Made by a program: the position numbers and the translations under genes. Below the pieces are notes generated by a model that did not search any database, was not told the origin of the DNA, and saw only the letters and a program-made list of their open reading frames with translations. A DNA stretch of 64,000 nucleotides, from the NCBI RefSeq assembly GCF_000746825.1, contig NZ_JQIV01000006.1:62001-126000 (forward strand), given 5' to 3'. Of this stretch, positions 1-64,000 are shown piece by piece. Position 1 is the stretch's first letter. Every line of letters begins with the position of its first letter. The stretch comes from Carnobacterium inhibens subsp. inhibens DSM 13024. GTDB taxonomy: Bacteria; Bacillota; Bacilli; Lactobacillales; Carnobacteriaceae.

Positions 1-286
1 TGGTAAAAGAGAACTTGAGGAAGAAACAGGTTTAAGTGCTGAGATATTCGAATTGGAAACGTCATTCTTTACGTCACCAGGTTTTGCCAATGAACTAATT
101 TATATTTATACAGCTCGTGAATTGACACAAGTTGAAACACCACGCGCACAAGATGAAGATGAATTTATTGAATTAGTCTATTTAACTTTTGATGAAGCTT
201 GGGATGCTTACGAAAAACACTTGATTTACGATGCTAAAACAGTATATGCTCTTATTGCTTGGAAATTAAAAAAAGCAGCTGAGTAA
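1..286 (+). CDS. Nudix hydrolase (ADP-ribose pyrophosphatase type), 3' part only
   Basis: The reading frame is open from the left edge, so the true start lies outside the window. The first visible residues (GKRELEEETGLSAE) contain the REuxEExGu half of the Nudix box, which binds the metal and catalyses pyrophosphate hydrolysis of nucleoside-diphosphate-linked substrates. About 94 residues remain, ending at TAA 284-286. The size after the box and the position just before mtnN resemble NudF/YqkG ADP-ribose pyrophosphatases, but substrate choice is an inference because the N-terminal half is missing. The next gene begins 22 bases downstream on the same strand, suggesting an operon. Confidence 0.8.
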   Translation, partial: GKRELEEETGLSAEIFELETSFFTSPGFANELIYIYTARELTQVETPRAQDEDEFIELVYLTFDEAWDAYEKHLIYDAKTVYALIAWKLKKAAE

Positions 287-308
287 TAGAAAGGATGATT
301 TTTGTTAG

Positions 309-560
309 ATGAATCCAAAAACGAGAGCAGAAATCAAAAAAGAAAATCAACTAAAAGAAAAAGAAAGAAAAAAAAGAGATAAAGAACGAGAACGAGTTGA
401 ACGTGAGTACCAAAAGCAAATGGAAAAAGAAGGTGTCGTGACCAAAAGTCGTAAAAGTGAAAATGAAAAAATTCGCGATAGAGGACGTAAGCTAGACAGA
501 ATCATTCTTGTAGTGGCGGCATTATTGATTATTGTTTTAGCTATTGTATGGTTTTGGTAA
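309..560 (+). CDS. Small charged single-pass membrane protein, unknown function
   Basis: An 83-residue protein. Residues 1-62 are almost entirely Lys/Glu/Arg-rich and probably helical or coiled coil. Residues 63-83 are a hydrophobic segment (IILVVAALLIIVLAIVWFW) reaching the C-terminus, so it should be a tail-anchored protein with its charged part in the cytoplasm. The gene lies between the Nudix gene and mtnN, with gaps of 22 and 35 bases, and is probably co-transcribed with them. I do not recognise a characterised family. The start is supported by a weak AAAGGATG upstream. Confidence 0.7.
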   Translation: MNPKTRAEIKKENQLKEKERKKRDKERERVEREYQKQMEKEGVVTKSRKSENEKIRDRGRKLDRIILVVAALLIIVLAIVWFW

Positions 561-595
561 AGAAGTAATCATTTAGACTAGAGAGGAAATAAATA

Positions 596-1288
596 ATGAG
601 AATTGGAATTATTGGTGCAATGCAAGAGGAAGTAGCTGTATTAAAAACGAATATGAAAGACAAAAAAGAATGGACAGAGGCGAATGCCTCATTCACATCT
701 GGGATGATAGAACAGACTGAAGTGGTTTTAGTGCAATCTGGAATTGGAAAAGTTAATTCTGCAATTGCTGCAACTTTATTATTCGCTAAACATGAAGTTG
801 ATGCTATTGTGAATACAGGTTCTGCAGGAGGGATTGGAGCAGGTCTAGCCGTAGGAGATGTTGTTATTTCAACAGAACTTGCTTACCATGACGTGGATGC
901 TACTGTATTCGATTACGTCATCGGACAAGTTCCTCAAATGCCTGCTCGGTACCCAGCAGATCAAACTCTTGTAAAGCAAACCGTTGAGGCAGCTGAAAAA
1001 GTTGGGTTAAAAGCAAAACAGGGATTAATTCTTACAAGTGATTCTTTTGTAGCGGATAAAAAAATTGTGGATCAGATCAAACTACATTTTCCAGAAGCTC
1101 TGGCTTCTGAGATGGAAGGGGCAGCGATTGCTCAAGTTTGCTACCAATTCAATAAACCATTCGTTATTGTAAGAGCTATGTCAGATGTAGCTGACGAAGA
1201 AGCGGGTATAAGTTTTGATGAATTTATTATTGAAGCAGGTAAAAAATCTGGTGAAATGGTAATAGAATTAATCAAAAATTTAGCTTAA
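596..1288 (+). CDS. mtnN: 5'-methylthioadenosine/S-adenosylhomocysteine nucleosidase
   Basis: A 230-residue Pfs/MtnN enzyme that cleaves adenine from methylthioadenosine and S-adenosylhomocysteine, feeding the activated methyl cycle and, with LuxS, AI-2 formation. Family signatures are clear: the N-terminal IGIIGAMQEEV with the catalytic Glu near residue 12, NTGSAGGI in the purine/ribose site, the SEMEGAAIAQV substrate-binding loop, and AMSDVADEE with the catalytic Asp. Length matches the family (about 230). The ribosome site GAGAGGAA lies upstream of ATG 596. It is the last gene of the Nudix - small membrane protein - mtnN group, followed by a terminator. luxS, which uses its product, is encoded 3.6 kb away. 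Confidence 0.96.
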   Translation: MRIGIIGAMQEEVAVLKTNMKDKKEWTEANASFTSGMIEQTEVVLVQSGIGKVNSAIAATLLFAKHEVDAIVNTGSAGGIGAGLAVGDVVISTELAYHDVDATVFDYVIGQVPQMPARYPADQTLVKQTVEAAEKVGLKAKQGLILTSDSFVADKKIVDQIKLHFPEALASEMEGAAIAQVCYQFNKPFVIVRAMSDVADEEAGISFDEFIIEAGKKSGEMVIELIKNLA

Positions 1289-1290
1289 AT

Positions 1291-1344
1291 CAAAAAAACG
1301 AAGAATCATGAGTTTGACGCTCATCATTTTTCGTTTTTTTTTTT
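1291..1344 (+). terminator. Intrinsic terminator after mtnN
   Basis: An imperfect hairpin (AAAAAACGAA..ATCATGAG / CTCATCAT..TTCGTTTTTT) starts three bases after the mtnN stop and is followed by a long T run. The A/T-tract symmetry means it may also work for the convergent acetyltransferase gene. Confidence 0.8.
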
Positions 1345-1361
1345 GAGCTATAAAATAATCA

Positions 1362-1841
1362 TTAAGTGGTGATTGTTTTATAGGCGATTTCTGTATAAAC
1401 CTCATAACCAAACTGATGATACAATTTTTTAGCTATTTCATTATTAGGCCAATAATGGAGTTCAATCTGGGGAATACCCTGTTCTTTTGCAAAGTTATCT
1501 GCAAATGCCAAAAGTTCTTTACCTAAACCATTTCCTTGGTAGGTAGGCATAATTAGAATATGGTGTAAATAAAGCCTGGTGTATCCATAACGATAAACTG
1601 TTTCAGGAACAACTTCTTCTTCCAACCAAAGATATGCAGCAATTTGTTCAGGTTCTTTTTGATCATCTACCCAAAGAAAAACCTGTTGTTTTGGATTTTT
1701 AAATAATTCCTGAAAATAGTAAACTAATTCTTTTTCATTGTAAGGTTTAAAAAAATCAGGATACATTTCTCTATGTTTGTCTTGCATCACATAGCCTAAT
1801 TCTGCTAGTAGTTTTGCGTCTCTTGTTTCTATTATTTTCAT
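1362..1841 (-). CDS. GNAT-family N-acetyltransferase
   Basis: A 159-residue single-domain GNAT protein that would transfer an acetyl group from acetyl-CoA to an amine of unknown identity. The acetyl-CoA pyrophosphate loop is visible as LHHILIMPTYQGNGLGKELL (Q/RxxGxG type) near residues 91-110, followed by the typical NxxAxxLYxxxGY end (NNEIAKKLYHQFGYEV). It is convergent with mtnN and appears to be a single-gene unit. Substrate cannot be predicted from sequence. Confidence 0.85.
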   Translation of the reverse strand: MKIIETRDAKLLAELGYVMQDKHREMYPDFFKPYNEKELVYYFQELFKNPKQQVFLWVDDQKEPEQIAAYLWLEEEVVPETVYRYGYTRLYLHHILIMPTYQGNGLGKELLAFADNFAKEQGIPQIELHYWPNNEIAKKLYHQFGYEVYTEIAYKTITT

Positions 1842-2064
1842 TTAAAAGTCCTCACTTACATTCATTCTTTTTACTTTACATTAACAGTTTATCACGAGTA
1901 GTGAAAAAATAAAAAGGTTCTTTGCTAAATTATTAATCAAATAGAAAGAATGCGGTTGCTATAAAAATGCAAAAAAATTAAAATAAGAGAGTAGAAGAAG
2001 CAGGAAAAAAATAAAAATAGTTAGAATGAATTTAGTAGATAAATAAGCAGGAAAGAGGTTAGTT

Positions 2065-2625
2065 GTGGTGGATATTCTAGAGACGGAGCGCTTAGTACTT
2101 ATACCCTATAAGTTATCATTTATTGAGGCTACACTAATTGGAGACGACAGATTAAGTGAGTTATCTGGCTATAGCGTGGCAAAAGAATGGCCAGGAGTAG
2201 AATTTTTCTTTTATTTACCTTATGTACTAGAATCAGTAAAAGAAGACCCAAATAAAGCAAAATGGACACACCTCATAATACTGAAAGCTGAAAATAAAAT
2301 CATTGGAGAAGTAAGTGCACAAGGAACCCCTGAAATAACTGGTGAAGCGGAGTTAGGATATGGAATAGTAGAGGCATATGCAGGAAATGGCTATGCTACG
2401 GAAGGTGCACAAGCTTTTTTAGATTGGCTTGTCTCTGAAAAAATCAAAACGATAAGAGCTAAAACTTATTTGTATCATAAAAAGTCACAACATATTTTAC
2501 AAAAATTAGGATTTATTAAAACGGGTGAAGGTCTTTTTGTAGGAGGTGAGCGAGTAGCCTATTTTGAATGGAAACCAAAGCAATTGACATACAATGAAAA
2601 TAGACTAAACAAAAAAGCTAAATAG
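2065..2625 (+). CDS. GNAT acetyltransferase of the RimJ/RimL type
   Basis: A 186-residue protein opening with ILETERLVLIPY, the usual N-terminal strand of RimJ/RimL-like acetyltransferases, then AELGYGIVEAYAGNGYATEGAQAF (acetyl-CoA loop in part) and a C-terminal SQHILQKLGFIKTGEG motif. The start is GTG 2065 (a second GTG follows directly), placed after GAAAGAGG. The last codons, encoding about NKKAK, form the left arm of a perfect terminator hairpin, and its TAG stop is the hairpin loop. Substrate unknown; family assignment is firm. Confidence 0.85.
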   Translation: MVDILETERLVLIPYKLSFIEATLIGDDRLSELSGYSVAKEWPGVEFFFYLPYVLESVKEDPNKAKWTHLIILKAENKIIGEVSAQGTPEITGEAELGYGIVEAYAGNGYATEGAQAFLDWLVSEKIKTIRAKTYLYHKKSQHILQKLGFIKTGEGLFVGGERVAYFEWKPKQLTYNENRLNKKAK

Positions 2626-2649
2626 TTTAGCTTTTTTGTTTAGTCTATT
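2599..2649. terminator. Perfect 24-bp-stem bidirectional terminator over two stop codons
   Basis: Arms 2599-2622 and 2626-2649 are exact reverse complements over 24 bp; the three-base loop (2623-2625) is the TAG stop of the upstream acetyltransferase gene. The right arm runs into the TTA (2648-2650) that is the stop of the convergent yueI-type gene. A and T tracts in the arms give a U tail in both directions. Confidence 0.92.
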
Positions 2650-3091
2650 AAGAAAAAAACTTTTTAAAAAAAGAAGGCTTTTCATTATCTTTTTCCTGAT
2701 TAGGTAGTGAAGTAGGGTATTTAACAGCTACATCAACCACTTCTTCATTGACGGCATGTGTTGACACATAGATAAGACCAAATGGACTATGTTGAGCCCC
2801 TTCATCAGAGACAATACGAAACGAGCAGTCTGTGTCTTGGCTTATTTTTATATAAGGACTCAATTTACTCATGTCAATTTGACCATTTAATAGTAGTTGT
2901 TGCTGGGGATGAAGTCGGATTTCTTTTTTTAATGCATCAAGATACTCATTGGACATGAGTTGTTCAATAGTCATAGATAAATAAACACGTTCTCTTAAAC
3001 TACCAAAATATTTATTTCTTTCATCGGGGTTTGTTTTTTTATTTCCATAAATGCCTTTTGATAAATAGTCTTGAGTTTCTCTGTCAGCCAT
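2648..3091 (-). CDS. yueI: YueI-family (DUF1694) protein
   Basis: A 147-residue protein of the uncharacterised YueI/DUF1694 family found across Bacilli. Recognisable parts are the N-terminal YLSKGIYGNKKTNPDERNKY and FGSLRERVYLSMT segment and the central hydrophilic LHPQQQLLLNGQ. The start is ATG 3089-3091, because AAGAAGGGGG lies just upstream; the open frame continues 45 codons further but that extension is hydrophobic, AT-rich and unlike the family. The C-terminus is basic (KPSFFKKFFS). It is convergent with the acetyltransferase gene and shares its terminator. Function unknown. Confidence 0.85.
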   Translation of the reverse strand: MADRETQDYLSKGIYGNKKTNPDERNKYFGSLRERVYLSMTIEQLMSNEYLDALKKEIRLHPQQQLLLNGQIDMSKLSPYIKISQDTDCSFRIVSDEGAQHSPFGLIYVSTHAVNEEVVDVAVKYPTSLPNQEKDNEKPSFFKKFFS

Positions 3092-3362
3092 GTGTAAGCC
3101 CCCTTCTTTTAGTGGAAATGAGATAAAGCTTATCCTTATAAATAAGCTTATATTAAAAATTAGTATAGCATGAACAATTGAGAATGAAAACTTTTTATTA
3201 ATTTGCTCATTATCACACAAAAACAATCAAAAACGATTGCTTTTTTTAAAGAAAATCTATAAAATCAGCATTAGAAATATATTTTTTTCACTGTAAGATT
3301 GCCTCAGGCAGTGAATTTACTATTAACTTGGGCACTCATCAGTTGTTGCAGGCTTATCATGA

Positions 3363-3689
3363 AACCATTCACGTTTTGGGTTAGTGAATGATGTTTTTGG
3401 ATTTAAGTCTAGTGAGGTTACAATCGAACCTCCAATACATAGACAATCTATTTCGCCTGAATGTGTAGTTAATGAAAACCCGGATTTATTATTTGTTATC
3501 AATCGTACTTCAACGATTGGTGGAGATAAAGCAACTAATAATTTAGTATCTAATGAGTTGATCCAAAAAACTAAGTCCTTTAAAAATGATAAAATCGTTT
3601 ATTTAACACCAGATATTTAGTATTTATTTGGTGGAGGAATTAAAGCTACTCAGCTAATGAACGAAGAAATTTCAATGGTTATCCAATAA
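3363..3689 (+). pseudogene. Remnant of an iron-siderophore ABC transporter binding protein
   Basis: From 3363 the frame reads NHSRFGLVNDVFGFKSSEV, then ENPDLLFVINRTSTIGGDKA and KSFKNDKIVYLTPDI. After an in-frame TAG (3618-3620) it continues YLFGGGIKATQLMNEEISMV to TAA 3687-3689. This matches the C-terminal half of CeuE/YclQ-like siderophore-binding lipoproteins, where the stop replaces a conserved Trp (a one-base TGG to TAG change). The N-terminal half, signal peptide and lipobox are missing: the frame is closed by a stop at 3360-3362. No permease or ATPase gene remains nearby. Family recognised by motif; decay is directly visible. Confidence 0.75.
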
Positions 3690-3717
3690 AAAATAGTAGG
3701 ACATCGGGAGTGAATGG

Positions 3718-4374
3718 ATGAATAATAACACCTTTACAAAAGAAGACTTTGACGTATTTAAAATAGAAGGTTTAGAACAAAGAATGACAGCTATTCGAAA
3801 TCAATTACAACCAAAATTTCGCGCATTAGGTCAAGACTTTGCTAAAGAAATAGCTATTGAATTGAATCAAGAGATTCTTCCAGTTCATATTGCACAACAC
3901 TTAAGAAGAACTAAAAATGCACCAAAAGATACTTGGTTGGCAATAGGAGGAGATAAAAGAGGGTACAAAAAATATCCGCATTTCCAACTAGGATTGTATG
4001 AGACACATCTGTTTATTTGGCTGGCTTTTATTGATAACCCTTTGTATGAAGAAAAGATGGCCTTACAAATAATCGAAGATCCATCATTACTATTTAAGAT
4101 TCCTGATGACTATGTTGTTTCATGGGATCATACAAAAGAAACCGTCATACCCCTAACTGAAGCAGATTTGTTGAATGGATTGATACGTTGGCAAACGGTG
4201 AAAAAAGGCGAGTTTTTAATCGGGAGACAACTATTAGCAGAGGATCCGATTTTAAAGGATCCAAAAGCCATGCAAGAATATATACTCAATACATTTATAC
4301 AACTCGTTCCTTTATATAAACAAGCTTACAGTGTATATGACTTGCAAGAGCCTGCAAATTCGTATGCAACTTAA
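3718..4374 (+). CDS. UPF0637 (DUF1054, YktB-like) protein
   Basis: A 218-residue member of the UPF0637 family, conserved in Bacilli and without established function. The family core is clear: FTKEDFDVFKIEGLEQRM at the start, then PVHIAQHLRRTKNAPKDTW, KRGYKKYPHFQLGLYETHLF and IPDDYVVSWDHTK. The start ATG 3718 follows CGGGAG. The stop codon TAA 4372-4374 lies within the edge of a perfect palindromic terminator shared with luxS. Confidence 0.88.
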   Translation: MNNNTFTKEDFDVFKIEGLEQRMTAIRNQLQPKFRALGQDFAKEIAIELNQEILPVHIAQHLRRTKNAPKDTWLAIGGDKRGYKKYPHFQLGLYETHLFIWLAFIDNPLYEEKMALQIIEDPSLLFKIPDDYVVSWDHTKETVIPLTEADLLNGLIRWQTVKKGEFLIGRQLLAEDPILKDPKAMQEYILNTFIQLVPLYKQAYSVYDLQEPANSYAT

Positions 4375-4414
4375 TAAAAAATTCCTTACGAATATTCGTA
4401 AGGAATTTTTTATT
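4373..4414. terminator. Perfect 42-bp palindromic bidirectional terminator
   Basis: Positions 4373-4393 and 4394-4414 are exact reverse complements (21 bp each, no spacer). The palindrome starts inside the UPF0637 stop codon (4372-4374) and ends inside the luxS stop codon (4413-4415), so one hairpin ends both convergent transcripts. In RNA the innermost bases would open into a loop. Confidence 0.92.
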
Positions 4415-4877
4415 AAGCAAACACAATATGCCATTCATTGCGTTTTGCTAAAAAATCTTTTGCTAATTTTTGAGCACCTTCTAAGGTATGGTGAGCTGCC
4501 CATCCACATTGAGTTTCGTTGCTTGCGGGAACTTCTGTTGCCACTAAAACATCTTCCATAGTTTTTTGTAAAACTTCTAAAATCTCGTCATAGTTTTCAT
4601 GATTGATGACAGTTAGATAAAAGCCGGTTTGGCATCCCATAGGTCCAAAATCAATAATATAATCAGCATGATTACGAATCAATTCAGCTGTTAAATGTTC
4701 TAATGAATGAACACTCATCATGTCCATATGTTCTTTATTAGGTTGAGAGAAGCGGACATCGTATTTCAAAATTTTATCGCCATTCAATCCCATCTTTTTA
4801 TCTGCTAATCTAACATAAGGTGCTTTAACTTTAGTATGATCTAAGTTGAAACTTTCTACATTCATTTTACTTGTCAT
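4413..4877 (-). CDS. luxS: S-ribosylhomocysteine lyase (LuxS)
   Basis: A 154-residue LuxS enzyme converting S-ribosylhomocysteine to homocysteine and the AI-2 precursor DPD. The metal ligands are present: HSLEH (His57 and His61 in this numbering) and the Cys in [10 protein letters not shown]; the [12 protein letters not shown] segment is also conserved. The start is ATG 4875-4877 ([11 protein letters not shown]) because TAGGAGTG lies about six bases upstream; a longer frame to 4907 lacks a ribosome site. With mtnN in the same window it completes the SAH detoxification and AI-2 route. It has its own terminator and appears monocistronic. Confidence 0.96.
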
Positions 4878-4949
4878 AAATGAAACACTCCTAATTCTTT
4901 TAAACATATTTAAGTCCTTATGGTTTAGTGTACCATTTTTATTACAAGA

Positions 4950-4969
4950 CTAAAAATAGTTATTTTTAG
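4950..4969. repeat. 20-bp AT-rich palindrome upstream of luxS
   Basis: CTAAAAATA-GT-TATTTTTAG is a perfect inverted repeat about 75 bases before the luxS start, in the region where its promoter should lie (a TACACT -10-like hexamer is nearby on the minus strand). It could be an operator or simply AT-rich symmetry; no regulator can be named. Confidence 0.4.
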
Positions 4970-4983
4970 TTATAGTAGAAAAA

Positions 4984-5010
4984 AACGCTGAGTGTAAAAA
5001 TCTCAGCGTT
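4984..5010 (-). terminator. Terminator overlapping the stop of the 56-residue small gene
   Basis: On the minus strand AACGCTGAG - nine bases - CTCAGCGTT forms a perfect 9-bp stem followed directly by a T run. The left arm contains the TGA stop (5003-5005) of the small gene that precedes it. Confidence 0.85.
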
Positions 5011-5173
5011 CGTCATCCTTATCTTCTTCTTTTTTTTCATTGAATTTACGGACAATAAACTCATAATGTATTAGTGCATTAAAATCATCTTGATAATGGA
5101 TGACTATTTTTGATTTGTTGCTTTTTAATTTGACAGCAGGACCAGTAACTTCGATTACTGTATTATTAGACAC
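5003..5173 (-). CDS. Small hypothetical protein, 56 residues
   Basis: A GTG-started frame (start codon 5171-5173) encodes 56 residues beginning MSNNTVIEVTGPAVKLKSNK and ending in a highly charged tail (KKEEDKDDER). AAGGAGTG sits about eight bases upstream, and a hairpin-plus-U-tract terminator overlaps the stop codon; these two signals in the correct positions argue for a real gene. The predicted protein is cytoplasmic, mostly beta-like in the first 45 residues and acidic at the C-terminus. I do not recognise a family. It lies about 120 bases upstream of luxS on the same strand, but its terminator separates the two. Confidence 0.6.
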   Translation of the reverse strand: MSNNTVIEVTGPAVKLKSNKSKIVIHYQDDFNALIHYEFIVRKFNEKKEEDKDDER

Positions 5174-5523
5174 AGTATACACTCCTTCTTAGTAAAAACA
5201 ATTTAGTATAAAATGATAATAGTGGATAAATATATAAGGGCAAAAACAACTAACTAACTTATTAATTAACAAAGCTTACCACAAAAAAGTGTAGATGAAA
5301 ATACACTTGAACTACTTTTTTTGTTTTCTCATCAAATTCATATAAACGCCCGTAAATACCTATTGGAAACGGTTGTTAACTAAAAAAATAAACAGGTTTT
5401 TCTCTTTAAAAATGCCTGTAATAGGGAGTGGAATAGGAAAAAAGGACTTCTAACTTTAGAAGTTAGAAAATTAGAGTTGTTACAGAATAAGCCGTTTTAG
5501 CTATGCGAATAATGGAAGAGAAA
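5174..5523. other. Intergenic stretch without a recognisable gene
   Basis: AT-rich DNA with no frame that has a convincing start and family match. It holds a short hairpin at 5287-5308 (AAGTGTA/TACACTT) with a T tract downstream and a 21-bp inverted repeat at 5448-5468 (TTCTAACTT-TAG-AAGTTAGAA). Confidence 0.5.
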
Positions 5524-5556
5524 AAACCCACAAACAATGAAAATGTTTGTGGGTTT
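5524..5556 (-). terminator. Terminator copy beside the duplicated rpsD end
   Basis: AAACCCACAAACA - seven bases - TGTTTGTGGGTTT is a strong hairpin with a T tract on the minus strand. It closely resembles the terminator of rpsD itself (6718-6762: AAACCCGCAAACG..CGTTTGTGGGTTT). No intact gene lies immediately upstream; what lies there is a degenerate rpsD 3' end. Confidence 0.75.
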
Positions 5557-5574
5557 AAAATGATTCTTTGTATT

Positions 5575-5608
5575 ACAATCGGATTAACGAGAGAAGTACA
5601 ATGAATCG
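5575..5608 (-). pseudogene. Degenerate copy of the rpsD 3' end
   Basis: The + strand segment GGATTAACGAGAGAAGTA (from 5581) matches GAATTAACGAGAGTAGTA at the end of rpsD (from 6785). In rpsD frame the minus strand reads SLYFSR-stop, compared with VEYYSR-stop for the intact gene. Only about the last eight codons and the downstream terminator region are related; homology then stops. This is the pattern left when an element integrates at the 3' end of a gene and carries a substitute end, but no integrase gene survives to prove it. Confidence 0.6.
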
Positions 5609-5658
5609 TTTTGCAAAGCTTGCACTGTAAGTCTGTTTAAGGTGTTTTATAAAAACTT

Positions 5659-5676
5659 CCCCAAGAGTTTCCCCAG
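5659..5676. repeat. CCCCAAGAGTTTCCCCAG motif, left copy
   Basis: This 18-base motif recurs in the same orientation at 6657-6672 as CCCCAGAGTTCCCCAG (two one-base deletions). On the minus strand one frame reads TFKVYKLGKLLGKFL-stop. Paired GG/GK steps resemble the tails of some Gram-positive tyrosine integrases, which is a weak resemblance only. Confidence 0.45.
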
Positions 5677-5851
5677 CTTATAAACTTTGAAAGTTAAACA
5701 ATTAGTTTGGAAATTAGCTTATTTTTATTAAATTAAATAAAGAAGGTTGCAGACATGCTGGAAACACAAGCATTGCGAAACAAGATCATTATTCATCCAT
5801 ATGGATTTTTATGTTTAGTTAAGTATAATAATACCAATTTATATACACGAA

Positions 5852-5885
5852 AAGCCACTTCTTAATTGAGGCGGCTTTTTTTTTG
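5852..5885 (+). terminator. Intrinsic terminator between the scar and the small membrane gene
   Basis: AAAAGCCACTTC-TTAATT-GAGGCGGCTTTTTTTTT: stem with a G-U or mismatch and a long T run on the + strand; the A tract on the left arm also gives the convergent small gene at 5889 a usable terminator. The TTAATTGAGG core is similar to the hairpin at 6570-6608. Confidence 0.7.
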
Positions 5886-5888
5886 GGT

Positions 5889-6110
5889 TTATTTTGATTT
5901 ATTTTTAGAATTTTGACTATCCACACCTGCACCAACTGCAACACCAAGAGCAATACCTATAGCGATTCCAATAGCCAAATTATCAAACACTAGCCCTAAA
6001 GCAGCTCCAAACGCAAGACCCAAAGACATACCTAAAGCAAGATAAGATGTTTTGTCCGTCTTCTTTTCATCATTTTTCTGTTTACTATCTTTATTATTTA
6101 AGTCTCCCAT
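5889..6110 (-). CDS. Small glycine-zipper membrane protein
   Basis: A 73-residue protein. Residues 1-22 are hydrophilic and charged (MGDLNNKDSKQKNDEKK); residues 23-64 form one or two hydrophobic helices rich in small residues (ALGMSLGLAFGAALGLVF and IGIAIGIALGVAVGAG), a glycine-zipper pattern that packs tightly in membranes; the tail is charged. AAGGAGG precedes the ATG. Similar short proteins occur widely in lactic acid bacteria without assigned function. It lies inside the region bounded by the two rpsD ends and is probably cargo or residual DNA of that insertion. The next small gene upstream on the same strand may be in the same transcript. Confidence 0.7.
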   Translation of the reverse strand: MGDLNNKDSKQKNDEKKTDKTSYLALGMSLGLAFGAALGLVFDNLAIGIAIGIALGVAVGAGVDSQNSKNKSK

Positions 6111-6189
6111 AAGTAACTTCCTCCTTATGATTTAATTTTATCATATAAGGTAAGAGAGTCTATTAATCTAGTCTATAAGATAAAACTTT

Positions 6190-6369
6190 TTATCCAATGT
6201 TAGGATTTACAGGTCCCGTCGATTCTTCAATCCGAGTTAAAGATAACTTAATTAATTCTATATCGCCTTTAGAAGATGTAGAAGTTTCCTCAATTACATC
6301 TAGTTTTTCTGCAATATAATCAAGCTTATCATAAATTTTTTCTAATATTTTTAATGCTTTATCGTCCAT
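6190..6369 (-). CDS. Small coiled-coil protein, 59 residues
   Basis: Starting at ATG 6367-6369 (AAGGAGTG lies eight bases upstream; an in-frame GTG three codons earlier overlaps that site), the protein reads MDDKALKILEKIYDKLDYIA and continues with heptad-like Leu/Ile spacing, then a Ser/Thr hinge and the end TGPVNPNIG. It is probably a helical dimerising peptide. I do not recognise a family. It precedes the glycine-zipper gene by about 80 bases on the same strand and lies within the rpsD-end duplication. Confidence 0.6.
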   Translation of the reverse strand: MDDKALKILEKIYDKLDYIAEKLDVIEETSTSSKGDIELIKLSLTRIEESTGPVNPNIG

Positions 6370-6430
6370 ACCCAACACTCCTTTATAATTTTATCTATAT
6401 TGTAACCCTTATCATTTAAAAAATATATAG

Positions 6431-6445
6431 TTGCGTTAAAACATA
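6431..6445. repeat. 15-bp direct repeat (also at 6609-6623)
   Basis: TTGCGTTAAAACATA occurs twice in the same orientation, 178 bases apart, with different flanks. Such short repeats may be remnants of duplicated leader DNA within the scar region. Confidence 0.55.
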
Positions 6446-6569
6446 ACTTTATTATGTAGTAAAAGTCTAATCTTATAGTCTTAAATCTAACCAATACTCA
6501 CAGGTTGCATTTTACCTCTCATAAATAAATAAGAGCTTTTTTGTGGGAAATATTTACTTATAAAGCAGT

Positions 6570-6612
6570 AAAAAACCCTATCTCTTAATTGAGGTAGAGT
6601 TATTTTTTTTGC
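6570..6612 (+). terminator. Terminator-like hairpin in the scar region
   Basis: AACCCTATCTC-TTAATT-GAGGTAGAGTTATTTTTTTT forms a stem with one weak pair followed by a T run. It follows no recognisable + strand gene. Similar in layout to the hairpin at 5852-5885. Confidence 0.5.
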
Positions 6613-6656
6613 GTTAAAACATAGTTTTCTTAAATGACAGTCGTCTTCCTTTATAA

Positions 6657-6672
6657 CCCCAGAGTTCCCCAG
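6657..6672. repeat. CCCC-AGAGTT-CCCCAG motif, right copy
   Basis: Partner of the 5659-5676 motif, same orientation, 45 bases before the rpsD terminator. The two copies lie just inside the two rpsD-end copies. Confidence 0.45.
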
Positions 6673-6717
6673 ATAAACTATTTATTACGAGTTATTCCAC
6701 GTTTTGGATAAAAAAAG

Positions 6718-6762
6718 AAAAAACCCGCAAACGTTTGTATATAAACGTTTGTGGGTTTTTAA
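6718..6762 (-). terminator. rpsD terminator
   Basis: AAACCCGCAAACGTTT - short loop - AAACGTTTGTGGGTTT, with a T tract on the minus strand, 26 bases after the rpsD stop. Confidence 0.88.
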
Positions 6763-6787
6763 AAGTGTTTTTCGCATTACTCAAGAA

Positions 6788-7393
6788 TTAACGAGAGTAG
6801 TATTCAACGATGATTGTTTCGTCGATTTCAGAAGATAATTCGTCTCTTAATGGAAGACGGTTGTATGAACCTTCTAATTTTTCAACATCGAAAGTTACGT
6901 AATCAGGACGGCCAAATAATGATTCAGCAGCAGATTTAATAATTTCCATGTTTTTAGATTTTTCACGAACAGTGATAACTTGTCCAACTGAAACGCTGTA
7001 TGATGGAATATCAACGCGTTTGCCATCAACAAGGATGTGGCCGTGGTTTACTAATTGACGTGCTTGACGACGAGTAGTAGCTAAACCTAAACGGTAAACA
7101 ACATTATCTAAACGTTGTTCTAAAAGGATCATGAAGTTTTCACCATGTTTACCTTCTTTAATTTTACCAGCTTTTAAGAATAAGTTACTAAATTGACGTT
7201 CGTTCATACCAAACATGTGACGCAATTTTTGTTTTTCTTGTAATTGAAGACCGTATTCTGTTAATTTTTTACGGCTGTTCGGACCATGAGGACCTGGAGC
7301 GTAAGGACGGCGTTCGATTTCTTTACCTGTGCCAGAAAGTGAAATGCCTAGACGACGAGAAACTTTCCAACTTGGACCTGTATAACGTGACAT
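6788..7393 (-). CDS. rpsD: 30S ribosomal protein S4
   Basis: A 201-residue S4 protein, a primary 16S rRNA binder that nucleates 30S assembly. Family features are complete: [20 protein letters not shown] at the start, [26 protein letters not shown] and the S4 RNA-binding domain around residues 90-155 ([20 protein letters not shown]). There are no zinc-binding cysteines, so it is the C-minus type. GGAGGAAT precedes the ATG. A long leader with a strong promoter lies upstream, as expected for autoregulation by S4 known in Bacillus. Its 3' end is partly duplicated 1.2 kb downstream. Confidence 0.97.
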
Positions 7394-7572
7394 AATGTAA
7401 TTCCTCCAATAAATGTTTTTTGGAGTAAAATAATAAGTTGAAGTTCAGTATTTCGTGCAGTCCATTTTTCAATCTTCACCTTTGCAGCCATAGGTTACGC
7501 AATTGCACCATTACTGGCAATGAACTGTTGACGTGAATACCACTCTCACGCTGCATTATTTTACACAAACGC
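7394..7572 (-). promoter_or_regulatory. rpsD 5' leader, probable S4 autoregulatory RNA
   Basis: About 170 bases of G+C-richer, structured sequence separate the promoter from the rpsD start, containing complementary blocks such as ACGCAATTGCACCATTACTGG and the TGCAGCC/GGTTACG region. In Bacillus subtilis S4 represses rpsD by binding its leader; the position and length here fit that, but the fold has not been verified. Confidence 0.6.
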
Positions 7573-7573
7573 A

Positions 7574-7603
7574 ATTATACGCTATAAATCATTAGTAAGT
7601 CAA
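7574..7603 (-). promoter_or_regulatory. rpsD promoter
   Basis: Minus strand TTGACT (7598-7603), 18-base spacer, TATAAT (7574-7579). Confidence 0.8.
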
Positions 7604-7612
7604 GTCATTCTA

Positions 7613-8080
7613 TTATATAATTGAGGGATCTAAAAGAATTTGGACGAATTCTTCTAAATAGTTTTGGTCAATTTCGTCAAAGCGATTAGTAATTGGAGCA
7701 TCAATATCTAAAACACCAATGATACGGCCATCTTTTATCAGGGGAACAACGATTTCAGATTGGCTCGCTGCATCACAAGCAATGTGACCTGGGAATTGAT
7801 TAACATCTTCTACAAAGATACTTTCTTTCTTTGCATAAGCCGATCCGCAGACACCTTTACCATTTTGGATTCTGATACAAGCTACTCTACCTTGGAAAGG
7901 TCCTAAAACAAGTTCATCTGAATTGGAATCATATAAATAAAAACCAGCCCAATTAATAGTAGGCAAATTTTCAAATAATAAAGCTGCTGCATTGCTCAAG
8001 TTAGCTATAAAATTAGGTTCGTCACCAATAACGGCACTAAGTTGTTTGTTGGTTAACGAGTAAGTAGATTCTTTTGTCAT
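7613..8080 (-). CDS. Free methionine-(R)-sulfoxide reductase (GAF domain)
   Basis: A 155-residue GAF-domain protein of the YtsP/fRMsr family, which reduces free methionine-R-sulfoxide with thioredoxin. The three functional cysteines are present at positions 68, 78 and 102 (VACIRIQ, GVCGSAYA, HIACDAAS) with the same 10- and 24-residue spacing as Escherichia coli fRMsr. The N-terminal NWAGFYLY and the INGVLDIDAP-like strand (RIIGVLDIDAPI) are also typical. It is encoded just upstream of rpsD and divergently from ezrA, a neighbourhood shared with Bacillus. AAAGGAGTG precedes the ATG. Confidence 0.92.
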   Translation of the reverse strand: MTKESTYSLTNKQLSAVIGDEPNFIANLSNAAALLFENLPTINWAGFYLYDSNSDELVLGPFQGRVACIRIQNGKGVCGSAYAKKESIFVEDVNQFPGHIACDAASQSEIVVPLIKDGRIIGVLDIDAPITNRFDEIDQNYLEEFVQILLDPSII

Positions 8081-8305
8081 ATGAACACTCCTTTAAATGC
8101 GATTAAAACTAACCTAAGTAAATAATAATATTTTCTTAGATTGAGGTGTGAGAATATTTCCTTCTATGCTATAATATACAATAGGAGTTTTTATAAGTAA
8201 ATACTTATTGAAAATCGAACCCAATGAAACATTTCTACATAGATAAAAGAGTCATCTTTTGTATACGTAAAAGAAATTAGCAGTAATTCAATCGGAGGTT
8301 TTAGA

Positions 8306-10027
8306 ATGAAACTAGAAACTGTTTTAATTGTTATAGTCGTATTAGCTATTATAGCTTACGTAACAAGTTACATTATGAAAAAGAAGCATTACCAAACAAT
8401 TAATAAGTTAGAACAACAAAAATTTGAATTAATGGATACACCAATTGCTGATATTATTCACAATGTTAAAACGTTATCTTTAACTGGGCAAACGAAGAAA
8501 AGTTTTGAACAGTGGAAAGACAGATGGAAACAAATTGAAATGACGGCCTTTCCAGATATAGAAAATCTTCTATTTGATGCTGAACAAGCGACTGATCGTT
8601 TACAACTAATCAAAGCTAGTAAAGCCGAAACTAAAACAGGTGAATTGATCAAGAGCACTGATGAGAAAACAAAAGAGATTCAATTAGCTTTAAATGAATT
8701 ATTAAAGAGTGAAGAAAAAAATAGTCAAGCTATTAAAAAAGTTCAAGAAATGTATCAAGGTATACGAAAAAAATTGTTAACACAAAGTTTTTCTTTTGGG
8801 GTAGCACTTGATAAGCTAGAAAAACAACTGACATTTTTGGAATTGAGCTTTGCTGATTTTTCTGAGTTAACGTCTTCTGGAGATCATATTGAAGCGGAAG
8901 AAGTATTGGGAAAAGTGAGTCAAGAAACCAAAGAATTGAATGATGCAGTTACGATTATTCCAAGTTTAGTGAAAGAAATCAGTCATGAATTTCCGGCACA
9001 AATTCAAGAATTAAAAGAAGGATATCATGAACTAAAAGATGTGCAAAAATTTATCTTTTTAGAAGATACCATGACAACGGATATTGCTGAAGTTGAAAAA
9101 GATATCAAACAAGTTGAGAAACTTCTTGAACAGTGTGAAATTGAAGAGGTTCAAAAGTTGGATGTTGTCATTCAAGAAAAAATTAATCACTTATATGACG
9201 TAATGGAAGCTGAAATAAATGCGAAACAACTAGTAGCAAAAGAACAACCCGTTTTAGCTGAATTTATTGCATTCGTAAACAAACGAAATAAACAATTATT
9301 GATTGAGATCGATCGTGTATCACAAAGTTATAAACTTGAAGATACTGTTTTTGAACAAATAAAAGAGATTCAAGAACAAATCGATGAGAGTCAACAAAAT
9401 TTTGAAACATTCACTAATGGTATGGAAAAAAATCAGGCTGTTTATACAGTTGTAGCAGAAAGTTTCGCTGAAGACGGTGAAAAATTAACTCGAATTGAGG
9501 AAAAACAAGAAGCATTGATCACTCAATTAACGGACTTGCGTAAGGAAGAAACCGAAGTTAAAGAAAAAATTGACGATTTTGAGTTTAATATGCGAGGAAT
9601 CAAGCGATATATTGAAAAGCAACATTTACCAGGTCTGCCTGAAGAATATTTAGATTTGTTTTTTGTTACGACAGAACGCATTGAAAAATTAGCCAAAGAA
9701 TTAAATAAATTGAAGATTGATATGACTGAAATCAAAAAAATGTGTGACATGTGTGAAGATGATGTTGAACTACTGATTGATAAAACTGAAGAAATTGTGG
9801 ATAGTGCATTATTGACTGAATATATGATGCAATATGCTAATCGTTACCGCAATGATCATCCTGAAATAGGAGAGGTTATTTTAGAAAGTAACACTTTGTT
9901 CAATAAGGAGTTTCAATACAAAGAGTCGCTTGAAGTGATCTCAACTGCATTAGAAATCGTAGAACCGGGATCATTCAAAAAAGTCGAATCTCAATATTAT
10001 GAAGAAAAAAGTAGAAATGCTAAATAA
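8306..10027 (+). CDS. ezrA: Septation ring formation regulator EzrA
   Basis: A 573-residue protein with one N-terminal membrane helix (residues about 4-23, VLIVIVVLAIIAYVTSYI) followed by long spectrin-like coiled-coil repeats. EzrA restrains FtsZ ring assembly away from midcell and links the divisome to wall synthesis. Length and architecture match the family (about 560-575). CGGAGG precedes the ATG. The gene lies before the desulfurase and thiI genes as in Bacillus, but a strong terminator separates them. Confidence 0.93.
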   Translation: MKLETVLIVIVVLAIIAYVTSYIMKKKHYQTINKLEQQKFELMDTPIADIIHNVKTLSLTGQTKKSFEQWKDRWKQIEMTAFPDIENLLFDAEQATDRLQLIKASKAETKTGELIKSTDEKTKEIQLALNELLKSEEKNSQAIKKVQEMYQGIRKKLLTQSFSFGVALDKLEKQLTFLELSFADFSELTSSGDHIEAEEVLGKVSQETKELNDAVTIIPSLVKEISHEFPAQIQELKEGYHELKDVQKFIFLEDTMTTDIAEVEKDIKQVEKLLEQCEIEEVQKLDVVIQEKINHLYDVMEAEINAKQLVAKEQPVLAEFIAFVNKRNKQLLIEIDRVSQSYKLEDTVFEQIKEIQEQIDESQQNFETFTNGMEKNQAVYTVVAESFAEDGEKLTRIEEKQEALITQLTDLRKEETEVKEKIDDFEFNMRGIKRYIEKQHLPGLPEEYLDLFFVTTERIEKLAKELNKLKIDMTEIKKMCDMCEDDVELLIDKTEEIVDSALLTEYMMQYANRYRNDHPEIGEVILESNTLFNKEFQYKESLEVISTALEIVEPGSFKKVESQYYEEKSRNAK

Positions 10028-10057
10028 TACCCAATAATTTAAATTAACGGCAACGGA

Positions 10058-10097
10058 TGAAACAGAGCAGTGAGATAAGCTGCTCTGTTTCATTTTG
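10058..10097 (+). terminator. ezrA terminator
   Basis: Perfect 13-bp stem TGAAACAGAGCAG / CTGCTCTGTTTCA with a 9-base loop and TTTTGTG tail. Confidence 0.9.
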
Positions 10098-10194
10098 TGA
10101 AAAAAGAGATGCCTTGTATTCAAAAGAGTTTTTGTTATAATAAGTAAGTAATTTTTTAGTACGGAACAACCTAAAAAGAAAGTGTGACGATCCA

Positions 10195-11334
10195 ATGATC
10201 TATTTTGATAATAGTGCAACAACTAGTATTGACAAAAGCGTATTACAAACATTTGAAAAAGTAAGCCAGAGCATAAGCGGCAATCCTTCTAGTCTACACC
10301 AATTGGGTGATTATGCAGATGGGCTGCTTCAACAATCTAGAAAACAAATAGCTGATTTACTGCATGTTATGCCAGAAGAAATTTATTTTACAAGTGGTGG
10401 AACAGAAGGCGATAACTGGGCTATAAAAGGGACAGCCATTGAAAAACGACAATTTGGAAAACACATAATCACTACTGCTGTCGAACATCCTGCTGTTAAA
10501 GAATCTGTAGAGCAGTTAAAAATGTTAGGATTTGATGTAACGATTTTACCAGTTGATTCCAGTGGGAAAATTTCAGTTTCTGATTTGAAAGAGGCGTTGA
10601 GGCCTGATACGATACTTGTTTCGGTCATGGCAGTAAATAATGAAGTTGGCAGTATCCAACCATTAACAGAAATTGAAGAAATTTTAAAAGACTATCCGAC
10701 TGTTCACTTTCATGTAGATGCTGTTCAGGCAATTGGAAAAATCCCTTTCTCGTTAGGGAACAGTTCAAGGATCGATTTAGCCACTTTTTCTGCTCATAAA
10801 TTTCATGGTCCCAAAGGTATAGGATTTATGTATATAAAAAAAGGCAAGAAGATAGCTCCGATTCTAAGTGGCGGAGGACAAGAATCTGGCAAACGTAGTG
10901 GAACGGAAAATGTAGCAGGTGTAGCTGCTATGGCAAAAGCTTTGCGTTTGGTATTGGAAAAAGAAAAAGAGAAACAAAAGAATCAAAAAGAAATAAAAAA
11001 TTACCTTATGGAACAGTTAGAGGGTTATAAAAAAGTTTCAGTGTTCTCCCAAAAAGAAGGCGCTCCGCATATCTTATGTTTTGCTTTAAAAGGGATAAGA
11101 GGTGAAGTAATGGTGCATGCTTTCGAGAAAAAAGACATTTACATTTCAACAACAAGTGCCTGTTCTAGTCGCAAGGGTACGACATCCAGTACTTTAGTAG
11201 CAATGAATGTTCCAGAAAAGATCGCTACTAGCGCAATACGGGTGAGTTTAACAGATACTAATACATTAGAAGAAGCAAAAGTCTTTATGAAAGAATTTGA
11301 TTTCTTGTATCAACAATTTAAAGATATAAAATAA
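10195..11334 (+). CDS. Cysteine desulfurase paired with ThiI (NifZ/IscS-like)
   Basis: A 379-residue PLP-dependent class V aminotransferase-fold desulfurase that takes sulfur from cysteine. The PLP lysine lies in SAHKFHGPKG (about residue 202) and the persulfide cysteine in TTSACSSRKG (Cys323). The N-terminal YFDNSATT and GNPSSLHQLG motifs are family-typical. It is followed 32 bases later by thiI, the arrangement of Bacillus nifZ-thiI, so its persulfide is probably delivered to ThiI for 4-thiouridine in tRNA and perhaps thiazole synthesis. A second desulfurase at 41870 is linked to mnmA. Confidence 0.93.
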   Translation: MIYFDNSATTSIDKSVLQTFEKVSQSISGNPSSLHQLGDYADGLLQQSRKQIADLLHVMPEEIYFTSGGTEGDNWAIKGTAIEKRQFGKHIITTAVEHPAVKESVEQLKMLGFDVTILPVDSSGKISVSDLKEALRPDTILVSVMAVNNEVGSIQPLTEIEEILKDYPTVHFHVDAVQAIGKIPFSLGNSSRIDLATFSAHKFHGPKGIGFMYIKKGKKIAPILSGGGQESGKRSGTENVAGVAAMAKALRLVLEKEKEKQKNQKEIKNYLMEQLEGYKKVSVFSQKEGAPHILCFALKGIRGEVMVHAFEKKDIYISTTSACSSRKGTTSSTLVAMNVPEKIATSAIRVSLTDTNTLEEAKVFMKEFDFLYQQFKDIK

Positions 11335-11366
11335 ATCTAGATTGACAGAGAGGAAGTAAGCAACAC

Positions 11367-12584
11367 ATGCAATACGATGAAGTAATGATACGCTATGGTG
11401 AACTGTCAACAAAAGGTAAAAACAAACGGATTTTTATCAGTCAATTGGCTCAAAATGTTAAATTTGCTTTAAGCGATTTTGAAGAGCTGAAAGTACATGG
11501 CGAACGTGACCGCATGCATTTAGAATTAAATGGTGCCGATAGCGATGCTGTATTGGAAAGATTACGTTCTATTTTTGGAATTCAAACGTATTCTCCAGTT
11601 AGACGTTTGGAAAGAGATATTGAACTTGTAAAAAAAGTTGCAGTAGAAATGATAAAAGAACTTTATTCAGAAGGAAAAACATTTAAAATTGCTACTAGAC
11701 GTTCAGATCATGATTATGAGTTAGATACGAATGATATGAATCAATTGCTTGGGGCAGAAATCTTTAGCCAAATCGAAGGCATAAAAGTTCATATGAAAAA
11801 GCCTGATATTACCTTACGCGTGGAAATTCGTAAAGAAGGATTCTTTCTTTCTAGCAAGACGATTTTGGGGGCAGGTGGTTTGCCAGTAGGCTCAAGTGGG
11901 AAAGGTATGTTGATGTTATCTGGAGGAATCGATTCACCAGTAGCTGGCTATTTGACTATGAAACGCGGCGTAACTGTTGAAGCTGTTCATTTCCACAGCC
12001 CGCCATATACTAGTCCGCGTGCTCTTCAAAAAGCGAAAGATCTAGCTGCTAAATTAGCTGCTTTTTCAGGCAGTGTTCAATTTATCGAAGTACCTTTTAC
12101 TGAAATCCAAGAAGAAATAAAGAAAATTGTTCCAGAAGGCTATTTAATGACGGTTACACGTCGGTTGATGATGAGATTGACTGATCGTATACGTGAAGAA
12201 CGAAAAGGTTTAGCGATCATCAATGGAGAATCATTAGGGCAAGTAGCTTCACAAACACTGCACAGCATGATAGCTATTAATGATGTAACAGCAACGCCTA
12301 TTATTCGACCAGTTGTTTCAATGGATAAAAATGAAATTATTGAGATTGCTCAAAAAATTGATACATTTGAATTATCTATTCAACCATTTGAAGACTGCTG
12401 TACCATTTTTGCTCCACCAGCACCTAAAACACAACCTAAGTTGGAAAAAGCTCGTGAATACGAAAGCCGACTTGATGTTGAGGGATTAATAGAAAGAGCC
12501 ATGAATGGTTTAGTAATTACTAAAATCACAGTGGGAGATACGTTAGAAGCACAGCAAAAAGCTGACTTTTCAAGTTTGTTATAA
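11367..12584 (+). CDS. thiI: tRNA sulfurtransferase ThiI (4-thiouridine synthase)
   Basis: A 405-residue protein with an N-terminal ferredoxin-like region, a THUMP domain (about residues 60-165) and a PP-loop adenylation domain with [14 protein letters not shown]. It adenylates U8 of tRNA and installs sulfur. The C-terminus has ENDs such as [17 protein letters not shown] with a conserved cysteine; the rhodanese domain of enterobacterial ThiI is absent, as usual in Firmicutes, so the adjacent desulfurase should supply the persulfide. GAGAGGAAG precedes the ATG. Confidence 0.95.
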
Positions 12585-12600
12585 AAGTGTTTGTACTTTG

Positions 12601-12638
12601 AAAAGACTAATACACAACTTGTGGTTAGTCTTTTTTTC
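12601..12638 (+). terminator. Terminator of the desulfurase-thiI operon
   Basis: AAAAGACTAA / TTAGTCTTTT, perfect 10-bp stem, with inner CACAA..TTGTG pairing and a T tail. Confidence 0.87.
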
Positions 12639-12671
12639 TATAAAAGCATATAAAAGACAGGAGGATGTAAA

Positions 12672-14267
12672 GTGAAGTTATGGAAAAAAGGTCTTTTTTT
12701 TACAATGGAAAGAGAAAACGACACAGTTTCAGCCGTTATAACTGATGGGGAAGTTATTGTAGCTACGGGCGAAGAAGAAGAATTGAGAAACCAATATCAT
12801 TTAGAAATAACCGAGGAAATTGATTTAAAAGGGGAGATAGTATTTCCAGGTTTTGTAGATAGTCATTTACATTTATTATGGTATGGACAAAGTCTTGCTC
12901 GGTTAAATTTAAATCAAGCAAAAAGTAAGCAAGAAAGTTTGCGTAAGATACGAGAAAAAATTAACCAACTATCACCTGAAGAATGGTTGTTTGTTGAAGG
13001 ATACAATGAAAATGAATGGCAAGATGATTCGACACCTATTACAAAAACAGAGTTGGACACTCTTACGACACAACACCCCTTGTTGGTTCGTCGAATTGAT
13101 TATCATAATGTAGTCATTAATACTGCATTGATCGACAAAATTGGTCTTAAAGATGGACAAATTTATGATGGTGGTGGAGAGATACAATTAGATCTTGATG
13201 GAAATCTAACAGGAATTTTAAAAGATGAAGCGACAAATTTAGCTATAAATGCTTTTCCGGCTGCTACATCCGAAGAGCAAGAAAAGTATTTAGAATTAGC
13301 TATTGAGGATTTGTGGTCAAAAGGAGTAACTGGCGGACATTCTGAAGATTTGCATTACTTTAATGGTTTTGAAGGAACATTGCAGACGTACCACGATGTA
13401 ATTGAAGGAAAAGAGATGCTCTTTCGTGTTCATTTATTGATTCATCATGAAGAACTCCATGCGTATAATCGTTCTAATGAAATCTTTTTAGATGGCAATC
13501 CTTATATCGAATTAGGCGCAATGAAAATCTTTTATGATGGAACAGTTGGTTCGCAAACAGCATTGATGAGTCAACCTTATGCCGGAACAAATCATTACGG
13601 CCTTCAAGTTCAAAAGGATGAGGTTTTTTTAAACTTAATAAAAGCAGCTCGTAAAGCGAAGTTGCCAGTAGCTATTCATATATTAGGAGATAGAGCTTTC
13701 GAAAAAGTAATTGAAACACTCAATGAATACCCTCCATTACCGGGTCAACTTGACCGTATGATTCACACTCCATGGCTAAATGAAGAATTACTAAAGAAAG
13801 CTAAAAGTTTACCATTAGTTTTTGACCTACAGCCTCAATTTATGAGTAGTGACTTGCCTTGGGCATTAGATGTTTTAGGCGAGAACCATCCGCCTTTGGT
13901 ATTTGCTTGGAAGAGTATAAAGGAATCCGGTTTTCCGGTTGCAGGCGGCAGTGATGCGCCAGTTGAAATCCCAAACCCTTTTTATGGCATCCATGCAGCT
14001 GTTACTAGGACTGTGAGAGAAGGTAAAACAGCTGAACGTTATTTTCCTGAAGAAGAACTTTCTGTATATGAAGCAATTTCTTTGTACACCACTGGAAGTG
14101 CAATTGCTGGCTACAAAGAAGATTCTAGAGGAAAAATAAAACCTGGCTATATAAGTGATTTTACTATTCTAAAACAAAACCCTTTTAAAGTGAAACCAGA
14201 ATATTTAAGTAAAGTGGAAGTTTCAAAAACAGTGATTAATGGAAAAATTGTTTACCAAAAAAAATAA
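12672..14267 (+). CDS. Amidohydrolase family protein (YtcJ-like)
   Basis: A 531-residue metal-dependent amidohydrolase of the YtcJ/amidohydrolase-3 group. The metal motif FPGFVDSHLHLLWYG lies near residues 58-72; other metal-site features include VAIHILGDRAF and GGSDAPVEIPNPFYGI, and the C-terminal ISDFTILKQNPF is the composite beta-sandwich. Such enzymes hydrolyse amide or ester bonds in cyclic or small substrates; the substrate is not predictable. Start GTG 12672 follows CAGGAGGATG. It seems to be a single-gene unit with a strong terminator at its end and is cytoplasmic (no signal peptide). Confidence 0.88.
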   Translation: MKLWKKGLFFTMERENDTVSAVITDGEVIVATGEEEELRNQYHLEITEEIDLKGEIVFPGFVDSHLHLLWYGQSLARLNLNQAKSKQESLRKIREKINQLSPEEWLFVEGYNENEWQDDSTPITKTELDTLTTQHPLLVRRIDYHNVVINTALIDKIGLKDGQIYDGGGEIQLDLDGNLTGILKDEATNLAINAFPAATSEEQEKYLELAIEDLWSKGVTGGHSEDLHYFNGFEGTLQTYHDVIEGKEMLFRVHLLIHHEELHAYNRSNEIFLDGNPYIELGAMKIFYDGTVGSQTALMSQPYAGTNHYGLQVQKDEVFLNLIKAARKAKLPVAIHILGDRAFEKVIETLNEYPPLPGQLDRMIHTPWLNEELLKKAKSLPLVFDLQPQFMSSDLPWALDVLGENHPPLVFAWKSIKESGFPVAGGSDAPVEIPNPFYGIHAAVTRTVREGKTAERYFPEEELSVYEAISLYTTGSAIAGYKEDSRGKIKPGYISDFTILKQNPFKVKPEYLSKVEVSKTVINGKIVYQKK

Positions 14268-14280
14268 AGTAGGCTTTAAA

Positions 14281-14343
14281 ATTGAATACAGAGAAAAAGA
14301 AGATGAAGTTCAAATACGTATCTTCTTTTTCTTTGTATTCAAT
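14281..14343 (+). terminator. Long terminator hairpin after the amidohydrolase gene
   Basis: Two 24-base arms (14281-14304 and 14320-14343) are complementary except for one G-U pair. The right arm contains TTCTTTTTCTTT in place of a clean T tail. It abuts the Rex operator. Confidence 0.75.
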
Positions 14344-14347
14344 ATAA

Positions 14348-14365
14348 TTGTGATTAATATCACAA
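14348..14365. promoter_or_regulatory. Rex operator (autoregulatory)
   Basis: TTGTGATTAATATCACAA is an exact match to the Rex consensus TTGTGA-N6-TCACAA, inside a longer perfect palindrome (about 14342-14371). It lies just upstream of the -35 of rex, so Rex should control its own gene according to the NADH/NAD+ ratio. Confidence 0.9.
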
Positions 14366-14370
14366 TTATA

Positions 14371-14399
14371 TTGAGTTAAGGATAAAAAGATGATATGAT
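14371..14399 (+). promoter_or_regulatory. rex promoter
   Basis: TTGAGT (14371-14376), 17-base spacer, TATGAT (14394-14399). Rex bound at 14348-14365 would sit against the -35. Confidence 0.75.
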
Positions 14400-14431
14400 A
14401 ATAAAGAAATTAAAGCTTGGGAGGCAGAAAT

Positions 14432-15097
14432 GTGGAGATGAATACGAAGATACATCAAATTCCGAATGCAACAGCACAAAGATTACCCATTTATTACCGT
14501 TCATTAAAAAAGTTAAATGAATCTGGTGTAGAGCGTGTTAAATCAAAAGAATTAAGCCAGATGACACAGATTCCTTCTGCAACGATCCGACGTGATTTTT
14601 CTCATTTTGGTGAATTAGGCAGAAGTGGATACGGCTATGAAGTTACTTATGTAACGGAAGTTTTTCGTGAGTTATTAAATGTGAATAATATCATTAACGT
14701 TGTACTTGTTGGAGCAGGAAACCTTGGGAAAGCGATATTAAGAAATAATTTAAAAAAAGAAAAAAATATCACCATCAAAGGTGCTTTTGATATTGAGTCA
14801 AGTTATTTTGGAAAGGAAATTTCAGGAGTGCCAATTTTGCCTATGGAACAGATGAAGAATTTTATTATAAAAGAACAAATTCGTACAGCCATTTGTGCCG
14901 TACCTAGTGAAGTGTCTCAAAAAGTAGTGGAACAATTAATTGATGCAGGTATCACTTCTATTTTAAACTTTGCCCCAGGTAGAATAAGAGTGCCGGATAA
15001 TATTCAAATGAAGTATATTGATTTTTCTAGCGAAATTTTTACTATGGTTTATCAAAATGAAGCTCTTTATCCAGCCAGTTTAGGTGAAGAAGAGTAG
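14432..15097 (+). CDS. rex: Redox-sensing transcriptional repressor Rex
   Basis: A 221-residue Rex protein: an N-terminal winged helix (ATAQRLPIYYRSLKKL; SATIRRDFSHFGELGRSGYG) and a Rossmann NAD(H)-binding domain with VLVGAGNLGKAI, ending in a domain-swap helix (FTMVYQNEALYP). It represses fermentation and respiration genes when NADH is low. Start: GTG 14432, seven bases after GGGAGG; an in-frame TTG at 14417 overlaps that site and ATG 14438 is 13 bases away. A perfect Rex box lies upstream. Confidence 0.95.
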   Translation: MEMNTKIHQIPNATAQRLPIYYRSLKKLNESGVERVKSKELSQMTQIPSATIRRDFSHFGELGRSGYGYEVTYVTEVFRELLNVNNIINVVLVGAGNLGKAILRNNLKKEKNITIKGAFDIESSYFGKEISGVPILPMEQMKNFIIKEQIRTAICAVPSEVSQKVVEQLIDAGITSILNFAPGRIRVPDNIQMKYIDFSSEIFTMVYQNEALYPASLGEEE

Positions 15098-15159
15098 GAT
15101 TACAGGTAAAAAAAGTAAGCTAGCGTAATTTGCCGGGGCATTTGTTTTGTGCTGGAATG

Positions 15160-15188
15160 TTGCTTTAAAAAAGGATTCTTCGTATACT
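15160..15188 (+). promoter_or_regulatory. tpx promoter
   Basis: TTGCTT (15160-15165), 17-base spacer, TATACT (15183-15188), about 35 bases before the tpx start; same hexamers as the csp promoters. Confidence 0.75.
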
Positions 15189-15223
15189 ATTTTAAGAGGA
15201 AGCATAGAATAGGGAGTGTTCAT

Positions 15224-15715
15224 ATGGAAATAACGAAAAAAGGTACACCGTATAAGTTAAAAGGGATCCAACCAAAAGTTGGAGATAAAGCACCTGATTT
15301 TAAAGTTGAAAATTTAGCAGATGAACTAGTTAAATTAAGTGACTTTTCTGGAAAAGTTGTGTTAATCAGTGTAATCCCGGATATCGATACGCGAGTATGC
15401 GCGTTGCAAGCTAAAGAGTTTAATAAAATTGCCAGCGAACTAGATGGTGTCCAGTTGATCACTATTTCTAATAACTCGAAAGAAGAACAAGCTGAATGGT
15501 GTGCTGGAAAAGATATCTCAATGGAAATGCTGCATGACAGTAACTTGGAATTTGGGGAGGCCTATGGTTTGGTTATGGAAGAGCTTGAAAAGTTAGCTCG
15601 TTCAGTTTTTGTGATCAACCCTAGAGGTGAGATCGTTTATCAAGAGATCGTTCCTGAAATGTCTAGTGAGCCAGATTATGATCAAGCTATCAAAGCGACA
15701 AGAGCTGCACGTTGA
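15224..15715 (+). CDS. tpx: Thiol peroxidase
   Basis: A 163-residue Tpx peroxiredoxin that reduces peroxides with thioredoxin. Peroxidatic Cys59 (DTRVCALQAKEFN) and resolving Cys93 (AEWCAGKDI) are both present, so it is the atypical two-cysteine type. Start is ATG 15224 preceded by GGGAGTG; a longer frame to 15149 runs through the promoter and can be excluded. It follows rex closely but has its own promoter. A redox-defence role beside rex is sensible, though no Rex box precedes it. Confidence 0.94.
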   Translation: MEITKKGTPYKLKGIQPKVGDKAPDFKVENLADELVKLSDFSGKVVLISVIPDIDTRVCALQAKEFNKIASELDGVQLITISNNSKEEQAEWCAGKDISMEMLHDSNLEFGEAYGLVMEELEKLARSVFVINPRGEIVYQEIVPEMSSEPDYDQAIKATRAAR

Positions 15716-15731
15716 TTAAAAAAGATGCATA

Positions 15732-15760
15732 TTGAAAAGTAGCATTTTTAATGCTACTAT
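15732..15760 (+). promoter_or_regulatory. valS promoter with palindromic spacer
   Basis: TTGAAA (15732-15737), 17-base spacer, TACTAT (15755-15760). The region holds a perfect 8-bp inverted repeat GTAGCATT-TTT-AATGCTAC (15739-15757), which may double as a weak tpx terminator or an operator. Confidence 0.55.
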
Positions 15761-15766
15761 ATAAAA

Positions 15767-16037
15767 ATAAAAGGCAATGAACAAGAGGAGTAATTTTATT
15801 TGCTGACTTTGAGAGAATAGAACAGATGCTGAGAGTTCTTAGTCACAGTAAAATGAAGGTAGCTTGGGAGCTGGCAAAGTGAAAGTAAAGTAACTTTGTT
15901 CGGAGTAACGATCCGTTAAAAATGGAACTAAGAGGTATACTTTTGAAGATAGCAGAAGTATGCAATATAGGTGGTACCGCGAGTGAACAGCATTCGTCCT
16001 AATAATAATTTATTATTAGGATGGATGCTTTTTTTGT
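15767..16037 (+). promoter_or_regulatory. T-box leader of valS
   Basis: The T-box AGGTGGTACCGCG lies at 15969-15981, followed by a terminator hairpin (15990-16028, AGCAT..CGTCCTAATAATAA / TTATTATTAGGATGGATGCT) with a T run. The upstream region has the length and purine-rich blocks of Stem I-III. Uncharged tRNA should stabilise the antiterminator and allow valS transcription. I could not fix the valine specifier triplet by eye. Confidence 0.92.
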
Positions 16038-16077
16038 TTTTCAGATTTATTAAGTGATATTGTAAAGGAGAGATAAA

Positions 16078-18723
16078 ATGACAGATGAATTGAAAATGTC
16101 TACTAAATATCAACCAAATGAAGTAGAAGCTGGTCGTTATGAAAAATGGGTAGAAAAAGGACTATTTAAACCAAGTGGAGATAAAACGAAAGAAGCTTAT
16201 TCTGTTGTTATTCCGCCTCCCAATGTAACAGGGAAATTGCATTTAGGTCATGCTTGGGATACGACTCTGCAAGATATTATCGTTAGACAAAAAAGAATGC
16301 AAGGATACGATACATTATGGTTGCCGGGAATGGATCATGCTGGAATCGCAACTCAAGCAAAAGTAGAAGCAAAACTTGCTGAGGATGGAATTTCACGCTA
16401 TGATCTTGGACGCGATAAATTTATTGATACGGTATGGGATTGGAAAGAGGAATACGCAAGTGTGATTCGTGAGCAATGGGCAAAAGTGGGTATTTCAGTT
16501 GATTATAGCCGTGAACGTTTTACATTAGATGAAGGATTATCTGAAGCGGTTCGTAAAGTATTTGTAACAATGTACAATAAAAAATTGATTTACCGTGGAG
16601 AATACATTATCAACTGGGACCCAAAAGCTAAAACGGCTTTATCAGATATTGAAGTGATCCATAAAGATGTTGAAGGTGCTTTTTATCATATGAGTTATCC
16701 TTTAACAGATGGTAGTGGAGTAGTTGAAATCGCTACGACGCGACCTGAAACGATGTTGGGTGATACAGCGATTGCAGTTCATCCTGAAGATGAACGGTAC
16801 CAACATTTAATTGGTAAAACAGTTATGTTGCCACTAATGAATCGTGAAATTCCGATTGTTGCAGATGACTACGTTGAGATGGATTTTGGTACGGGTGTAG
16901 TGAAAATTACTCCTGCTCATGATCCTAATGACTTTGAAGTTGGGAAACGCCATGACTTGCCGCAGATCAATGTGATGAACGATGATGGTTCAATGAATGA
17001 ACTAGCTGGTAAATATGAAGCGATGGACCGTTTTGAAGCTCGTAAAGCTGTTATAAAAGATTTAGAAGCAGAAGGACGACTTATCAAAATTGAAAAAATG
17101 ATACACAGTGTTGGTCATTCAGAGCGTACAGGCGTTGTAGTAGAACCAAGATTATCTACACAATGGTTTGTAAATATGGCTCCATTGGCTAAAGAAGCTA
17201 TTGAAAGCCAAGGCACAGAAGAGAAAGTGAACTTTGTGCCAGAACGTTTTGAAAATACGTATATGCGTTGGATGGAAAATGTTCATGATTGGGTAATTTC
17301 ACGTCAATTATGGTGGGGTCACCGTATCCCAGCTTGGTACCATAAAACAAGTGGTGAATTATACGTAGGAATGGAAGCTCCTGAAGATAGCGAAAACTGG
17401 GTGCAAGATCCAGATGTTTTGGACACTTGGTTTAGTTCAGCATTATGGCCGTTTTCTACAATGGGATGGCCTGATGAAGAATCTGAAGATTTTAAACGTT
17501 ATTTCCCTACAAACACACTTGTAACGGGATACGACATTATTTTCTTCTGGGTTAGCCGTATGATGTTCCAAAGTCTAGAATTCACTGGGAAACGTCCTTT
17601 CAACAACGTGTTGATTCATGGTCTTATCCGTGATACTGAAGGTCGGAAAATGAGTAAATCTCTAGGTAACGGAATTGACCCAATGGATGTTATTGAAAAA
17701 TACGGAGCTGATGCACTACGTTGGTTCTTGTCAAACGGTTCTGCTCCAGGGCAAGATGTTCGTTTCAGCTATGACAAAATGGATGCTGCTTGGAATTTTA
17801 TTAATAAAATTTGGAACGCTAGTCGTTTTGCCTTGATGAATATGGAAAACTTTACTGTCGATCAAATTGATTTATCAGGTGAAAAAACAGTTGCTGACCG
17901 TTGGATTTTGACAAAATTAAATGAAACAGTTGAAAAAGTAACAGACTTATTTGAACGGTTTGAATTTGGTGAAGCAGGCCGTCATTTGTACCACTTTATC
18001 TGGGATGATTTTTGTGACTGGTACATCGAAATGAGTAAAGAAGTATTGTTTGGAGAAGATGAAAAAGCGAAACAAATGACCAGAAGTATTTTAGCTTATG
18101 TATTGGATCAAACATTACGTTTATTGCACCCAATTATGCCTTTTGTTACAGAAGAGATCTGGGAAAATATTCCTCATGAAGGGGAATCATTGGTAGTAGC
18201 GGATTACCCAGTTGTACACCCTGAATTATCTGATGAAGCAGCAACTAAAGGTATGGATGTGCTGATGGAACTGATTCGTTCGGTCCGTAATAGTCGTTCT
18301 GAAGTAAATACACCGCTGTCTAAAAAAATCGAATTATTGATCAAAACAAATGATCAAACCATTGAACAATTTTTGAAAGACAATACTTCTTATATTGAAC
18401 GATTCTGTAATCCTGAAACATTGACGATTTCAAGTAATATAGAAGCTCCTGAAACAGCTATGGCTTCTGTGATTACAGGTGCTGAAATCTACTTGCCGTT
18501 GGCTGGTCTGATCAACTTGGAAGAAGAAATCACTCGTCTTGAAAAAGAATTAGACAAGTGGAGTAAAGAAGTTAAACGGGTTGAAGGGAAATTAGCAAAC
18601 AAAAGATTTGTAGAAAATGCTCCTGATGCAGTAGTTGAAGCTGAAAAGGCTAAACAAGTCGATTATCTTGAAAAACAAGTTGCAGTAACAGAACGTATAA
18701 AAGTATTGAAAGATCAACTTTAA
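16078..18723 (+). CDS. valS: Valyl-tRNA synthetase
   Basis: An 881-residue class I synthetase charging tRNA-Val. The HIGH-type motif is [16 protein letters not shown] near residues 43-58, the KMSKS motif is [10 protein letters not shown] near residue 525, and the editing (CP1) domain lies between ([17 protein letters not shown]). The C-terminal coiled coil ([19 protein letters not shown]) that contacts tRNA is complete. Controlled by the upstream T-box; AAAGGAGAG precedes the ATG. folC follows as in Bacillus, but a terminator lies between. Confidence 0.97.
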
Positions 18724-18746
18724 TTTTTTTTAGAGCTATATAACTT

Positions 18747-18792
18747 TAAAGCGAGTAAAACCTAAGATGATTCTTAGCTTTTGCTCGCTTTA
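18747..18792 (+). terminator. valS terminator
   Basis: 20-base arms TAAAGCGAGTAAAACCTAAG / CTTAGCTTTTGCTCGCTTTA with two imperfect pairs. No long T tail, so efficiency is uncertain. Confidence 0.75.
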
Positions 18793-18916
18793 TTATTGGG
18801 CAGCAATTGAAAAAACAGAATCGAAATTTAAATGAGCCCCTTTATTTTCATGGTTGAAATGACTAAGGTAGTTTATAATTAAATAATATAGGGAATAGAA
18901 AAATAGGTGGAGGTAA

Positions 18917-20224
18917 ATGATGTTCACTACGTATGAAGAAGCACTAAACTGGATTCATGCAACTAGAACTTTTGGGAAGAAGCCAGGATTAAAACGAATG
19001 GAATGGATGTTAAGTCAAGTAAATCATCCCGAAAGAAAATTTAAATCAATACACATTGCAGGAACAAACGGAAAAGGTTCTACACTAGCTTTCTTAAGAA
19101 ACATGTTGGAAGCAAATGGACAAATAGTTGGAACGTATACATCTCCATATATAGAAACGTTTAATGAACGTATCAGTGTAAATGGAGAACCTTTACCAGA
19201 TAATGAAATTTTACGTTTAGCTAATAGTGTTTACCCACTTGCAAAAGGATTAGAAAAAACAGCATTAGGCGGGCCTAGCGAATTTGAAATTATAACGATG
19301 ATGATGTTGATTTACTTTGGTGAAGGACGAGCAGATGTAGTTCTTGTAGAAGTGGGAATAGGGGGATTAGTTGATTCAACAAATATCATTACCCCCATTG
19401 TTTCGGTCATTACTACGATCGGTATGGATCACATGCAGTTGCTTGGCGATACATTGCCTGAAATTGCTTTAAATAAAGCTGGCATTATTAAAGTTGGTGT
19501 TCCAGTGGTGACGGGAAAAATTAAGGATGAGGCTTTAAAAGTAATAGAAAGAAAAGCCGAAGAGCAGAATAGTTTATTATTAAAGTATGATCAAGATTTT
19601 TTTGTTACAAAATGGCAAACATTGCCTACATGGGGAGAACAATTTGTATTTGAAGATGATTTTATCCGGCTTAGTCCTATACAAATTGGAATGTTAGGCT
19701 ATCATCAAGTAGAAAATGCTGCTGTAGCGATTGAAGCGCTAAGAGTTTATAGTCATGAAACAGGATTAGCAGTGAATCATGAAAAGATACTCAGCGGCTT
19801 GAAACAAACTTTTTGGCCTGGCAGAATGGAAAAAATAAATGATCAACCGCTTCTTGTGTTAGATGGTGCTCATAATGAACATGCAATGGATACGTTAGCG
19901 AAAACGATAAAAAAGAATTTTGCTCAACAAGATATTTATATCATTATGGCTGTTATGCAGGATAAAAATAGCCAAGAGATGATTGATATATTGGAGACTA
20001 TACCTAATAGTTACTTGATTCTTACAAGCTTTGATTATCCTAGAGCAGCTACACCGGAAGAGTTAAAAAAATTAACAGTGAGAAATGGAATCGTGATCGA
20101 TCATTGGCAAGAAGCACTAGTAGCCTCCATTAACGAATCGGATGGGAACGGTGTAGTGATCGTAACAGGTTCTTTATATTTTATCTCTGAAGTTAGAGAA
20201 TTTTTTAAAGCAGCAAATAGATAA
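18917..20224 (+). CDS. folC: Folylpolyglutamate synthase / dihydrofolate synthase
   Basis: A 435-residue Mur-ligase-fold enzyme adding glutamate to folates (and possibly to dihydropteroate). The ATP P-loop HIAGTNGKGSTLAFL is near residues 44-58; TSPYIETFNERISVNG and the DGAHNEHAM motif are family-specific. Two ATG codons are adjacent (18917 and 18920); the second is better spaced from GGTGGAGG. The following HAD gene begins 18 bases after the stop, suggesting co-transcription. Confidence 0.95.
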   Translation: MMFTTYEEALNWIHATRTFGKKPGLKRMEWMLSQVNHPERKFKSIHIAGTNGKGSTLAFLRNMLEANGQIVGTYTSPYIETFNERISVNGEPLPDNEILRLANSVYPLAKGLEKTALGGPSEFEIITMMMLIYFGEGRADVVLVEVGIGGLVDSTNIITPIVSVITTIGMDHMQLLGDTLPEIALNKAGIIKVGVPVVTGKIKDEALKVIERKAEEQNSLLLKYDQDFFVTKWQTLPTWGEQFVFEDDFIRLSPIQIGMLGYHQVENAAVAIEALRVYSHETGLAVNHEKILSGLKQTFWPGRMEKINDQPLLVLDGAHNEHAMDTLAKTIKKNFAQQDIYIIMAVMQDKNSQEMIDILETIPNSYLILTSFDYPRAATPEELKKLTVRNGIVIDHWQEALVASINESDGNGVVIVTGSLYFISEVREFFKAANR

Positions 20225-20242
20225 TTGAAGTGGGGGAGAAGT

Positions 20243-20911
20243 ATGCATAAAGTAGAAGCAGTCATTTTTGATATGGATGGATTGATGTTTGATACAGAAA
20301 CGCTATATTATGAGGCGAATCGAACAGTAGCAAAGAAAGTAGGGTTGGAATATACTTGGGAGTTTCACGAGAAGTATATTGGGGTTTCTGATGAGGATTT
20401 TCATAAAGAACTTTATTTACACTATGAAAATAAACAAGAACAAGTTGAGTCTCTAATCCATAAAGGTGGACAAGCGTTATTGGAGTATGTAGAAGACAAT
20501 GGTTTGCGTAAGAAAAAAGGATTAATTGAATTATTGGATTATTTGGATAGTAAAAAGATAAAGAAAATAGTTGCTTCAAGTAGTATAAGATCAACTGTCT
20601 CTTTGTTTTTAGAAAAAGAGCAACTTACTAGTTATTTTGATGTGATTATAGGTGGAGATGAAGTATCAAAGGCAAAACCTAGTCCTGAAATATACGAAAA
20701 AGCTTGGTTAAAGACGGCTGTTTCAAAAGAAAACACTCTTGTTTTAGAAGATTCGCTTAATGGCATCCGTGCAAGTCACGAAGCTGGGGTCCCAGTGATC
20801 ATGATACCAGACTTAATAAAACCAACTAATGAGGCCAAAGAAAAAACAGTAGCTATTTTTGATGATTTACTAGAAGTTAAAAGGTTTATCGAACAGCAAA
20901 ATCAACACTAA
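20243..20911 (+). CDS. HAD-superfamily phosphatase (beta-phosphoglucomutase-like)
   Basis: A 222-residue HAD subfamily IA protein. Motif I is DMDGLMFDTE with the nucleophile and acid aspartates, motif II the ASSS region, motif III the lysine of SKAKPSPEIY, and motif IV LEDSLNGIRA. The helical cap follows motif I. It probably dephosphorylates a sugar phosphate or nucleotide; the exact substrate is unknown. Start ATG 20243 is chosen because TGGGGGAGA precedes it; the frame itself opens at TTG 20225 immediately after folC. Confidence 0.88.
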   Translation: MHKVEAVIFDMDGLMFDTETLYYEANRTVAKKVGLEYTWEFHEKYIGVSDEDFHKELYLHYENKQEQVESLIHKGGQALLEYVEDNGLRKKKGLIELLDYLDSKKIKKIVASSSIRSTVSLFLEKEQLTSYFDVIIGGDEVSKAKPSPEIYEKAWLKTAVSKENTLVLEDSLNGIRASHEAGVPVIMIPDLIKPTNEAKEKTVAIFDDLLEVKRFIEQQNQH

Positions 20912-20924
20912 AAAAATAAAATCG

Positions 20925-20970
20925 GATCCTCCATTTTCACGGATAGTACTAGTGTGAAAAAGGGAGGATC
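20925..20970 (+). promoter_or_regulatory. Hairpin enclosing the radC ribosome-binding site
   Basis: GATCCTCCATTTTCAC (20925-20940) pairs with GTGAAAAAGGGAGGATC (20954-20970) with one bulge. The right arm carries GGGAGG, the Shine-Dalgarno of radC (ATG 20976). It lacks a downstream U run, so it looks more like a translation-limiting structure than a terminator. Confidence 0.75.
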
Positions 20971-20975
20971 TCTTT

Positions 20976-21668
20976 ATGACTATAAAAACTATGAATTTAA
21001 TCAATGAAGTTCCTATTCAGTCGAGGCCTAGAGAACGATTAGAACATTATGGAGAAAAGGCGCTATCCAATCATGAATTACTGGCTATTTTACTGAGAAC
21101 AGGAACGAAAGGAACGAATGTGCTCTCTTTAGCTTTGTCGATGCTCAATCATTTTGGAAATCTTTATCATTTGAAAACTGCTTCCTGCCAAGAATTAATG
21201 GCAGTTTCTGGGATTGGAAGGATAAAAGCTATTGAATTAAAAGCCGCTATTGAATTGGGCATGCGTATTTCTCAGGCTTCCCAAATAAAGATAGGCCAGA
21301 TTACTTCTAGTACCAAAGCAGGCGAGATGCTATTAGTAGAGATGAAAGGTCTGCAACAAGAACATGTGGTTGTTTTATTTTTAAATACAAAAAATGAAAT
21401 TATAAAAAAAGAAACGATCTTTATTGGAGGGCTTAATTCTAGCGTTGCCCATCCTCGAGAAATTTTTAGAGGAGCTGTGAGGTATTCAGCAGCGAGAATT
21501 ATTGTTGGTCACAATCATCCATCAGGCAATCCTGATCCATCTGAAGCAGATATTCAATTTACAAGAAGAATGTCTGAATGCGGAGAATTGATGGGGATTG
21601 AATTGTTAGATCATATTATCGTTGGAGAAAGTGAATTTGTAAGTTTAAAAGAAATAGGTATTTGTTAA
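20976..21668 (+). CDS. radC: RadC family protein (JAB1/MPN domain)
   Basis: A 230-residue RadC/YsxA protein: helix-hairpin-helix-like N-terminal half (VSGIGRIKAIELKAAIELG) and a C-terminal JAMM/MPN domain with the metal motif VGHNHPSGNPDPSEAD. The family is annotated as DNA repair but its biochemical role is not settled. In Bacillus it lies beside mreB; here four cold-shock units have been placed between them. Its ribosome site is sequestered in a hairpin. Confidence 0.92.
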   Translation: MTIKTMNLINEVPIQSRPRERLEHYGEKALSNHELLAILLRTGTKGTNVLSLALSMLNHFGNLYHLKTASCQELMAVSGIGRIKAIELKAAIELGMRISQASQIKIGQITSSTKAGEMLLVEMKGLQQEHVVVLFLNTKNEIIKKETIFIGGLNSSVAHPREIFRGAVRYSAARIIVGHNHPSGNPDPSEADIQFTRRMSECGELMGIELLDHIIVGESEFVSLKEIGIC

Positions 21669-21686
21669 AAGTTCTGTACATAAAGG

Positions 21687-21826
21687 TTGCTTAATAAAAA
21701 TACCCATGCTATACTTATCTTGAGTTTTTGTTAGGTAGAACAAAGAAATGTTTCAGAACATTCCGATTCGCACCGTAAGCAAGAATATCACTATATGTGC
21801 TATAAGGCACGAGGAGGAATTTCATT
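21687..21826 (+). promoter_or_regulatory. Promoter and cold-shock leader of csp copy 1
   Basis: TTGCTT (21687-21692), 17-base spacer, TATACT (21710-21715), then about 105 bases of untranslated leader ending with a small hairpin (GTGC-TATAAG-GCAC) directly before GAGGAGG. The leader is conserved almost base for base in copies 2 and 3, as expected of a temperature-sensitive csp 5' UTR. Confidence 0.85.
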
Positions 21827-22027
21827 ATGGAACAAGGTACAGTAAAATGGTTTAACGCAGAAAAAGGTTTTGGATTTATCGAACGTGAAGGAGCAGACGA
21901 TGTATTCGTACATTTCTCAGCTATCCAATCTGAAGGATTCAAGTCTTTAGAAGAAGGACAAGCAGTAACTTTCGACGTTGAAGAAGGAAACCGTGGACCT
22001 CAAGCAGCAAACGTAAACAAAGCTTAA
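21827..22027 (+). CDS. Cold-shock protein, copy 1
   Basis: A 66-residue CspA-family single cold-shock domain that binds single-stranded RNA/DNA and melts RNA structure. RNP-1 (KGFGFIER) and RNP-2 (DVFVHFSA) are intact. The protein is identical to copy 2. It has its own promoter, long leader and terminator, so it is an independent unit of a four-copy tandem array (spacing 557, 453 and 416 bases between starts). Confidence 0.97.
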
Positions 22028-22046
22028 TTAAAAATTAAAATTGTTT

Positions 22047-22077
22047 AAGGAGTCGACTTAGGTTGACTCCTTTTTTG
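22047..22077 (+). terminator. csp copy 1 terminator
   Basis: AAGGAGTC / GACTCCTT stem followed by TTTTTT. Confidence 0.9.
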
Positions 22078-22243
22078 TGTAGTTCGATAACTATTCGTAG
22101 GAATAGACTAGGTTAAATAAATATAACTGATTTTCCTATAAGAAAGTTCATTTGAAATAATTTGATTTTTGCCATCTAACTTTATTATCAGATTAATAAG
22201 ATCATACAGATGATACCGAATAAAAAATGTTTTGAAGATAAGG
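22078..22243. other. Unconserved spacer between csp units 1 and 2
   Basis: About 165 AT-rich bases not shared with the other spacers; no gene or clear site seen. Confidence 0.5.
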
Positions 22244-22383
22244 TTGCTTAATAAAAATACCCATGCTATACTTACGTTGAGTTTTTGTTAGGTAGAAAAT
22301 AGAATTGTTTCAAAACATTCCGATTCGCACCGCAAGCAAGAATATCACTATATGTGCTATAAGGCACGAGGAGGAATTTCATT
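22244..22383 (+). promoter_or_regulatory. Promoter and leader of csp copy 2
   Basis: TTGCTT (22244-22249), 17 bases, TATACT (22267-22272), then the same leader as copy 1, with a few substitutions (for example GTAGAAAATAG for GTAGAACAAAG). Confidence 0.85.
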
Positions 22384-22584
22384 ATGGAACAAGGTACAGT
22401 AAAATGGTTTAACGCAGAAAAAGGTTTTGGATTTATCGAACGTGAAGGAGCAGACGATGTATTCGTACATTTCTCAGCTATCCAATCTGAAGGATTCAAA
22501 TCTTTAGAAGAAGGACAAGCAGTAACTTTCGACGTTGAAGAAGGAAACCGTGGACCTCAAGCAGCAAACGTAAACAAAGCTTAA
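22384..22584 (+). CDS. Cold-shock protein, copy 2
   Basis: Encodes the same 66 residues as copy 1 with only isolated silent changes (for example AAA for AAG in GFKSL). RNP-1 and RNP-2 are intact. The near absence of silent differences between copies suggests recent duplication or gene conversion. Confidence 0.97.
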
Positions 22585-22602
22585 TTAAAATTAAAATTGT
22601 TT

Positions 22603-22633
22603 AAGGAGTCAGCCTTAGGTTGGCTCCTTTTTT
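22603..22633 (+). terminator. csp copy 2 terminator
   Basis: AAGGAGTCAGCC-TTA-GGTTGGCTCCTTTTTT: compensatory changes relative to copy 1 keep the stem paired. Confidence 0.9.
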
Positions 22634-22696
22634 GTATTGTATTTGATTAGAAGATTAATTAATTATGTAATGAAAAAAATAGTTTTAGAGATAAGG

Positions 22697-22836
22697 TTGC
22701 TTAATAAAAATACCCATGCTATACTTACATTGAGTTTTTGTTAGGTAGAACAAAGAAATGTTTCAGAACATTCCAATTCGCACCGTAAGCAAGAATATCA
22801 CTATATGTGCTATAAGGCACGAGGAGGAATTTCATT
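22697..22836 (+). promoter_or_regulatory. Promoter and leader of csp copy 3
   Basis: TTGCTT (22697-22702), 17 bases, TATACT (22720-22725), leader nearly identical to copies 1 and 2. Confidence 0.85.
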
Positions 22837-23037
22837 ATGGAACAAGGTACAGTAAAATGGTTTAACGCAGAAAAAGGTTTTGGATTTATCGAACGTGAAG
22901 GAGCAGACGATGTATTCGTACATTTCTCAGCTATCCAAACTGAAGGATTCAAATCTTTAGATGAAGGACAAGCAGTAACTTTCGACGTTGAAGAAGGAAA
23001 CCGTGGACCTCAAGCAGCAAACGTAAACAAAGCTTAA
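22837..23037 (+). CDS. Cold-shock protein, copy 3
   Basis: 66 residues; differs from copies 1 and 2 at two positions outside the RNA-binding motifs ([13 protein letters not shown] instead of [13 protein letters not shown]). Independent promoter and terminator. Confidence 0.97.
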
Positions 23038-23056
23038 TTAAAAATTAAAATTGTTT

Positions 23057-23083
23057 AAGGAGTCAACTTAGGTTGATTCCTTT
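23057..23083 (+). terminator. csp copy 3 terminator
   Basis: AAGGAGTCAAC-TTAG-GTTGATTCCTT followed by a T run (one G-U pair). Confidence 0.88.
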
Positions 23084-23111
23084 TTTTTGTATAAAATAAT
23101 ATGCGTTTCTC

Positions 23112-23252
23112 TTGAAATATTAATAAATGGATGCTACAATTACTATAATGTTTTTGTTAAGGATCACGTAGAATTGTTTTACAACAGTCTGATTCGTACC
23201 GTTAGCAAGAATATCATTATATGTGCTATAAGGCACGAGGAGGAATTTCATT
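23112..23252 (+). promoter_or_regulatory. Promoter and diverged leader of csp copy 4
   Basis: TTGAAA (23112-23117), 17 bases, TACAAT (23135-23140): different hexamers from copies 1-3. The leader is clearly related but diverged in its 5' half (TTTTTGTTAAGGATCACG..), while the last 45 bases, with the GTGC/GCAC hairpin and GAGGAGG, are the same. Confidence 0.82.
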
Positions 23253-23453
23253 ATGGAACAAGGTACAGTAAAATGGTTTAACGCAGAAAAAGGTTTTGGA
23301 TTCATCGAACGTGAAGGAGCAGACGATGTATTCGTACATTTCTCAGCTATCCAAGGTGAAGGATTCAAATCTTTAGAAGAAGGACAAACAGTAACTTTCG
23401 ACGTTGAAGAAGGAAACCGTGGACCTCAAGCAGCAAACGTAAACAAAGCGTAA
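23253..23453 (+). CDS. Cold-shock protein, copy 4
   Basis: 66 residues with two changes from copy 1 (IQGEGF and EGQT). RNP motifs intact. Its diverged promoter, leader and unrelated terminator mark it as the oldest-separated unit; expression may differ from the other three. Confidence 0.97.
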
Positions 23454-23463
23454 GCTAATGTTT

Positions 23464-23496
23464 AAAAGCCTAGTGATTTTTCACTAGGCTTTTTTT
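23464..23496 (+). terminator. csp copy 4 terminator
   Basis: Perfect 13-bp stem AAAAGCCTAGTGA / TCACTAGGCTTTT with a T tail; unrelated in sequence to terminators 1-3. Confidence 0.92.
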
Positions 23497-23804
23497 GTGC
23501 ACTAAAATATACTATTAAATTGGCTAAAGTGTATAAAGAAAAGTGCTGAATCATTTAGGGTCTATTTCATTTTCTTTACTTATATATGGAATTACTTAAA
23601 TTTGTGTTAAAATATAAAAAATAAAGATGTCATAACTTAAAAAATACAGTATGATGGTTTCGGTTAGAGCATTCTATTCTGTTTTTTGCTATACTGTTTA
23701 AGTGTCTACCTTTCAGTGTTAGATGTTAAAGATACAATTACTGTGAATCTGAGAAATAGAACGATAAATATAAAGTTTAGGTAGATTTGAGAGGATGAAA
23801 TCAT
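23497..23804. other. Upstream region of mreB
   Basis: About 300 AT-rich bases without a gene. Possible -10 elements are TTAAAATA near 23615 and TATACT near 23690; neither has a convincing -35. The segment GTCTACCTTT (about 23703) is partly complementary to AAAGTTTAGGTAGA (about 23772), so a leader hairpin is possible. Confidence 0.4.
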
Positions 23805-24818
23805 TTGTTTAGATTTGGAAATAAAGATATAGGAATTGATTTAGGTACTGCAAATACGAATGTGTATGTTGCAGGAAAAGGAATCGTTTTAAAAGAGCCT
23901 TCAGTAGTCGCAAAAGATACTGTAACGGGAGAAATCGTCGCAGTTGGTGAAGATGCAAGAAACATGATCGGGAGAACACCTGGTTCCATTATTGCTATTC
24001 GTCCTATGAAAAATGGCGTTATTGCGGATTATGATACAACAGCAGCTATGATGAAATATTACATCGAAAAAGCAATAGGAAAATCAACCTCTAAACCGTT
24101 TGTCATGATTTGTGTACCAAGTGGTGTAACGGAAGTAGAAAAAAGAGCCGTTATTGATGCTACAAGAATGGCAGGAGCAAAAGATGCTTTTATTATTGAA
24201 GAACCCTTTGCTGCGGCAATTGGAGCAGGTTTACCAGTAATGGATCCTACAGGAAGTATGGTCGTTGATATTGGTGGTGGAACAACAGATGTAGCTACAA
24301 TAGCATTAGGCGGAATTGTAAGCAGCCGCTCGATTCGTTTAGCTGGAGACCGTATGGATGACGTGATTATTCACTATGTCCGTAAAAAATATAATCTTCT
24401 TATAGGAGAACGCACTGCTGAACAAATTAAGATCCAAATCGGTTGTGCTTCTGTTGAAAAAGCAACAGAATACGGTGTTATGGATATTCGTGGTCGTGAT
24501 TTATTGACAGGACTGCCGCAAACGATTGAAATTTCTGCTGTTGATATTGCTGAAGCGATTCAAGAAGTTGTTGAAGGAATCATTGTTGCAGTTAGAGAAA
24601 CACTTGAAGAAACATCTCCCGAAATTTCAGCAGATGTTATAGATCATGGGATTGTTTTAACAGGTGGCGGAGCTTTATTGAAAAATATGGGAGACGTTAT
24701 TGCTGAAGAAACGGATGTTCCAGTTTTCATCGCTAATGAACCATTAGACTGTGTCGCACTAGGGACAGGCGAGTCATTAAAACACATTGATATTTATAAA
24801 AAAAGAGCAAATAGATAA
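23805..24818 (+). CDS. mreB: Rod-shape determining protein MreB (actin-like)
   Basis: A 337-residue bacterial actin. Phosphate-1 motif [14 protein letters not shown], phosphate-2 [14 protein letters not shown] and the adenosine motif [14 protein letters not shown] are intact. It forms membrane-bound filaments that guide lateral wall synthesis. The start is TTG 23805 ([14 protein letters not shown]), which fits MreB N-termini and follows GAGAGG. First gene of the shape and division block with mreC, mreD, minC and minD, although a hairpin separates it from mreC. Confidence 0.95.
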
Positions 24819-24845
24819 GCTAGCCTAAATAAGGTTACAAGAAGG

Positions 24846-24877
24846 TGCGGGAAGTTTATTTTCTTCCCGCATATTTT
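24846..24877 (+). terminator. Hairpin between mreB and mreC
   Basis: TGCGGGAAG / CTTCCCGCA, 9-bp perfect stem with tail TATTTTC; probably a partial terminator. Confidence 0.75.
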
Positions 24878-24964
24878 CATGTGAAAAAGAATGAAGTTAG
24901 ACAAGTTATTTGGGTTGACTTATGTTAAAATAAAGAAAGCCTGTAAAATTAATGAGGTGATATT

Positions 24965-25816
24965 TTGAATCAGTTTTTTTCAAATAAAAAACTAATCATT
25001 TTATTAGTAAGTATGATTGTTTCTTTAGGTCTGATAGCCTTTTCAATCACTGGGAGTGGGAACATTCCAATTTTCCAACAGCTTACTAATGATATTACAG
25101 CAGTTGTATCTCGGGTAGTAGCAAAACCGATGAATGCAGTTGTTGATTTTTTGGAATCAGTAGATGGTCTAAAAAATACGTATGAAGAAAATCAATTGTT
25201 AAAATCAAAAATTGATAAATTGTATGAAACAGAAGTCGAAATTGCAGACTTAAAACAAAATAATGAAAAATTAAAAGAACAATTAGCCTTAACAGATACA
25301 TTATCTGATTATGAATCCATTAACGGTGCGGTACTTAGCCGTAATCCTGACAGTTGGGTTGATCAAATAGTTGTAGATAAAGGAAGCCAAAGTGGTATTG
25401 AACTGAACATGTCAGTAATGTCAGGTAATGGATTAATAGGTCGAGTTGTTGAAGTAAGTCCTACTAGTTCTAAGGTTCAATTAGTCACTACTTTAGATCA
25501 AAATAACAATCGAGTTGCAGCTTCTGTTCAAACGGATGATGGAGTTGTACATGGTATTATCAATGGATATGATGCTGAAAAAAAACGATTAGTAATGAAA
25601 CAAATTACAACAGATGCTGAATTAAAAGAAGGCGATCAAGTCATGACATCCGGCTTAGGAGGAGTATCTCCTAGTGCGCTATTGATTGGAACGATAGAGG
25701 AAGTTAAATTAGATTCTTTTGGTTTATCACAGGAAGCTTATATTGTACCTGCAGCAGATACGAATGATATTCGTTATGTGACATTTATTAAACGATCCGC
25801 TGAAAGTGGTGAGTAA
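24965..25816 (+). CDS. mreC: Rod-shape determining protein MreC
   Basis: A 283-residue protein: N-terminal membrane helix (about residues 9-27), a coiled coil (about 65-105, ENQLLKSKIDKLYETEVEIA) and the extracytoplasmic beta domain with NPDSWVDQIVVDKGSQSGI and MTSGLGGVSPSALLIGTI. It scaffolds the elongation machinery outside the membrane. Start TTG 24965 after GAGGTGAT. Its stop codon touches the mreD start. Confidence 0.94.
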   Translation: MNQFFSNKKLIILLVSMIVSLGLIAFSITGSGNIPIFQQLTNDITAVVSRVVAKPMNAVVDFLESVDGLKNTYEENQLLKSKIDKLYETEVEIADLKQNNEKLKEQLALTDTLSDYESINGAVLSRNPDSWVDQIVVDKGSQSGIELNMSVMSGNGLIGRVVEVSPTSSKVQLVTTLDQNNNRVAASVQTDDGVVHGIINGYDAEKKRLVMKQITTDAELKEGDQVMTSGLGGVSPSALLIGTIEEVKLDSFGLSQEAYIVPAADTNDIRYVTFIKRSAESGE

Positions 25817-26338
25817 ATGAGAGAGAATTGGAAAACCGCTACTTTAATTCCATTATTGCTTGCTTTTTTCTTTTTATTAGATGGTGTATTGACTGTAGTC
25901 TTTTCAGAGTACTTTCTTGAAGGAACAAAAGTTATGACTCCTAGATTGATCATATTAGTGCTTATTTTGATGTCCTTTTATATACCAAGAAGTAAAATGC
26001 TTGTGTACAGTCTTCTATTTGGCTTAATTTATGATAGCTACTATGTTGGGATTTTAGGAGTATATGTTCTTTTATTTCCTTTAATTATTTACTTAACGGA
26101 AAAACTGAAAAAGGTTCTCAATCCTAATCCTATTGTAATTGGTATGATGGTGATCATAAATTTAAGTTTGATTGAAACTTACTTATACCTGTTTTATCAA
26201 GTATTAGGGTATACCAAAATTAATTGGACGACATTTTTGGCAGATCGTTTAGGGCCAACTTTACTCTTGAATTTAGTGTTATTTATTATTGTATTTTATC
26301 CTTTGAAAAAAATAATTGAACATATTCAGGGAGAGTAA
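25817..26338 (+). CDS. mreD: Rod-shape determining protein MreD
   Basis: A 173-residue integral membrane protein with five or six hydrophobic segments (for example LIPLLLAFFFLLDGVLTVVF; LIILVLILMSFYI). It begins immediately after the mreC stop, indicating translational coupling. MreD is the membrane partner of MreC in the elongasome. Weakly conserved family; assignment rests on topology, the FLLDGVL..FS pattern and context. Confidence 0.92.
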   Translation: MRENWKTATLIPLLLAFFFLLDGVLTVVFSEYFLEGTKVMTPRLIILVLILMSFYIPRSKMLVYSLLFGLIYDSYYVGILGVYVLLFPLIIYLTEKLKKVLNPNPIVIGMMVIINLSLIETYLYLFYQVLGYTKINWTTFLADRLGPTLLLNLVLFIIVFYPLKKIIEHIQGE

Positions 26339-26379
26339 ACAACATCAATGGTGAAATCTCGGTTGAGGGAGTTGTTAAA

Positions 26380-27078
26380 GTGAAACAAAGTGTGACATTA
26401 AAAGGAACTAAGGGTAGCTTTGTATTGAGCTTAGATGAATCAGCTTCTTTTGTATCCGTAATGAAAGAACTAGATGAATTATTAGAACATTTGAATGGAG
26501 AACAAAAAAGATCTAAAGAAATACAAAAAGAGATCTATTTAGAGATAAAAACTGGTAATCGATTATTGTCTCAAGAACAACAATCGATATTGACTGAAGA
26601 AATAGAATCAAAAAGTACTTTCTTAATCAAAAAAATCACTTCTGATGTTGTCTCAGTTGATAAAGCTATTGAGTGGCAACAAGCAGTTAGTTTACAAATG
26701 GAAGTTCAAACGATTAGAAGCGGACAAGTTTTAGCAGCACCAGGTAATCTTCTATTTGTAGGAAAGGTTCATCCTGGCGGGATGCTTCGAGCTAATGGAA
26801 GTATCTTTATTATTGGAGAGTTGATGGGAATCGCACATGCTGGATTCGAAGGAGACACGAATGCAGTTATTGTTGCAGATTTTCATACAGAGGCTCAAAT
26901 TAGAATTGCAGACAATGTACAAATCATTGAAAAAAAGAATAACCAAGATAACATTAGGAAAAACGAGTTTGCTTATATAAATGATTTACATATTTTAGAT
27001 TTTAATTCATTAGAGCAATTACGAAAAGCACGTCCAAATTTGGGCAAAGTGATAGGGGGATTAAACGAATGGGTATAG
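26380..27078 (+). CDS. minC: Septum site-determining protein MinC
   Basis: A 232-residue FtsZ-polymerisation inhibitor. The N-terminal domain (VTLKGTKGSFVLSLDESASF) blocks FtsZ; the C-terminal beta-helix (about 115-215) shows the family repeats SGQVLAAPGNLLFVGKVHPG and GSIFIIGELMGIAHAG. Start GTG 26380 after GAGGGAG. The 3' end overlaps minD by 10 bases. Confidence 0.93.
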   Translation: MKQSVTLKGTKGSFVLSLDESASFVSVMKELDELLEHLNGEQKRSKEIQKEIYLEIKTGNRLLSQEQQSILTEEIESKSTFLIKKITSDVVSVDKAIEWQQAVSLQMEVQTIRSGQVLAAPGNLLFVGKVHPGGMLRANGSIFIIGELMGIAHAGFEGDTNAVIVADFHTEAQIRIADNVQIIEKKNNQDNIRKNEFAYINDLHILDFNSLEQLRKARPNLGKVIGGLNEWV

Positions 27079-27863
27079 CAATCGTTATTACATCTGGTAA
27101 AGGTGGTGTAGGGAAAACAACTTCTACTGCAAATCTAGGTACAGCTCTTGCTCTTCAAGGGAAAAGAGTCTGTCTTATAGATATGGATATTGGATTGAGA
27201 AATTTAGATGTTATTCTTGGTCTAGAAAATCGAATCATTTATGATATTATCGATGTAGTGGAAGGTCGTACAAAACTGCATCAAGCTATCATAAAAGATA
27301 AACGATTTAATGATAATTTGTACTTGCTTCCTGCAGCACAAAATGCAGATAAAAATGATGTGAATGGTGAACAAATGATTGAAATCGTTTCTGAATTGAA
27401 AAAAGAATACGACTATATCTTAATCGATTGCCCTGCCGGTATTGAACAAGGTTTCCAAAATTCGATTGCAGCAGCAGACCAAGCAATTCTGGTAACCACT
27501 CCTGAAATATCGGCTATACGCGATGCAGATCGTATTATTGGTCTTTTAGAGCAAACGGAACTTGAACCTCCGCGTTTAATCATCAATCGTATTCGTAAAC
27601 GTATGATGCAAGATGGAGAAGTAATGGATATCGATGAGATCACTAGACATTTGTCGATTGATCTATTAGGAATTGTTTTTGATGATGATGATGTCGTTCG
27701 TTCTTCTAATAAAGGAGATCCGATTGTTTTAAATCCAAAGAATCCTGCTTCTCAAGGGTACCGTAATATTGCTCGTCGTATTTTAGGTGAAACAGTTCCC
27801 TTAATGACGCTAACCAAAGAAAAACCAAATTTTTGGCAGAAAATATTTGGCAAACGAAAATAA
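27069..27863 (+). CDS. minD: Septum site-determining ATPase MinD
   Basis: A 264-residue deviant Walker-A ATPase (TSGKGGVGKTTSTANLG), with IDMDIGLRNLDVILGLENR and DYILIDCPAGIEQGF. The C-terminal amphipathic helix (PNFWQKIFGKRK) is the membrane-targeting sequence. It recruits MinC to the membrane to prevent polar septation. No minE or minJ/divIVA lies in the window. The -35 of the following T-box promoter lies inside its last codons. Confidence 0.95.
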   Translation: MGIAIVITSGKGGVGKTTSTANLGTALALQGKRVCLIDMDIGLRNLDVILGLENRIIYDIIDVVEGRTKLHQAIIKDKRFNDNLYLLPAAQNADKNDVNGEQMIEIVSELKKEYDYILIDCPAGIEQGFQNSIAAADQAILVTTPEISAIRDADRIIGLLEQTELEPPRLIINRIRKRMMQDGEVMDIDEITRHLSIDLLGIVFDDDDVVRSSNKGDPIVLNPKNPASQGYRNIARRILGETVPLMTLTKEKPNFWQKIFGKRK

Positions 27864-27875
27864 CTGTGCTATAGT
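27847..27875 (+). promoter_or_regulatory. Promoter of the T-box transporter operon
   Basis: TTGGCA (27847-27852, inside minD), 17 bases, TATAGT (27870-27875) with a TGC extension before the -10. Confidence 0.75.
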
Positions 27876-27882
27876 ATTAAAA

Positions 27883-28169
27883 AATGATTAAAAGCTTTGA
27901 AGAGAAAAAGTAAGTTTAGAAACTTTTAAGAGAGATTGCGGTGCTGAAAGCAATCAAGGGTCTATTCCGAACACACATCTCTGAGCTGACAGTTGAATGC
28001 TTATAAGTAAACTGATCCGGGAGTACCCGTTATAGTACTAGCGTTTAGTAGTTTTGAACGTGATGAGGTAGTTTTCTGCGAAGAAGCTACGAATAAAGGT
28101 GGAACCACGATATTGATATCAATCGTCCTTTGATTTTCTTACTAATAGAAAATCAAAGGACTTTTTTTG
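27883..28169 (+). promoter_or_regulatory. T-box leader, specifier probably CAC (histidine)
   Basis: The T-box AGGTGGAACCACG is at 28097-28109; the terminator GTCCTTTGATTTTCT / AGAAAATCAAAGGAC (28125-28161) is followed by a T run, and AAAGG..CCTTT gives the alternative antiterminator. In the Stem I region GAACACACATCTCTGAGCTG fits the usual GAA-NNN-A specifier loop with NNN = CAC. Histidine control is thus inferred, in agreement with a downstream polar amino-acid transporter. Confidence 0.88.
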
Positions 28170-28231
28170 TTTTTAAGGACTGCAGCCTGAAGGCAAAATA
28201 AAATACAATAAAATTAAAAGGGGCGTTAAAA

Positions 28232-29029
28232 ATGAAAAATACAATGATAAAATTAATTTTAGGATTAGGATTCACAGCACTTTTAGCAGGTTGCAGCACG
28301 AATAAAGCCAATGTAGACTCATATGAACAAATTAAAGATGAAGGAAAATTAGTAGTGGGTTTAGACGATACATTTGCTCCTATGGGTTTTCGTGATAGTA
28401 ATGGAGACATTGTAGGATTTGATGTGGATTTAGCAAATGAAGTAGGTAAAAAATTAGACATAGATGTTGAGTTTCAAGCTATCGATTGGGCGCTAAAAGA
28501 AACCGAATTAAAGAGTGGGAATATTGATGTGATTTGGAATGGTTATACCATTACTGATGAAAGAAAAAAACAAGTTGACTTTAGTTCGTCTTATTTAGAA
28601 AATAGTCAAATTATTATTGTATTAGAAGACAGTAAAATCCAAACAAAAGAAGATTTAAATGGAAAAGTAGTGGCAGCTCAACAATCCTCAAGTGCGGTAG
28701 ATGCTATTAATGCTGATGAATCGAATATAGTAGATTCCTTTGCAAATCAAGAAGTGGTTCTGTATCCTTCAAATAATGATGTGTTCAATGACTTAGCATC
28801 AGGTAGAAGTGAAGCTATTGTAGTTGATGAAACATTAGGACGTTATTACATGAAACAAAATGCAGATGTTAGCTATCGTGTACTAGAAGATAACTTTGGA
28901 GAAGAAGAATATGCGGTAGGCATGCGTAAAGAAGATGATCAATTAGCTGAAGCTATTGATAAAGCGTTAGAAGAATTAAAATCAGATGGTACTTTTGATA
29001 AAATTTATGAAAAATGGTTTGCTGAATAA
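28232..29029 (+). CDS. Amino-acid ABC transporter binding lipoprotein 1
   Basis: A 265-residue family-3 solute-binding protein. The signal peptide ends in the lipobox LLAGC (Cys21), so it is lipid-anchored outside the membrane. Ligand-domain motifs: LVVGLDDTFAPMGFRDSNG, IDWALKETELKSGNIDVIWN and a second lobe starting at KVVAAQQSSSAVDAI. It belongs to the polar amino-acid group (His/Gln/Cys type). It is paralogous to the next gene, and the T-box specifier suggests histidine. Confidence 0.93.
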   Translation: MKNTMIKLILGLGFTALLAGCSTNKANVDSYEQIKDEGKLVVGLDDTFAPMGFRDSNGDIVGFDVDLANEVGKKLDIDVEFQAIDWALKETELKSGNIDVIWNGYTITDERKKQVDFSSSYLENSQIIIVLEDSKIQTKEDLNGKVVAAQQSSSAVDAINADESNIVDSFANQEVVLYPSNNDVFNDLASGRSEAIVVDETLGRYYMKQNADVSYRVLEDNFGEEEYAVGMRKEDDQLAEAIDKALEELKSDGTFDKIYEKWFAE

Positions 29030-29089
29030 AACGAGAAAATCAAATAACTAAAAAAAGAAAGTTTATAGAGTTTTAGGAGGAGTAAAACC

Positions 29090-29881
29090 ATGAAAAAAAT
29101 AATGATTAGTTTACTAGCTGTTTCATTCTTTATGATGGCTTGTGGCAACTCTAAAAAAAATGCAGCTGAAGAGATATTTTTAGGAGAACCTGGGGATACT
29201 TTTGTAGTGGGACTAGATGACACATTTGTACCAATGGGTTTTCGAGATAATGCAGGAAACTTAGTAGGATTAGATATTGATCTAGCCACAGAAGTTGCTA
29301 AAAGATTAGAATTGAAAATTGAATTCCAGCCGATTGATTGGGCGATGAAAGAAACCGAATTAAATTCAGGAAATATTGATGCTATTTGGAATGGGTATTC
29401 TATAACGGAAGAACGCAAAGAAAAAGTTGCTTTTAGTACACCTTATACAAGTGGAGGACAAATATTTGTTGTTTTAGAAGATAGCCCTATAAAAACTTGG
29501 GAGGATCTAAAAGGAAAAGTAGTAGCAGGTCAACAAGCTTCTAGTACTGTTAGTTTATTGGAAACTCATGAAAGTGGCATTATGAAAACTTTTGCTAATG
29601 GGGAAATTATTCAGTATCCATCTTATAATGATGTATTTAATGACCTTGATAGTAAAAGAAGCGATGCAATTGCAGTCAGTGAATTGTATGCCCGTTATAC
29701 GATGAAACAAAAAGGGGCAGAAAAGTATCGCATTTTGGATGAACGTTTCGCATATGAGGATACTGCTGTGGGTGTAAGAAAAACAGATACTCAATTTTCA
29801 GAAAAGTTAAATACTACGTTAGCTGAAATGGAAAAAGACGGAACATTAGATGAAATCAAAGATAAATGGATCACAGAATAA
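29090..29881 (+). CDS. Amino-acid ABC transporter binding lipoprotein 2
   Basis: A 263-residue paralogue of the preceding protein with lipobox FMMAC and the same GLDDTFVPMGFRDNAGNLVG and IDWAMKETELNSGNIDAIWN cores; the two differ throughout the second lobe. Two tandem receptors for one permease could widen the substrate range or affinity. AGGAGGAG precedes the ATG. Confidence 0.93.
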   Translation: MKKIMISLLAVSFFMMACGNSKKNAAEEIFLGEPGDTFVVGLDDTFVPMGFRDNAGNLVGLDIDLATEVAKRLELKIEFQPIDWAMKETELNSGNIDAIWNGYSITEERKEKVAFSTPYTSGGQIFVVLEDSPIKTWEDLKGKVVAGQQASSTVSLLETHESGIMKTFANGEIIQYPSYNDVFNDLDSKRSDAIAVSELYARYTMKQKGAEKYRILDERFAYEDTAVGVRKTDTQFSEKLNTTLAEMEKDGTLDEIKDKWITE

Positions 29882-29910
29882 ACTAATAGTAGGAAAAGGA
29901 TGAGTATAAA

Positions 29911-30546
29911 ATGGATTTGATTGCTGAAATAACGCCTAGTTTATTAGATGGGTTAAAAACAACATTGTTATTATTTTTAATCATAGTTATTGTAACTATC
30001 CCATTGGGGTTTTTAGTCGCTTGTGTACGAGTGTATGCTCCTAAATGGATATCTTGGATCATACAAGTTTATGTTTACATCATGAGAGGTACCCCATTGT
30101 TGCTGCAATTAATGGTCGTATTTTTCGGCTTACCACTTGTTGGAATAACTTTTGATCGCTTTTCAGCTGCCGTTTTCACATTCATCATAAATTATACAGC
30201 TTATTATGCAGAAATTTTCCGCGGTGGTATTTTGTCTATTCCAAAAGGACAGTTTGAAGCAATTAAAGTGTTGGGTATCGGGAAAATAAATGGGTTTAGA
30301 AAAATTATTATCCCACAAGTTATACGTGTTGTGCTGCCTTCTGTAGGGAATGAAGTGATTGCGTTAGTAAAAGATACCTCTCTTATCTATATCTTAGGGT
30401 TAGGAGAGTTATTGCGCGCTGGTCAAATTGCAGCTAACACATATGCATCTTTGATTCCATATGCAGCAGTTGGAGTAATTTATTTACTGGTGACAGGTAT
30501 AGTGACTTTAGCATTGAATGCTATTGAGAAGAAGTCTAATTATTAA
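29911..30546 (+). CDS. Amino-acid ABC transporter permease
   Basis: A 211-residue HisM/GlnP-type permease with about five membrane helices and the EAA loop YYAEIFRGGILSIPKGQFEAI, which contacts the ATPase. The MRGTPLLLQL segment is typical of polar amino-acid permeases. Only one permease gene is present, so the channel should be a homodimer. Gap of 29 bases to the second receptor gene. Confidence 0.94.
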   Translation: MDLIAEITPSLLDGLKTTLLLFLIIVIVTIPLGFLVACVRVYAPKWISWIIQVYVYIMRGTPLLLQLMVVFFGLPLVGITFDRFSAAVFTFIINYTAYYAEIFRGGILSIPKGQFEAIKVLGIGKINGFRKIIIPQVIRVVLPSVGNEVIALVKDTSLIYILGLGELLRAGQIAANTYASLIPYAAVGVIYLLVTGIVTLALNAIEKKSNY

Positions 30547-30560
30547 AGGAGAAGGTTAAA

Positions 30561-31235
30561 ATGGGATTGAAAGCAACGAACCTAACGAAAAAATTTAATG
30601 GAATAGACGTGATCAGAAATTTTGACTTCACTATTGAAGCTGGAGAAATTGTGACACTTGTTGGTGAATCAGGCACTGGAAAGACTACGTTAATGAGATT
30701 GTTGAACCAACTTGAACAAGCAGACAATGGAACAATCACCGTTGATGATCACTATTTATGTCGTGAAACTCCAGGAGGCAAAATAGAGTATGCCTCAAAA
30801 AAAGAACGCGTATCTTATAGCAATCAAATAGGTATGGTATTTCAAGATTATCAATTATTTCCTAATTTAACGGTTATGAAGAACTGTATCGAAGCACCAT
30901 TAGATCAAAAATTGATGACAAAGGAACAAGCCATTAAAAAAGCAGAATTACTACTTAAACAAATGAACATTTTAGATAAAAAAGATGTTTACCCAAGTAC
31001 ATTATCTGGAGGACAGCAACAGCGTGCAGCGATTGCCAGATCGATGATGCTCAATCCTAAAATTATCTGTTTTGATGAACCAACCTCAGCATTGGATCGT
31101 GATTCAGCAAACGAAGTAGGTAAAATGATTCAATCGATTGCTTCATCTGGTACAGGTATTTTGATTGTCACTCACGACATAGAATTTGCTGAAAAATTTG
31201 GAACAAGGGTAGTATCGTCAGATACATTTTTGTAA
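30561..31235 (+). CDS. Amino-acid ABC transporter ATP-binding protein
   Basis: A 224-residue ABC ATPase: Walker A GESGTGKTT, Q-loop MVFQDYQLFPNLTVM, signature LSGGQQQRAAIARSMM, Walker B IICFDEPTSALD and switch histidine VTHD. It powers the T-box-controlled importer. It is slightly shorter than many homologues (about 240) at the C-terminus. Confidence 0.94.
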   Translation: MGLKATNLTKKFNGIDVIRNFDFTIEAGEIVTLVGESGTGKTTLMRLLNQLEQADNGTITVDDHYLCRETPGGKIEYASKKERVSYSNQIGMVFQDYQLFPNLTVMKNCIEAPLDQKLMTKEQAIKKAELLLKQMNILDKKDVYPSTLSGGQQQRAAIARSMMLNPKIICFDEPTSALDRDSANEVGKMIQSIASSGTGILIVTHDIEFAEKFGTRVVSSDTFL

Positions 31236-31291
31236 TAGGTAAAATTAAAAGACAATTGTTTTAGTAATGTGATGTTTAGCTAAAGTATTTA

Positions 31292-31320
31292 TTGACGCAG
31301 GCAATACAATTTGGTATGAT
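31292..31320 (+). promoter_or_regulatory. Promoter of rplU-prp-rpmA
   Basis: TTGACG (31292-31297), 17 bases, TATGAT (31315-31320). Confidence 0.82.
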
Positions 31321-31326
31321 GTTAAT

Positions 31327-31430
31327 GTTGTAAATGTGTAGCACCACAACTACAACCGCACTGGAATGAGTTTAAGTCCATAACGGCACTCATGATGGCG
31401 AGTCTAAGTCTAATAAGGAGGTGCGAAAGA
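31327..31430 (+). promoter_or_regulatory. L21 leader
   Basis: A 100-base structured leader with GTGTAGCACCACAACTAC, ACCGCACTGGAATGAGT and AACGGCACTCATGATGGCG before the rplU ribosome site. It corresponds in position and appearance to the L21 leader known in Firmicutes, thought to mediate ribosomal-protein feedback. Confidence 0.75.
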
Positions 31431-31739
31431 ATGTACGCAATTATCAAAACAGGTGGGAAACAAATTAAAGTTGAGGTTGGCCAAGAAATCTACATTGAAA
31501 AATTGAATGTTGAAGCTGGTGAAACTGTAGTCTTTGAAGAAGTTGTCTTAATTGGTGGAGAAGAAACAAAAGTTGGAGCTCCAACTATTGTGGGAGCTAC
31601 TGTTGAAGGTACTGTTGAAAAACATGGTCTTCAAAAGAAAGTTACGACTTTTATCTACAAACCTAAAAAACATAGTCACCGTAAACAAGGTCACCGTCAA
31701 CCATATACAAAAGTTATTATCAACGCAATCAACGCATAA
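31431..31739 (+). CDS. rplU: 50S ribosomal protein L21
   Basis: A 102-residue L21 ([35 protein letters not shown]). Start ATG 31431 follows AAGGAGGTGC; an extension to 31392 falls in the leader. Operon rplU-prp-rpmA as throughout Firmicutes. Confidence 0.97.
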
Positions 31740-31756
31740 GAAAGTGGTGTTCCAAT

Positions 31757-32092
31757 ATGATTCAAGCATTCTTTAAACGTAATAACAAAGAAGACATCGT
31801 TTCCTTTGAAGTTACAGGACATGCAGAGTCTGGACCCTACGGCAGCGATATCGTATGTGCAGCTGTTTCAGCATTAGTGATAGGAACAACAAATAGCATT
31901 TCTGCTTTATCAGGCGTTTCTCCATTAGTAGAAACAAATGAAGAGGTAGAAGGCGGCTATTTATATGTTGAGCTTTTAAGCGAATTAACTGAAGAACAGT
32001 CGAAAATTTCACAAATTCTTCTCGAGAGTCTACTTCTTTCCTTAACGGGAATTGTTGAAGAGTATCCAGAATATGTCAAACTTGCACAGTAA
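31757..32092 (+). CDS. prp: Ribosomal-processing cysteine protease Prp
   Basis: A 111-residue YsxB/Prp protease which removes the N-terminal extension of ribosomal protein L27. The catalytic pair is visible in [20 protein letters not shown] (His22 and Cys34), identical in position to the characterised Staphylococcus enzyme. Placed between rplU and rpmA; its substrate, the next gene product, has the cleavable extension. Confidence 0.94.
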
Positions 32093-32120
32093 AAAAATTA
32101 TAATAGGAGGTGCAACTCAT

Positions 32121-32405
32121 ATGTTAAAAATGAATTTACAATTCTTCGCCCATAAAAAAGGTGGCGGTTCTACAACTAACGGACGTGACTCAAACTCTAA
32201 ACGTTTAGGCGCTAAACGTGCAGATGGACAAACTGTTTCAGGTGGTTCAATTTTATTCCGTCAACGCGGAACTAAAATTTATCCAGGTGTTAACGTTGGA
32301 ATCGGTGGAGACGATACTTTGTTTGCTAAATGTGACGGAGTTGTTCGTTTCGAACGCAAAGGCCGCGACAAAAAACAAGTTTCAGTTTATCCAGCAGCTC
32401 AATAA
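32121..32405 (+). CDS. rpmA: 50S ribosomal protein L27 with Prp-cleavable extension
   Basis: A 94-residue L27 starting [20 protein letters not shown]. The first nine residues match the Prp recognition sequence; cleavage after FF exposes AHKKGGG, the mature N-terminus that reaches the peptidyl transferase centre. ATG 32121 follows ATAGGAGGTGC; the longer frame to 32052 overlaps prp and lacks a ribosome site. Confidence 0.97.
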
Positions 32406-32414
32406 TTTAAAATG

Positions 32415-32446
32415 AAAAGCTCTTCTACTATTAGAAGAGCTTTTTT
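32415..32446 (+). terminator. rpmA terminator
   Basis: Perfect 13-bp stem AAAAGCTCTTCTA / TAGAAGAGCTTTT, 4-base loop, T tail. Confidence 0.93.
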
Positions 32447-32564
32447 GACTGTTATGGTTTCACTTATCTTTAAGAAACGGAATCAAAACCATTTTAATTC
32501 ACACAACACGATAAAATTGTCAAAAAATAGGTGCGAAGTTCTTGAAATTAAAGTGAGCTCTTGC

Positions 32565-32593
32565 TTGAAACCTGGCCGTTTATTCGTTAGAAT
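32565..32593 (+). promoter_or_regulatory. Promoter of ytxK-ackA
   Basis: TTGAAA (32565-32570), 17 bases, TAGAAT (32588-32593). Confidence 0.72.
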
Positions 32594-32685
32594 GAAAGAG
32601 TAGTGTTTTTAACTTATGACTCATTTCAATTCTTATAAACACCATCACTCAAGGGTGTAAGTAAAAAAGAAAGAGGTTGAAATTA

Positions 32686-33693
32686 TTGTCTCAAAAAGAA
32701 ATTGAACAGCTATTTAATCAATTGGATACTTCAGTCCAACTCTTGCAAAAAGAATTAGACGTTTCTTATTTAGAGGCTCTTTCGGAAACAGGAGAAAATA
32801 TTCTGGCCAATAAACAACCTCATCAAATAGATGGTTTGCCTTCAGATGAAACTGTTGGAAAGTTAACTCAACTCTATCAAGATATTAAACTAGATAGTAT
32901 GGAACCAGAAGAAATTCGAAAGGCTATACAGTTAGCTCTTTTGAAAGGTTCGAAAATGGATGTATTGCAACCAAACCACCAAATGACACCAGATGCTATT
33001 GGTTTCATTTTCAACTATTTGATTGAGAAATTGATCAGTGAAAAAGATAAAACGATTCGCTTACTGGATCCCGCTGTGGGGATGGGTAATCTTTTATCAA
33101 CTGTTTATAATGGGTTATTATCAAAAAGTATCTCGGTAGAGGCTGAAGGAATCGATAATGATGATTTATTGATAACGCTAGCTTCTGTTAATACAGTAAT
33201 GCAAAGACAAAGCGTAACATTGACCCATCAAGATTCAATACAAGATTTGCTTATAGATCCAGTTGATGTTATTGTGAGTGACTTGCCTGTCGGATATTAT
33301 CCACTGGATGAAAAAGCTAGTAAATTTAAAACGGCAGCAAAAAATGGTCATTCTTATGCTCATCATCTATTCATTGAACAAAGTTTATATTACTTAAAAA
33401 ATGGTGGATTTGGTATCTTTTTAGTTCCAGCTCAGTTATTTGAAACGGATGAAACACCAGCATTATTGAAAATGATTCAAGAAGAGGCTTTCTTACAAGG
33501 AATGTTAAATCTGCCAAACGAATTATTTAAGACCAAGAATTCACGTAAATCAATTCTCTTGATTCAAAAAAAAGGGGATAATGCCAAACAAGCTAAACAA
33601 GTCTTGTTAGCGCAAATTCCAGACTTTAAAAATCAAAAAGCTATGCTTCAATTTATGAAAGAAGTAGATAGCTGGAAAAAAGAGAACATTTAA
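32686..33693 (+). CDS. ytxK: Class I SAM-dependent methyltransferase (YtxK-like)
   Basis: A 335-residue protein related to N6-adenine DNA methyltransferases: SAM motif I RLLDPAVGMGNLLSTV and a motif IV variant VSDLPVGYYP in place of NPPY. YtxK-type proteins lie before ackA across Bacilli, and no modification specificity is established. Start: TTG 32686, nine bases after GAGG; an in-frame TTG at 32677 touches that site. Followed 25 bases later by ackA. Confidence 0.88.
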   Translation: MSQKEIEQLFNQLDTSVQLLQKELDVSYLEALSETGENILANKQPHQIDGLPSDETVGKLTQLYQDIKLDSMEPEEIRKAIQLALLKGSKMDVLQPNHQMTPDAIGFIFNYLIEKLISEKDKTIRLLDPAVGMGNLLSTVYNGLLSKSISVEAEGIDNDDLLITLASVNTVMQRQSVTLTHQDSIQDLLIDPVDVIVSDLPVGYYPLDEKASKFKTAAKNGHSYAHHLFIEQSLYYLKNGGFGIFLVPAQLFETDETPALLKMIQEEAFLQGMLNLPNELFKTKNSRKSILLIQKKGDNAKQAKQVLLAQIPDFKNQKAMLQFMKEVDSWKKENI

Positions 33694-33718
33694 AAACTTA
33701 AATTAGGAGATGGAAAAT

Positions 33719-34909
33719 ATGTCAAAAACAATTGCAATTAACGCAGGTAGTTCAAGTTTAAAATTTACATTGTATGAAATGCCAGCTGAAGAAGAAATCG
33801 CTTCAGGGATTATCGAAAGAATCGGTTTAAACAATTCAATCTTCACTACAAAATATGCAGGTGAAAAATATAAAGTTGTCGAAGATATTGAAAACCACGA
33901 AATTGCTATTCAAATGGTATTAGATAAATTAATTGAACTAAAAGTTATTGCAAACTACGAAGAAATTACTGGTGTAGGACACCGTGTAGTAGCTGGTGGA
34001 GAATTATTTAAAGATTCAGCATTAATTACGGATGAAGTATTAGCACAAATCGAAAGTTTAGCTGAATTTGCTCCACTACACAATCCAGCTAATGCTACAG
34101 GAATTAAAGCTTTCAAAAAATTATTGCCAAATATTACAAGTGTAGCTGTTTTTGACACATCATTCCATACAACAATGCCTAAAGAAAACTACTTGTACAG
34201 TCTTCCAATGGAATACTACACTGACTTTGCAGCACGTAAATACGGAGCTCATGGTACTTCACATAGATATGTTTCTGAGCGTGCAGCTGAGATGTTAGGA
34301 AAACCACTTGAAGAAACAAAAATTATTACTTGTCATTTAGGTAACGGTGGATCTATTACAGCTGTAAAAGGTGGAAAATCACTTGATACATCTATGGGAT
34401 TCACTCCTTTAGCAGGTATCACAATGGGAACTCGTACTGGAGACATTGACGCATCATTGTTGCCTTTCTTAATGGATAAATTAAACATTACTGATATCAA
34501 TGACATGATCTATATTTTAAATAATAAATCTGGCTTACTTGGTCTTTCTCATGTTTCAAGCGATATGCGTGATGTCGAAGAAGAAGCAGAAAAAGGAAAC
34601 GAAGATGCACAAACAGCATTAGATATTTTTTACAATCGTGTTCAAAAATATATTGGACAATACTTTGCTATCTTAAATGGTGCAGATGCAATTGTCTTTA
34701 CTGCAGGAATTGGAGAAAATTCTCCAGAAACCCGCCAAATTATTATTGATGGCATGAACTGGTTTGGTGCTGAAATCGATGCAGAAGCTAACAATGTACG
34801 TGGAAAAGAACGCATTATTTCTACTCCAGAATCAAAAGTTAAAGTACTATTGATTCCTACAGATGAAGAAATTATGATTGCTCGCGATGTTGAAAGATTA
34901 CGTGCATAA
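33719..34909 (+). CDS. ackA: Acetate kinase
   Basis: A 396-residue ASKHA-fold kinase converting acetyl phosphate and ADP to acetate and ATP. Motifs: [32 protein letters not shown]-type [14 protein letters not shown] and [16 protein letters not shown] 33719 is preferred, because AGGAG lies directly against the alternative ATG at 33710. Last gene of the ytxK-ackA unit. Confidence 0.96.
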
Positions 34910-34923
34910 TAATAACTAAAGTA

Positions 34924-34962
34924 AATAAAAAAACAACCAATTGATTTGGTTGTTTTTTTATT
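34924..34962. terminator. Bidirectional terminator between ackA and usp
   Basis: Perfect 17-bp stem (34924-34940 / 34946-34962) with a 5-base loop; A and T tracts serve both convergent genes. Confidence 0.93.
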
Positions 34963-34976
34963 TTGCTTTTTACTTG

Positions 34977-35435
34977 TTAATCTCTTTTATTTTCTAAATC
35001 AGTACGGACAATTAATACATCACAATTGGCATGTCGTATAACATATTCTGAAACGGAGCCTATAAAAATACGTTCTACAGCATTTAAACCGGTCGCGCCC
35101 AACATGATCAAGTCGATATTTTGGTCTTCTGGTATCTGTTTTGCAATCAATACTTTTGGAGAACCGTATTCGATAGAGTAAGTAATATCTTGAACACGAT
35201 GATTTTTTGCATAACGTACATACTCTTCTAATGTGTTTTTAGCTTGTTCGCTTGCTTTATCAGCCATAGCTCCATCAAAAGTAGAGATGCTTTGAAATGC
35301 GCGAGTGTCAATAACATGAGCAAGAACTAACGTTGCAGAGTTTCTTACAGCAACTTGTACAGCTTTCTTAAAAGCTAACTCAGCTTCTGTTGAACCATCT
35401 ACAGCTACTAAGATACGATTGTATTGTTGTAACAT
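34977..35435 (-). CDS. Universal stress protein (UspA family)
   Basis: A 152-residue UspA-domain protein: YNRILVAVDGSTEAELAF at the start and the ATP-binding signature LGATGLNAVERIFIGSVSEYVIRHANCDVLIVR (G-2x-G-9x-G-S/T type). A stress-induced nucleotide-binding protein of unspecified role. Single-gene unit convergent with ackA. Confidence 0.93.
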   Translation of the reverse strand: MLQQYNRILVAVDGSTEAELAFKKAVQVAVRNSATLVLAHVIDTRAFQSISTFDGAMADKASEQAKNTLEEYVRYAKNHRVQDITYSIEYGSPKVLIAKQIPEDQNIDLIMLGATGLNAVERIFIGSVSEYVIRHANCDVLIVRTDLENKRD

Positions 35436-35568
35436 ATGTGATCACTCCATTCCTTATAATAAAATAAATGAATACTTCTTTCTAAGCTCATTGTACTCCA
35501 AATATATCCATTTTCATAGAAATATGAAAGAGAGTTAGTGGTTTGCCTTTATAACAGAATAATAAAAA

Positions 35569-35850
35569 TTACATTCGCTTGTTTAATCCAATGATAAACA
35601 AAAGCATTGTAAACACTACAAAAACTAAAACAGTGAAAGCCAACCAATTTGGATGAAAAAAAATAAGTACAAGTGAGGCAAGACCTCCAATGAAAAAGAG
35701 TACTCCATATACTTTGAAAAATGTTGCAGCTTCCATAGGAAGTTTTTTATCAGTAGTGGTTAATAATACGGCAGCTTTTCCTGTATAAAAAAAATAACCT
35801 GCATACATCAAGAGTAGGGCAAAAATAAAGAATAGTACAGATAATAGCAT
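35569..35850 (-). CDS. Small membrane protein, unknown function
   Basis: A 93-residue protein with three hydrophobic segments (about residues 2-20, 43-64 and 70-88) and a short loop GKAAVLLTTTDKKLPMEA. Start ATG 35848-35850 is chosen because GAAGG lies 7-10 bases upstream; an in-frame ATG three codons earlier touches that site. No family recognised. It lies between usp and the 6S RNA gene. Confidence 0.65.
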   Translation of the reverse strand: MLLSVLFFIFALLLMYAGYFFYTGKAAVLLTTTDKKLPMEAATFFKVYGVLFFIGGLASLVLIFFHPNWLAFTVLVFVVFTMLLFIIGLNKRM

Positions 35851-35937
35851 GACACACATCCTTCTTTCAATTATAGTATAGATTAAGAATACCATATATT
35901 TTAATTAAATTAAGTGTAAATGCGTATATGGAAAAGA

Positions 35938-36174
35938 AAAAAGCCATTCAATTAAGAATGACTTTAAAAGTTTTAAACTTTAAATGAGAAATCCGATGAT
36001 GCCGTTATTATGCTCAGTTAGTATTGAACCCGCAGTTAGCAGGTGGGCTCCGCTGTCAAGCTTCTAACTACCAAGTGAAAAGGCATGTTATCCGTTTGAA
36101 TCAGGTTGGATCCCAAGGTAATATTAATTGTTCGGTCAACACATGTTGAGCAAGACGAACATCTCAGAAATCTT
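35938..36174 (-). ncRNA. ssrS: 6S RNA
   Basis: A structured, non-coding segment of about 235 bases on the minus strand, directly upstream of the small membrane gene and downstream of rarA. It has a consensus promoter (TTGACA-17-TAATAT) and an intrinsic terminator (GCCATTC..GAATGAC, then T run, 35937-35962). The halves are complementary over long stretches, as in the 6S rod with central bubble that mimics an open promoter and traps RNA polymerase. Position next to rarA/yrvN matches the Bacillus bsrA locus. Boundaries are estimated. Confidence 0.8.
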
Positions 36175-36180
36175 ATCCTT

Positions 36181-36209
36181 ATATTAGCATAGGGAAGTAT
36201 TATTGTCAA
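36181..36209 (-). promoter_or_regulatory. 6S RNA promoter
   Basis: Minus strand TTGACA (36204-36209), 17 bases, TAATAT (36181-36186); the best -35 on this part of the strand. Confidence 0.82.
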
Positions 36210-36263
36210 TAAATAGGCTGCTCGTTTACTGATGAAAGCTAGTCAACAACGCAAAGAAAGCGG

Positions 36264-37550
36264 TTAATGCTTATTGATGTGTTTCTTTTTTGAATTGATT
36301 GAGTCGTATTGTTTTGCTAGCGTATCTTCATATTTCCCAGTATGGTTTGGTGTATAATAAGAAGCATTTTTTATTTTTGCTGGTAAATATTGTTGATCTA
36401 CCCAAGCACCTGGATAACTATGCGGATAAAGGTAATCTACGCCGCGACCTAATTTTTTAGCTCCACTATAATGAGAATCCCTTAAGTGATCTGGTACATC
36501 TCCACTTTTTCCAGCTCGTACATCTTGTAAAGCTGCATCAATCGCTACGTAAGACGAATTTGATTTTGGAGAAAGGCAGAGATCTACAACTACATTTGCT
36601 AAAGGGATCCTGGCTTCCGGAAAGCCTAATTTTTCAGCAGCCTGAACAGCGGTAACCGTTCTAGAAGCTGCTGAAGGATTTGCTAATCCAATATCTTCAT
36701 AAGCAATAACCATTAGGCGTCTTGAAATAATAGGAAGATCACCTGCTTCAACCAATCGAGCAAGATAATGAAGTGCTGCATTTACATCACTTCCACGAAT
36801 GGATTTTTGCAGCGCTGAGATGACATCGTAGTGAGCATCGCCATCTTTATCATGAGTTAAAGCTTTTCTTTGAACACATTCTTCAGCAATTTCTAAAGTA
36901 ATCGTAATGATACCTTGTTGGTCAGGAGAAGTAGACTTGATAGCGAGTTCTAAACCATTCAAAGAACTTCTTAGATCTCCATTTGTTGCTCGTGAAAAAT
37001 GCAATAAGGCTTCGTCTGTAATTGTAACTTTGTCATTGCCAAATCCTCTCTCAGCGTCATGAACTGCGTTCCATAATGCTTGTTGAATCTCTTCATTAGA
37101 AAGAGGTTTTAGTTCGAAAATTTGTGTTCTGCTCCGAATGGCTGGATTGATAGTAATATAAGGATTTTCAGTTGTAGCTCCAATCATAATGATTCGGCCG
37201 TTTTCCAAATGAGGCAATAGAAAATCTTGTTTAGGTTTATCTAGACGATGGACTTCATCTAAAAGCAAGATGACCGTTCCGCTCATTTTTGCTTCTTCCA
37301 CAACAATTTGTAAATCTTTTTTTGTATCACTAGCAGCATTTAAAATTCTAAAAGCATATTTGGTAGTGCCCGCAATGGCGCTCGCAATACTTGTTTTACC
37401 AATTCCTGTAGGGCCGTATAAAATCATGGAAGAGAGCATTTTAGCTTCTACCATTCGTCGGATGATTCGGCCTTTCCCGACTAAATGTTGTTGTCCAACG
37501 ATATTATCGATATGAGTGGGTCTCATTCGATAAGCTAAAGGTTGATTCAT
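36264..37550 (-). CDS. rarA: Replication-associated recombination protein RarA (MgsA)
   Basis: A 428-residue AAA+ ATPase of the RarA/MgsA/WRNIP1 family acting at stalled replication forks. Walker A ILYGPTGIGKTSIASAI (about residues 43-59), Walker B ILLLDEVHRLDKPKQD, sensor 1 MIGATTENPYITINPAIRSR, and the C-terminal tetramerisation region with KSIRGSDVNAALHYLARL and HLRDSHYSGAKKLG. Length matches the family. Preceded by GGGAGG in the leader region. Confidence 0.95.
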   Translation of the reverse strand: MNQPLAYRMRPTHIDNIVGQQHLVGKGRIIRRMVEAKMLSSMILYGPTGIGKTSIASAIAGTTKYAFRILNAASDTKKDLQIVVEEAKMSGTVILLLDEVHRLDKPKQDFLLPHLENGRIIMIGATTENPYITINPAIRSRTQIFELKPLSNEEIQQALWNAVHDAERGFGNDKVTITDEALLHFSRATNGDLRSSLNGLELAIKSTSPDQQGIITITLEIAEECVQRKALTHDKDGDAHYDVISALQKSIRGSDVNAALHYLARLVEAGDLPIISRRLMVIAYEDIGLANPSAASRTVTAVQAAEKLGFPEARIPLANVVVDLCLSPKSNSSYVAIDAALQDVRAGKSGDVPDHLRDSHYSGAKKLGRGVDYLYPHSYPGAWVDQQYLPAKIKNASYYTPNHTGKYEDTLAKQYDSINSKKKHINKH

Positions 37551-37778
37551 AAAGAGTATCCTCCCATCTTGATCTTACCGATAGTATACCATTGTCATTG
37601 AATGGATTCTACAAAAAGGAACGTTTGTTTGATGGTTCTGACTTACAATTGCAAAGTAATGTTATCTTTGGATTGGCTTTTCTAGGATTATTTGCGATAA
37701 TGTGTAAGAAGTCATTTATTTTTGAGTTGATTCTATTCATCAAATAGAATAGTAAAGATAGAAGAAAGGAACTTTTTA

Positions 37779-38912
37779 ATGAGTGAAAGAAAAGTGACTG
37801 AAGTTTTAAAAAATTGTATACAAATGAAAAAGAACCATCGTAGTGCTTTAAAAAATAAATCAAAGTTGGTGTTGCATTCTTTAGCAAAAAATAAAAAAAG
37901 ACAACAACAAATTTTAGATTTGAATCAGGAAGTGGCAAACGAAATGAAATCAAATGAAGTCAAGAAAAGAGAAGAAGAACTTCTTCAACAAGCCAAACAA
38001 GAAGCGCAGGATCTTTTGACATTTACATTTCATGAATCAGAGAAAATGTATCAGGAGGTTCAAAGAGAAATTGTAACAGTCAAAGAAGAAATTTTAGTAG
38101 AAAAAAAACAAGCTATTGATCAATTGAATGAAGAAAAACAAAAAGCTGAAAAAATTACGCAACTAGCTGAAAATAATGCAGATGAACTAATTACTTCAGC
38201 AAACAAGAAATTGAATCAAATAGAAGAGGAACTCTCAGTGAAAAAAGTGACTTATCAAATAGAAATAGACAGAGAATTAGAGAAACTTGTAAAAGAAAAA
38301 GAATGGTTTGAACAGTATCAGAAACAAGTACAAGATTCCATTGAAAGAAAAGAAAAAGAGCTGTTTTATAAAAATCGAAAAAAAATTGAACAAGAACAAG
38401 CAGAAAAAGCAACCTTGCAGAATAAAATCGATTATTTAAAAGCCTTAAATACCAAACGCAAAATAAAATCTTATCGTATAGGCCTTATTATTTTTGGGTG
38501 TACCGTAGTCATGAGTGTCTTGATTTCAATGTTTAGGTATTCTACGCCAATAATACCTTTTATTATTGCATGTTTAGCTTTTCTATTGGTTTATATCAAC
38601 TTAGTAGATGGAAAAAATGAACAAGAAATTAAAGAAATCGGATTTCAAAACGCTTCTTTAATTGAAAAAAATAAAATGCTGACCGAAACAATAGAAGACT
38701 TGGAAAAAGATATAAAAAAATTGACTGAAGAAAAGATAGAAATTGAACGAACGAAGCGTCAATCACAAGATAATATTGAGTTTTTAAAAATCATGCAAGC
38801 TGATTTGAAAGAATCTGAAATTCATCGTAGAATATTGGAATCTGAGAATGCAGCATTAAGAAAATATTTGGTTAGTGAAGAACCAGGTACTCAATTTAAT
38901 GACTTCGTCTAA
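37779..38912 (+). CDS. Coiled-coil membrane protein, unknown function
   Basis: A 377-residue protein: residues 1-225 are predominantly charged coiled coil; two membrane helices follow (about 230-250, IGLIIFGCTVVMSVLISMF, and about 253-272, TPIIPFIIACLAFLLVYI), then a second coiled coil to the end. Both coiled coils should face the cytoplasm, forming a hairpin-like membrane scaffold. No catalytic motif and no family recognised. It is followed 41 bases later by a MazG-like gene and then gshF, with no terminator seen between, so the three may be co-transcribed. Confidence 0.75.
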   Translation: MSERKVTEVLKNCIQMKKNHRSALKNKSKLVLHSLAKNKKRQQQILDLNQEVANEMKSNEVKKREEELLQQAKQEAQDLLTFTFHESEKMYQEVQREIVTVKEEILVEKKQAIDQLNEEKQKAEKITQLAENNADELITSANKKLNQIEEELSVKKVTYQIEIDRELEKLVKEKEWFEQYQKQVQDSIERKEKELFYKNRKKIEQEQAEKATLQNKIDYLKALNTKRKIKSYRIGLIIFGCTVVMSVLISMFRYSTPIIPFIIACLAFLLVYINLVDGKNEQEIKEIGFQNASLIEKNKMLTETIEDLEKDIKKLTEEKIEIERTKRQSQDNIEFLKIMQADLKESEIHRRILESENAALRKYLVSEEPGTQFNDFV

Positions 38913-38953
38913 AAAAGAAGTGAGATGATTTTTGATAGGAGGAAAGCTAAAAA

Positions 38954-39478
38954 ATGATTAAGTTATCACCTTTTGAACAAGTTCAAGAATTTCATGAAGT
39001 TTTTGATAAGCCCGGGAAAAGTAAACCACAAGCTTTAACTCCAGAAGAGGCGATTAAACGAGCAAATTTTACAACAGAAGAAGTAATAGAATTTTTATAT
39101 GCCAGTGTAAAAGGCGATATAACGCAATTTGATGAAGTAATTTTAGAATGGAAAAATGCTGCGGAAGAATCAATAGTCAAAATAAAAAATGAACAAAAAG
39201 AAGTTCAAAGCCGATTAATTGGACAAGTAGATGCATTAACGGATGCGAATTATTTTAACTATGGTTCTTTTGTACTGATGGGGATCGATCCTGATCCTAT
39301 TTTTTCAATTGTTCATCAAGCAAATATGGGAAAGCTTTTTCCAGATGGCAAACCACGATATAGAAAAACAGATGGAAAAGTAATGAAACCAGCTAATTGG
39401 GAAAATGATTTTGCTCCCGAACCCAAGATTCATGCAGAAATAGAGCGACAAATAAATAAGGCAAATGAGGAATGTTAA
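38954..39478 (+). CDS. MazG-like all-alpha NTP pyrophosphohydrolase family protein
   Basis: A 174-residue protein resembling the PRA-PH/MazG superfamily: FEQVQEFHEVFDKPGKSKPQ at the start, the acidic helix FTTEEVIEFLYAS and the DANYFNYGSFVLMGIDPDPIF helix carrying the second acidic site. Members hydrolyse nucleoside triphosphates or phosphoribosyl-ATP; the substrate here is unknown. C-terminal KLFPDGKPRYRKTDGKVMKP is conserved in lactic acid bacterial homologues. Its stop lies two bases before the gshF start. Confidence 0.75.
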   Translation: MIKLSPFEQVQEFHEVFDKPGKSKPQALTPEEAIKRANFTTEEVIEFLYASVKGDITQFDEVILEWKNAAEESIVKIKNEQKEVQSRLIGQVDALTDANYFNYGSFVLMGIDPDPIFSIVHQANMGKLFPDGKPRYRKTDGKVMKPANWENDFAPEPKIHAEIERQINKANEEC

Positions 39479-39480
39479 AA

Positions 39481-41781
39481 ATGAAAACCGTTAAACAAAT
39501 GATACAAGAAACAGAAATGAGTAAAGCTTATTATCAAGCCGTTTTTGGGATTGAGAAAGAAGGATTGAGAGTAAACGATAGCGGTCAACTAGCTGTAACA
39601 GACCATTCAAAAAAATTTGGGAATAGAACTTATCACCCTTACATTCAAACAGACTACAGTGAATCGCAATTAGAATTAATTACTCCTCCGTTAAATTCTA
39701 TCCAAGAGAGTTACAATTGGTTAACGGCTCTACATGATGTTGTACTCCAAACGTTACCTGAAGATGAAGCCATATGGCCGATAAGCATGCCCATGGTTTT
39801 GCCAGATGAAAAAGATATTTCTGTTGCTAAATTAGACAATAAAGCTGATGTTCTCTATAGAGAAACATTGACTCGCAAATATGGTAAAAAGAAACAAATG
39901 ATTAGCGGAGTGCATTACAATTTTGAATTGGATAGTCAATTGATTCTCCGATTATATGAAAGCCAAACAGAATATACAACTCTAACGTCGTTTAAATCAA
40001 TGATATATCTAAAATTAGCAAAAAATTTCCTTCGTTATAGATGGTTATTAACGTATTTATTGGGAGCATCTCCTATAGTAGATGAATCCTTTTTTACAAG
40101 TCAGGAGCTTCCAAAGAAATATGTAAGAAGTATTCGAAGTAGTCATTACGGATACGTCAACCAATCAGAAGTATCTGTCTCATTTGAAACGATTGAAGAT
40201 TATGTTCAAAGTTTACAAAATATGGTAGCAAAAGGTTTCTTATCTGAAGAAAAAGAATTTTACTCAGCTGTTCGTTTTCGAGGAACCAAAGATGCTGAAG
40301 AATTGTTAACAAAAGGGATTTCGTATCTTGAATTAAGAAGTTTTGACTTGGATCCTTTTGATTCAGCCGGTATGTCAAAAGGAACGATGGAATTTGTACA
40401 TCTTTTTTGTTTGTATATGATATGGATGGATGAAACTGCTACTATGAAAGAAATTGAAATTGGGGAAGAAATGAGCCAATTGACAGCTATGGAAAATCCA
40501 GTATCCGTTTCTCAATTTCAAGAAGAAGGATTAGAGCTTTTGAAACAAATGGAAAACATGATTCATTTGACTACTGATTCTGAAGCAGCCTCTCGTTGTC
40601 TTCAAGAAGTTAGAAACCAATTAAAGAATCCTACTCTAACAATAGCTGCGCGTATGGTGCAGGAAATAGAAGAAAAAGGATCATATATTGAATTTGCATT
40701 AGAATTAGCTAAGCAGTATAAAGATGAAGCGACTAAAAGGCCGTATAATTTAAGAGGATTTGATTATTTAGAAATGTCCACTCAGTTATTAATTTTTGAT
40801 GCTTTACAAAAAGGAGTCCAAGTAGAAGTTTTAGATAGTCAAGATCAATTTTTAAAACTAACCATGGGACAACATGTTGAATTTGTTAAGAATGGAAATA
40901 TGACAGCAAAAGATTCTTATATTGCTCCTCTTATTATGGAGAATAAAACCGTTACGAAAAAGATACTAGACTCTGCAGGTTTTCATGTTCCGGCAGGCGA
41001 AGAGTATACGACAATCGATGAAGCAAAATCAGCATTTTGGCGTTATAAAAATAAGTCTGTTGTTGTTAAGCCTAAGTCGACTAATTATGGTTTAGGAATT
41101 TCTATTTTTAAACAAACACCTGTAAAAAATGATTATGAACAAGCCATTGAAATAGCCTTTAAGGAAGATATTGCTGTACTTGTTGAAGAGTACATTTCGG
41201 GAACGGAATACCGTTTCTTTGTGTTAGATGGTAAAGTTCCGGCCATTTTATTGCGAATACCTGCTAATGTTGTGGGGGATGGACAAAAAACGATCAAAGA
41301 ATTAGTCCAAGATAAAAATAAAGATCCATTACGTGGTGAAGAAAAGCACCGTTCGCCACTTGAGAAAATCGCTTTAGGAGAAATAGAACAATTGATGTTA
41401 AAAGGACAAGGATACACAATTGAAAGCATACCTGAAAAAGATAAAAGGGTTTATTTAAGAGAAAATTCTAATATCAGTACTGGTGGAGACTCAATTGATG
41501 TAACCGATGAGATTGATGAAAGTTATAAAAAAGCAGCGATTCGTATGACTGAAACGATTGGAGCTAAAATTAGCGGAATAGATTTAATTATTCCAGATCC
41601 GACTATTCCAAGTGAAAATGAACAGCATGGATACACAGTGATAGAAGCGAATTTCAATCCGGCTATGCATATGCATGCCTATGTATATAAAGGAAAAGGT
41701 CGACGGTTAACGATGGATGTACTAAACATGCTGTTTCCAGAATTAAACGAAGATGTTTCTAGTACAGGTAAGACTCATTAA
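39481..41781 (+). CDS. gshF: Bifunctional glutamate-cysteine ligase / glutathione synthetase
   Basis: A 766-residue GshAB fusion making glutathione in one polypeptide. The N-terminal half (to about 460) is a gamma-glutamylcysteine ligase (GIEKEGLRVNDSGQ; TDYSESQLELITPP; ISYLELRSFDLDPFD), and the C-terminal half is an ATP-grasp domain (SVVVKPKSTNYGLGISIF; EYISGTEYRFFVLDGKV; VIEANFNPAMHMH). Start ATG 39481 follows GAGGA; an ATG at 39472 overlaps the previous stop and that site. The fusion form is typical of streptococci, enterococci and listeriae. Confidence 0.96.
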   Translation: MKTVKQMIQETEMSKAYYQAVFGIEKEGLRVNDSGQLAVTDHSKKFGNRTYHPYIQTDYSESQLELITPPLNSIQESYNWLTALHDVVLQTLPEDEAIWPISMPMVLPDEKDISVAKLDNKADVLYRETLTRKYGKKKQMISGVHYNFELDSQLILRLYESQTEYTTLTSFKSMIYLKLAKNFLRYRWLLTYLLGASPIVDESFFTSQELPKKYVRSIRSSHYGYVNQSEVSVSFETIEDYVQSLQNMVAKGFLSEEKEFYSAVRFRGTKDAEELLTKGISYLELRSFDLDPFDSAGMSKGTMEFVHLFCLYMIWMDETATMKEIEIGEEMSQLTAMENPVSVSQFQEEGLELLKQMENMIHLTTDSEAASRCLQEVRNQLKNPTLTIAARMVQEIEEKGSYIEFALELAKQYKDEATKRPYNLRGFDYLEMSTQLLIFDALQKGVQVEVLDSQDQFLKLTMGQHVEFVKNGNMTAKDSYIAPLIMENKTVTKKILDSAGFHVPAGEEYTTIDEAKSAFWRYKNKSVVVKPKSTNYGLGISIFKQTPVKNDYEQAIEIAFKEDIAVLVEEYISGTEYRFFVLDGKVPAILLRIPANVVGDGQKTIKELVQDKNKDPLRGEEKHRSPLEKIALGEIEQLMLKGQGYTIESIPEKDKRVYLRENSNISTGGDSIDVTDEIDESYKKAAIRMTETIGAKISGIDLIIPDPTIPSENEQHGYTVIEANFNPAMHMHAYVYKGKGRRLTMDVLNMLFPELNEDVSSTGKTH

Positions 41782-41869
41782 CAAAAAATAAGAGTCTTGT
41801 TGAATAGATAAAAAAGTGATAAAATTTAGTAATTGTTAGTTTGAACAAATAAGGGAGGACTAAATTAGA

Positions 41870-43018
41870 ATGGAAAAAATGTATTTTGATCATGCTGCAA
41901 CTAGTCCTGTTCACCCAGAAGCTATTGAAGTGGTTTATGAAGCAATGAAAAATCATTATGGTAATGCATCAAGCATTCATAATTATGGAAGAGACAGCCG
42001 TCGCATTGTAGATAATGCTCGGGTTGTTTTTGCTAAAAGTATAGGTGCTAAACCAAATGAAATTATTATTACTAGCGGTGGTACAGAATCAGATAATACA
42101 GCAATTATTGAAACAGCCTTAAAAAGACAACAAGAGGGTAAACATATTATTACGTCAATGGTAGAGCATCATGCTGTTTTGAGACCAATGGAATATTTAG
42201 AAACACTTGGATTTGAAGTGACTTATTTGCCGGTTGATGAAAAAGGGCAAGTTGATCCCAATCTGGTTAGAGCAAATTTAAGACCAGACACCATTTTAGT
42301 CTCAATCATGTATGCAAATAACGAGGTAGGAACTGTAATGGATATAGCTGAAATTGGCGCTGTCATTGATGAAAATGAATCAACAGCATACTTTCACACA
42401 GATGCTGTTCAAGCTTATGGAACAGAAGATATCGATGTTAAAAGAGACCATATTGATCTGCTTTCTGTTTCAGGACATAAAATCAATGGTCCTAAAGGAA
42501 TTGGCTTTCTTTATGTCAATGAAACGATTCATTTACCAAGTTTTATGCTAGGTGGAGAACAAGAAAAAAAACACCGAGCTGGAACAGAAAATATTCCTGC
42601 CATTTCCGGTTTACAAAAAGCAGTTGAAATCAGTCAGCTTAACCGAGAAGAACGCAAAGTGCAGTATCATGAGTTACGCACTCAATTGATTGAACAATTA
42701 ACTCAATCAGGTATAGAATTTGAACTAAATGGAAATAAAGAAAACCAATTAGAACATATCATGAGTCTATGGATCAAGCATGTTTCTTCAGAGCAGTTAT
42801 TAATGAGTTTAGATTTAGCCGGCATAGCTGTTTCAGCCGGTTCAGCATGTACGGCTGGAAATATTGACCCAAGTCATGTCTTACTTGCTATGTATGGAGA
42901 AAAAAGTCCTATTGTTGGAGAAACGATCCGTGTGAGCTTTGGGCTTGGAACTACATCTGAACAAATCACTTATTTAGCTGAACAACTGATAAAAATTAGT
43001 TTAAGGTTGAAGAGATAA
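41870..43018 (+). CDS. Cysteine desulfurase (YrvO/IscS-like, MnmA partner)
   Basis: A 382-residue PLP desulfurase. YFDHAATSPVHPEAIEV at the start, PLP lysine in SGHKINGPKG (Lys204), persulfide cysteine in SAGSACTAGN (Cys327) on the long flexible loop typical of IscS-type enzymes. Location before DUF1831 and mnmA parallels Bacillus yrvO-mnmA, so it should supply sulfur for 2-thiouridine in tRNA; Fe-S work is also possible. Confidence 0.94.
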   Translation: MEKMYFDHAATSPVHPEAIEVVYEAMKNHYGNASSIHNYGRDSRRIVDNARVVFAKSIGAKPNEIIITSGGTESDNTAIIETALKRQQEGKHIITSMVEHHAVLRPMEYLETLGFEVTYLPVDEKGQVDPNLVRANLRPDTILVSIMYANNEVGTVMDIAEIGAVIDENESTAYFHTDAVQAYGTEDIDVKRDHIDLLSVSGHKINGPKGIGFLYVNETIHLPSFMLGGEQEKKHRAGTENIPAISGLQKAVEISQLNREERKVQYHELRTQLIEQLTQSGIEFELNGNKENQLEHIMSLWIKHVSSEQLLMSLDLAGIAVSAGSACTAGNIDPSHVLLAMYGEKSPIVGETIRVSFGLGTTSEQITYLAEQLIKISLRLKR

Positions 43019-43023
43019 AATAG

Positions 43024-43122
43024 AAAAAAAGAGCTTGAGTTAGATAGGTTCCTTTTAGAGTAGACCAACTATTTTTAGAGTCTGCTTAACAGGTTTACTT
43101 CAGCTATCTAGCTCTTTTTTTA
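43024..43122 (+). terminator. Long branched terminator after the desulfurase gene
   Basis: AAAAAAAGAGCTTGAGTTAGATAG at the left pairs with CTATCTAGCTCTTTTTTT at the right (with a short bulge), enclosing about 55 bases that can form their own AGTAGAC..GTCTGCT stem. Unusually large for a terminator; could also be a small RNA end. Confidence 0.7.
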
Positions 43123-43198
43123 TAGATAAGGATATAGTGACTATGTTATAGTAGAAAATGAAAAGGGTTACGATTAAGAAGAGAAGTGAGGGAACGGT

Positions 43199-43540
43199 AT
43201 GGCATTTGAAAAGAAAGCAACTTTACAAGGATCAACTGAATCGTTTAAAGTGAATCCCAATGCAAAAAAATATACATTAAGAGATAATGGATTTGAAGAA
43301 ACGACTAAAGGGAATTTTCAATTTACTCGAACGATGGATGCTGATCCAACGAATAAACAAAGTGTAAAATTAAAAATTGTAGTTACTGATGATTTAGCAC
43401 AACTAAAAATTTCGACAACAACAGGTAATGGATTGCGAACAGTTAACATCTACAATGGAGCTGCCTATGCAGCTATTCGCGAAAAAGTAGATTTCACTTT
43501 TCATGACCTTATTGAATGTGGAGTATTAGAAAAAGTATAA
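43199..43540 (+). CDS. DUF1831 family protein
   Basis: A 113-residue protein of the DUF1831 family, restricted mainly to Lactobacillales and usually found between a cysteine desulfurase and mnmA, as here. Recognisable sequence: MAFEKKATLQGSTESFKVNP, ANKYTLRDNGF-like and GNGLRTVNIY. No cysteines, so it is not itself a sulfur carrier. Function unknown, perhaps an accessory to sulfur transfer. Confidence 0.85.
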   Translation: MAFEKKATLQGSTESFKVNPNAKKYTLRDNGFEETTKGNFQFTRTMDADPTNKQSVKLKIVVTDDLAQLKISTTTGNGLRTVNIYNGAAYAAIREKVDFTFHDLIECGVLEKV

Positions 43541-43706
43541 AAATGATAAAATTTTAAATTAATTAGCAATAGGAGAGGTACTTCATGAAGATGAATTCGT
43601 CTCCTATTTGGGTTGAGCGACTTGATTTCTGACTAAAAGTTAGTATAATGATAAAGACTGGAAAAATGCGACCTTCAAATCGTAAAGATTTTCAGAATCT
43701 ATTTGA

Positions 43707-44846
<1,140 letters not shown>

Positions 44847-44862
44847 AAAAATCATTGATTTC

Positions 44863-44893
44863 AAAAAAGCTAGGGCTTGCCCTAGCTTTTTTG
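44863..44893 (+). terminator. mnmA terminator
   Basis: AAAAAAGCTAGGGC / GCCCTAGCTTTTTT with a very short central loop. Confidence 0.9.
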
Positions 44894-44991
44894 TTGTACA
44901 TAGGAAAGAAATAAAACAAAGGCATCAATCAGTAGAATCCAATGGGATTTTGGTGTAAAATAATAGAAGTTGCAAAAAGGAGGAAGTAAGT

Positions 44992-45678
44992 ATGGAACGA
45001 AACCATAAAGCTTTTCAGTTATGGGAACAAGGCGAATTTAATCAAGCCATTCAATTACTTATGGAAGAAATCAATGATAATCCTGACAATAGTGACAGTT
45101 ATTATAATTTAGCAACCATGTTTATTTTAGGTCATAAATATGATGATGCAAAAGCAATACTAGAAACGGCAATTGAAAAGTATCCTAACGATTCCATTTT
45201 CATTTATGCGTTTGGAAACCTTTATTATGAATTAGAGAACTATCAAGTTTCATTAAACTATTTTGAACAAGTAACCCAATTCCAAGAGACTCCGTTAAAA
45301 AAAGACGCTATGGTGATGATTGGACAAAATTATTTAGCCTTAGATCAATCAAAGAAAGCCTTGGTTTATTTTTTGAGTGCGTATGAAGAAGATAAATTGG
45401 ATATGACGTTAATTTTATTAATAGGCAATACATTAATGCAAGTCGGCTCATTCCAAGAAGCCAAAAAGTACTTTGAGTTAAGCATGGAACAAGCTCCGCA
45501 AAATGATGAAGCTTGGTTTAAAAGAGGAGTAGTCGGAATGGTTTTAGAAGAAGATCTCAATATTTTTCAATCATTCTTTAATAAATCAAAAGAGTTGAAT
45601 CCAAGTAGATATGAAGAGCGAATCCAACAGCTAACAGCTATAGAAAGTATAGTGAAGAACCAAAAAGATGTCGAATAG
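44992..45678 (+). CDS. Tetratricopeptide repeat protein
   Basis: A 228-residue protein of about six TPR units (for example NSDSYYNLATMFILGHKYDD, ENYQVSLNYFEQVTQF, GSFQEAKKYFELSM). It is cytoplasmic, with no signal. TPR proteins in this position, next to mnmA and recD2, are conserved in Bacilli (YrrB-like); it is likely a protein-interaction scaffold. The recD2 gene follows 29 bases later. Confidence 0.88.
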   Translation: MERNHKAFQLWEQGEFNQAIQLLMEEINDNPDNSDSYYNLATMFILGHKYDDAKAILETAIEKYPNDSIFIYAFGNLYYELENYQVSLNYFEQVTQFQETPLKKDAMVMIGQNYLALDQSKKALVYFLSAYEEDKLDMTLILLIGNTLMQVGSFQEAKKYFELSMEQAPQNDEAWFKRGVVGMVLEEDLNIFQSFFNKSKELNPSRYEERIQQLTAIESIVKNQKDVE

Positions 45679-45707
45679 TTAAAAACCAATTAAGATAGAA
45701 AGGATGG

Positions 45708-48200
45708 ATGAGAAAATTGGCTTTACAAGAGAATCTAGATTTGTTTGAAAAAGAACCACCTTATTTTGTAGGGCAAGTTGTTGCAATTTTCTATCAGAAT
45801 CCGACAAACTTTTATAAAGTATTGCTGACACGAGTCATTGAGACAAATAGTTCTTTTACAGAAAAAGAAATTGTCATTACGGGTAACTTTGGACAAATCC
45901 AAGAAGAAGAAAACTATCGCTTTTTTGGTCAATTGATTGAGCATCCTAAATTCGGTATGCAGTTTAATGCAGAACGTTATCGACAAGAAAAACCAACTTC
46001 TGCTGAAGGTGTGATTGCTTATCTTTCAAGTGATAAATTTCCAGGGATCGGAAAAAAAACAGCTGAAACGATCGTTGATCTTCTAGGGGAAGATGCGATT
46101 GATCAAATTAATGCAGACGAGACCGTCTTAGCTAAAATACCTGGATTAAATAGTAAGAAGAGAGAAGTAATCGTTGATACTATCCGTTCAAGTAATGGAA
46201 TGGAGAAAATAATTATTGGGTTAAATGATTTTGGCTTCGGAAGTCGATTAGCTTATACGATTTACCAAACGTATCAAGAAGAGACTTTAGAAGTTATCCA
46301 AGAGAATCCTTATCGCTTAATAGAAGATGTTGAAAATGTAGGATTTAAAAAAGCAGATGCGATCGCAGAGAACCTTGGTTTTGCAGCGGATTCTCCAGGA
46401 CGTATTCAAGCGGGAATCTTATTTTCATTAAATGAGTTGTGTCTTAGTGAAGGCAATACGTATACATTAGCAGAGCCTTTATTAAGAGAAACGATAAAAG
46501 TATTAGAAGAAAGCCGGTCATTTATTATTGAACCGGATCTAGTAGCAAAAGAATTACTAAAATTGATTGAAGAAAATAAACTGATTGAAGATAATCATAA
46601 GCTGTATATTAATTCATTGTATGCTGCAGAATGGGGTATCGCTACTTCTGTCAAACGTTTGATGGAAAATAGTGAAAAAATTCAATATTCTGGTCATAAT
46701 ATCAAAAAAGAAATACGTAAAATGGAAAAAAGATTGGGAATCCAATATGGGCAATCACAAGTAGAAGCCATTGAAGAAGCTCTCATTTCACCATTATTCA
46801 TTTTAACTGGTGGTCCAGGAACCGGAAAAACAACCGTATTGAATGGAATCGTAAATTTATTCGCAGAACTAAACGGTTTGTCTCTAGAAATTGAAGATTA
46901 CCACGATAAGATTTTTCCTATTCTTTTAGCTGCACCAACAGGGCGTGCAGCTAAAAGAATGAATGAGTCTACTGGACTGCCCAGTAGCACGATCCATCGA
47001 CTCCTTGGGTTGAATGGTCAAGAAAAACCAAGCGCTGAACTTTCTGATCGTGAACTAGAGGGTGGATTGTTGATCGTTGATGAAATGTCAATGGTTGACA
47101 CGTGGTTAGCTAATCAATTGTTAAGAGCTGTACCACAAAATATGCAAGTTATATTTGTTGGGGATAAAGATCAGTTGCCTTCTGTTGGACCAGGACAGGT
47201 TTTGCATGATCTTATTCATGCAAAACAAATTCCTAGCAGAGAATTAACCGAAATCTATCGTCAAGATGATGGTTCGTCAATTATTTCTTTAGCTCATGCA
47301 ATAAAAGAAGGTAAATTACCTGCAGATTTTACTAAGAATAAAAAAGATCGTTCTTTTTTTCAATGCAATACTTATCAAATTGAACCTGTCATCCGCCAGG
47401 TAGTGGAAAGAGCTAAGGATAAAGGGTTCACTGCTCAAGACATTCAAGTTTTAGCACCTATGTATAGAGGACCGGCTGGAATAGATGCCTTGAATAAAAT
47501 GATGCAAGAAATATTTAATCCAAATCCTTCAGGCAGACGAAAAGAAGTCAAATTTAATGACAAAAATTATCGGATTGGAGATAAAGTCTTACAATTGGTG
47601 AATTATCCAGAGATGAATGTCTTTAATGGCGACATGGGAGAAATCACTGGTATCAATTTAGCGAAAGAAACCGAAGACAAAGTGGATGAGATCGTTATTC
47701 AATTTGATGCAAATGAAGTCGTCTATAAACGAAATGAATGGATAAAAATCACGTTAGCCTATTGTTGTTCAATTCATAAATCGCAAGGTTCGGAGTTCAA
47801 AATGGTTATCTTACCAATGGTACAAAACTATCATCGGATGTTAAGACGTGACTTGCTATACACTGCCATTACAAGAAGTAGTGAGTTGCTTATTCTATGT
47901 GGTGAACCGAACGCTTTTGAAGAAAGTGTAAGCAAATCATCAGCTACTAGACTAACAACATTAGCAGAGCGGTTACTAGGTGATGAGCTGCTACCTAGAG
48001 AAAGTAATGCAGAACCTGTTGGTATTAAAGAAGCTACGGCAATAGAAACAAAGACGTCTACTAATGACGCTGATTCTACCCAGTTGTCTTTGATAGAAGA
48101 TAAAAAAGAACCAAAAAATTACAAACTAACAATTGAAATGATCCAATCTAATGCTATCGACCCAATGATCGGCATGGAAGGAATCGTACCGCATAACTAA
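45708..48200 (+). CDS. recD2: ATP-dependent helicase RecD2 (YrrC)
   Basis: An 830-residue SF1B helicase not associated with RecBC. It has a long N-terminal region with helix-hairpin-helix elements (FPGIGKKTAETIVDLLG; VENVGFKKADAIAENLG), Walker A ILTGGPGTGKTTVLNGI, Walker B LIVDEMSMVDTWLANQLL, motif III VFVGDKDQLPSVGPG-like sequence and the motif VI region HKSQGSEF and YTAITRSSELLIL. It unwinds DNA 5' to 3' in repair. ATG 45708 lies close to AAAGG; TTG 45717 is an alternative start. Confidence 0.95.
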   Translation: MRKLALQENLDLFEKEPPYFVGQVVAIFYQNPTNFYKVLLTRVIETNSSFTEKEIVITGNFGQIQEEENYRFFGQLIEHPKFGMQFNAERYRQEKPTSAEGVIAYLSSDKFPGIGKKTAETIVDLLGEDAIDQINADETVLAKIPGLNSKKREVIVDTIRSSNGMEKIIIGLNDFGFGSRLAYTIYQTYQEETLEVIQENPYRLIEDVENVGFKKADAIAENLGFAADSPGRIQAGILFSLNELCLSEGNTYTLAEPLLRETIKVLEESRSFIIEPDLVAKELLKLIEENKLIEDNHKLYINSLYAAEWGIATSVKRLMENSEKIQYSGHNIKKEIRKMEKRLGIQYGQSQVEAIEEALISPLFILTGGPGTGKTTVLNGIVNLFAELNGLSLEIEDYHDKIFPILLAAPTGRAAKRMNESTGLPSSTIHRLLGLNGQEKPSAELSDRELEGGLLIVDEMSMVDTWLANQLLRAVPQNMQVIFVGDKDQLPSVGPGQVLHDLIHAKQIPSRELTEIYRQDDGSSIISLAHAIKEGKLPADFTKNKKDRSFFQCNTYQIEPVIRQVVERAKDKGFTAQDIQVLAPMYRGPAGIDALNKMMQEIFNPNPSGRRKEVKFNDKNYRIGDKVLQLVNYPEMNVFNGDMGEITGINLAKETEDKVDEIVIQFDANEVVYKRNEWIKITLAYCCSIHKSQGSEFKMVILPMVQNYHRMLRRDLLYTAITRSSELLILCGEPNAFEESVSKSSATRLTTLAERLLGDELLPRESNAEPVGIKEATAIETKTSTNDADSTQLSLIEDKKEPKNYKLTIEMIQSNAIDPMIGMEGIVPHN

Positions 48201-48240
48201 AAAAACGTTCCAGAAGAATTCACTTCTGAAACGTTTTTTT
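48201..48240. terminator. Bidirectional terminator between recD2 and the lipid kinase gene
   Basis: AAAAACGTTCCAGAAG / CTTCTGAAACGTTTTT with one G-U pair, followed by T run on the + strand and T run on the minus strand. Confidence 0.9.
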
Positions 48241-48253
48241 AATGGTGGTCGGC

Positions 48254-49204
48254 TTAATGCCAAAAATAACGAGAACTGGTGTGAAGGGTAAAATCGATTG
48301 ACTGATACGTCAATTCTTCGCCATCTGCATTTGAATCAATTGTTCGAGTTGTTTTAAGTGAGAGTGTTTTTGATTGTGAGTAATAAACATCTTTATGATT
48401 GAGGTGTTTTTCTCCAGTAATCATCAAACTGAATAGATAAAGAATTTTCAAAAATGGAAGTTTGGGTAAAATAATCAAATCTAATTTACCATCTACTTGA
48501 GATGCTTTAGGTGAAACAGGAATACCTCCGCCAAAATAAGGGTGATTGTTTACAATAACTAAAAAAGCATCCTCAAATTGTTTCTTTTTGCCATCAATTA
48601 TAATAGTCAGGGGAAAAGAAGCTTGTTTGAAAAAAACTTGAATGAAACAAGCAAGGTAAACAAGTGAATTCAATCCGATTTTATTTAAAAATGGTTTAGA
48701 AGGAGAGTGATTAGCTTTTTTGACAATTGCCGCATCAAAACCGATCCCAACATTGTTTACGGCATAGCCTGTACTATTTTGATGATGATCAAGGTATTGA
48801 AGGACATCTATTTTCTTTGGCTGATCAGCAGCTAAAATTTGCTCTAGCGCTTTTACAGGATTTTTTGGTATGCCGTTGCCACGCGCAAAATCGTTTCCGG
48901 AACCCGAAGGAATATAGCCCAATGGAAGATGAGCAAATTCTTCTCCTAAACCTAAGAAGGCTTCGTGTAAAGTACCATCTCCTCCGATTATAATGATTAA
49001 TTGGGACAAGGCTGGATTTTGAGTTATTTTTTGTGCTAAAGAATGAACTAATTTAATGGTATGCCCAGGATAAACTGACTTATATAATTCAATTGAGAGG
49101 CGTTTATTTGTTAACGTTTGGATCACTTGTTGACTGATTTTTTTTCCTCTTCCTGAACCTGAACATTCGTTTATAACAAGGTGATAGTGTTCTATTGTAG
49201 ACAT
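48254..49204 (-). CDS. Diacylglycerol kinase-like lipid kinase (YegS/BmrU/DgkB type)
   Basis: A 316-residue lipid kinase. The nucleotide motif IIIGGDGTLHEAFLGL lies near residue 75, followed by LPLGYIPSGSGNDFARG and YAVNNVGIGFDAAIV; the C-terminal beta-sandwich contains NADGEEL. Members phosphorylate diacylglycerol or related lipids; exact lipid unknown. ATG 49202-49204 follows AAAGGAG; the open frame extends 13 codons more but over the ribosome site. Confidence 0.9.
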   Translation of the reverse strand: MSTIEHYHLVINECSGSGRGKKISQQVIQTLTNKRLSIELYKSVYPGHTIKLVHSLAQKITQNPALSQLIIIIGGDGTLHEAFLGLGEEFAHLPLGYIPSGSGNDFARGNGIPKNPVKALEQILAADQPKKIDVLQYLDHHQNSTGYAVNNVGIGFDAAIVKKANHSPSKPFLNKIGLNSLVYLACFIQVFFKQASFPLTIIIDGKKKQFEDAFLVIVNNHPYFGGGIPVSPKASQVDGKLDLIILPKLPFLKILYLFSLMITGEKHLNHKDVYYSQSKTLSLKTTRTIDSNADGEELTYQSIDFTLHTSSRYFWH

Positions 49205-49376
49205 GAGTACTCCTTTGAATGGCATTTGTATTATTTGGGTCAATTTCCATTATAAACCAAATAAAAATTAAATTTTCAGAAAATTTATGAGAAAATAGTA
49301 AAAGTCTGCTATAACGTAGCTTGAAGTGTTAGAATAAACAAGGATTTTGTTTCATGTTGTAGGAAGGATGAACGTT

Positions 49377-50252
49377 TTGAAGAAAAAATTAATGTCAAAT
49401 AAATATACATTAGGTGCAATTGATATTTTGTACATAGTCGTAGGCTCTTTCATTGCTGCTGTTTCTTTTAACGCGTTCTTGTTGCCTAATTTAATTGTTT
49501 CGGGCGGCATCAGTGGAGTAAGTATGATTACAAGCAATGTGTTCAATTGGGATCCTTCTATTGTCCAGTTAGCTTTTAATATTCCTTTGCTTTTGATTTG
49601 TTTCATTTTCTTTGGAAAAGAAGCTGGCTACAAAACAATTTTAGGAAGTTTGATTTTGCCAGCTTTTATAGGCATGCTTGATTTTATGGAACCATGGACC
49701 GATACGCCTTTGTTGGCTGCTTTATTTGGAGGGATTGTTACAGGAATTGGATTAGGTATAGTCTTCAGAGCTAAAGCTTCAACTGGAGGCACTAGTATTG
49801 TGGCTCAAGTGATACATGAGTATCTAAAATTGCCATTAGGTATGAGTATGGCATTGATTGATGGTTTAGTCATTGTAGGTGCATTACTTGTTTTTGATGG
49901 AGAAGTTGTTATGTATTCTATCATTTCACTTTTTGTGATCAGTCGTACGATTGACGTTGTTCAAGTTGGGTTTAATCATTCTAAGAATGTTATGATTATT
50001 TCTGAATACCCTTCTGAAGTAAAACAAGCCATATTTGACACGGTGAATCGTGGAGTGACCAACTTGGGTATTAAAGGCGGCTATGGAAATTCAGATAAAG
50101 AAATGTTGATGTGTGTCGTTGCTGAACAAGAATTTACTCTTTTAAAAGACACGATTTTAGATGTAGATGAAAATGCCTTTGTGGTTGCTATGAGTGCAAG
50201 TGAAGTATGGGGCCGTGGTTTTACACTTGCTAAAGAGAAGCCAATTGTTTAA
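49377..50252 (+). CDS. YitT family membrane protein
   Basis: A 291-residue member of the YitT (DUF161 + DUF2179) family: six membrane helices over residues 1-190 (for example LYIVVGSFIAAVSFNAFLL; LFGGIVTGIGLGIVF with KASTGGTSIVAQV), then a soluble C-terminal domain (MIISEYPSEVKQAIFDTVNR; FVVAMSASEVWGRGF). Transport or sensory function is not established. Start is TTG 49377, nine bases after AGGAAGG; ATG 49368 touches that site. Confidence 0.88.
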   Translation: MKKKLMSNKYTLGAIDILYIVVGSFIAAVSFNAFLLPNLIVSGGISGVSMITSNVFNWDPSIVQLAFNIPLLLICFIFFGKEAGYKTILGSLILPAFIGMLDFMEPWTDTPLLAALFGGIVTGIGLGIVFRAKASTGGTSIVAQVIHEYLKLPLGMSMALIDGLVIVGALLVFDGEVVMYSIISLFVISRTIDVVQVGFNHSKNVMIISEYPSEVKQAIFDTVNRGVTNLGIKGGYGNSDKEMLMCVVAEQEFTLLKDTILDVDENAFVVAMSASEVWGRGFTLAKEKPIV

Positions 50253-50283
50253 AGGTTTCCAGAGGAAATATTCGTTTAATAGA

Positions 50284-50312
50284 TTGACAATTTAGATAAC
50301 TTCTCCTATACT
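50284..50312 (+). promoter_or_regulatory. alaS promoter
   Basis: TTGACA (50284-50289), 17 bases, TATACT (50307-50312). Confidence 0.85.
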
Positions 50313-50318
50313 TTAAAC

Positions 50319-50550
50319 GTACTAAGGATAAATTCATTTGATCTCTTGTTTAAAGAAAAGTTTTCCTAGGCTGAAAGAAAACTAACAATATTAAATCAAT
50401 GCTCCCTTATTGAAATAGTAGAAATACTATCGTTTCTCACGTTATCGAGACTTAAGAGGTAATGAACGGTCGAATGACATCATTGCAAACAAGGTGGTAC
50501 CGCGATTATTTTCGTCCTTGTCTGGCAATGTTGTTGTTGGACTTTTTTTG
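50319..50550 (+). promoter_or_regulatory. T-box leader of alaS, weak terminator
   Basis: T-box AGGTGGTACCGCG at 50492-50504. Antiterminator AACAAGG..CCTTGT is extended by CATTGC (50481-50486) pairing with GCAATG (50525-50530). The usual competing terminator is poor: GTCC..GGAC only, although a T run follows (50543-50549). A candidate specifier GCT occurs at about 50401 (CAATGCTCCC), fitting alanine. Confidence 0.88.
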
Positions 50551-50603
50551 TACTTATTTTTTTAAAAATATAAGCTTTTAAATTTGAAGGGAAGAATAAA
50601 TTA

Positions 50604-53252
50604 ATGAAAAAATTAGCAAGTAACGAAGTTCGTCAATTGTTTTTAGATTTTTTTGAATCAAAAGGTCATAAAGTAGAACCTAGTGCATCACTAGTGCCTT
50701 TTGAAGATCCAACACTGTTATGGATCAATTCTGGTGTTGCTACCTTAAAAAAATATTTTGACGGATCTGTTGTACCAGAAAATCCAAGAATTACAAATGC
50801 ACAAAAAAGTATACGTACAAATGATATTGAGAATGTAGGGAAAACGGCTCGTCATCATACGCTATTTGAAATGCTTGGAAATTTCTCAATTGGAGATTAT
50901 TTCAAAGAAGAAGCTATTGAGTGGGCATGGGAATTTTTAACAGAAGAAAAATGGTTAGGCTTAGATCCAGATAAATTGTATGTGACAGTTTATCCAGAAG
51001 ATACAGATACTAAAAAAATCTGGAAAGAAAAAGTCGGATTAACAGATGATCATATCGTAGATGTAGCAGATAATTTTTGGGATATTGGTGCTGGCCCAAG
51101 TGGTCCCGATTCAGAAATATTCTATGACCGTGGAGAAGCGTTCAATGACCTAGCTGAAGATGACCCAGAAAACTATCCTGGTGGAGAAAATGAACGCTGG
51201 TTAGAAATTTGGAATTTAGTATTTTCAGAATTCAATCATAAACCAGATGATACGTATGAACCATTACCAAATAAAAATATTGATACAGGTATGGGATTAG
51301 AACGTGTTGTGTCTATTTTGCAAGATGCACCGACAAACTTTGAAACAGATTTATTTATGCCAATCATTGAAAAAGTAGAAGTATTGAGCAAAGTTAAAAA
51401 ATATGGTGAAGATTCAATAGACGATATTTCTTTTAAAGTTATTGCAGATCATGTTCGTGCGGTAAGTTTTGCTATCGGAGATGGTGCATTACCATCTAAT
51501 GAAGGACGTGGGTATGTATTGCGTCGCTTGTTGCGTCGTGCAGTTATGCACGGGAAAAAATTGGGTATTGATGAAGCTTTCTTATTTAAGCTAGTTCCTA
51601 TTGTAGGTTCTATTATGAACAGCCATTATCCAGAAATAGTGGAACAAGAAGAATTCATTGTTAAAGTGATTAAAAATGAAGAAGAACGATTCCATGAAAC
51701 CATTAATGATGGTTTAACAATCTTAAATGAACGAATGAGTGAACTAAAAGAAAAAGGCGAAAAAAGAATCGCCGGCGCTGATATTTTTAAGTTATATGAC
51801 ACTTACGGATTCCCAGTTGAATTAACAGAAGAGTTTGCTCAAGATGAAGGTTTTGAAGTAGACCATGAAGGTTTTGAGAAGGAAATGACTGCTCAAAGAG
51901 AACGTGCACGTGCAGCACGAAGCGATGAAAAATCAATGGGTGTGCAAACGAAACTATTCAATGATTTGAAAGAAGAAAGTCTATTTGTTGGATACAATAA
52001 AACAAAAGAATTGGGTAGATTAGAAGTTATTGCGACAGATGATGAGATTAAATCAACAATAGAAGCTGGTCAAAAAGCTCGATTAATTTTTGATAAAACG
52101 CCTTTTTATGCTGAAATGGGTGGTCAAGTTGCCGATAAAGGAGTTATTAAAAATGATTCAGGTAAGACAGTTGCAAAAGTTGTAGATGTTAAAAAAGCTC
52201 CAGCAGGACAACCGTTACACACAGTAGAAGTAATGGAAGTTCTTACTGTAGGAGAAACATATGAGTTGGCTGTCGATGAAGCATTAAGAAATAGAATCAC
52301 TAGAAACCACACAGCAACACATTTACTGCACCAAGCATTAAAAGATATTTTAGGGGAGCATGCGAACCAATCTGGTTCCTTAGTAACAGCTGGTCATTTA
52401 CGTTTTGACTTTACTCATTTTGGTCAAATCACTCAAAAAGAATTAGATGAGATGGAACAAATCGTAAATGAAAAAATATGGGAATCCATCCCAGTTGTAA
52501 CAGTAGAAACAGATATTGCAAAAGCGAAAGAAATGGGTGCAATGGCATTATTCGGTGAAAAATATGGGGATAAGGTCCGCGTTGTAAATGTTGGCGACTA
52601 TTCTATTGAATTATGCGGTGGAGTACATGTCGGCAATACGAGTGAAATTGGTATCTTTAAAATTACTTCTGAATCAGGAATAGGTGCCGGTGTTCGTAGA
52701 ATTGAAGCTGTAACAAGTGAAGCTGCATATAAATTAGTACAAACCGAACAAAAACAGTTGAATGAAGTAGCTGCATTAGTAAAAGCACAACAAACTCAAG
52801 ATGTAATCACTAAAGTGCAACAATTGCAAAATGAATTAAAAGAAATTCAAAAAGAAAATGAATCCTTGCAAGCGAAATTAGCTAATGATCAAGCAGGCGA
52901 CATTTTTAAAGATGTAAAAGAAGTAAATGGGATTACTGTTGTTGCTGCTAAAGTTGATGTGAAAGATATGAACCAATTACGTCAATTAGCAGATCAGTGG
53001 AAACAACAAGCTGTATCAAATGTTTTAGCATTAGGTTTTGCTAAAGATGGAAAAGTTAACTTGCTAACAGCTATTGATGCTGAAACGATCAAAAAAGGAT
53101 TTAAAGCAGGGGATCTTATTAAAACGATTGCTCCACTTGTTGGCGGAGGTGGCGGAGGTCGTCCTGATATGGCACAAGCTGGTGGTAAGAATCCAGCAGG
53201 TTTGCCTGAGGCTTTAGAAAAAGTTTCAGAATGGATCAAAGAAAAAGCATAA
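50604..53252 (+). CDS. alaS: Alanyl-tRNA synthetase
   Basis: An 882-residue class II synthetase with an editing domain. Class II motifs: [20 protein letters not shown] and [20 protein letters not shown]; editing zinc site [11 protein letters not shown] (about residue 565) and [10 protein letters not shown] with Cys. C-terminal DHHA1 domain with [15 protein letters not shown] is complete. Controlled by the upstream T-box. Confidence 0.97.
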
Positions 53253-53431
53253 AACAGTATTCACTTTTCAAAAAAATGTTTATATAGAAAAAAATATGAC
53301 CTTGGCAATAGTCTTGGTCTTGTTTTTTTTGAAAACAAAGAATTTCTATAGTTCCTTTCTGATAATCATTGTAGTTTGAAGTGCTTTCTTGTAAAATAAG
53401 AATAGATGTTACAGAAATCGAGGTGTAGACC

Positions 53432-53698
53432 ATGAGTTCAACAGATGAAACAGTACGTTTTAACGTGGGTGACAATAGTGAAAAAAGTGTAAAAGAAACT
53501 TTGAGCCTAGTATATGATGCTTTAGAAGAAAAGGGATACAATCCAATTAATCAAATTGTTGGCTACTTGCTATCAGGAGACCCTGCTTATATTCCACGTC
53601 ATAAAGATGCTCGAAATTTAATTAGACGCCATGAACGTGACGAAATTGTTGAAGAAATCGTTAAGACCTATTTGAAAGAGAGTGGACCTAAAGCTTAA
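53432..53698 (+). CDS. ireB: IreB family regulatory phosphoprotein (UPF0297)
   Basis: An 88-residue protein ([40 protein letters not shown]) of the IreB family. In Enterococcus faecalis IreB is phosphorylated by the IreK kinase at N-terminal threonines and modulates cell-wall stress resistance; a Thr-rich N-terminus is present here. First gene of ireB-ruvX-DUF1292, the conserved Firmicutes order yrzL-yrrK-yrzB. Its stop overlaps the ruvX start by one base. Confidence 0.93.
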
Positions 53699-54120
53699 TG
53701 AGAACAATGGGATTAGATGTTGGTTCCAAAACTGTTGGTGTAGCCGTTAGTGACCCTTTTGGCTGGACAGCACAAGGAATTGAGATCGTTAAAATAAATG
53801 AAGCACAAGAAGAATACGGAATTGATCGTATTGGTGAATTAATTAAAATTCACGAAGTAACAAAAGTGGTTATTGGACTGCCAAAGAATATGAATAACTC
53901 AATCGGTCCTCGAGCAGAAGCGTCTATTCATTATGCAAAATTGATTGAAGATACATTTGGACTGCCCGTTGTCTTACAAGACGAACGACTAACGACTGTT
54001 CAAGCTGAAAGAATGCTGATTGAAGAAGGAAATACTTCTAGAGCAAAAAGAAAGAAAGTTATTGATAAACTTGCTGCAGTGATGATTCTTCAAAATTATT
54101 TGAATCAAAATCAAAACTAG
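53698..54120 (+). CDS. ruvX: Holliday junction resolvase RuvX (YqgF family)
   Basis: A 140-residue RNase H-fold protein: [20 protein letters not shown] with the first catalytic Asp, [32 protein letters not shown] with the central Glu and [18 protein letters not shown] with the last Asp. Putative Holliday junction resolvase or rRNA 5'-end maturation nuclease. Translationally coupled to ireB (TAATG). Confidence 0.95.
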
Positions 54121-54187
54121 CAATTCAATGGATTGTACGCTAAAATAGAGAATGAAACTTATCACATAATTAAAGGAGTGTTGACCA

Positions 54188-54502
54188 ATGTCACATGACC
54201 ACAATCACGATCACGACCATGAGCACGATCATGATCATGAACATATTACTTTAGTAGACGAACAAGGTAATGAACAATTATATGAAATCTTATTTACTTT
54301 TGATTCAGATGACTATGGTAAATCATATGTCTTTGTTTATCCTGCTGGTGCAGCTGAAGGAGAAGAAGTAGAACTTGAAGTATACTCTTTCATCGAAACT
54401 GAAACAGGAGAACAAGGTGAATTAAAACCAATCGAAACTGAAGAAGAATGGGAAATGATTGAAGAAGTACTAAATACATTCTTAGCCGATGAAGAAGAAT
54501 AA
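54188..54502 (+). CDS. DUF1292 family protein with His/Asp-rich N-terminus
   Basis: A 104-residue YrzB/DUF1292 protein. Residues 3-19 are a run of His, Asp, Glu and Asn ([17 protein letters not shown]), a possible metal-binding or buffering tag, followed by the family core [19 protein letters not shown] and an acidic C-terminus. Pairs with ireB and ruvX. Function unknown; metal binding is inference. Confidence 0.92.
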
Positions 54503-54546
54503 TCATTAGTTTTGATAATGTCAATATGAGTAAAATGTGTGAAATT

Positions 54547-54577
54547 GCCAACAAATTTAATTTGTTGGCTTTTTTTT
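54547..54577 (+). terminator. Terminator of ireB-ruvX-DUF1292
   Basis: GCCAACAAAT-TTA-ATTTGTTGGC perfect 10-bp stem followed by T8. Confidence 0.93.
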
Positions 54578-54677
54578 GTTCTCATAAACTAAGATATCAT
54601 GTATAATGATACAAGTTAGTGTCAGTAGTAGAGTAGAAAATCAAGGGAAACCTTGGCATAGTTAGGAGGGTCGCTTC

Positions 54678-55829
54678 TTGTCAAAAAGAAATGACAACAA
54701 TCAAATACAAAATCATAAAGAAGTCAAAATCCAGCCAACTGATAAAGTTACAGAAAGACAAAAAGAAAAAAAGTTAGTGAAAAGAATTGTACTTAGCATT
54801 ACAGCGGCATTTATTATACTAGTCGTCCTTTTTGGACTAATCGGGTATCAATATGTTACAACTTCCTTAGAGCCATTAGACAAGAATGATCAAACAGAGA
54901 AAATAATTGAAATTCCTACGGGTTCTAGTTCGAAAGATATTGCCCAAATTTTACAAAATAATAACATCATAAAGAGTGCAATCGTATTTAGCTATTACGT
55001 TCGTATGAATAACGAAACAGGATTCCAAGCAGGAAATTATGAATTTTCACCATCGATGTCTCTTGATACAATCATTAGTCAACTTCAAGAAGGTGGTACT
55101 GTTGCTGAATATAAAGGGAATAAAGTATTGGTTAAAGAAGGTATTACAATTGATCAAATTGCTGATGCTATTGCTGCAACTACCGATTACAGTAAAGAAG
55201 ATTTCTTAACTGTCATTAAGGATGAGGCTTTTTTAACTAAAATGAAAACAAACTATCCAGAATTATTAACCTCAGCTTTAGAAGCTGAAGATACTAGATA
55301 TCGTTTAGAAGGATACTTATTTCCTGCTACTTATGATTTTCCAGAAGAGATGTCGTTGGAAGAGTTAGTAGAAAATATGATCAGTAAAATGGATGAAGTA
55401 ATGCAAGAATATTATCCTAAAATTAAAGAATCAAATAGAAATGTACATGATGTTTTAACGATTGCATCATTAGTTGAGCGTGAAGGTTTTACATTAGAAG
55501 ATCGAAAACTAATTGCTGGAGTTTTTAATAATCGCTTAGAAATTAATATGCCTTTACAAACAGATATAGCTGTTCTTTACGCACTAGATGAACATAAAGA
55601 ATATGTATCGAATAATGATGTTGCAGTAGAGTCACCTTACAACCTGTATGTTCATCCTGGATTTGGTCCCGGCCCTGTCGATAGTCCAAGTGCTGATGCA
55701 ATAAAAGCTACACTGGAGCCTACTGAATCAGAGTATTTATACTTTTTAGCAGATATGAGTACAGGGAAAATTTACTATGCGGAGACATACCAACAGCATC
55801 TTGAATACAAAGCTGAATATGTTGACTAA
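54678..55829 (+). CDS. mltG: Endolytic murein transglycosylase MltG
   Basis: A 383-residue YceG-like protein: cytoplasmic charged start, one membrane helix (about residues 33-57, IVLSITAAFIILVVLFGLI), LysM-like/linker region (EIPTGSSSKDIAQILQNNNI) and the catalytic domain with LTIASLVEREG (catalytic Glu), FNNRLEINMPLQTD and SPYNLYVHPGFGPGPVDSPS. It cleaves nascent glycan strands. Start TTG 54678 after AGGAGGG. Confidence 0.95.
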   Translation: MSKRNDNNQIQNHKEVKIQPTDKVTERQKEKKLVKRIVLSITAAFIILVVLFGLIGYQYVTTSLEPLDKNDQTEKIIEIPTGSSSKDIAQILQNNNIIKSAIVFSYYVRMNNETGFQAGNYEFSPSMSLDTIISQLQEGGTVAEYKGNKVLVKEGITIDQIADAIAATTDYSKEDFLTVIKDEAFLTKMKTNYPELLTSALEAEDTRYRLEGYLFPATYDFPEEMSLEELVENMISKMDEVMQEYYPKIKESNRNVHDVLTIASLVEREGFTLEDRKLIAGVFNNRLEINMPLQTDIAVLYALDEHKEYVSNNDVAVESPYNLYVHPGFGPGPVDSPSADAIKATLEPTESEYLYFLADMSTGKIYYAETYQQHLEYKAEYVD

Positions 55830-55858
55830 GAATAGGTTAAATGAATTGCAAAAATGAA

Positions 55859-55898
55859 TTAGAAAAGCATTGGATCATTTGATTCAGTGCTTTTCATA
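55859..55898 (+). terminator. Possible terminator or intergenic hairpin between mltG and udk
   Basis: GAAAAGCATTG..CAGTGCTTTTC forms an imperfect stem; a strong T tail is missing, so read-through into udk is likely. Confidence 0.45.
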
Positions 55899-55915
55899 AG
55901 GAAAGAGGAATAAGT

Positions 55916-56566
55916 ATGACGGACAAAAAGAGACCAATAGTGATTGGGGTTACCGGAGGATCCGGTAGTGGGAAAACTAGTGTAAGTCGTGCAATCTATA
56001 ATCAATTTGCAGGTCATTCTATTTTAATGTTAGAACAAGACTTTTATTATAAAGATCAAAGTGAATTATCGTTTGAAGAACGATTAAAAACAAATTACGA
56101 TCATCCTTTTGCTTTTGATACGGATCTGCTGATCCAACACTTAAAAGATTTAATCAATTACAAAAAGATTCAAAAACCGGTTTATGATTATGCAGCGCAT
56201 ACGAGAAGTGAAGACATCATTATTCAAGAACCCAAAGAAGTTATCATTCTTGAAGGTATCTTAATTTTAGAAGATCCGCGATTAAGAGAGTTAATGGATA
56301 TAAAAGTATACGTGGACACAAATGACGACATACGCATCATCAGACGTATTAAACGGGATATAGAAGAGCGTGGCAGGACATTAGATTCTGTTATTGAGCA
56401 GTACTTAACCGTAGTTAAACCGATGCACCATCAATTTGTAGAACCATCTAAAAAATACGCTGACATCATTATTCCTGAAGGTGGAAGCAACCAAGTGGCG
56501 ATTGATTTGATGACCACTAAAATCAGAAGCATATTGGTACAAGAATTAAATTCTCCAACTAATTAG
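55916..56566 (+). CDS. udk: Uridine kinase
   Basis: A 216-residue P-loop kinase phosphorylating uridine and cytidine. Walker [55 protein letters not shown], and [20 protein letters not shown] (lid). Salvage pathway, cytoplasm. The order mltG-udk-greA is as in Bacillus. Confidence 0.96.
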
Positions 56567-56655
56567 GTTAGAGTAGGAATTAAATAAAGCCTAAAAAAGA
56601 TCACCTGAAAAGAATGATAAGCAAGTTAAAAGTTCGAATGAATTCGAATTTTTTG

Positions 56656-56684
56656 TTTACAAATAGAATACAACATGGTATCTT
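56656..56684 (+). promoter_or_regulatory. greA promoter
   Basis: TTTACA (56656-56661), 17 bases, TATCTT (56679-56684) with TGG just before the -10. Confidence 0.5.
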
Positions 56685-56769
56685 GTCAATATTGAAAAGA
56701 TAATTACGCTTTCAACTAAAATAAAGAAAGCAAGAATCAGATATGATTCTAAAAAGGAGACCGTATTAA

Positions 56770-57243
56770 ATGATTGAGAAAGTATATCCAATGACATTAG
56801 AAGGTAAAGCAAAGTTAGAAGAAGAATTAGAATTTCTTAAAACAGTAAAACGTAAAGAAATTGTAGAAAGAATCAAAATTGCACGTAGTTTTGGAGATTT
56901 ATCAGAAAACTCTGAGTATGAATCAGCAAAAGATGAACAAGCTTTTGTTGAGGGAAGAGTAACAACTATCGAAAATATGTTGCGTTTTTCTGAAATTATC
57001 GACAATTCAAATACTGCAAGTGATGAAGTTGCTTTAGGTAGAAAAGTAACATTTATTGAATTACCTGATGGTGAAGAAGAAGAGTATTCAATCGTGGGTA
57101 GTGCGGAAGCAGACCCGTTTGAAGGATTGATTTCGAATGATTCACCTATTGCCAAAGCTTTAATTGGTAAAAAAGTAGGTAGTGAAGTTACTTTAGAAAC
57201 TCCAGGTGGAGACATGTTAATTAAAATTGTAAACATTAGTTAA
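56770..57243 (+). CDS. greA: Transcription elongation factor GreA
   Basis: A 157-residue GreA: N-terminal coiled-coil hairpin ([40 protein letters not shown], with the acidic tip that enters the polymerase secondary channel) and C-terminal FKBP-like domain ([29 protein letters not shown]). It rescues backtracked RNA polymerase. AAAGGAG precedes the ATG. Confidence 0.97.
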
Positions 57244-57260
57244 AGCGATTTATCTTTTTT

Positions 57261-57299
57261 AAAATAAAAGCTACTCATTGAGCAGCTTTTATTTTTTTT
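57261..57299 (+). terminator. greA terminator
   Basis: AAAATAAAAGCT..AGCTTTTATTTT stem (12 bp plus an inner CTC/GAG) followed by a T run. Confidence 0.9.
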
Positions 57300-57344
57300 G
57301 AAGTCTACGTCTTTAGTCGTAGGTGCAGCTCATGCTAAAGAGCA

Positions 57345-57372
57345 TTACATAACTACTCAAAAACAGTATACT
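57345..57372 (+). promoter_or_regulatory. Promoter region of liaFSR
   Basis: TTACAT (57345-57350), 16 bases, TATACT (57367-57372). Just upstream, CTACG-TCTTTAGT-CGTAG (57305-57322) is an inverted repeat that might be a LiaR/VraR-type activator site; this is inferred from position. Confidence 0.5.
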
Positions 57373-57401
57373 AGAGAGAAAGAAAGACGCAAGGAGGCTT
57401 A

Positions 57402-58142
57402 ATGGATATGAAAAATAATTGGAAATGGTTCTTATTGGTTGAATCACTATTAATGATCTTTACCTTATATCAACTCGTTAATAATGTGTTTATATTAGGC
57501 ATTTTTGTTCTTGGCAGTTGGTTATTGTTTTTAGGGCGTAATCAACAAAAAAGAAAGAAAAGAACGTATTTATTGATTGGTGTGTTTTTAGCACTATTTG
57601 CATTATTGTCTCTGGGTGGAGTTTGGTATATGTTAATAGTAGCTGTTATCTTTTTTTATCTAACATATGGAAAGTCCGTATCAAAAATGGATACTTTTAA
57701 TTTTCAACAAGCACCATGGAATGAAAAAGAAATGATCGTAGTAGAAACAACGGATAATCTACCCAAAAATGCTAAGCGTTTTAAAAGAAATTGGTTAGGA
57801 AATGAACGAATCGGTAGTACAGTATTTGAATGGGATGATATTAACTTTTCAATTTTTATGGGAGATACGATAGTTGATCTGGGAAATACCATTTTGCCAA
57901 AAAATGATAGCTATATTGTGATTCGAAAAGGTTTTGGGAAAACACGGATTTTGGTTCCAAGTGGAATGGGCATAATGATTGAGCATAGTGCGATCAAAGG
58001 GAAAATTTCTTTCGAGGAACAACATTATATTTTGGATAATGAATCGATTAAAATGTATAGTAAGCAGTATGAGAGCCAAGCTAGAACAATAAAAATCATA
58101 ACGAATGTGTTGGTGGGAGATTTAGAGGTGATCGCTATATGA
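57402..58142 (+). CDS. liaF: LiaF-like membrane regulator of envelope stress
   Basis: A 246-residue protein with four membrane helices in the first 85 residues (WFLLVESLLMIFTLYQLV; VFILGIFVLGSWLLFLG; and two more) and a C-terminal beta-rich domain (GDTIVDLGNTILPKNDSYI; ILVPSGMGIMIEHSAI) characteristic of LiaF. LiaF restrains the LiaS kinase until the envelope is damaged. The stop overlaps the liaS start. Confidence 0.92.
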   Translation: MDMKNNWKWFLLVESLLMIFTLYQLVNNVFILGIFVLGSWLLFLGRNQQKRKKRTYLLIGVFLALFALLSLGGVWYMLIVAVIFFYLTYGKSVSKMDTFNFQQAPWNEKEMIVVETTDNLPKNAKRFKRNWLGNERIGSTVFEWDDINFSIFMGDTIVDLGNTILPKNDSYIVIRKGFGKTRILVPSGMGIMIEHSAIKGKISFEEQHYILDNESIKMYSKQYESQARTIKIITNVLVGDLEVIAI

Positions 58143-59224
58143 AACAAAAAAGAATAACCTCTCTTTTTTTTACCACTAGCATCATCATTTTCATTTTGTT
58201 ATTTGTCATTACAGTAAGCTATAGTTATGCTGTGTCATCTGAAAGCTGGTATTTGGATGTTTTTACTGCCCGTTTCTTTTATATTCCATTTATATGGTAC
58301 TTATTGGCTGCCTCAGTAGCGATTGGTCTAACTGTGTCAACCATTATTTACTATATAAATAAACGGCAGTGGCATCAAATTGAAGAAACGCTCCATCTTC
58401 TGATTGAAGCCAATTATTCAAAAGGTATATTTGAAGAAATGCTCATAAAAAATAAAGAAGACTATTATTTTACTGATGAATTAAATCAATCGCTAGTAGA
58501 TATTCGAGAAAAATTAGTAACTTTAGCAAATGAGGTACAATTAAATAACAATACACCAAATTCTATTAATGGACAAACAAAGGAAGAAATATTAGTGTCA
58601 GAACGTCATAGACTGGCACGTGAGCTGCATGACTCAGTCAGTCAACAATTGTTTGCAGCTATGATGATGCTTTCCGCTCTAAATGAACAAATGGACGAAT
58701 CAAAGGGCGCTCTGCAAAAACAAGTAAGACTAATAGAATCGATTGTAAATGAAGCACAATCAGAGATGCGCGCGCTATTACTTCATTTAAGACCGGTTAA
58801 TTTAGAAGGAAAATCATTGAAAAAAGGAATTGAACAACTCTTAAATGAGCTTCGAACTAAAATACAAATTGAAATGAAATGGGATATCGAAGATGTTTGT
58901 TTAACCAATGGGATAGAAGACCATCTTTTCCGAATCGTTCAAGAATTACTTTCCAATACATTACGTCATTCAAAAGCAAAAGAGTTAGAAGTCTATTTAC
59001 ATGTTATTGACCAATCTGTATTGTTAAGAGTAATCGATGATGGAATTGGATTTAATACAGAAGAAAGTAAAGCTGGAAATTATGGCTTGCAGAATATTAA
59101 GGAACGTGTATTAGGTATGGGCGGAACATGTAAAATTATTAGTTTTAAAAATAAGGGAACAAGTATTGAAATTAAAATACCACTGATGAATAAAATTGAA
59201 AAAGGGGAGGTATACAATGATTAA
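58139..59224 (+). CDS. liaS: LiaS/VraS-like sensor histidine kinase
   Basis: A 361-residue NarL-type kinase: two membrane helices (about residues 10-30 and 45-70) with a very short extracellular loop, as in intramembrane-sensing kinases; HisKA_3 with the phospho-acceptor [17 protein letters not shown]; HATPase with [19 protein letters not shown] and DDGIGFN. It starts four bases before the end of liaF and overlaps liaR by eight bases. Confidence 0.94.
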
Positions 59225-59849
59225 GGTACTATTGATTGATGATCATGAAATGGTTCGATTAGGTGTTTCTTCTTACTTGTCTATCCAAAGTGATATAGAA
59301 GTCATAGGAGAAGCTGAAAACGGTAAAATTGGTTATGAAAAAGCAATAGAGCTGCGTCCAGATGTTATCTTGATGGATTTGGTTATGGATGTCATGGATG
59401 GAATCGAGTCAACAAAAGCTATTATGAAGGAATGGCCAGATGCTAAAATTGTTATCGTAACAAGCTTTATTGATGATGAGAAAGTCTATCCAGCATTAGA
59501 AGCGGGGGCATCAAGTTATATCTTGAAAACCTCTACAGCAAGCACCATTGCTAATGCCATTCGTTCTACATATAAAGGAGAAACGATTCTTGAACCTGAA
59601 GTTACAGGGAAAATGATGGAACGTTTGACTAAAAAACAAGTTCGTCAGTTACATGAAGATTTAACGAACCGTGAACAAGAAATTTTGATGTTGATCGCAC
59701 AAGGAAATTCGAACCAAGAAATTGCAGATGCTCTTTTTATTACGCTTAAAACGGTTAAAACGCATGTGTCAAATATTTTGGCTAAGTTGGAAGTAGATGA
59801 TCGCACACAAGCTGCTATTTATGCCTTTAAACATCATCTCATTGAATAA
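59217..59849 (+). CDS. liaR: LiaR/VraR-like response regulator
   Basis: A 210-residue NarL/FixJ regulator: receiver domain with [12 protein letters not shown] and the phospho-acceptor in [14 protein letters not shown], then LuxR-type HTH ([35 protein letters not shown]). ATG 59217 follows GGGAGG; a longer frame to 59196 lies inside liaS. Expected to activate cell-envelope genes including its own operon. Confidence 0.95.
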
Positions 59850-59871
59850 AAGTAAACGCTGGTTAGATTAG

Positions 59872-59901
59872 TTAAAGTAAATTAAAGTAAATTAAAGTAG
59901 A
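59872..59901. repeat. Three 10-bp tandem repeats upstream of the RCK gene
   Basis: TTAAAGTAAA, TTAAAGTAAA and TTAAAGTAGA follow directly one after another, about one helical turn each, immediately before the ribosome site of the next gene. Confidence 0.7.
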
Positions 59902-59919
59902 AGAAAAGTTGGTGAAGAG

Positions 59920-60579
59920 ATGAAGAAGAATTTCGCAATTATCGGATTAGGTCGTTTTGGCAGCAGTATCTGTCGAACTCTCGTAGAAAGTGGACATGAT
60001 GTATTGGCAATTGATTCTAATGAAGATAGGGTAAATGAGTACATGAATATAGCGACTCATGCAGTAGTGGCTAATGCTCAAGATGAAAGTGTGTTAAGGT
60101 CATTAGGAATTCGAAATTTTGATCACGTTATAATAGCGATAGGTGAAGATATTCAAGCCAGTATTTTAACAACGTTAATGATTAAAGAAATGGGTAATCC
60201 TTATATCACAGCTAAAGCACAAAATGAATATCACGGAAAAGTATTAGAAAAAATAGGGGCAGATTATGTCGTTCATCCTGAAAGAGATATGGGAATTCGG
60301 ATTGGTCACCATTTGGTTTCAAATAATGTTGTGGATTACCTTGAATTATCGGATAAATACTCATTAGTTGAGTTAAAAGTAACCAATCCAAAGTTCTTCG
60401 ATAAAACACTTCTTGAATTGGATTTCAGAAAACGATTTGGGTTAAATGTTATTGGTATTCGAAGAGGACAAGAGATGATTATATCTCCGGCTGCTGAGGC
60501 AATCATTCGAGTGGACGATACACTAATGGTTGTGGGTGGAAACAAAGAAATTGACTGGTTAGAAAACCAAATGCCTTAA
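59920..60579 (+). CDS. KtrA/TrkA-type potassium channel regulatory (RCK) protein
   Basis: A 219-residue protein: RCK_N domain with NAD/ATP motif FAIIGLGRFGSSICRTL and the second-strand acid LAIDSNEDRV, and RCK_C domain from about residue 135 (DYLELSDKYSLVELKVTNPK; IRVDDTLMVVGGNKEID). It gates a Ktr potassium channel; no ktrB gene is in the window, so the partner is elsewhere, as with KtrC in Bacillus. Start ATG 59920 after GGTGAAGAG. Confidence 0.93.
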   Translation: MKKNFAIIGLGRFGSSICRTLVESGHDVLAIDSNEDRVNEYMNIATHAVVANAQDESVLRSLGIRNFDHVIIAIGEDIQASILTTLMIKEMGNPYITAKAQNEYHGKVLEKIGADYVVHPERDMGIRIGHHLVSNNVVDYLELSDKYSLVELKVTNPKFFDKTLLELDFRKRFGLNVIGIRRGQEMIISPAAEAIIRVDDTLMVVGGNKEIDWLENQMP

Positions 60580-60660
60580 GAAGACCGGTTTATTAGCGTC
60601 AAAATATGCCGTTGAATCGTTAAATATGTTAATATTAATAAGGATGATAAGTTCTTATGA

Positions 60661-60698
60661 GAGGAGGATTCACAGAACTGGTTTCTGTGAAACTTACT
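60661..60698 (+). promoter_or_regulatory. Ribosome site separated from its start by a small hairpin
   Basis: GAGGAGG (60661-60667) is 31 bases from ATG 60699. CACAGAA (60671-60677) pairs exactly with TTCTGTG (60683-60689), which would shorten the effective distance to about 12. Confidence 0.6.
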
Positions 60699-60995
60699 AT
60701 GAAAATTGATATAACAGAAAGTGCAAGAGAATGGTTTGAAAATGAGGTTGGACTTAAAAAAGGCAGTGGAGTAAGGTTTTCAGGTAAAGTATATGGAAAC
60801 ACGGAAGTACACGAAGGCTTTTCAGTGGGTATGGAAGTAGGACAACCAAGTGATATTTTAGCTGAAACAACGATTAATGGAATCATTTATTTTATTGACA
60901 AGCATGATGAATGGTTTTTTAGTGGATATGATTTGCAAGTTAGTTTTGATAAAAAACGAGATGAACCGATTTATCACTTTATTGAACAAAAATAA
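60699..60995 (+). CDS. HesB/YneR-like iron-sulfur biosynthesis domain protein
   Basis: A 98-residue HesB-like fold protein similar to Bacillus YneR: MKIDITESAREWFENEVGLK, GVRFSGKVYGNTEVHEGFSV and FIDKHDEWFFSGYDLQVSF. It lacks the three cysteines of IscA-type scaffolds, so it probably does not hold an Fe-S cluster. ATG 60699 fits homologue N-termini; a longer frame begins at 60657. The region between a strong GAGGAGG and the start folds into a hairpin. Confidence 0.8.
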   Translation: MKIDITESAREWFENEVGLKKGSGVRFSGKVYGNTEVHEGFSVGMEVGQPSDILAETTINGIIYFIDKHDEWFFSGYDLQVSFDKKRDEPIYHFIEQK

Positions 60996-61042
60996 AAAAA
61001 GCCGTTTACAACATCCTTAAGAGTGTTGTAAACGGCTTTTTT
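60994..61042. terminator. Bidirectional terminator between the HesB-like gene and rnjA
   Basis: AAAAAAGCCGTTTACAACA / TGTTGTAAACGGCTTTTTT, 19-base near-perfect arms with T tracts both ways; 4 bases before the rnjA stop. Confidence 0.94.
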
Positions 61043-61045
61043 CGA

Positions 61046-62716
61046 CTAAACCGGCATAATAACTGGTAAAATCATTGGGTGACGTTCAGTACGTTCATAT
61101 AAGAAAGGTTTTAAGCTCTCAATAATCGTATTTTTTAATGATTGTTCGGTTACTTTATCATTTGCTAAACTTTTATTTAAACTTTTTGTCATCACTTGCT
61201 GTGCATCATTTATCAATTCTCCTGATTCACGCATATAGATAAATCCACGAGAAAGAATATCTGGACCAGCTAAGACTTCTTTTGATTTGTAATCGATCGT
61301 GACAACCACAACCACTAGACCTTCTTCAGATAAAAGTTTGCGATCTCGTAATACGACATTACCAATATCGCCGATCCCTTTACCATCTACATACACATCT
61401 CCAGCTTCGAAATGACCAGCTTCTCTAGCACTATCAGCTGTCAGAGCAATAACATCTCCATTATCTAAGATGAAAGAATTTTCTTTAGGTATTCCTACTA
61501 ATTCAGCAAGTCCAGCATGAATTTTTTGCATTCTGTACTCACCGTGGACAGGAATAAAGTATTTAGGTTTCATTAAACGGAGCATCAATTTTTGTTCTTG
61601 TTGACCACCATGTCCAGAAGTATGAACATTATTTACTCGTCCATGAATAACATTTGCACCAGCTTCAGAAAGTAAATTAATCAGACGATTTACACTTGAA
61701 GTGTTTCCTGGAATAGGAGAGCTTGAAAAGATAACTGTATCTCCAGGCTGAATAGAGATTTGACGATGGGTACCGTTAGCAATACGGCTTAAAGCTGCCA
61801 TCGGTTCTCCCTGAGATCCAGTACATAGAATAATGCTTTCCTTTGCAGGAAGACGATTAATTTCTCTAGGTTCAATAAATGTTTCTTCTGGAGCTGTAAT
61901 ATAGCCTAATTGACGGCCAGTTGTAACAGAAGATTCCATACTGCGACCAAAAACAGCTATTTTTCGTTCTGTTTTAATCGCTGCATTTGCAACTTGTTGC
62001 AAACGAGAAATGTTAGAAGCAAAAGTAGCAAAAATAATACGTCCTTCTACTTTTTGCATGATACTCGTAATGGATTCTCCAACAACTTGTTCAGATTTAG
62101 TGAAAGTAGGCACTTCAGCATTTGTACTATCTGAAAGTAAAGCTAATACACCTTCATCACCGATTTTAGCCATCCGATGCAAATTCGCAGGTTCTCCAAC
62201 TGGAGTAAAGTCAAATTTATAATCACCAGTCAATACAATGTTGCCTGGTGGAGTTTTAACAACAATACCAAAAGCTTCGGGAATACTGTGTGTTGTTCTG
62301 AAGAAACTTACGCTTGTTTTACGGAACTTAATCACATCATCTTCACCAATCTCATGTAATTCAGTATCACGTAATAAACCGTGTTCAGTTAATTTATTGC
62401 GAATCAAAGCTGAAGCAAGTGGTCCAGCATAGATAGGAATATTAGCTTGTCTTAATAGGAAAGGAATACCGCCAATATGATCTTCATGTCCATGTGTGAT
62501 CACTAAAGCTTTTACTTTATGGATATTTTGAACGATATAACTGTAATCTGGAATGACATAGTCGATACCTAATAAATCATCTTCAGGGAACTTAATACCT
62601 GCGTCAATAATAATGATCTCATCTTGAAATTGAACACCATAGGTATTTTTACCAATTTCCCCTAAACCCCCAATGGCAAAGACAGCAGCTTCATTATTTT
62701 TTATAGAAGGTTTCAT
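61046..62716 (-). CDS. rnjA: Ribonuclease J1
   Basis: A 556-residue metallo-beta-lactamase/beta-CASP nuclease with 5'-exonuclease and endonuclease activity on mRNA and 16S precursor. Metal motif [12 protein letters not shown] (about 73-84), [22 protein letters not shown], and beta-CASP motifs including [13 protein letters not shown] and [10 protein letters not shown] with [10 protein letters not shown]. RNase J1 rather than J2 is indicated by position after rpoY, as in Bacillus; its start codon overlaps the rpoY stop by one base. Confidence 0.95.
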
Positions 62717-62931
62717 TAGTTAAACTCCGTTAACTTGAAATCTGGACTATTTTGTTCATATTCAAGATACTTTCCATCAATTTGTTGAACAAATTCAATA
62801 TTGTAGGGGGTATTTTGTTCAACTATTGCTCGTGCTGCAACAACTGTTTCAGCTTCCAAATAAAGAGTTTTAGTGTCTTCTCTTTTGGGGTTTCTTAATT
62901 TTGTTTCTTGATAATTAACTTTAAAAATCAT
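62716..62931 (-). CDS. rpoY: RNA polymerase epsilon subunit RpoY
   Basis: A 71-residue RpoY/YkzG (DUF1447) protein ([49 protein letters not shown]), a small accessory subunit of Firmicutes RNA polymerase. Operon rpoY-rnjA with a 1-base overlap (TAATG), so the two are translationally coupled. AGAGGAGAG precedes the ATG. Confidence 0.95.
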
Positions 62932-63431
62932 TTAATTCTCTCCTCTTTATACGTTCGTTCTTTATTGAAGAACGTCAAATTATTTTTATGAAAAATTGGT
63001 GAAGTGTTTTGCATTACGAAAAATCAACCAGTGAAGGACTTTCAGTGGTGATTAAACGAAAACCACGTCAGTTTAATTCCTTAACATGAATGTAAAGCTG
63101 CTAGAAACAAATTCTGATCCATTCTTTTATTCAGTTTAGTATTTTTCCCGAACGAGTGGTTGTGGTAAGTACACAACAGCTATTATTATTTTAACATAAT
63201 TCATTAATTAAGTATAGAAAGTTAGTTGTTTGGAGATTGACAGGTTAAATTTGCTAAACGATATAAAAAAATTAGAAGTTTGCCCTTCATTATAAAAAAT
63301 ATGCTATAGTAAAATAGATATTTTTTTGTGCGGTATATTAAATAAATAATTGAGTAATAAGATTCATTATATTTGATAGCTATAAACAAAAAAACTGTAA
63401 GGTATCTATTATATTTTAAGGAGATGAGAAA
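62932..63431. other. Divergent intergenic region of rpoY-rnjA and the ABC exporter gene
   Basis: 500 bases without a gene. Near rpoY, CGTTCTT-TATTG-AAGAACG (62956-62974) forms a hairpin just upstream of the ribosome site. TTGTG-GTAAGTA-CACAA (about 63159-63175) is another inverted repeat in the presumed rpoY leader. On the + strand TGCTATAGT (about 63302-63310) is an extended -10 with TTGCCC 19 bases before, a possible promoter for the ABC gene with a 110-base leader. Confidence 0.5.
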
Positions 63432-64000
63432 ATGAATTTAATGTGGAGATATACTATGAAATATAAAAAATTAGTATTCTTAAATTTTTTATGTGTTTTT
63501 GGGTTTATCCTGATTGAATTAGGGCTGCCCACATTATTGGCTCAGCTGATCAATAAAGGGTTGATGTTTAATGACTTTGATGTCGTAACTTACTATGGGA
63601 AATGGATGCTTGTTATTTCTGTGATCGGGTTGTTTGGATTAATTGGCTTGGCATATACCGTTAGTAAAATTACTACAAGGATCGTTCAAGATATCCGTAA
63701 TGATATCTTTGAAAAAGTTCAGTCTTTTTCTCATAAAGAATACAATGAATTTGGCGTCTCATCTTTAGTAACACGTACAACAAATGATGCTTTCCAGATA
63801 ATGGTGTTTTTACAGATGGTACTTCGGATAGGAATGATGACGCCGCTTATGTTCATTTCTAGTTTTGTGATGATCGTGCGTACAAGTCCGTCATTATCTT
63901 ATATCGTGTTGATTGCGGTTCCTTTTCTCTTAGGAAGTGTTTATTTTATAGGAAAGTATTCAGGTCCGTTATCCAATAAACAACAAACAAATTTAGATGA
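63432..64000 (+). CDS. ABC exporter, permease part (incomplete)
   Basis: The frame from ATG 63432 (after AAGGAGATGAG) is open to the window edge, giving 189 residues: MNLMWRYTMKYKKLVFLNFL, then membrane helices (FLCVFGFILIELGLPTLLAQ; MLVISVIGLFGLIGLAYTV) and RIVQDIRNDIFEKVQSFSHK, EFGVSSLVTRTTNDAFQIMV. This is the type I exporter transmembrane domain of LmrA/YheH-like half-transporters; the ATPase domain lies beyond the window. Substrate unknown (multidrug or lipid export are possible). Confidence 0.88.
   Translation, partial: MNLMWRYTMKYKKLVFLNFLCVFGFILIELGLPTLLAQLINKGLMFNDFDVVTYYGKWMLVISVIGLFGLIGLAYTVSKITTRIVQDIRNDIFEKVQSFSHKEYNEFGVSSLVTRTTNDAFQIMVFLQMVLRIGMMTPLMFISSFVMIVRTSPSLSYIVLIAVPFLLGSVYFIGKYSGPLSNKQQTNLD

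Follow-up and report, generated by a model that had tools for sequence, protein, structure and literature searches.

The 64,000-nucleotide window of Carnobacterium inhibens subsp. inhibens DSM 13024 analysed in this study carries a histidine T-box leader followed by an ABC importer operon with two receptor genes, in the order hisX1-hisX2-hisY-hisZ*. Our joint reading of leader and operon, to which we give a probability of roughly 0.55, is that of a T-box(His)-controlled importer whose first receptor binds L-histidine and whose second receptor probably binds histidine substituted at the alpha-nitrogen. The riboswitch responds to shortage of one particular amino acid and so narrows what either receptor could bind; together with a constant side-chain pocket and a lost amine clamp, this frames a single question, namely that of the ligand of a clamp-less histidine receptor. 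If true, this reading would show the conversion of amino acid receptors to modified-amino-acid receptors outside the opine systems, and would account for the retention of two receptors per one permease in these bacteria.

Histidine importers under T-box(His) control are already known: those with hisYZ*X and hisXYZ* gene order in Firmicutes were described by Ashniev et al. (2022, PMC9413887), and such control is also in PMC2494555. Like those systems, the operon described here is a polar amino acid ABC importer preceded by a His T-box; in its gene order, X1-X2-Y-Z*, it differs from those of PMC9413887. Table 3 of PMC9413887 contains no Carnobacterium for the T-box(His) importer target and the available extract makes no mention of two receptors, while no description of paired or clamp-less HisX receptors was found in the open-access literature searched.

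The leader RNA and its specifier codon

A match to the T-box family Rfam RF00230 extends from stem I to the antiterminator at positions 27888 to 28133 (125.1 bits against a gathering threshold of 93; E 2.7e-27) on the forward strand, which also carries the promoter-like site, the terminator and the importer genes. The antiterminator, placed at 28095 to 28131 by sequence and the Rfam alignment, pairs AAAGG with CCTTT and ACGAT with ATCGT as read off the sequence, and encloses the T-box bulge GGTGGAACC (28098-28106) with UGGA at 28100-28103. An intrinsic terminator consisting of a 15-bp stem followed by T7 occupies 28125 to 28161; its folding energy is -25.4 kcal/mol (z -4.66 relative to shuffled sequences), and it has 28125-28131 in common with the antiterminator. 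Membership of RF00230 is thus reflected in the covariance score, in a specifier that matches a host tRNA, and in a UGGN bulge combined with a mutually exclusive terminator. Leader and terminator are both seen directly, and we infer from the behaviour of the family that the leader is a transcription-attenuating T-box. The host genome has 18 T-boxes, and its tRNA-His(GTG) genes (loci L051 and L060) have an anticodon that fits a CAC specifier. A promoter-like site at 27847 to 27875, TTGGCA-17-TATAGT, has TG ahead of its second hexamer and was selected by position only, promoter-like matches in the region being no commoner than in shuffles (10 found against a mean of 14.8).

The initial annotation had described a histidine T-box operon over this region, and both its extent (27883 to 31235; the leader match starts at 27888 and the operon ends at 31235) and its histidine specificity were borne out. 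It had read the specifier from the context GAACACA as CAC; the codon was right while the register was not. The stretch GAACACACATCTCTGAG beginning at 27969 contains CAC twice, and the specifier, followed by A, is the triplet at 27974-27976 and not that at 27972-27974. In its column all 37 aligned leaders, taken from the window, 15 further genomes of the family and 21 other loci, read CAC, whereas the first CAC is not conserved, as in GAAAACAC and GAAATCAC. The covariance-model check that the annotation had proposed was run and likewise placed this CAC in the specifier, in the register of the Rfam alignment. Spacing within the host genome agrees: in 13 of its 17 other T-boxes the cognate codon stands 6 nt before GAG, a rule which yields 27974-27976, and among the remaining T-boxes (target genes named from the encoded proteins) those of serS and alaS have it 6 nt before an altered triplet and those of leuS and pheS 7 nt before GAG. 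A script reading of 23 additional leaders, partly from the same organisms as the 37, found CAC at 6 nt in 18 and no anchor in four, with CAC 7 nt away in L223.

The N of UGGN is A in the window, a mismatch to C73 of tRNA-His; across the 37 leaders it is A in 30, G in five and T in two. As His T-boxes are a stated exception to discriminator pairing, C73 being able to be paired (PMC7778990), this mismatch is not a defining feature here and discriminator pairing cannot serve as a test of the specifier. A threonine specifier, ACA, in the register one base upstream might draw on the unpaired bulge and on the two T-boxes (leuS and pheS) whose cognate codon stands at GAG minus 7. However, the invariant CAC column becomes TCA in that register in Trichococcus and Granulicatella leaders, tRNA-Thr(UGU) has A73 and is likewise unable to pair with the bulge A, and the receptors resemble a histidine-bound protein. 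On leader alignment, tRNA discriminator bases and own-genome spacing the threonine register was rejected, and we consider it extremely improbable.

The importer genes and the two receptor pockets

The leader is followed by genes for two SBP_bac_3 (PF00497) lipoproteins, namely receptor 1 (HisX1-like; 28232 to 29029) and receptor 2 (HisX2-like; 29090 to 29881), a HisY-like BPD_transp_1 (PF00528) permease (29911 to 30546) and a HisZ*-like ABC_tran (PF00005) ATPase (30561 to 31235). Both receptors have lipoprotein-type N-termini, with ends AGC/MAC. Pfam domains and gene order agree with the two lipoprotein receptors and single permease and ATPase set noted earlier, and an SBP_bac_3 receptor, a BPD_transp_1 permease and an ABC ATPase under a His-specific leader together match the make-up of a HisXYZ* importer. 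A separate L21 leader is present at 31344-31415, downstream of the ATPase gene.

Neither receptor reaches the NCBIfam HisJ equivalog cut-off of 459 bits (receptor 1, 102.0; receptor 2, 95.3), but as that model describes enteric HisJ it does not test membership of the Firmicutes HisX group. NCBIfam named no specificity, the matches listed (for the ATPase, the best 25 of 190) all being below their cut-offs save for one permease domain model. The Streptococcus pneumoniae structure PDB 4ohn, titled "with Bound Histidine", has the same fold and ranks first by sequence among solved relatives of receptor 2 and third among those of receptor 1. By homology to 4ohn, receptor 1, with its full amino acid clamp, is most likely a receptor for free L-histidine.

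The receptors had been said to differ mostly in lobe 2. Over their whole length this is weak (identity is 60% for lobe 1 and 54% for lobe 2, with lobe limits set by us), but it does hold for the small set of differing pocket residues, which are mostly in lobe 2. Pocket columns were derived from sequence alignment, not model coordinates, and placed on E. coli ArgT/HisJ numbering, for which two MAFFT modes agree; ten LAO ligand contacts were taken from Table 3 of PMC5740067. LAO Ser92 was left out, MAFFT pairing it with an invariant Gln and hand placement setting it one residue earlier. A structure model of receptor 2 built from 84 sequences reached a mean pLDDT of 91.8; a first model from 7 sequences (mean pLDDT 39.3) was discarded.

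Across 113 aligned receptors (L106 and L107 were removed as duplicates of L091 and L094), the column of LAO/HisJ Asp161 is occupied by Asp in every one of the 18 first receptors from tandem operons. The 18 second receptors have Ser in 7 cases and Gly in 11, and Asp is found in 74 of 75 solitary receptors. In Ruoffia (L185), the first receptor has Asp and the second, permease-fused one has Ala. Eight of the ten contacts (11, 14, 52, 69, 70, 77, 117 and 121) do not differ consistently between the first and second receptor, position 121 varying between Ser and Ala among first receptors, so that 161 and 72 are the only ones to change. These two are the pair that holds the ligand alpha-amine in LAO and HisJ (PMC4192606). 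Position 122, at which LAO has a Gln bonded to Asp161 (PMC5740067), is also altered between the receptors. Arg77, the carboxylate arginine, is retained in receptor 2. In the window copy, Ser197 takes the place of Asp161, which receptor 1 retains as Asp199, whereas position 72 of receptor 2 is a Ser, as in LAO and HisJ, and still amine-competent; this copy has therefore lost one amine clamp and kept the other. A receptor devoid of the lobe-2 aspartate would be expected to recognise the alpha-amine end of its ligand differently. The earlier suggestion that the two receptors capture histidine at differing affinity or a related compound is plausible, and the pocket comparison would sharpen the related compound to one with a changed alpha-amine.

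Distribution, selection and clamp-less receptors

The receptor locus is present in 16 of the 18 family genomes surveyed, with a T-box directly upstream in 16 of 16 and two receptors in eight of the 16; Jeotgalibaca and Trichococcus have two receptors in the same order. The genome of the window lacks hisB and hisD, which is consistent with a need for histidine uptake. Both genes are absent from all eight two-receptor family genomes and present in five of the ten others (18 genomes; Fisher p 0.036, uncorrected for kinship). In Trichococcus with the receptor pair, however, hisD is found in six of seven genomes, the seventh (that of L114) being a 1.9 Mb assembly, and as the link with auxotrophy fails there it is not relied on.

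Receptor 2 is under purifying selection similar to that on receptor 1: among five tandem genomes, dN/dS ranges from 0.064 to 0.123 for receptor 2 (nine finite pairwise values, a tenth pair not being computable) and from 0.054 to 0.127 for receptor 1 (all ten pairs), dS being close to saturation. In trees, second receptors of the Carnobacterium type and the Trichococcus type form two groups; a careful tree needs two changes of Asp state, and a single clade is not rejected (p-AU 0.258).

A wider census covered 295 genomes of the order, of which 69 had matches at E 1e-60, and 38 stretches were scored for receptor domains; removal of nine duplicate loci left 149 domains. W52, N69, G70, R77 and Q117 are invariant across these. 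Domains without Asp161 have Gly or Ala at position 72 in 27 of 36 cases, those with it in one of 113 (Fisher p 7e-21, which is not a true probability given the kinship of the sequences). Many of the clamp-less domains form a fusion with the permease, in proteins of about 485-520 aa. At the Aerococcaceae-type loci L175, L213-L215, L217, L218 and L222, such a permease-fused clamp-less receptor is the sole receptor found at a T-box(His) locus, with three of these loci in genomes that have hisD and others in genomes without it. This fits a receptor able to supply histidine by itself.

The putative ligand of the second receptor

When histidine is short, uncharged tRNA-His would pair with CAC 27974-27976 and the UGGA bulge, the antiterminator would form in place of the terminator, and the importer would be made. 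Receptor 1 would collect free L-histidine. Receptor 2 would be a retained, diverged paralogue that holds the alpha-amine of a histidine-like ligand in a different way. The putative ligand is a histidine with a substituted alpha-amine, such as an X-His dipeptide or acyl-histidine, which the receptor would pass to the same permease. That alpha-N-modified histidine may be the ligand of receptor 2 is suggested by the alignment, because the carboxylate and side-chain contacts stay and the amine contacts go, and by parallels with NocT and GlnPQ.

NocT and OccJ are Agrobacterium arginine-opine receptors, remote in sequence from receptor 2, which share with it the loss of the Asp161 clamp and the retention of the carboxylate arginine. 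NocT, which is without Ser72 as well, binds the N-substituted arginine nopaline and no Arg, His or Orn (PMC4192606), while in OccJ, with Asn at 161 and Ser at 72, octopine binding is independent of that Asn and arginine is bound weakly (PMC5740067). Of the opine-type features, receptor 2 has lost Asp161 (Ser197) and kept Arg77, but at the position of NocT Gly97 (LAO position 72) the window copy has Ser as in OccJ, and we do not claim membership of the opine-type receptors for it; 4ohn, its closest solved relative, retains the Asp. Lactococcus GlnPQ likewise has two receptor domains (SBD1 and SBD2) serving one translocator and requires the Asp161 column for binding, since SBD1(E184W) and SBD2(D417F) bind no ligand (PMC8025302); the two mutations were assigned to that column by our own count on the 6h30 alignment, and their substitutions are bulky, unlike the Ser/Gly of receptor 2. 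Unlike the receptors here, the GlnPQ domains form one protein with the permease, and each has an acidic residue at this column.

Receptor 2 could instead be a second L-histidine receptor of other affinity, in which the amine is held by Ser72 and the backbone, with the loss of the Asp only tuning affinity, and we regard this as a serious, if somewhat improbable, alternative. The window copy does have Ser72, the side-chain pocket is the same, Asp161 by itself is not decisive, as seen in OccJ, and the lone clamp-less receptors under a His T-box, found with and without hisD, could bind histidine after all; the worst-bound ligand of the set for both NocT and OccJ is, moreover, histopine, the histidine opine (PMC5740067), which counts against a modified histidine. 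Nevertheless, Asp161 and the Ser/Thr72 hydroxyl are lost together across the census, NocT with the same pair lost binds no free amino acid tested, and a change in affinity alone needs no identical column change in every second receptor.

A broadened importer range, with receptor 2 binding another free amino acid, would have a precedent in E. coli MG1655, where HisJ and ArgT, of the same SBP family, are annotated as sharing the HisQMP membrane complex. These differ from the present system in that both keep Asp161 and that the permease consists of two different proteins instead of the product of a single gene. To our knowledge, the E. coli system has no T-box. The GlnPQ domains also differ in specificity (PMC8025302). 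A different ligand side chain would, however, call for the opposite of what is seen, since the side-chain contacts (11, 14, 52, 69, 70 and 117) are alike in both receptors and those to the amine are altered, which makes this reading unlikely. That receptor 2 binds nothing and is decaying or a spacer is less likely still: bulky residues at the Asp161 column do abolish binding in GlnPQ, but receptor 2 is intact in 18 of 18 aligned tandem loci, has a dN/dS of about 0.1 and retains Arg77 and the remaining contacts.

Among these readings we favour alpha-N-modified histidine as the ligand of receptor 2. More tentatively, this might be extended to a class of T-box(His) second receptors in Lactobacillales which, having lost the clamp in the manner of NocT, would import alpha-N-modified histidine through an ordinary permease, and in which fusion to the permease would have replaced the free-histidine receptor in some lineages. 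X-His dipeptides such as carnosine, N-acyl-histidine, and Amadori or opine-type histidine are conceivable ligands within that extension, put forward with similar reserve. In two genomes, two clamp-less domains and the permease are joined in a single protein of about 770 aa.

T-boxes and 6S RNA around the importer and elsewhere in the genome

Two further T-boxes were identified in the window. The first precedes valS (15768-16004, plus strand; 132.1 bits) and its specifier is GTA (Val) when read as the codon located 6 nt before GAG, while the second, a weak T-box with a GCT specifier, lies upstream of alaS (50313-50522, plus strand). The latter scores 76.1 bits, below the Rfam gathering score, and is for this reason absent from the gathering-threshold scan. 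Downstream of the importer operon, a 6S RNA is encoded on the minus strand (35986-36173; 72.9 bits).

Elsewhere in the same genome, the specifier of the hisS T-box (C6:374024-374235) is GAC (aspartate) rather than a histidine codon. Judged from this specifier, hisS would answer to aspartate and the histidine importer to histidine. Methionine T-boxes (C6:1968317-1968908) are arranged in tandem upstream of a MetN-type ATPase gene.

Fused receptor-permease genes in other genomes

Two loci from other genomes, L201 and L202, each carry a single open frame of approximately 770 aa (L202:2182-4497 in the latter) that combines two clamp-less receptor domains with the permease of a histidine-type importer, an architecture resembling that of GlnPQ. 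In loci L217 and L218 a fused receptor-permease gene is preceded by two consecutive T-boxes, and two GGTGG-type sites are also present in L219 and in L221.

A contig labelled Sedimentibacter

The contig MUZD01000003.1 (L110), labelled Sedimentibacter sp. SX930, carries an operon of the Trichococcus type, and its receptors nest within Trichococcus in the tree; the label or the assembly may be wrong.
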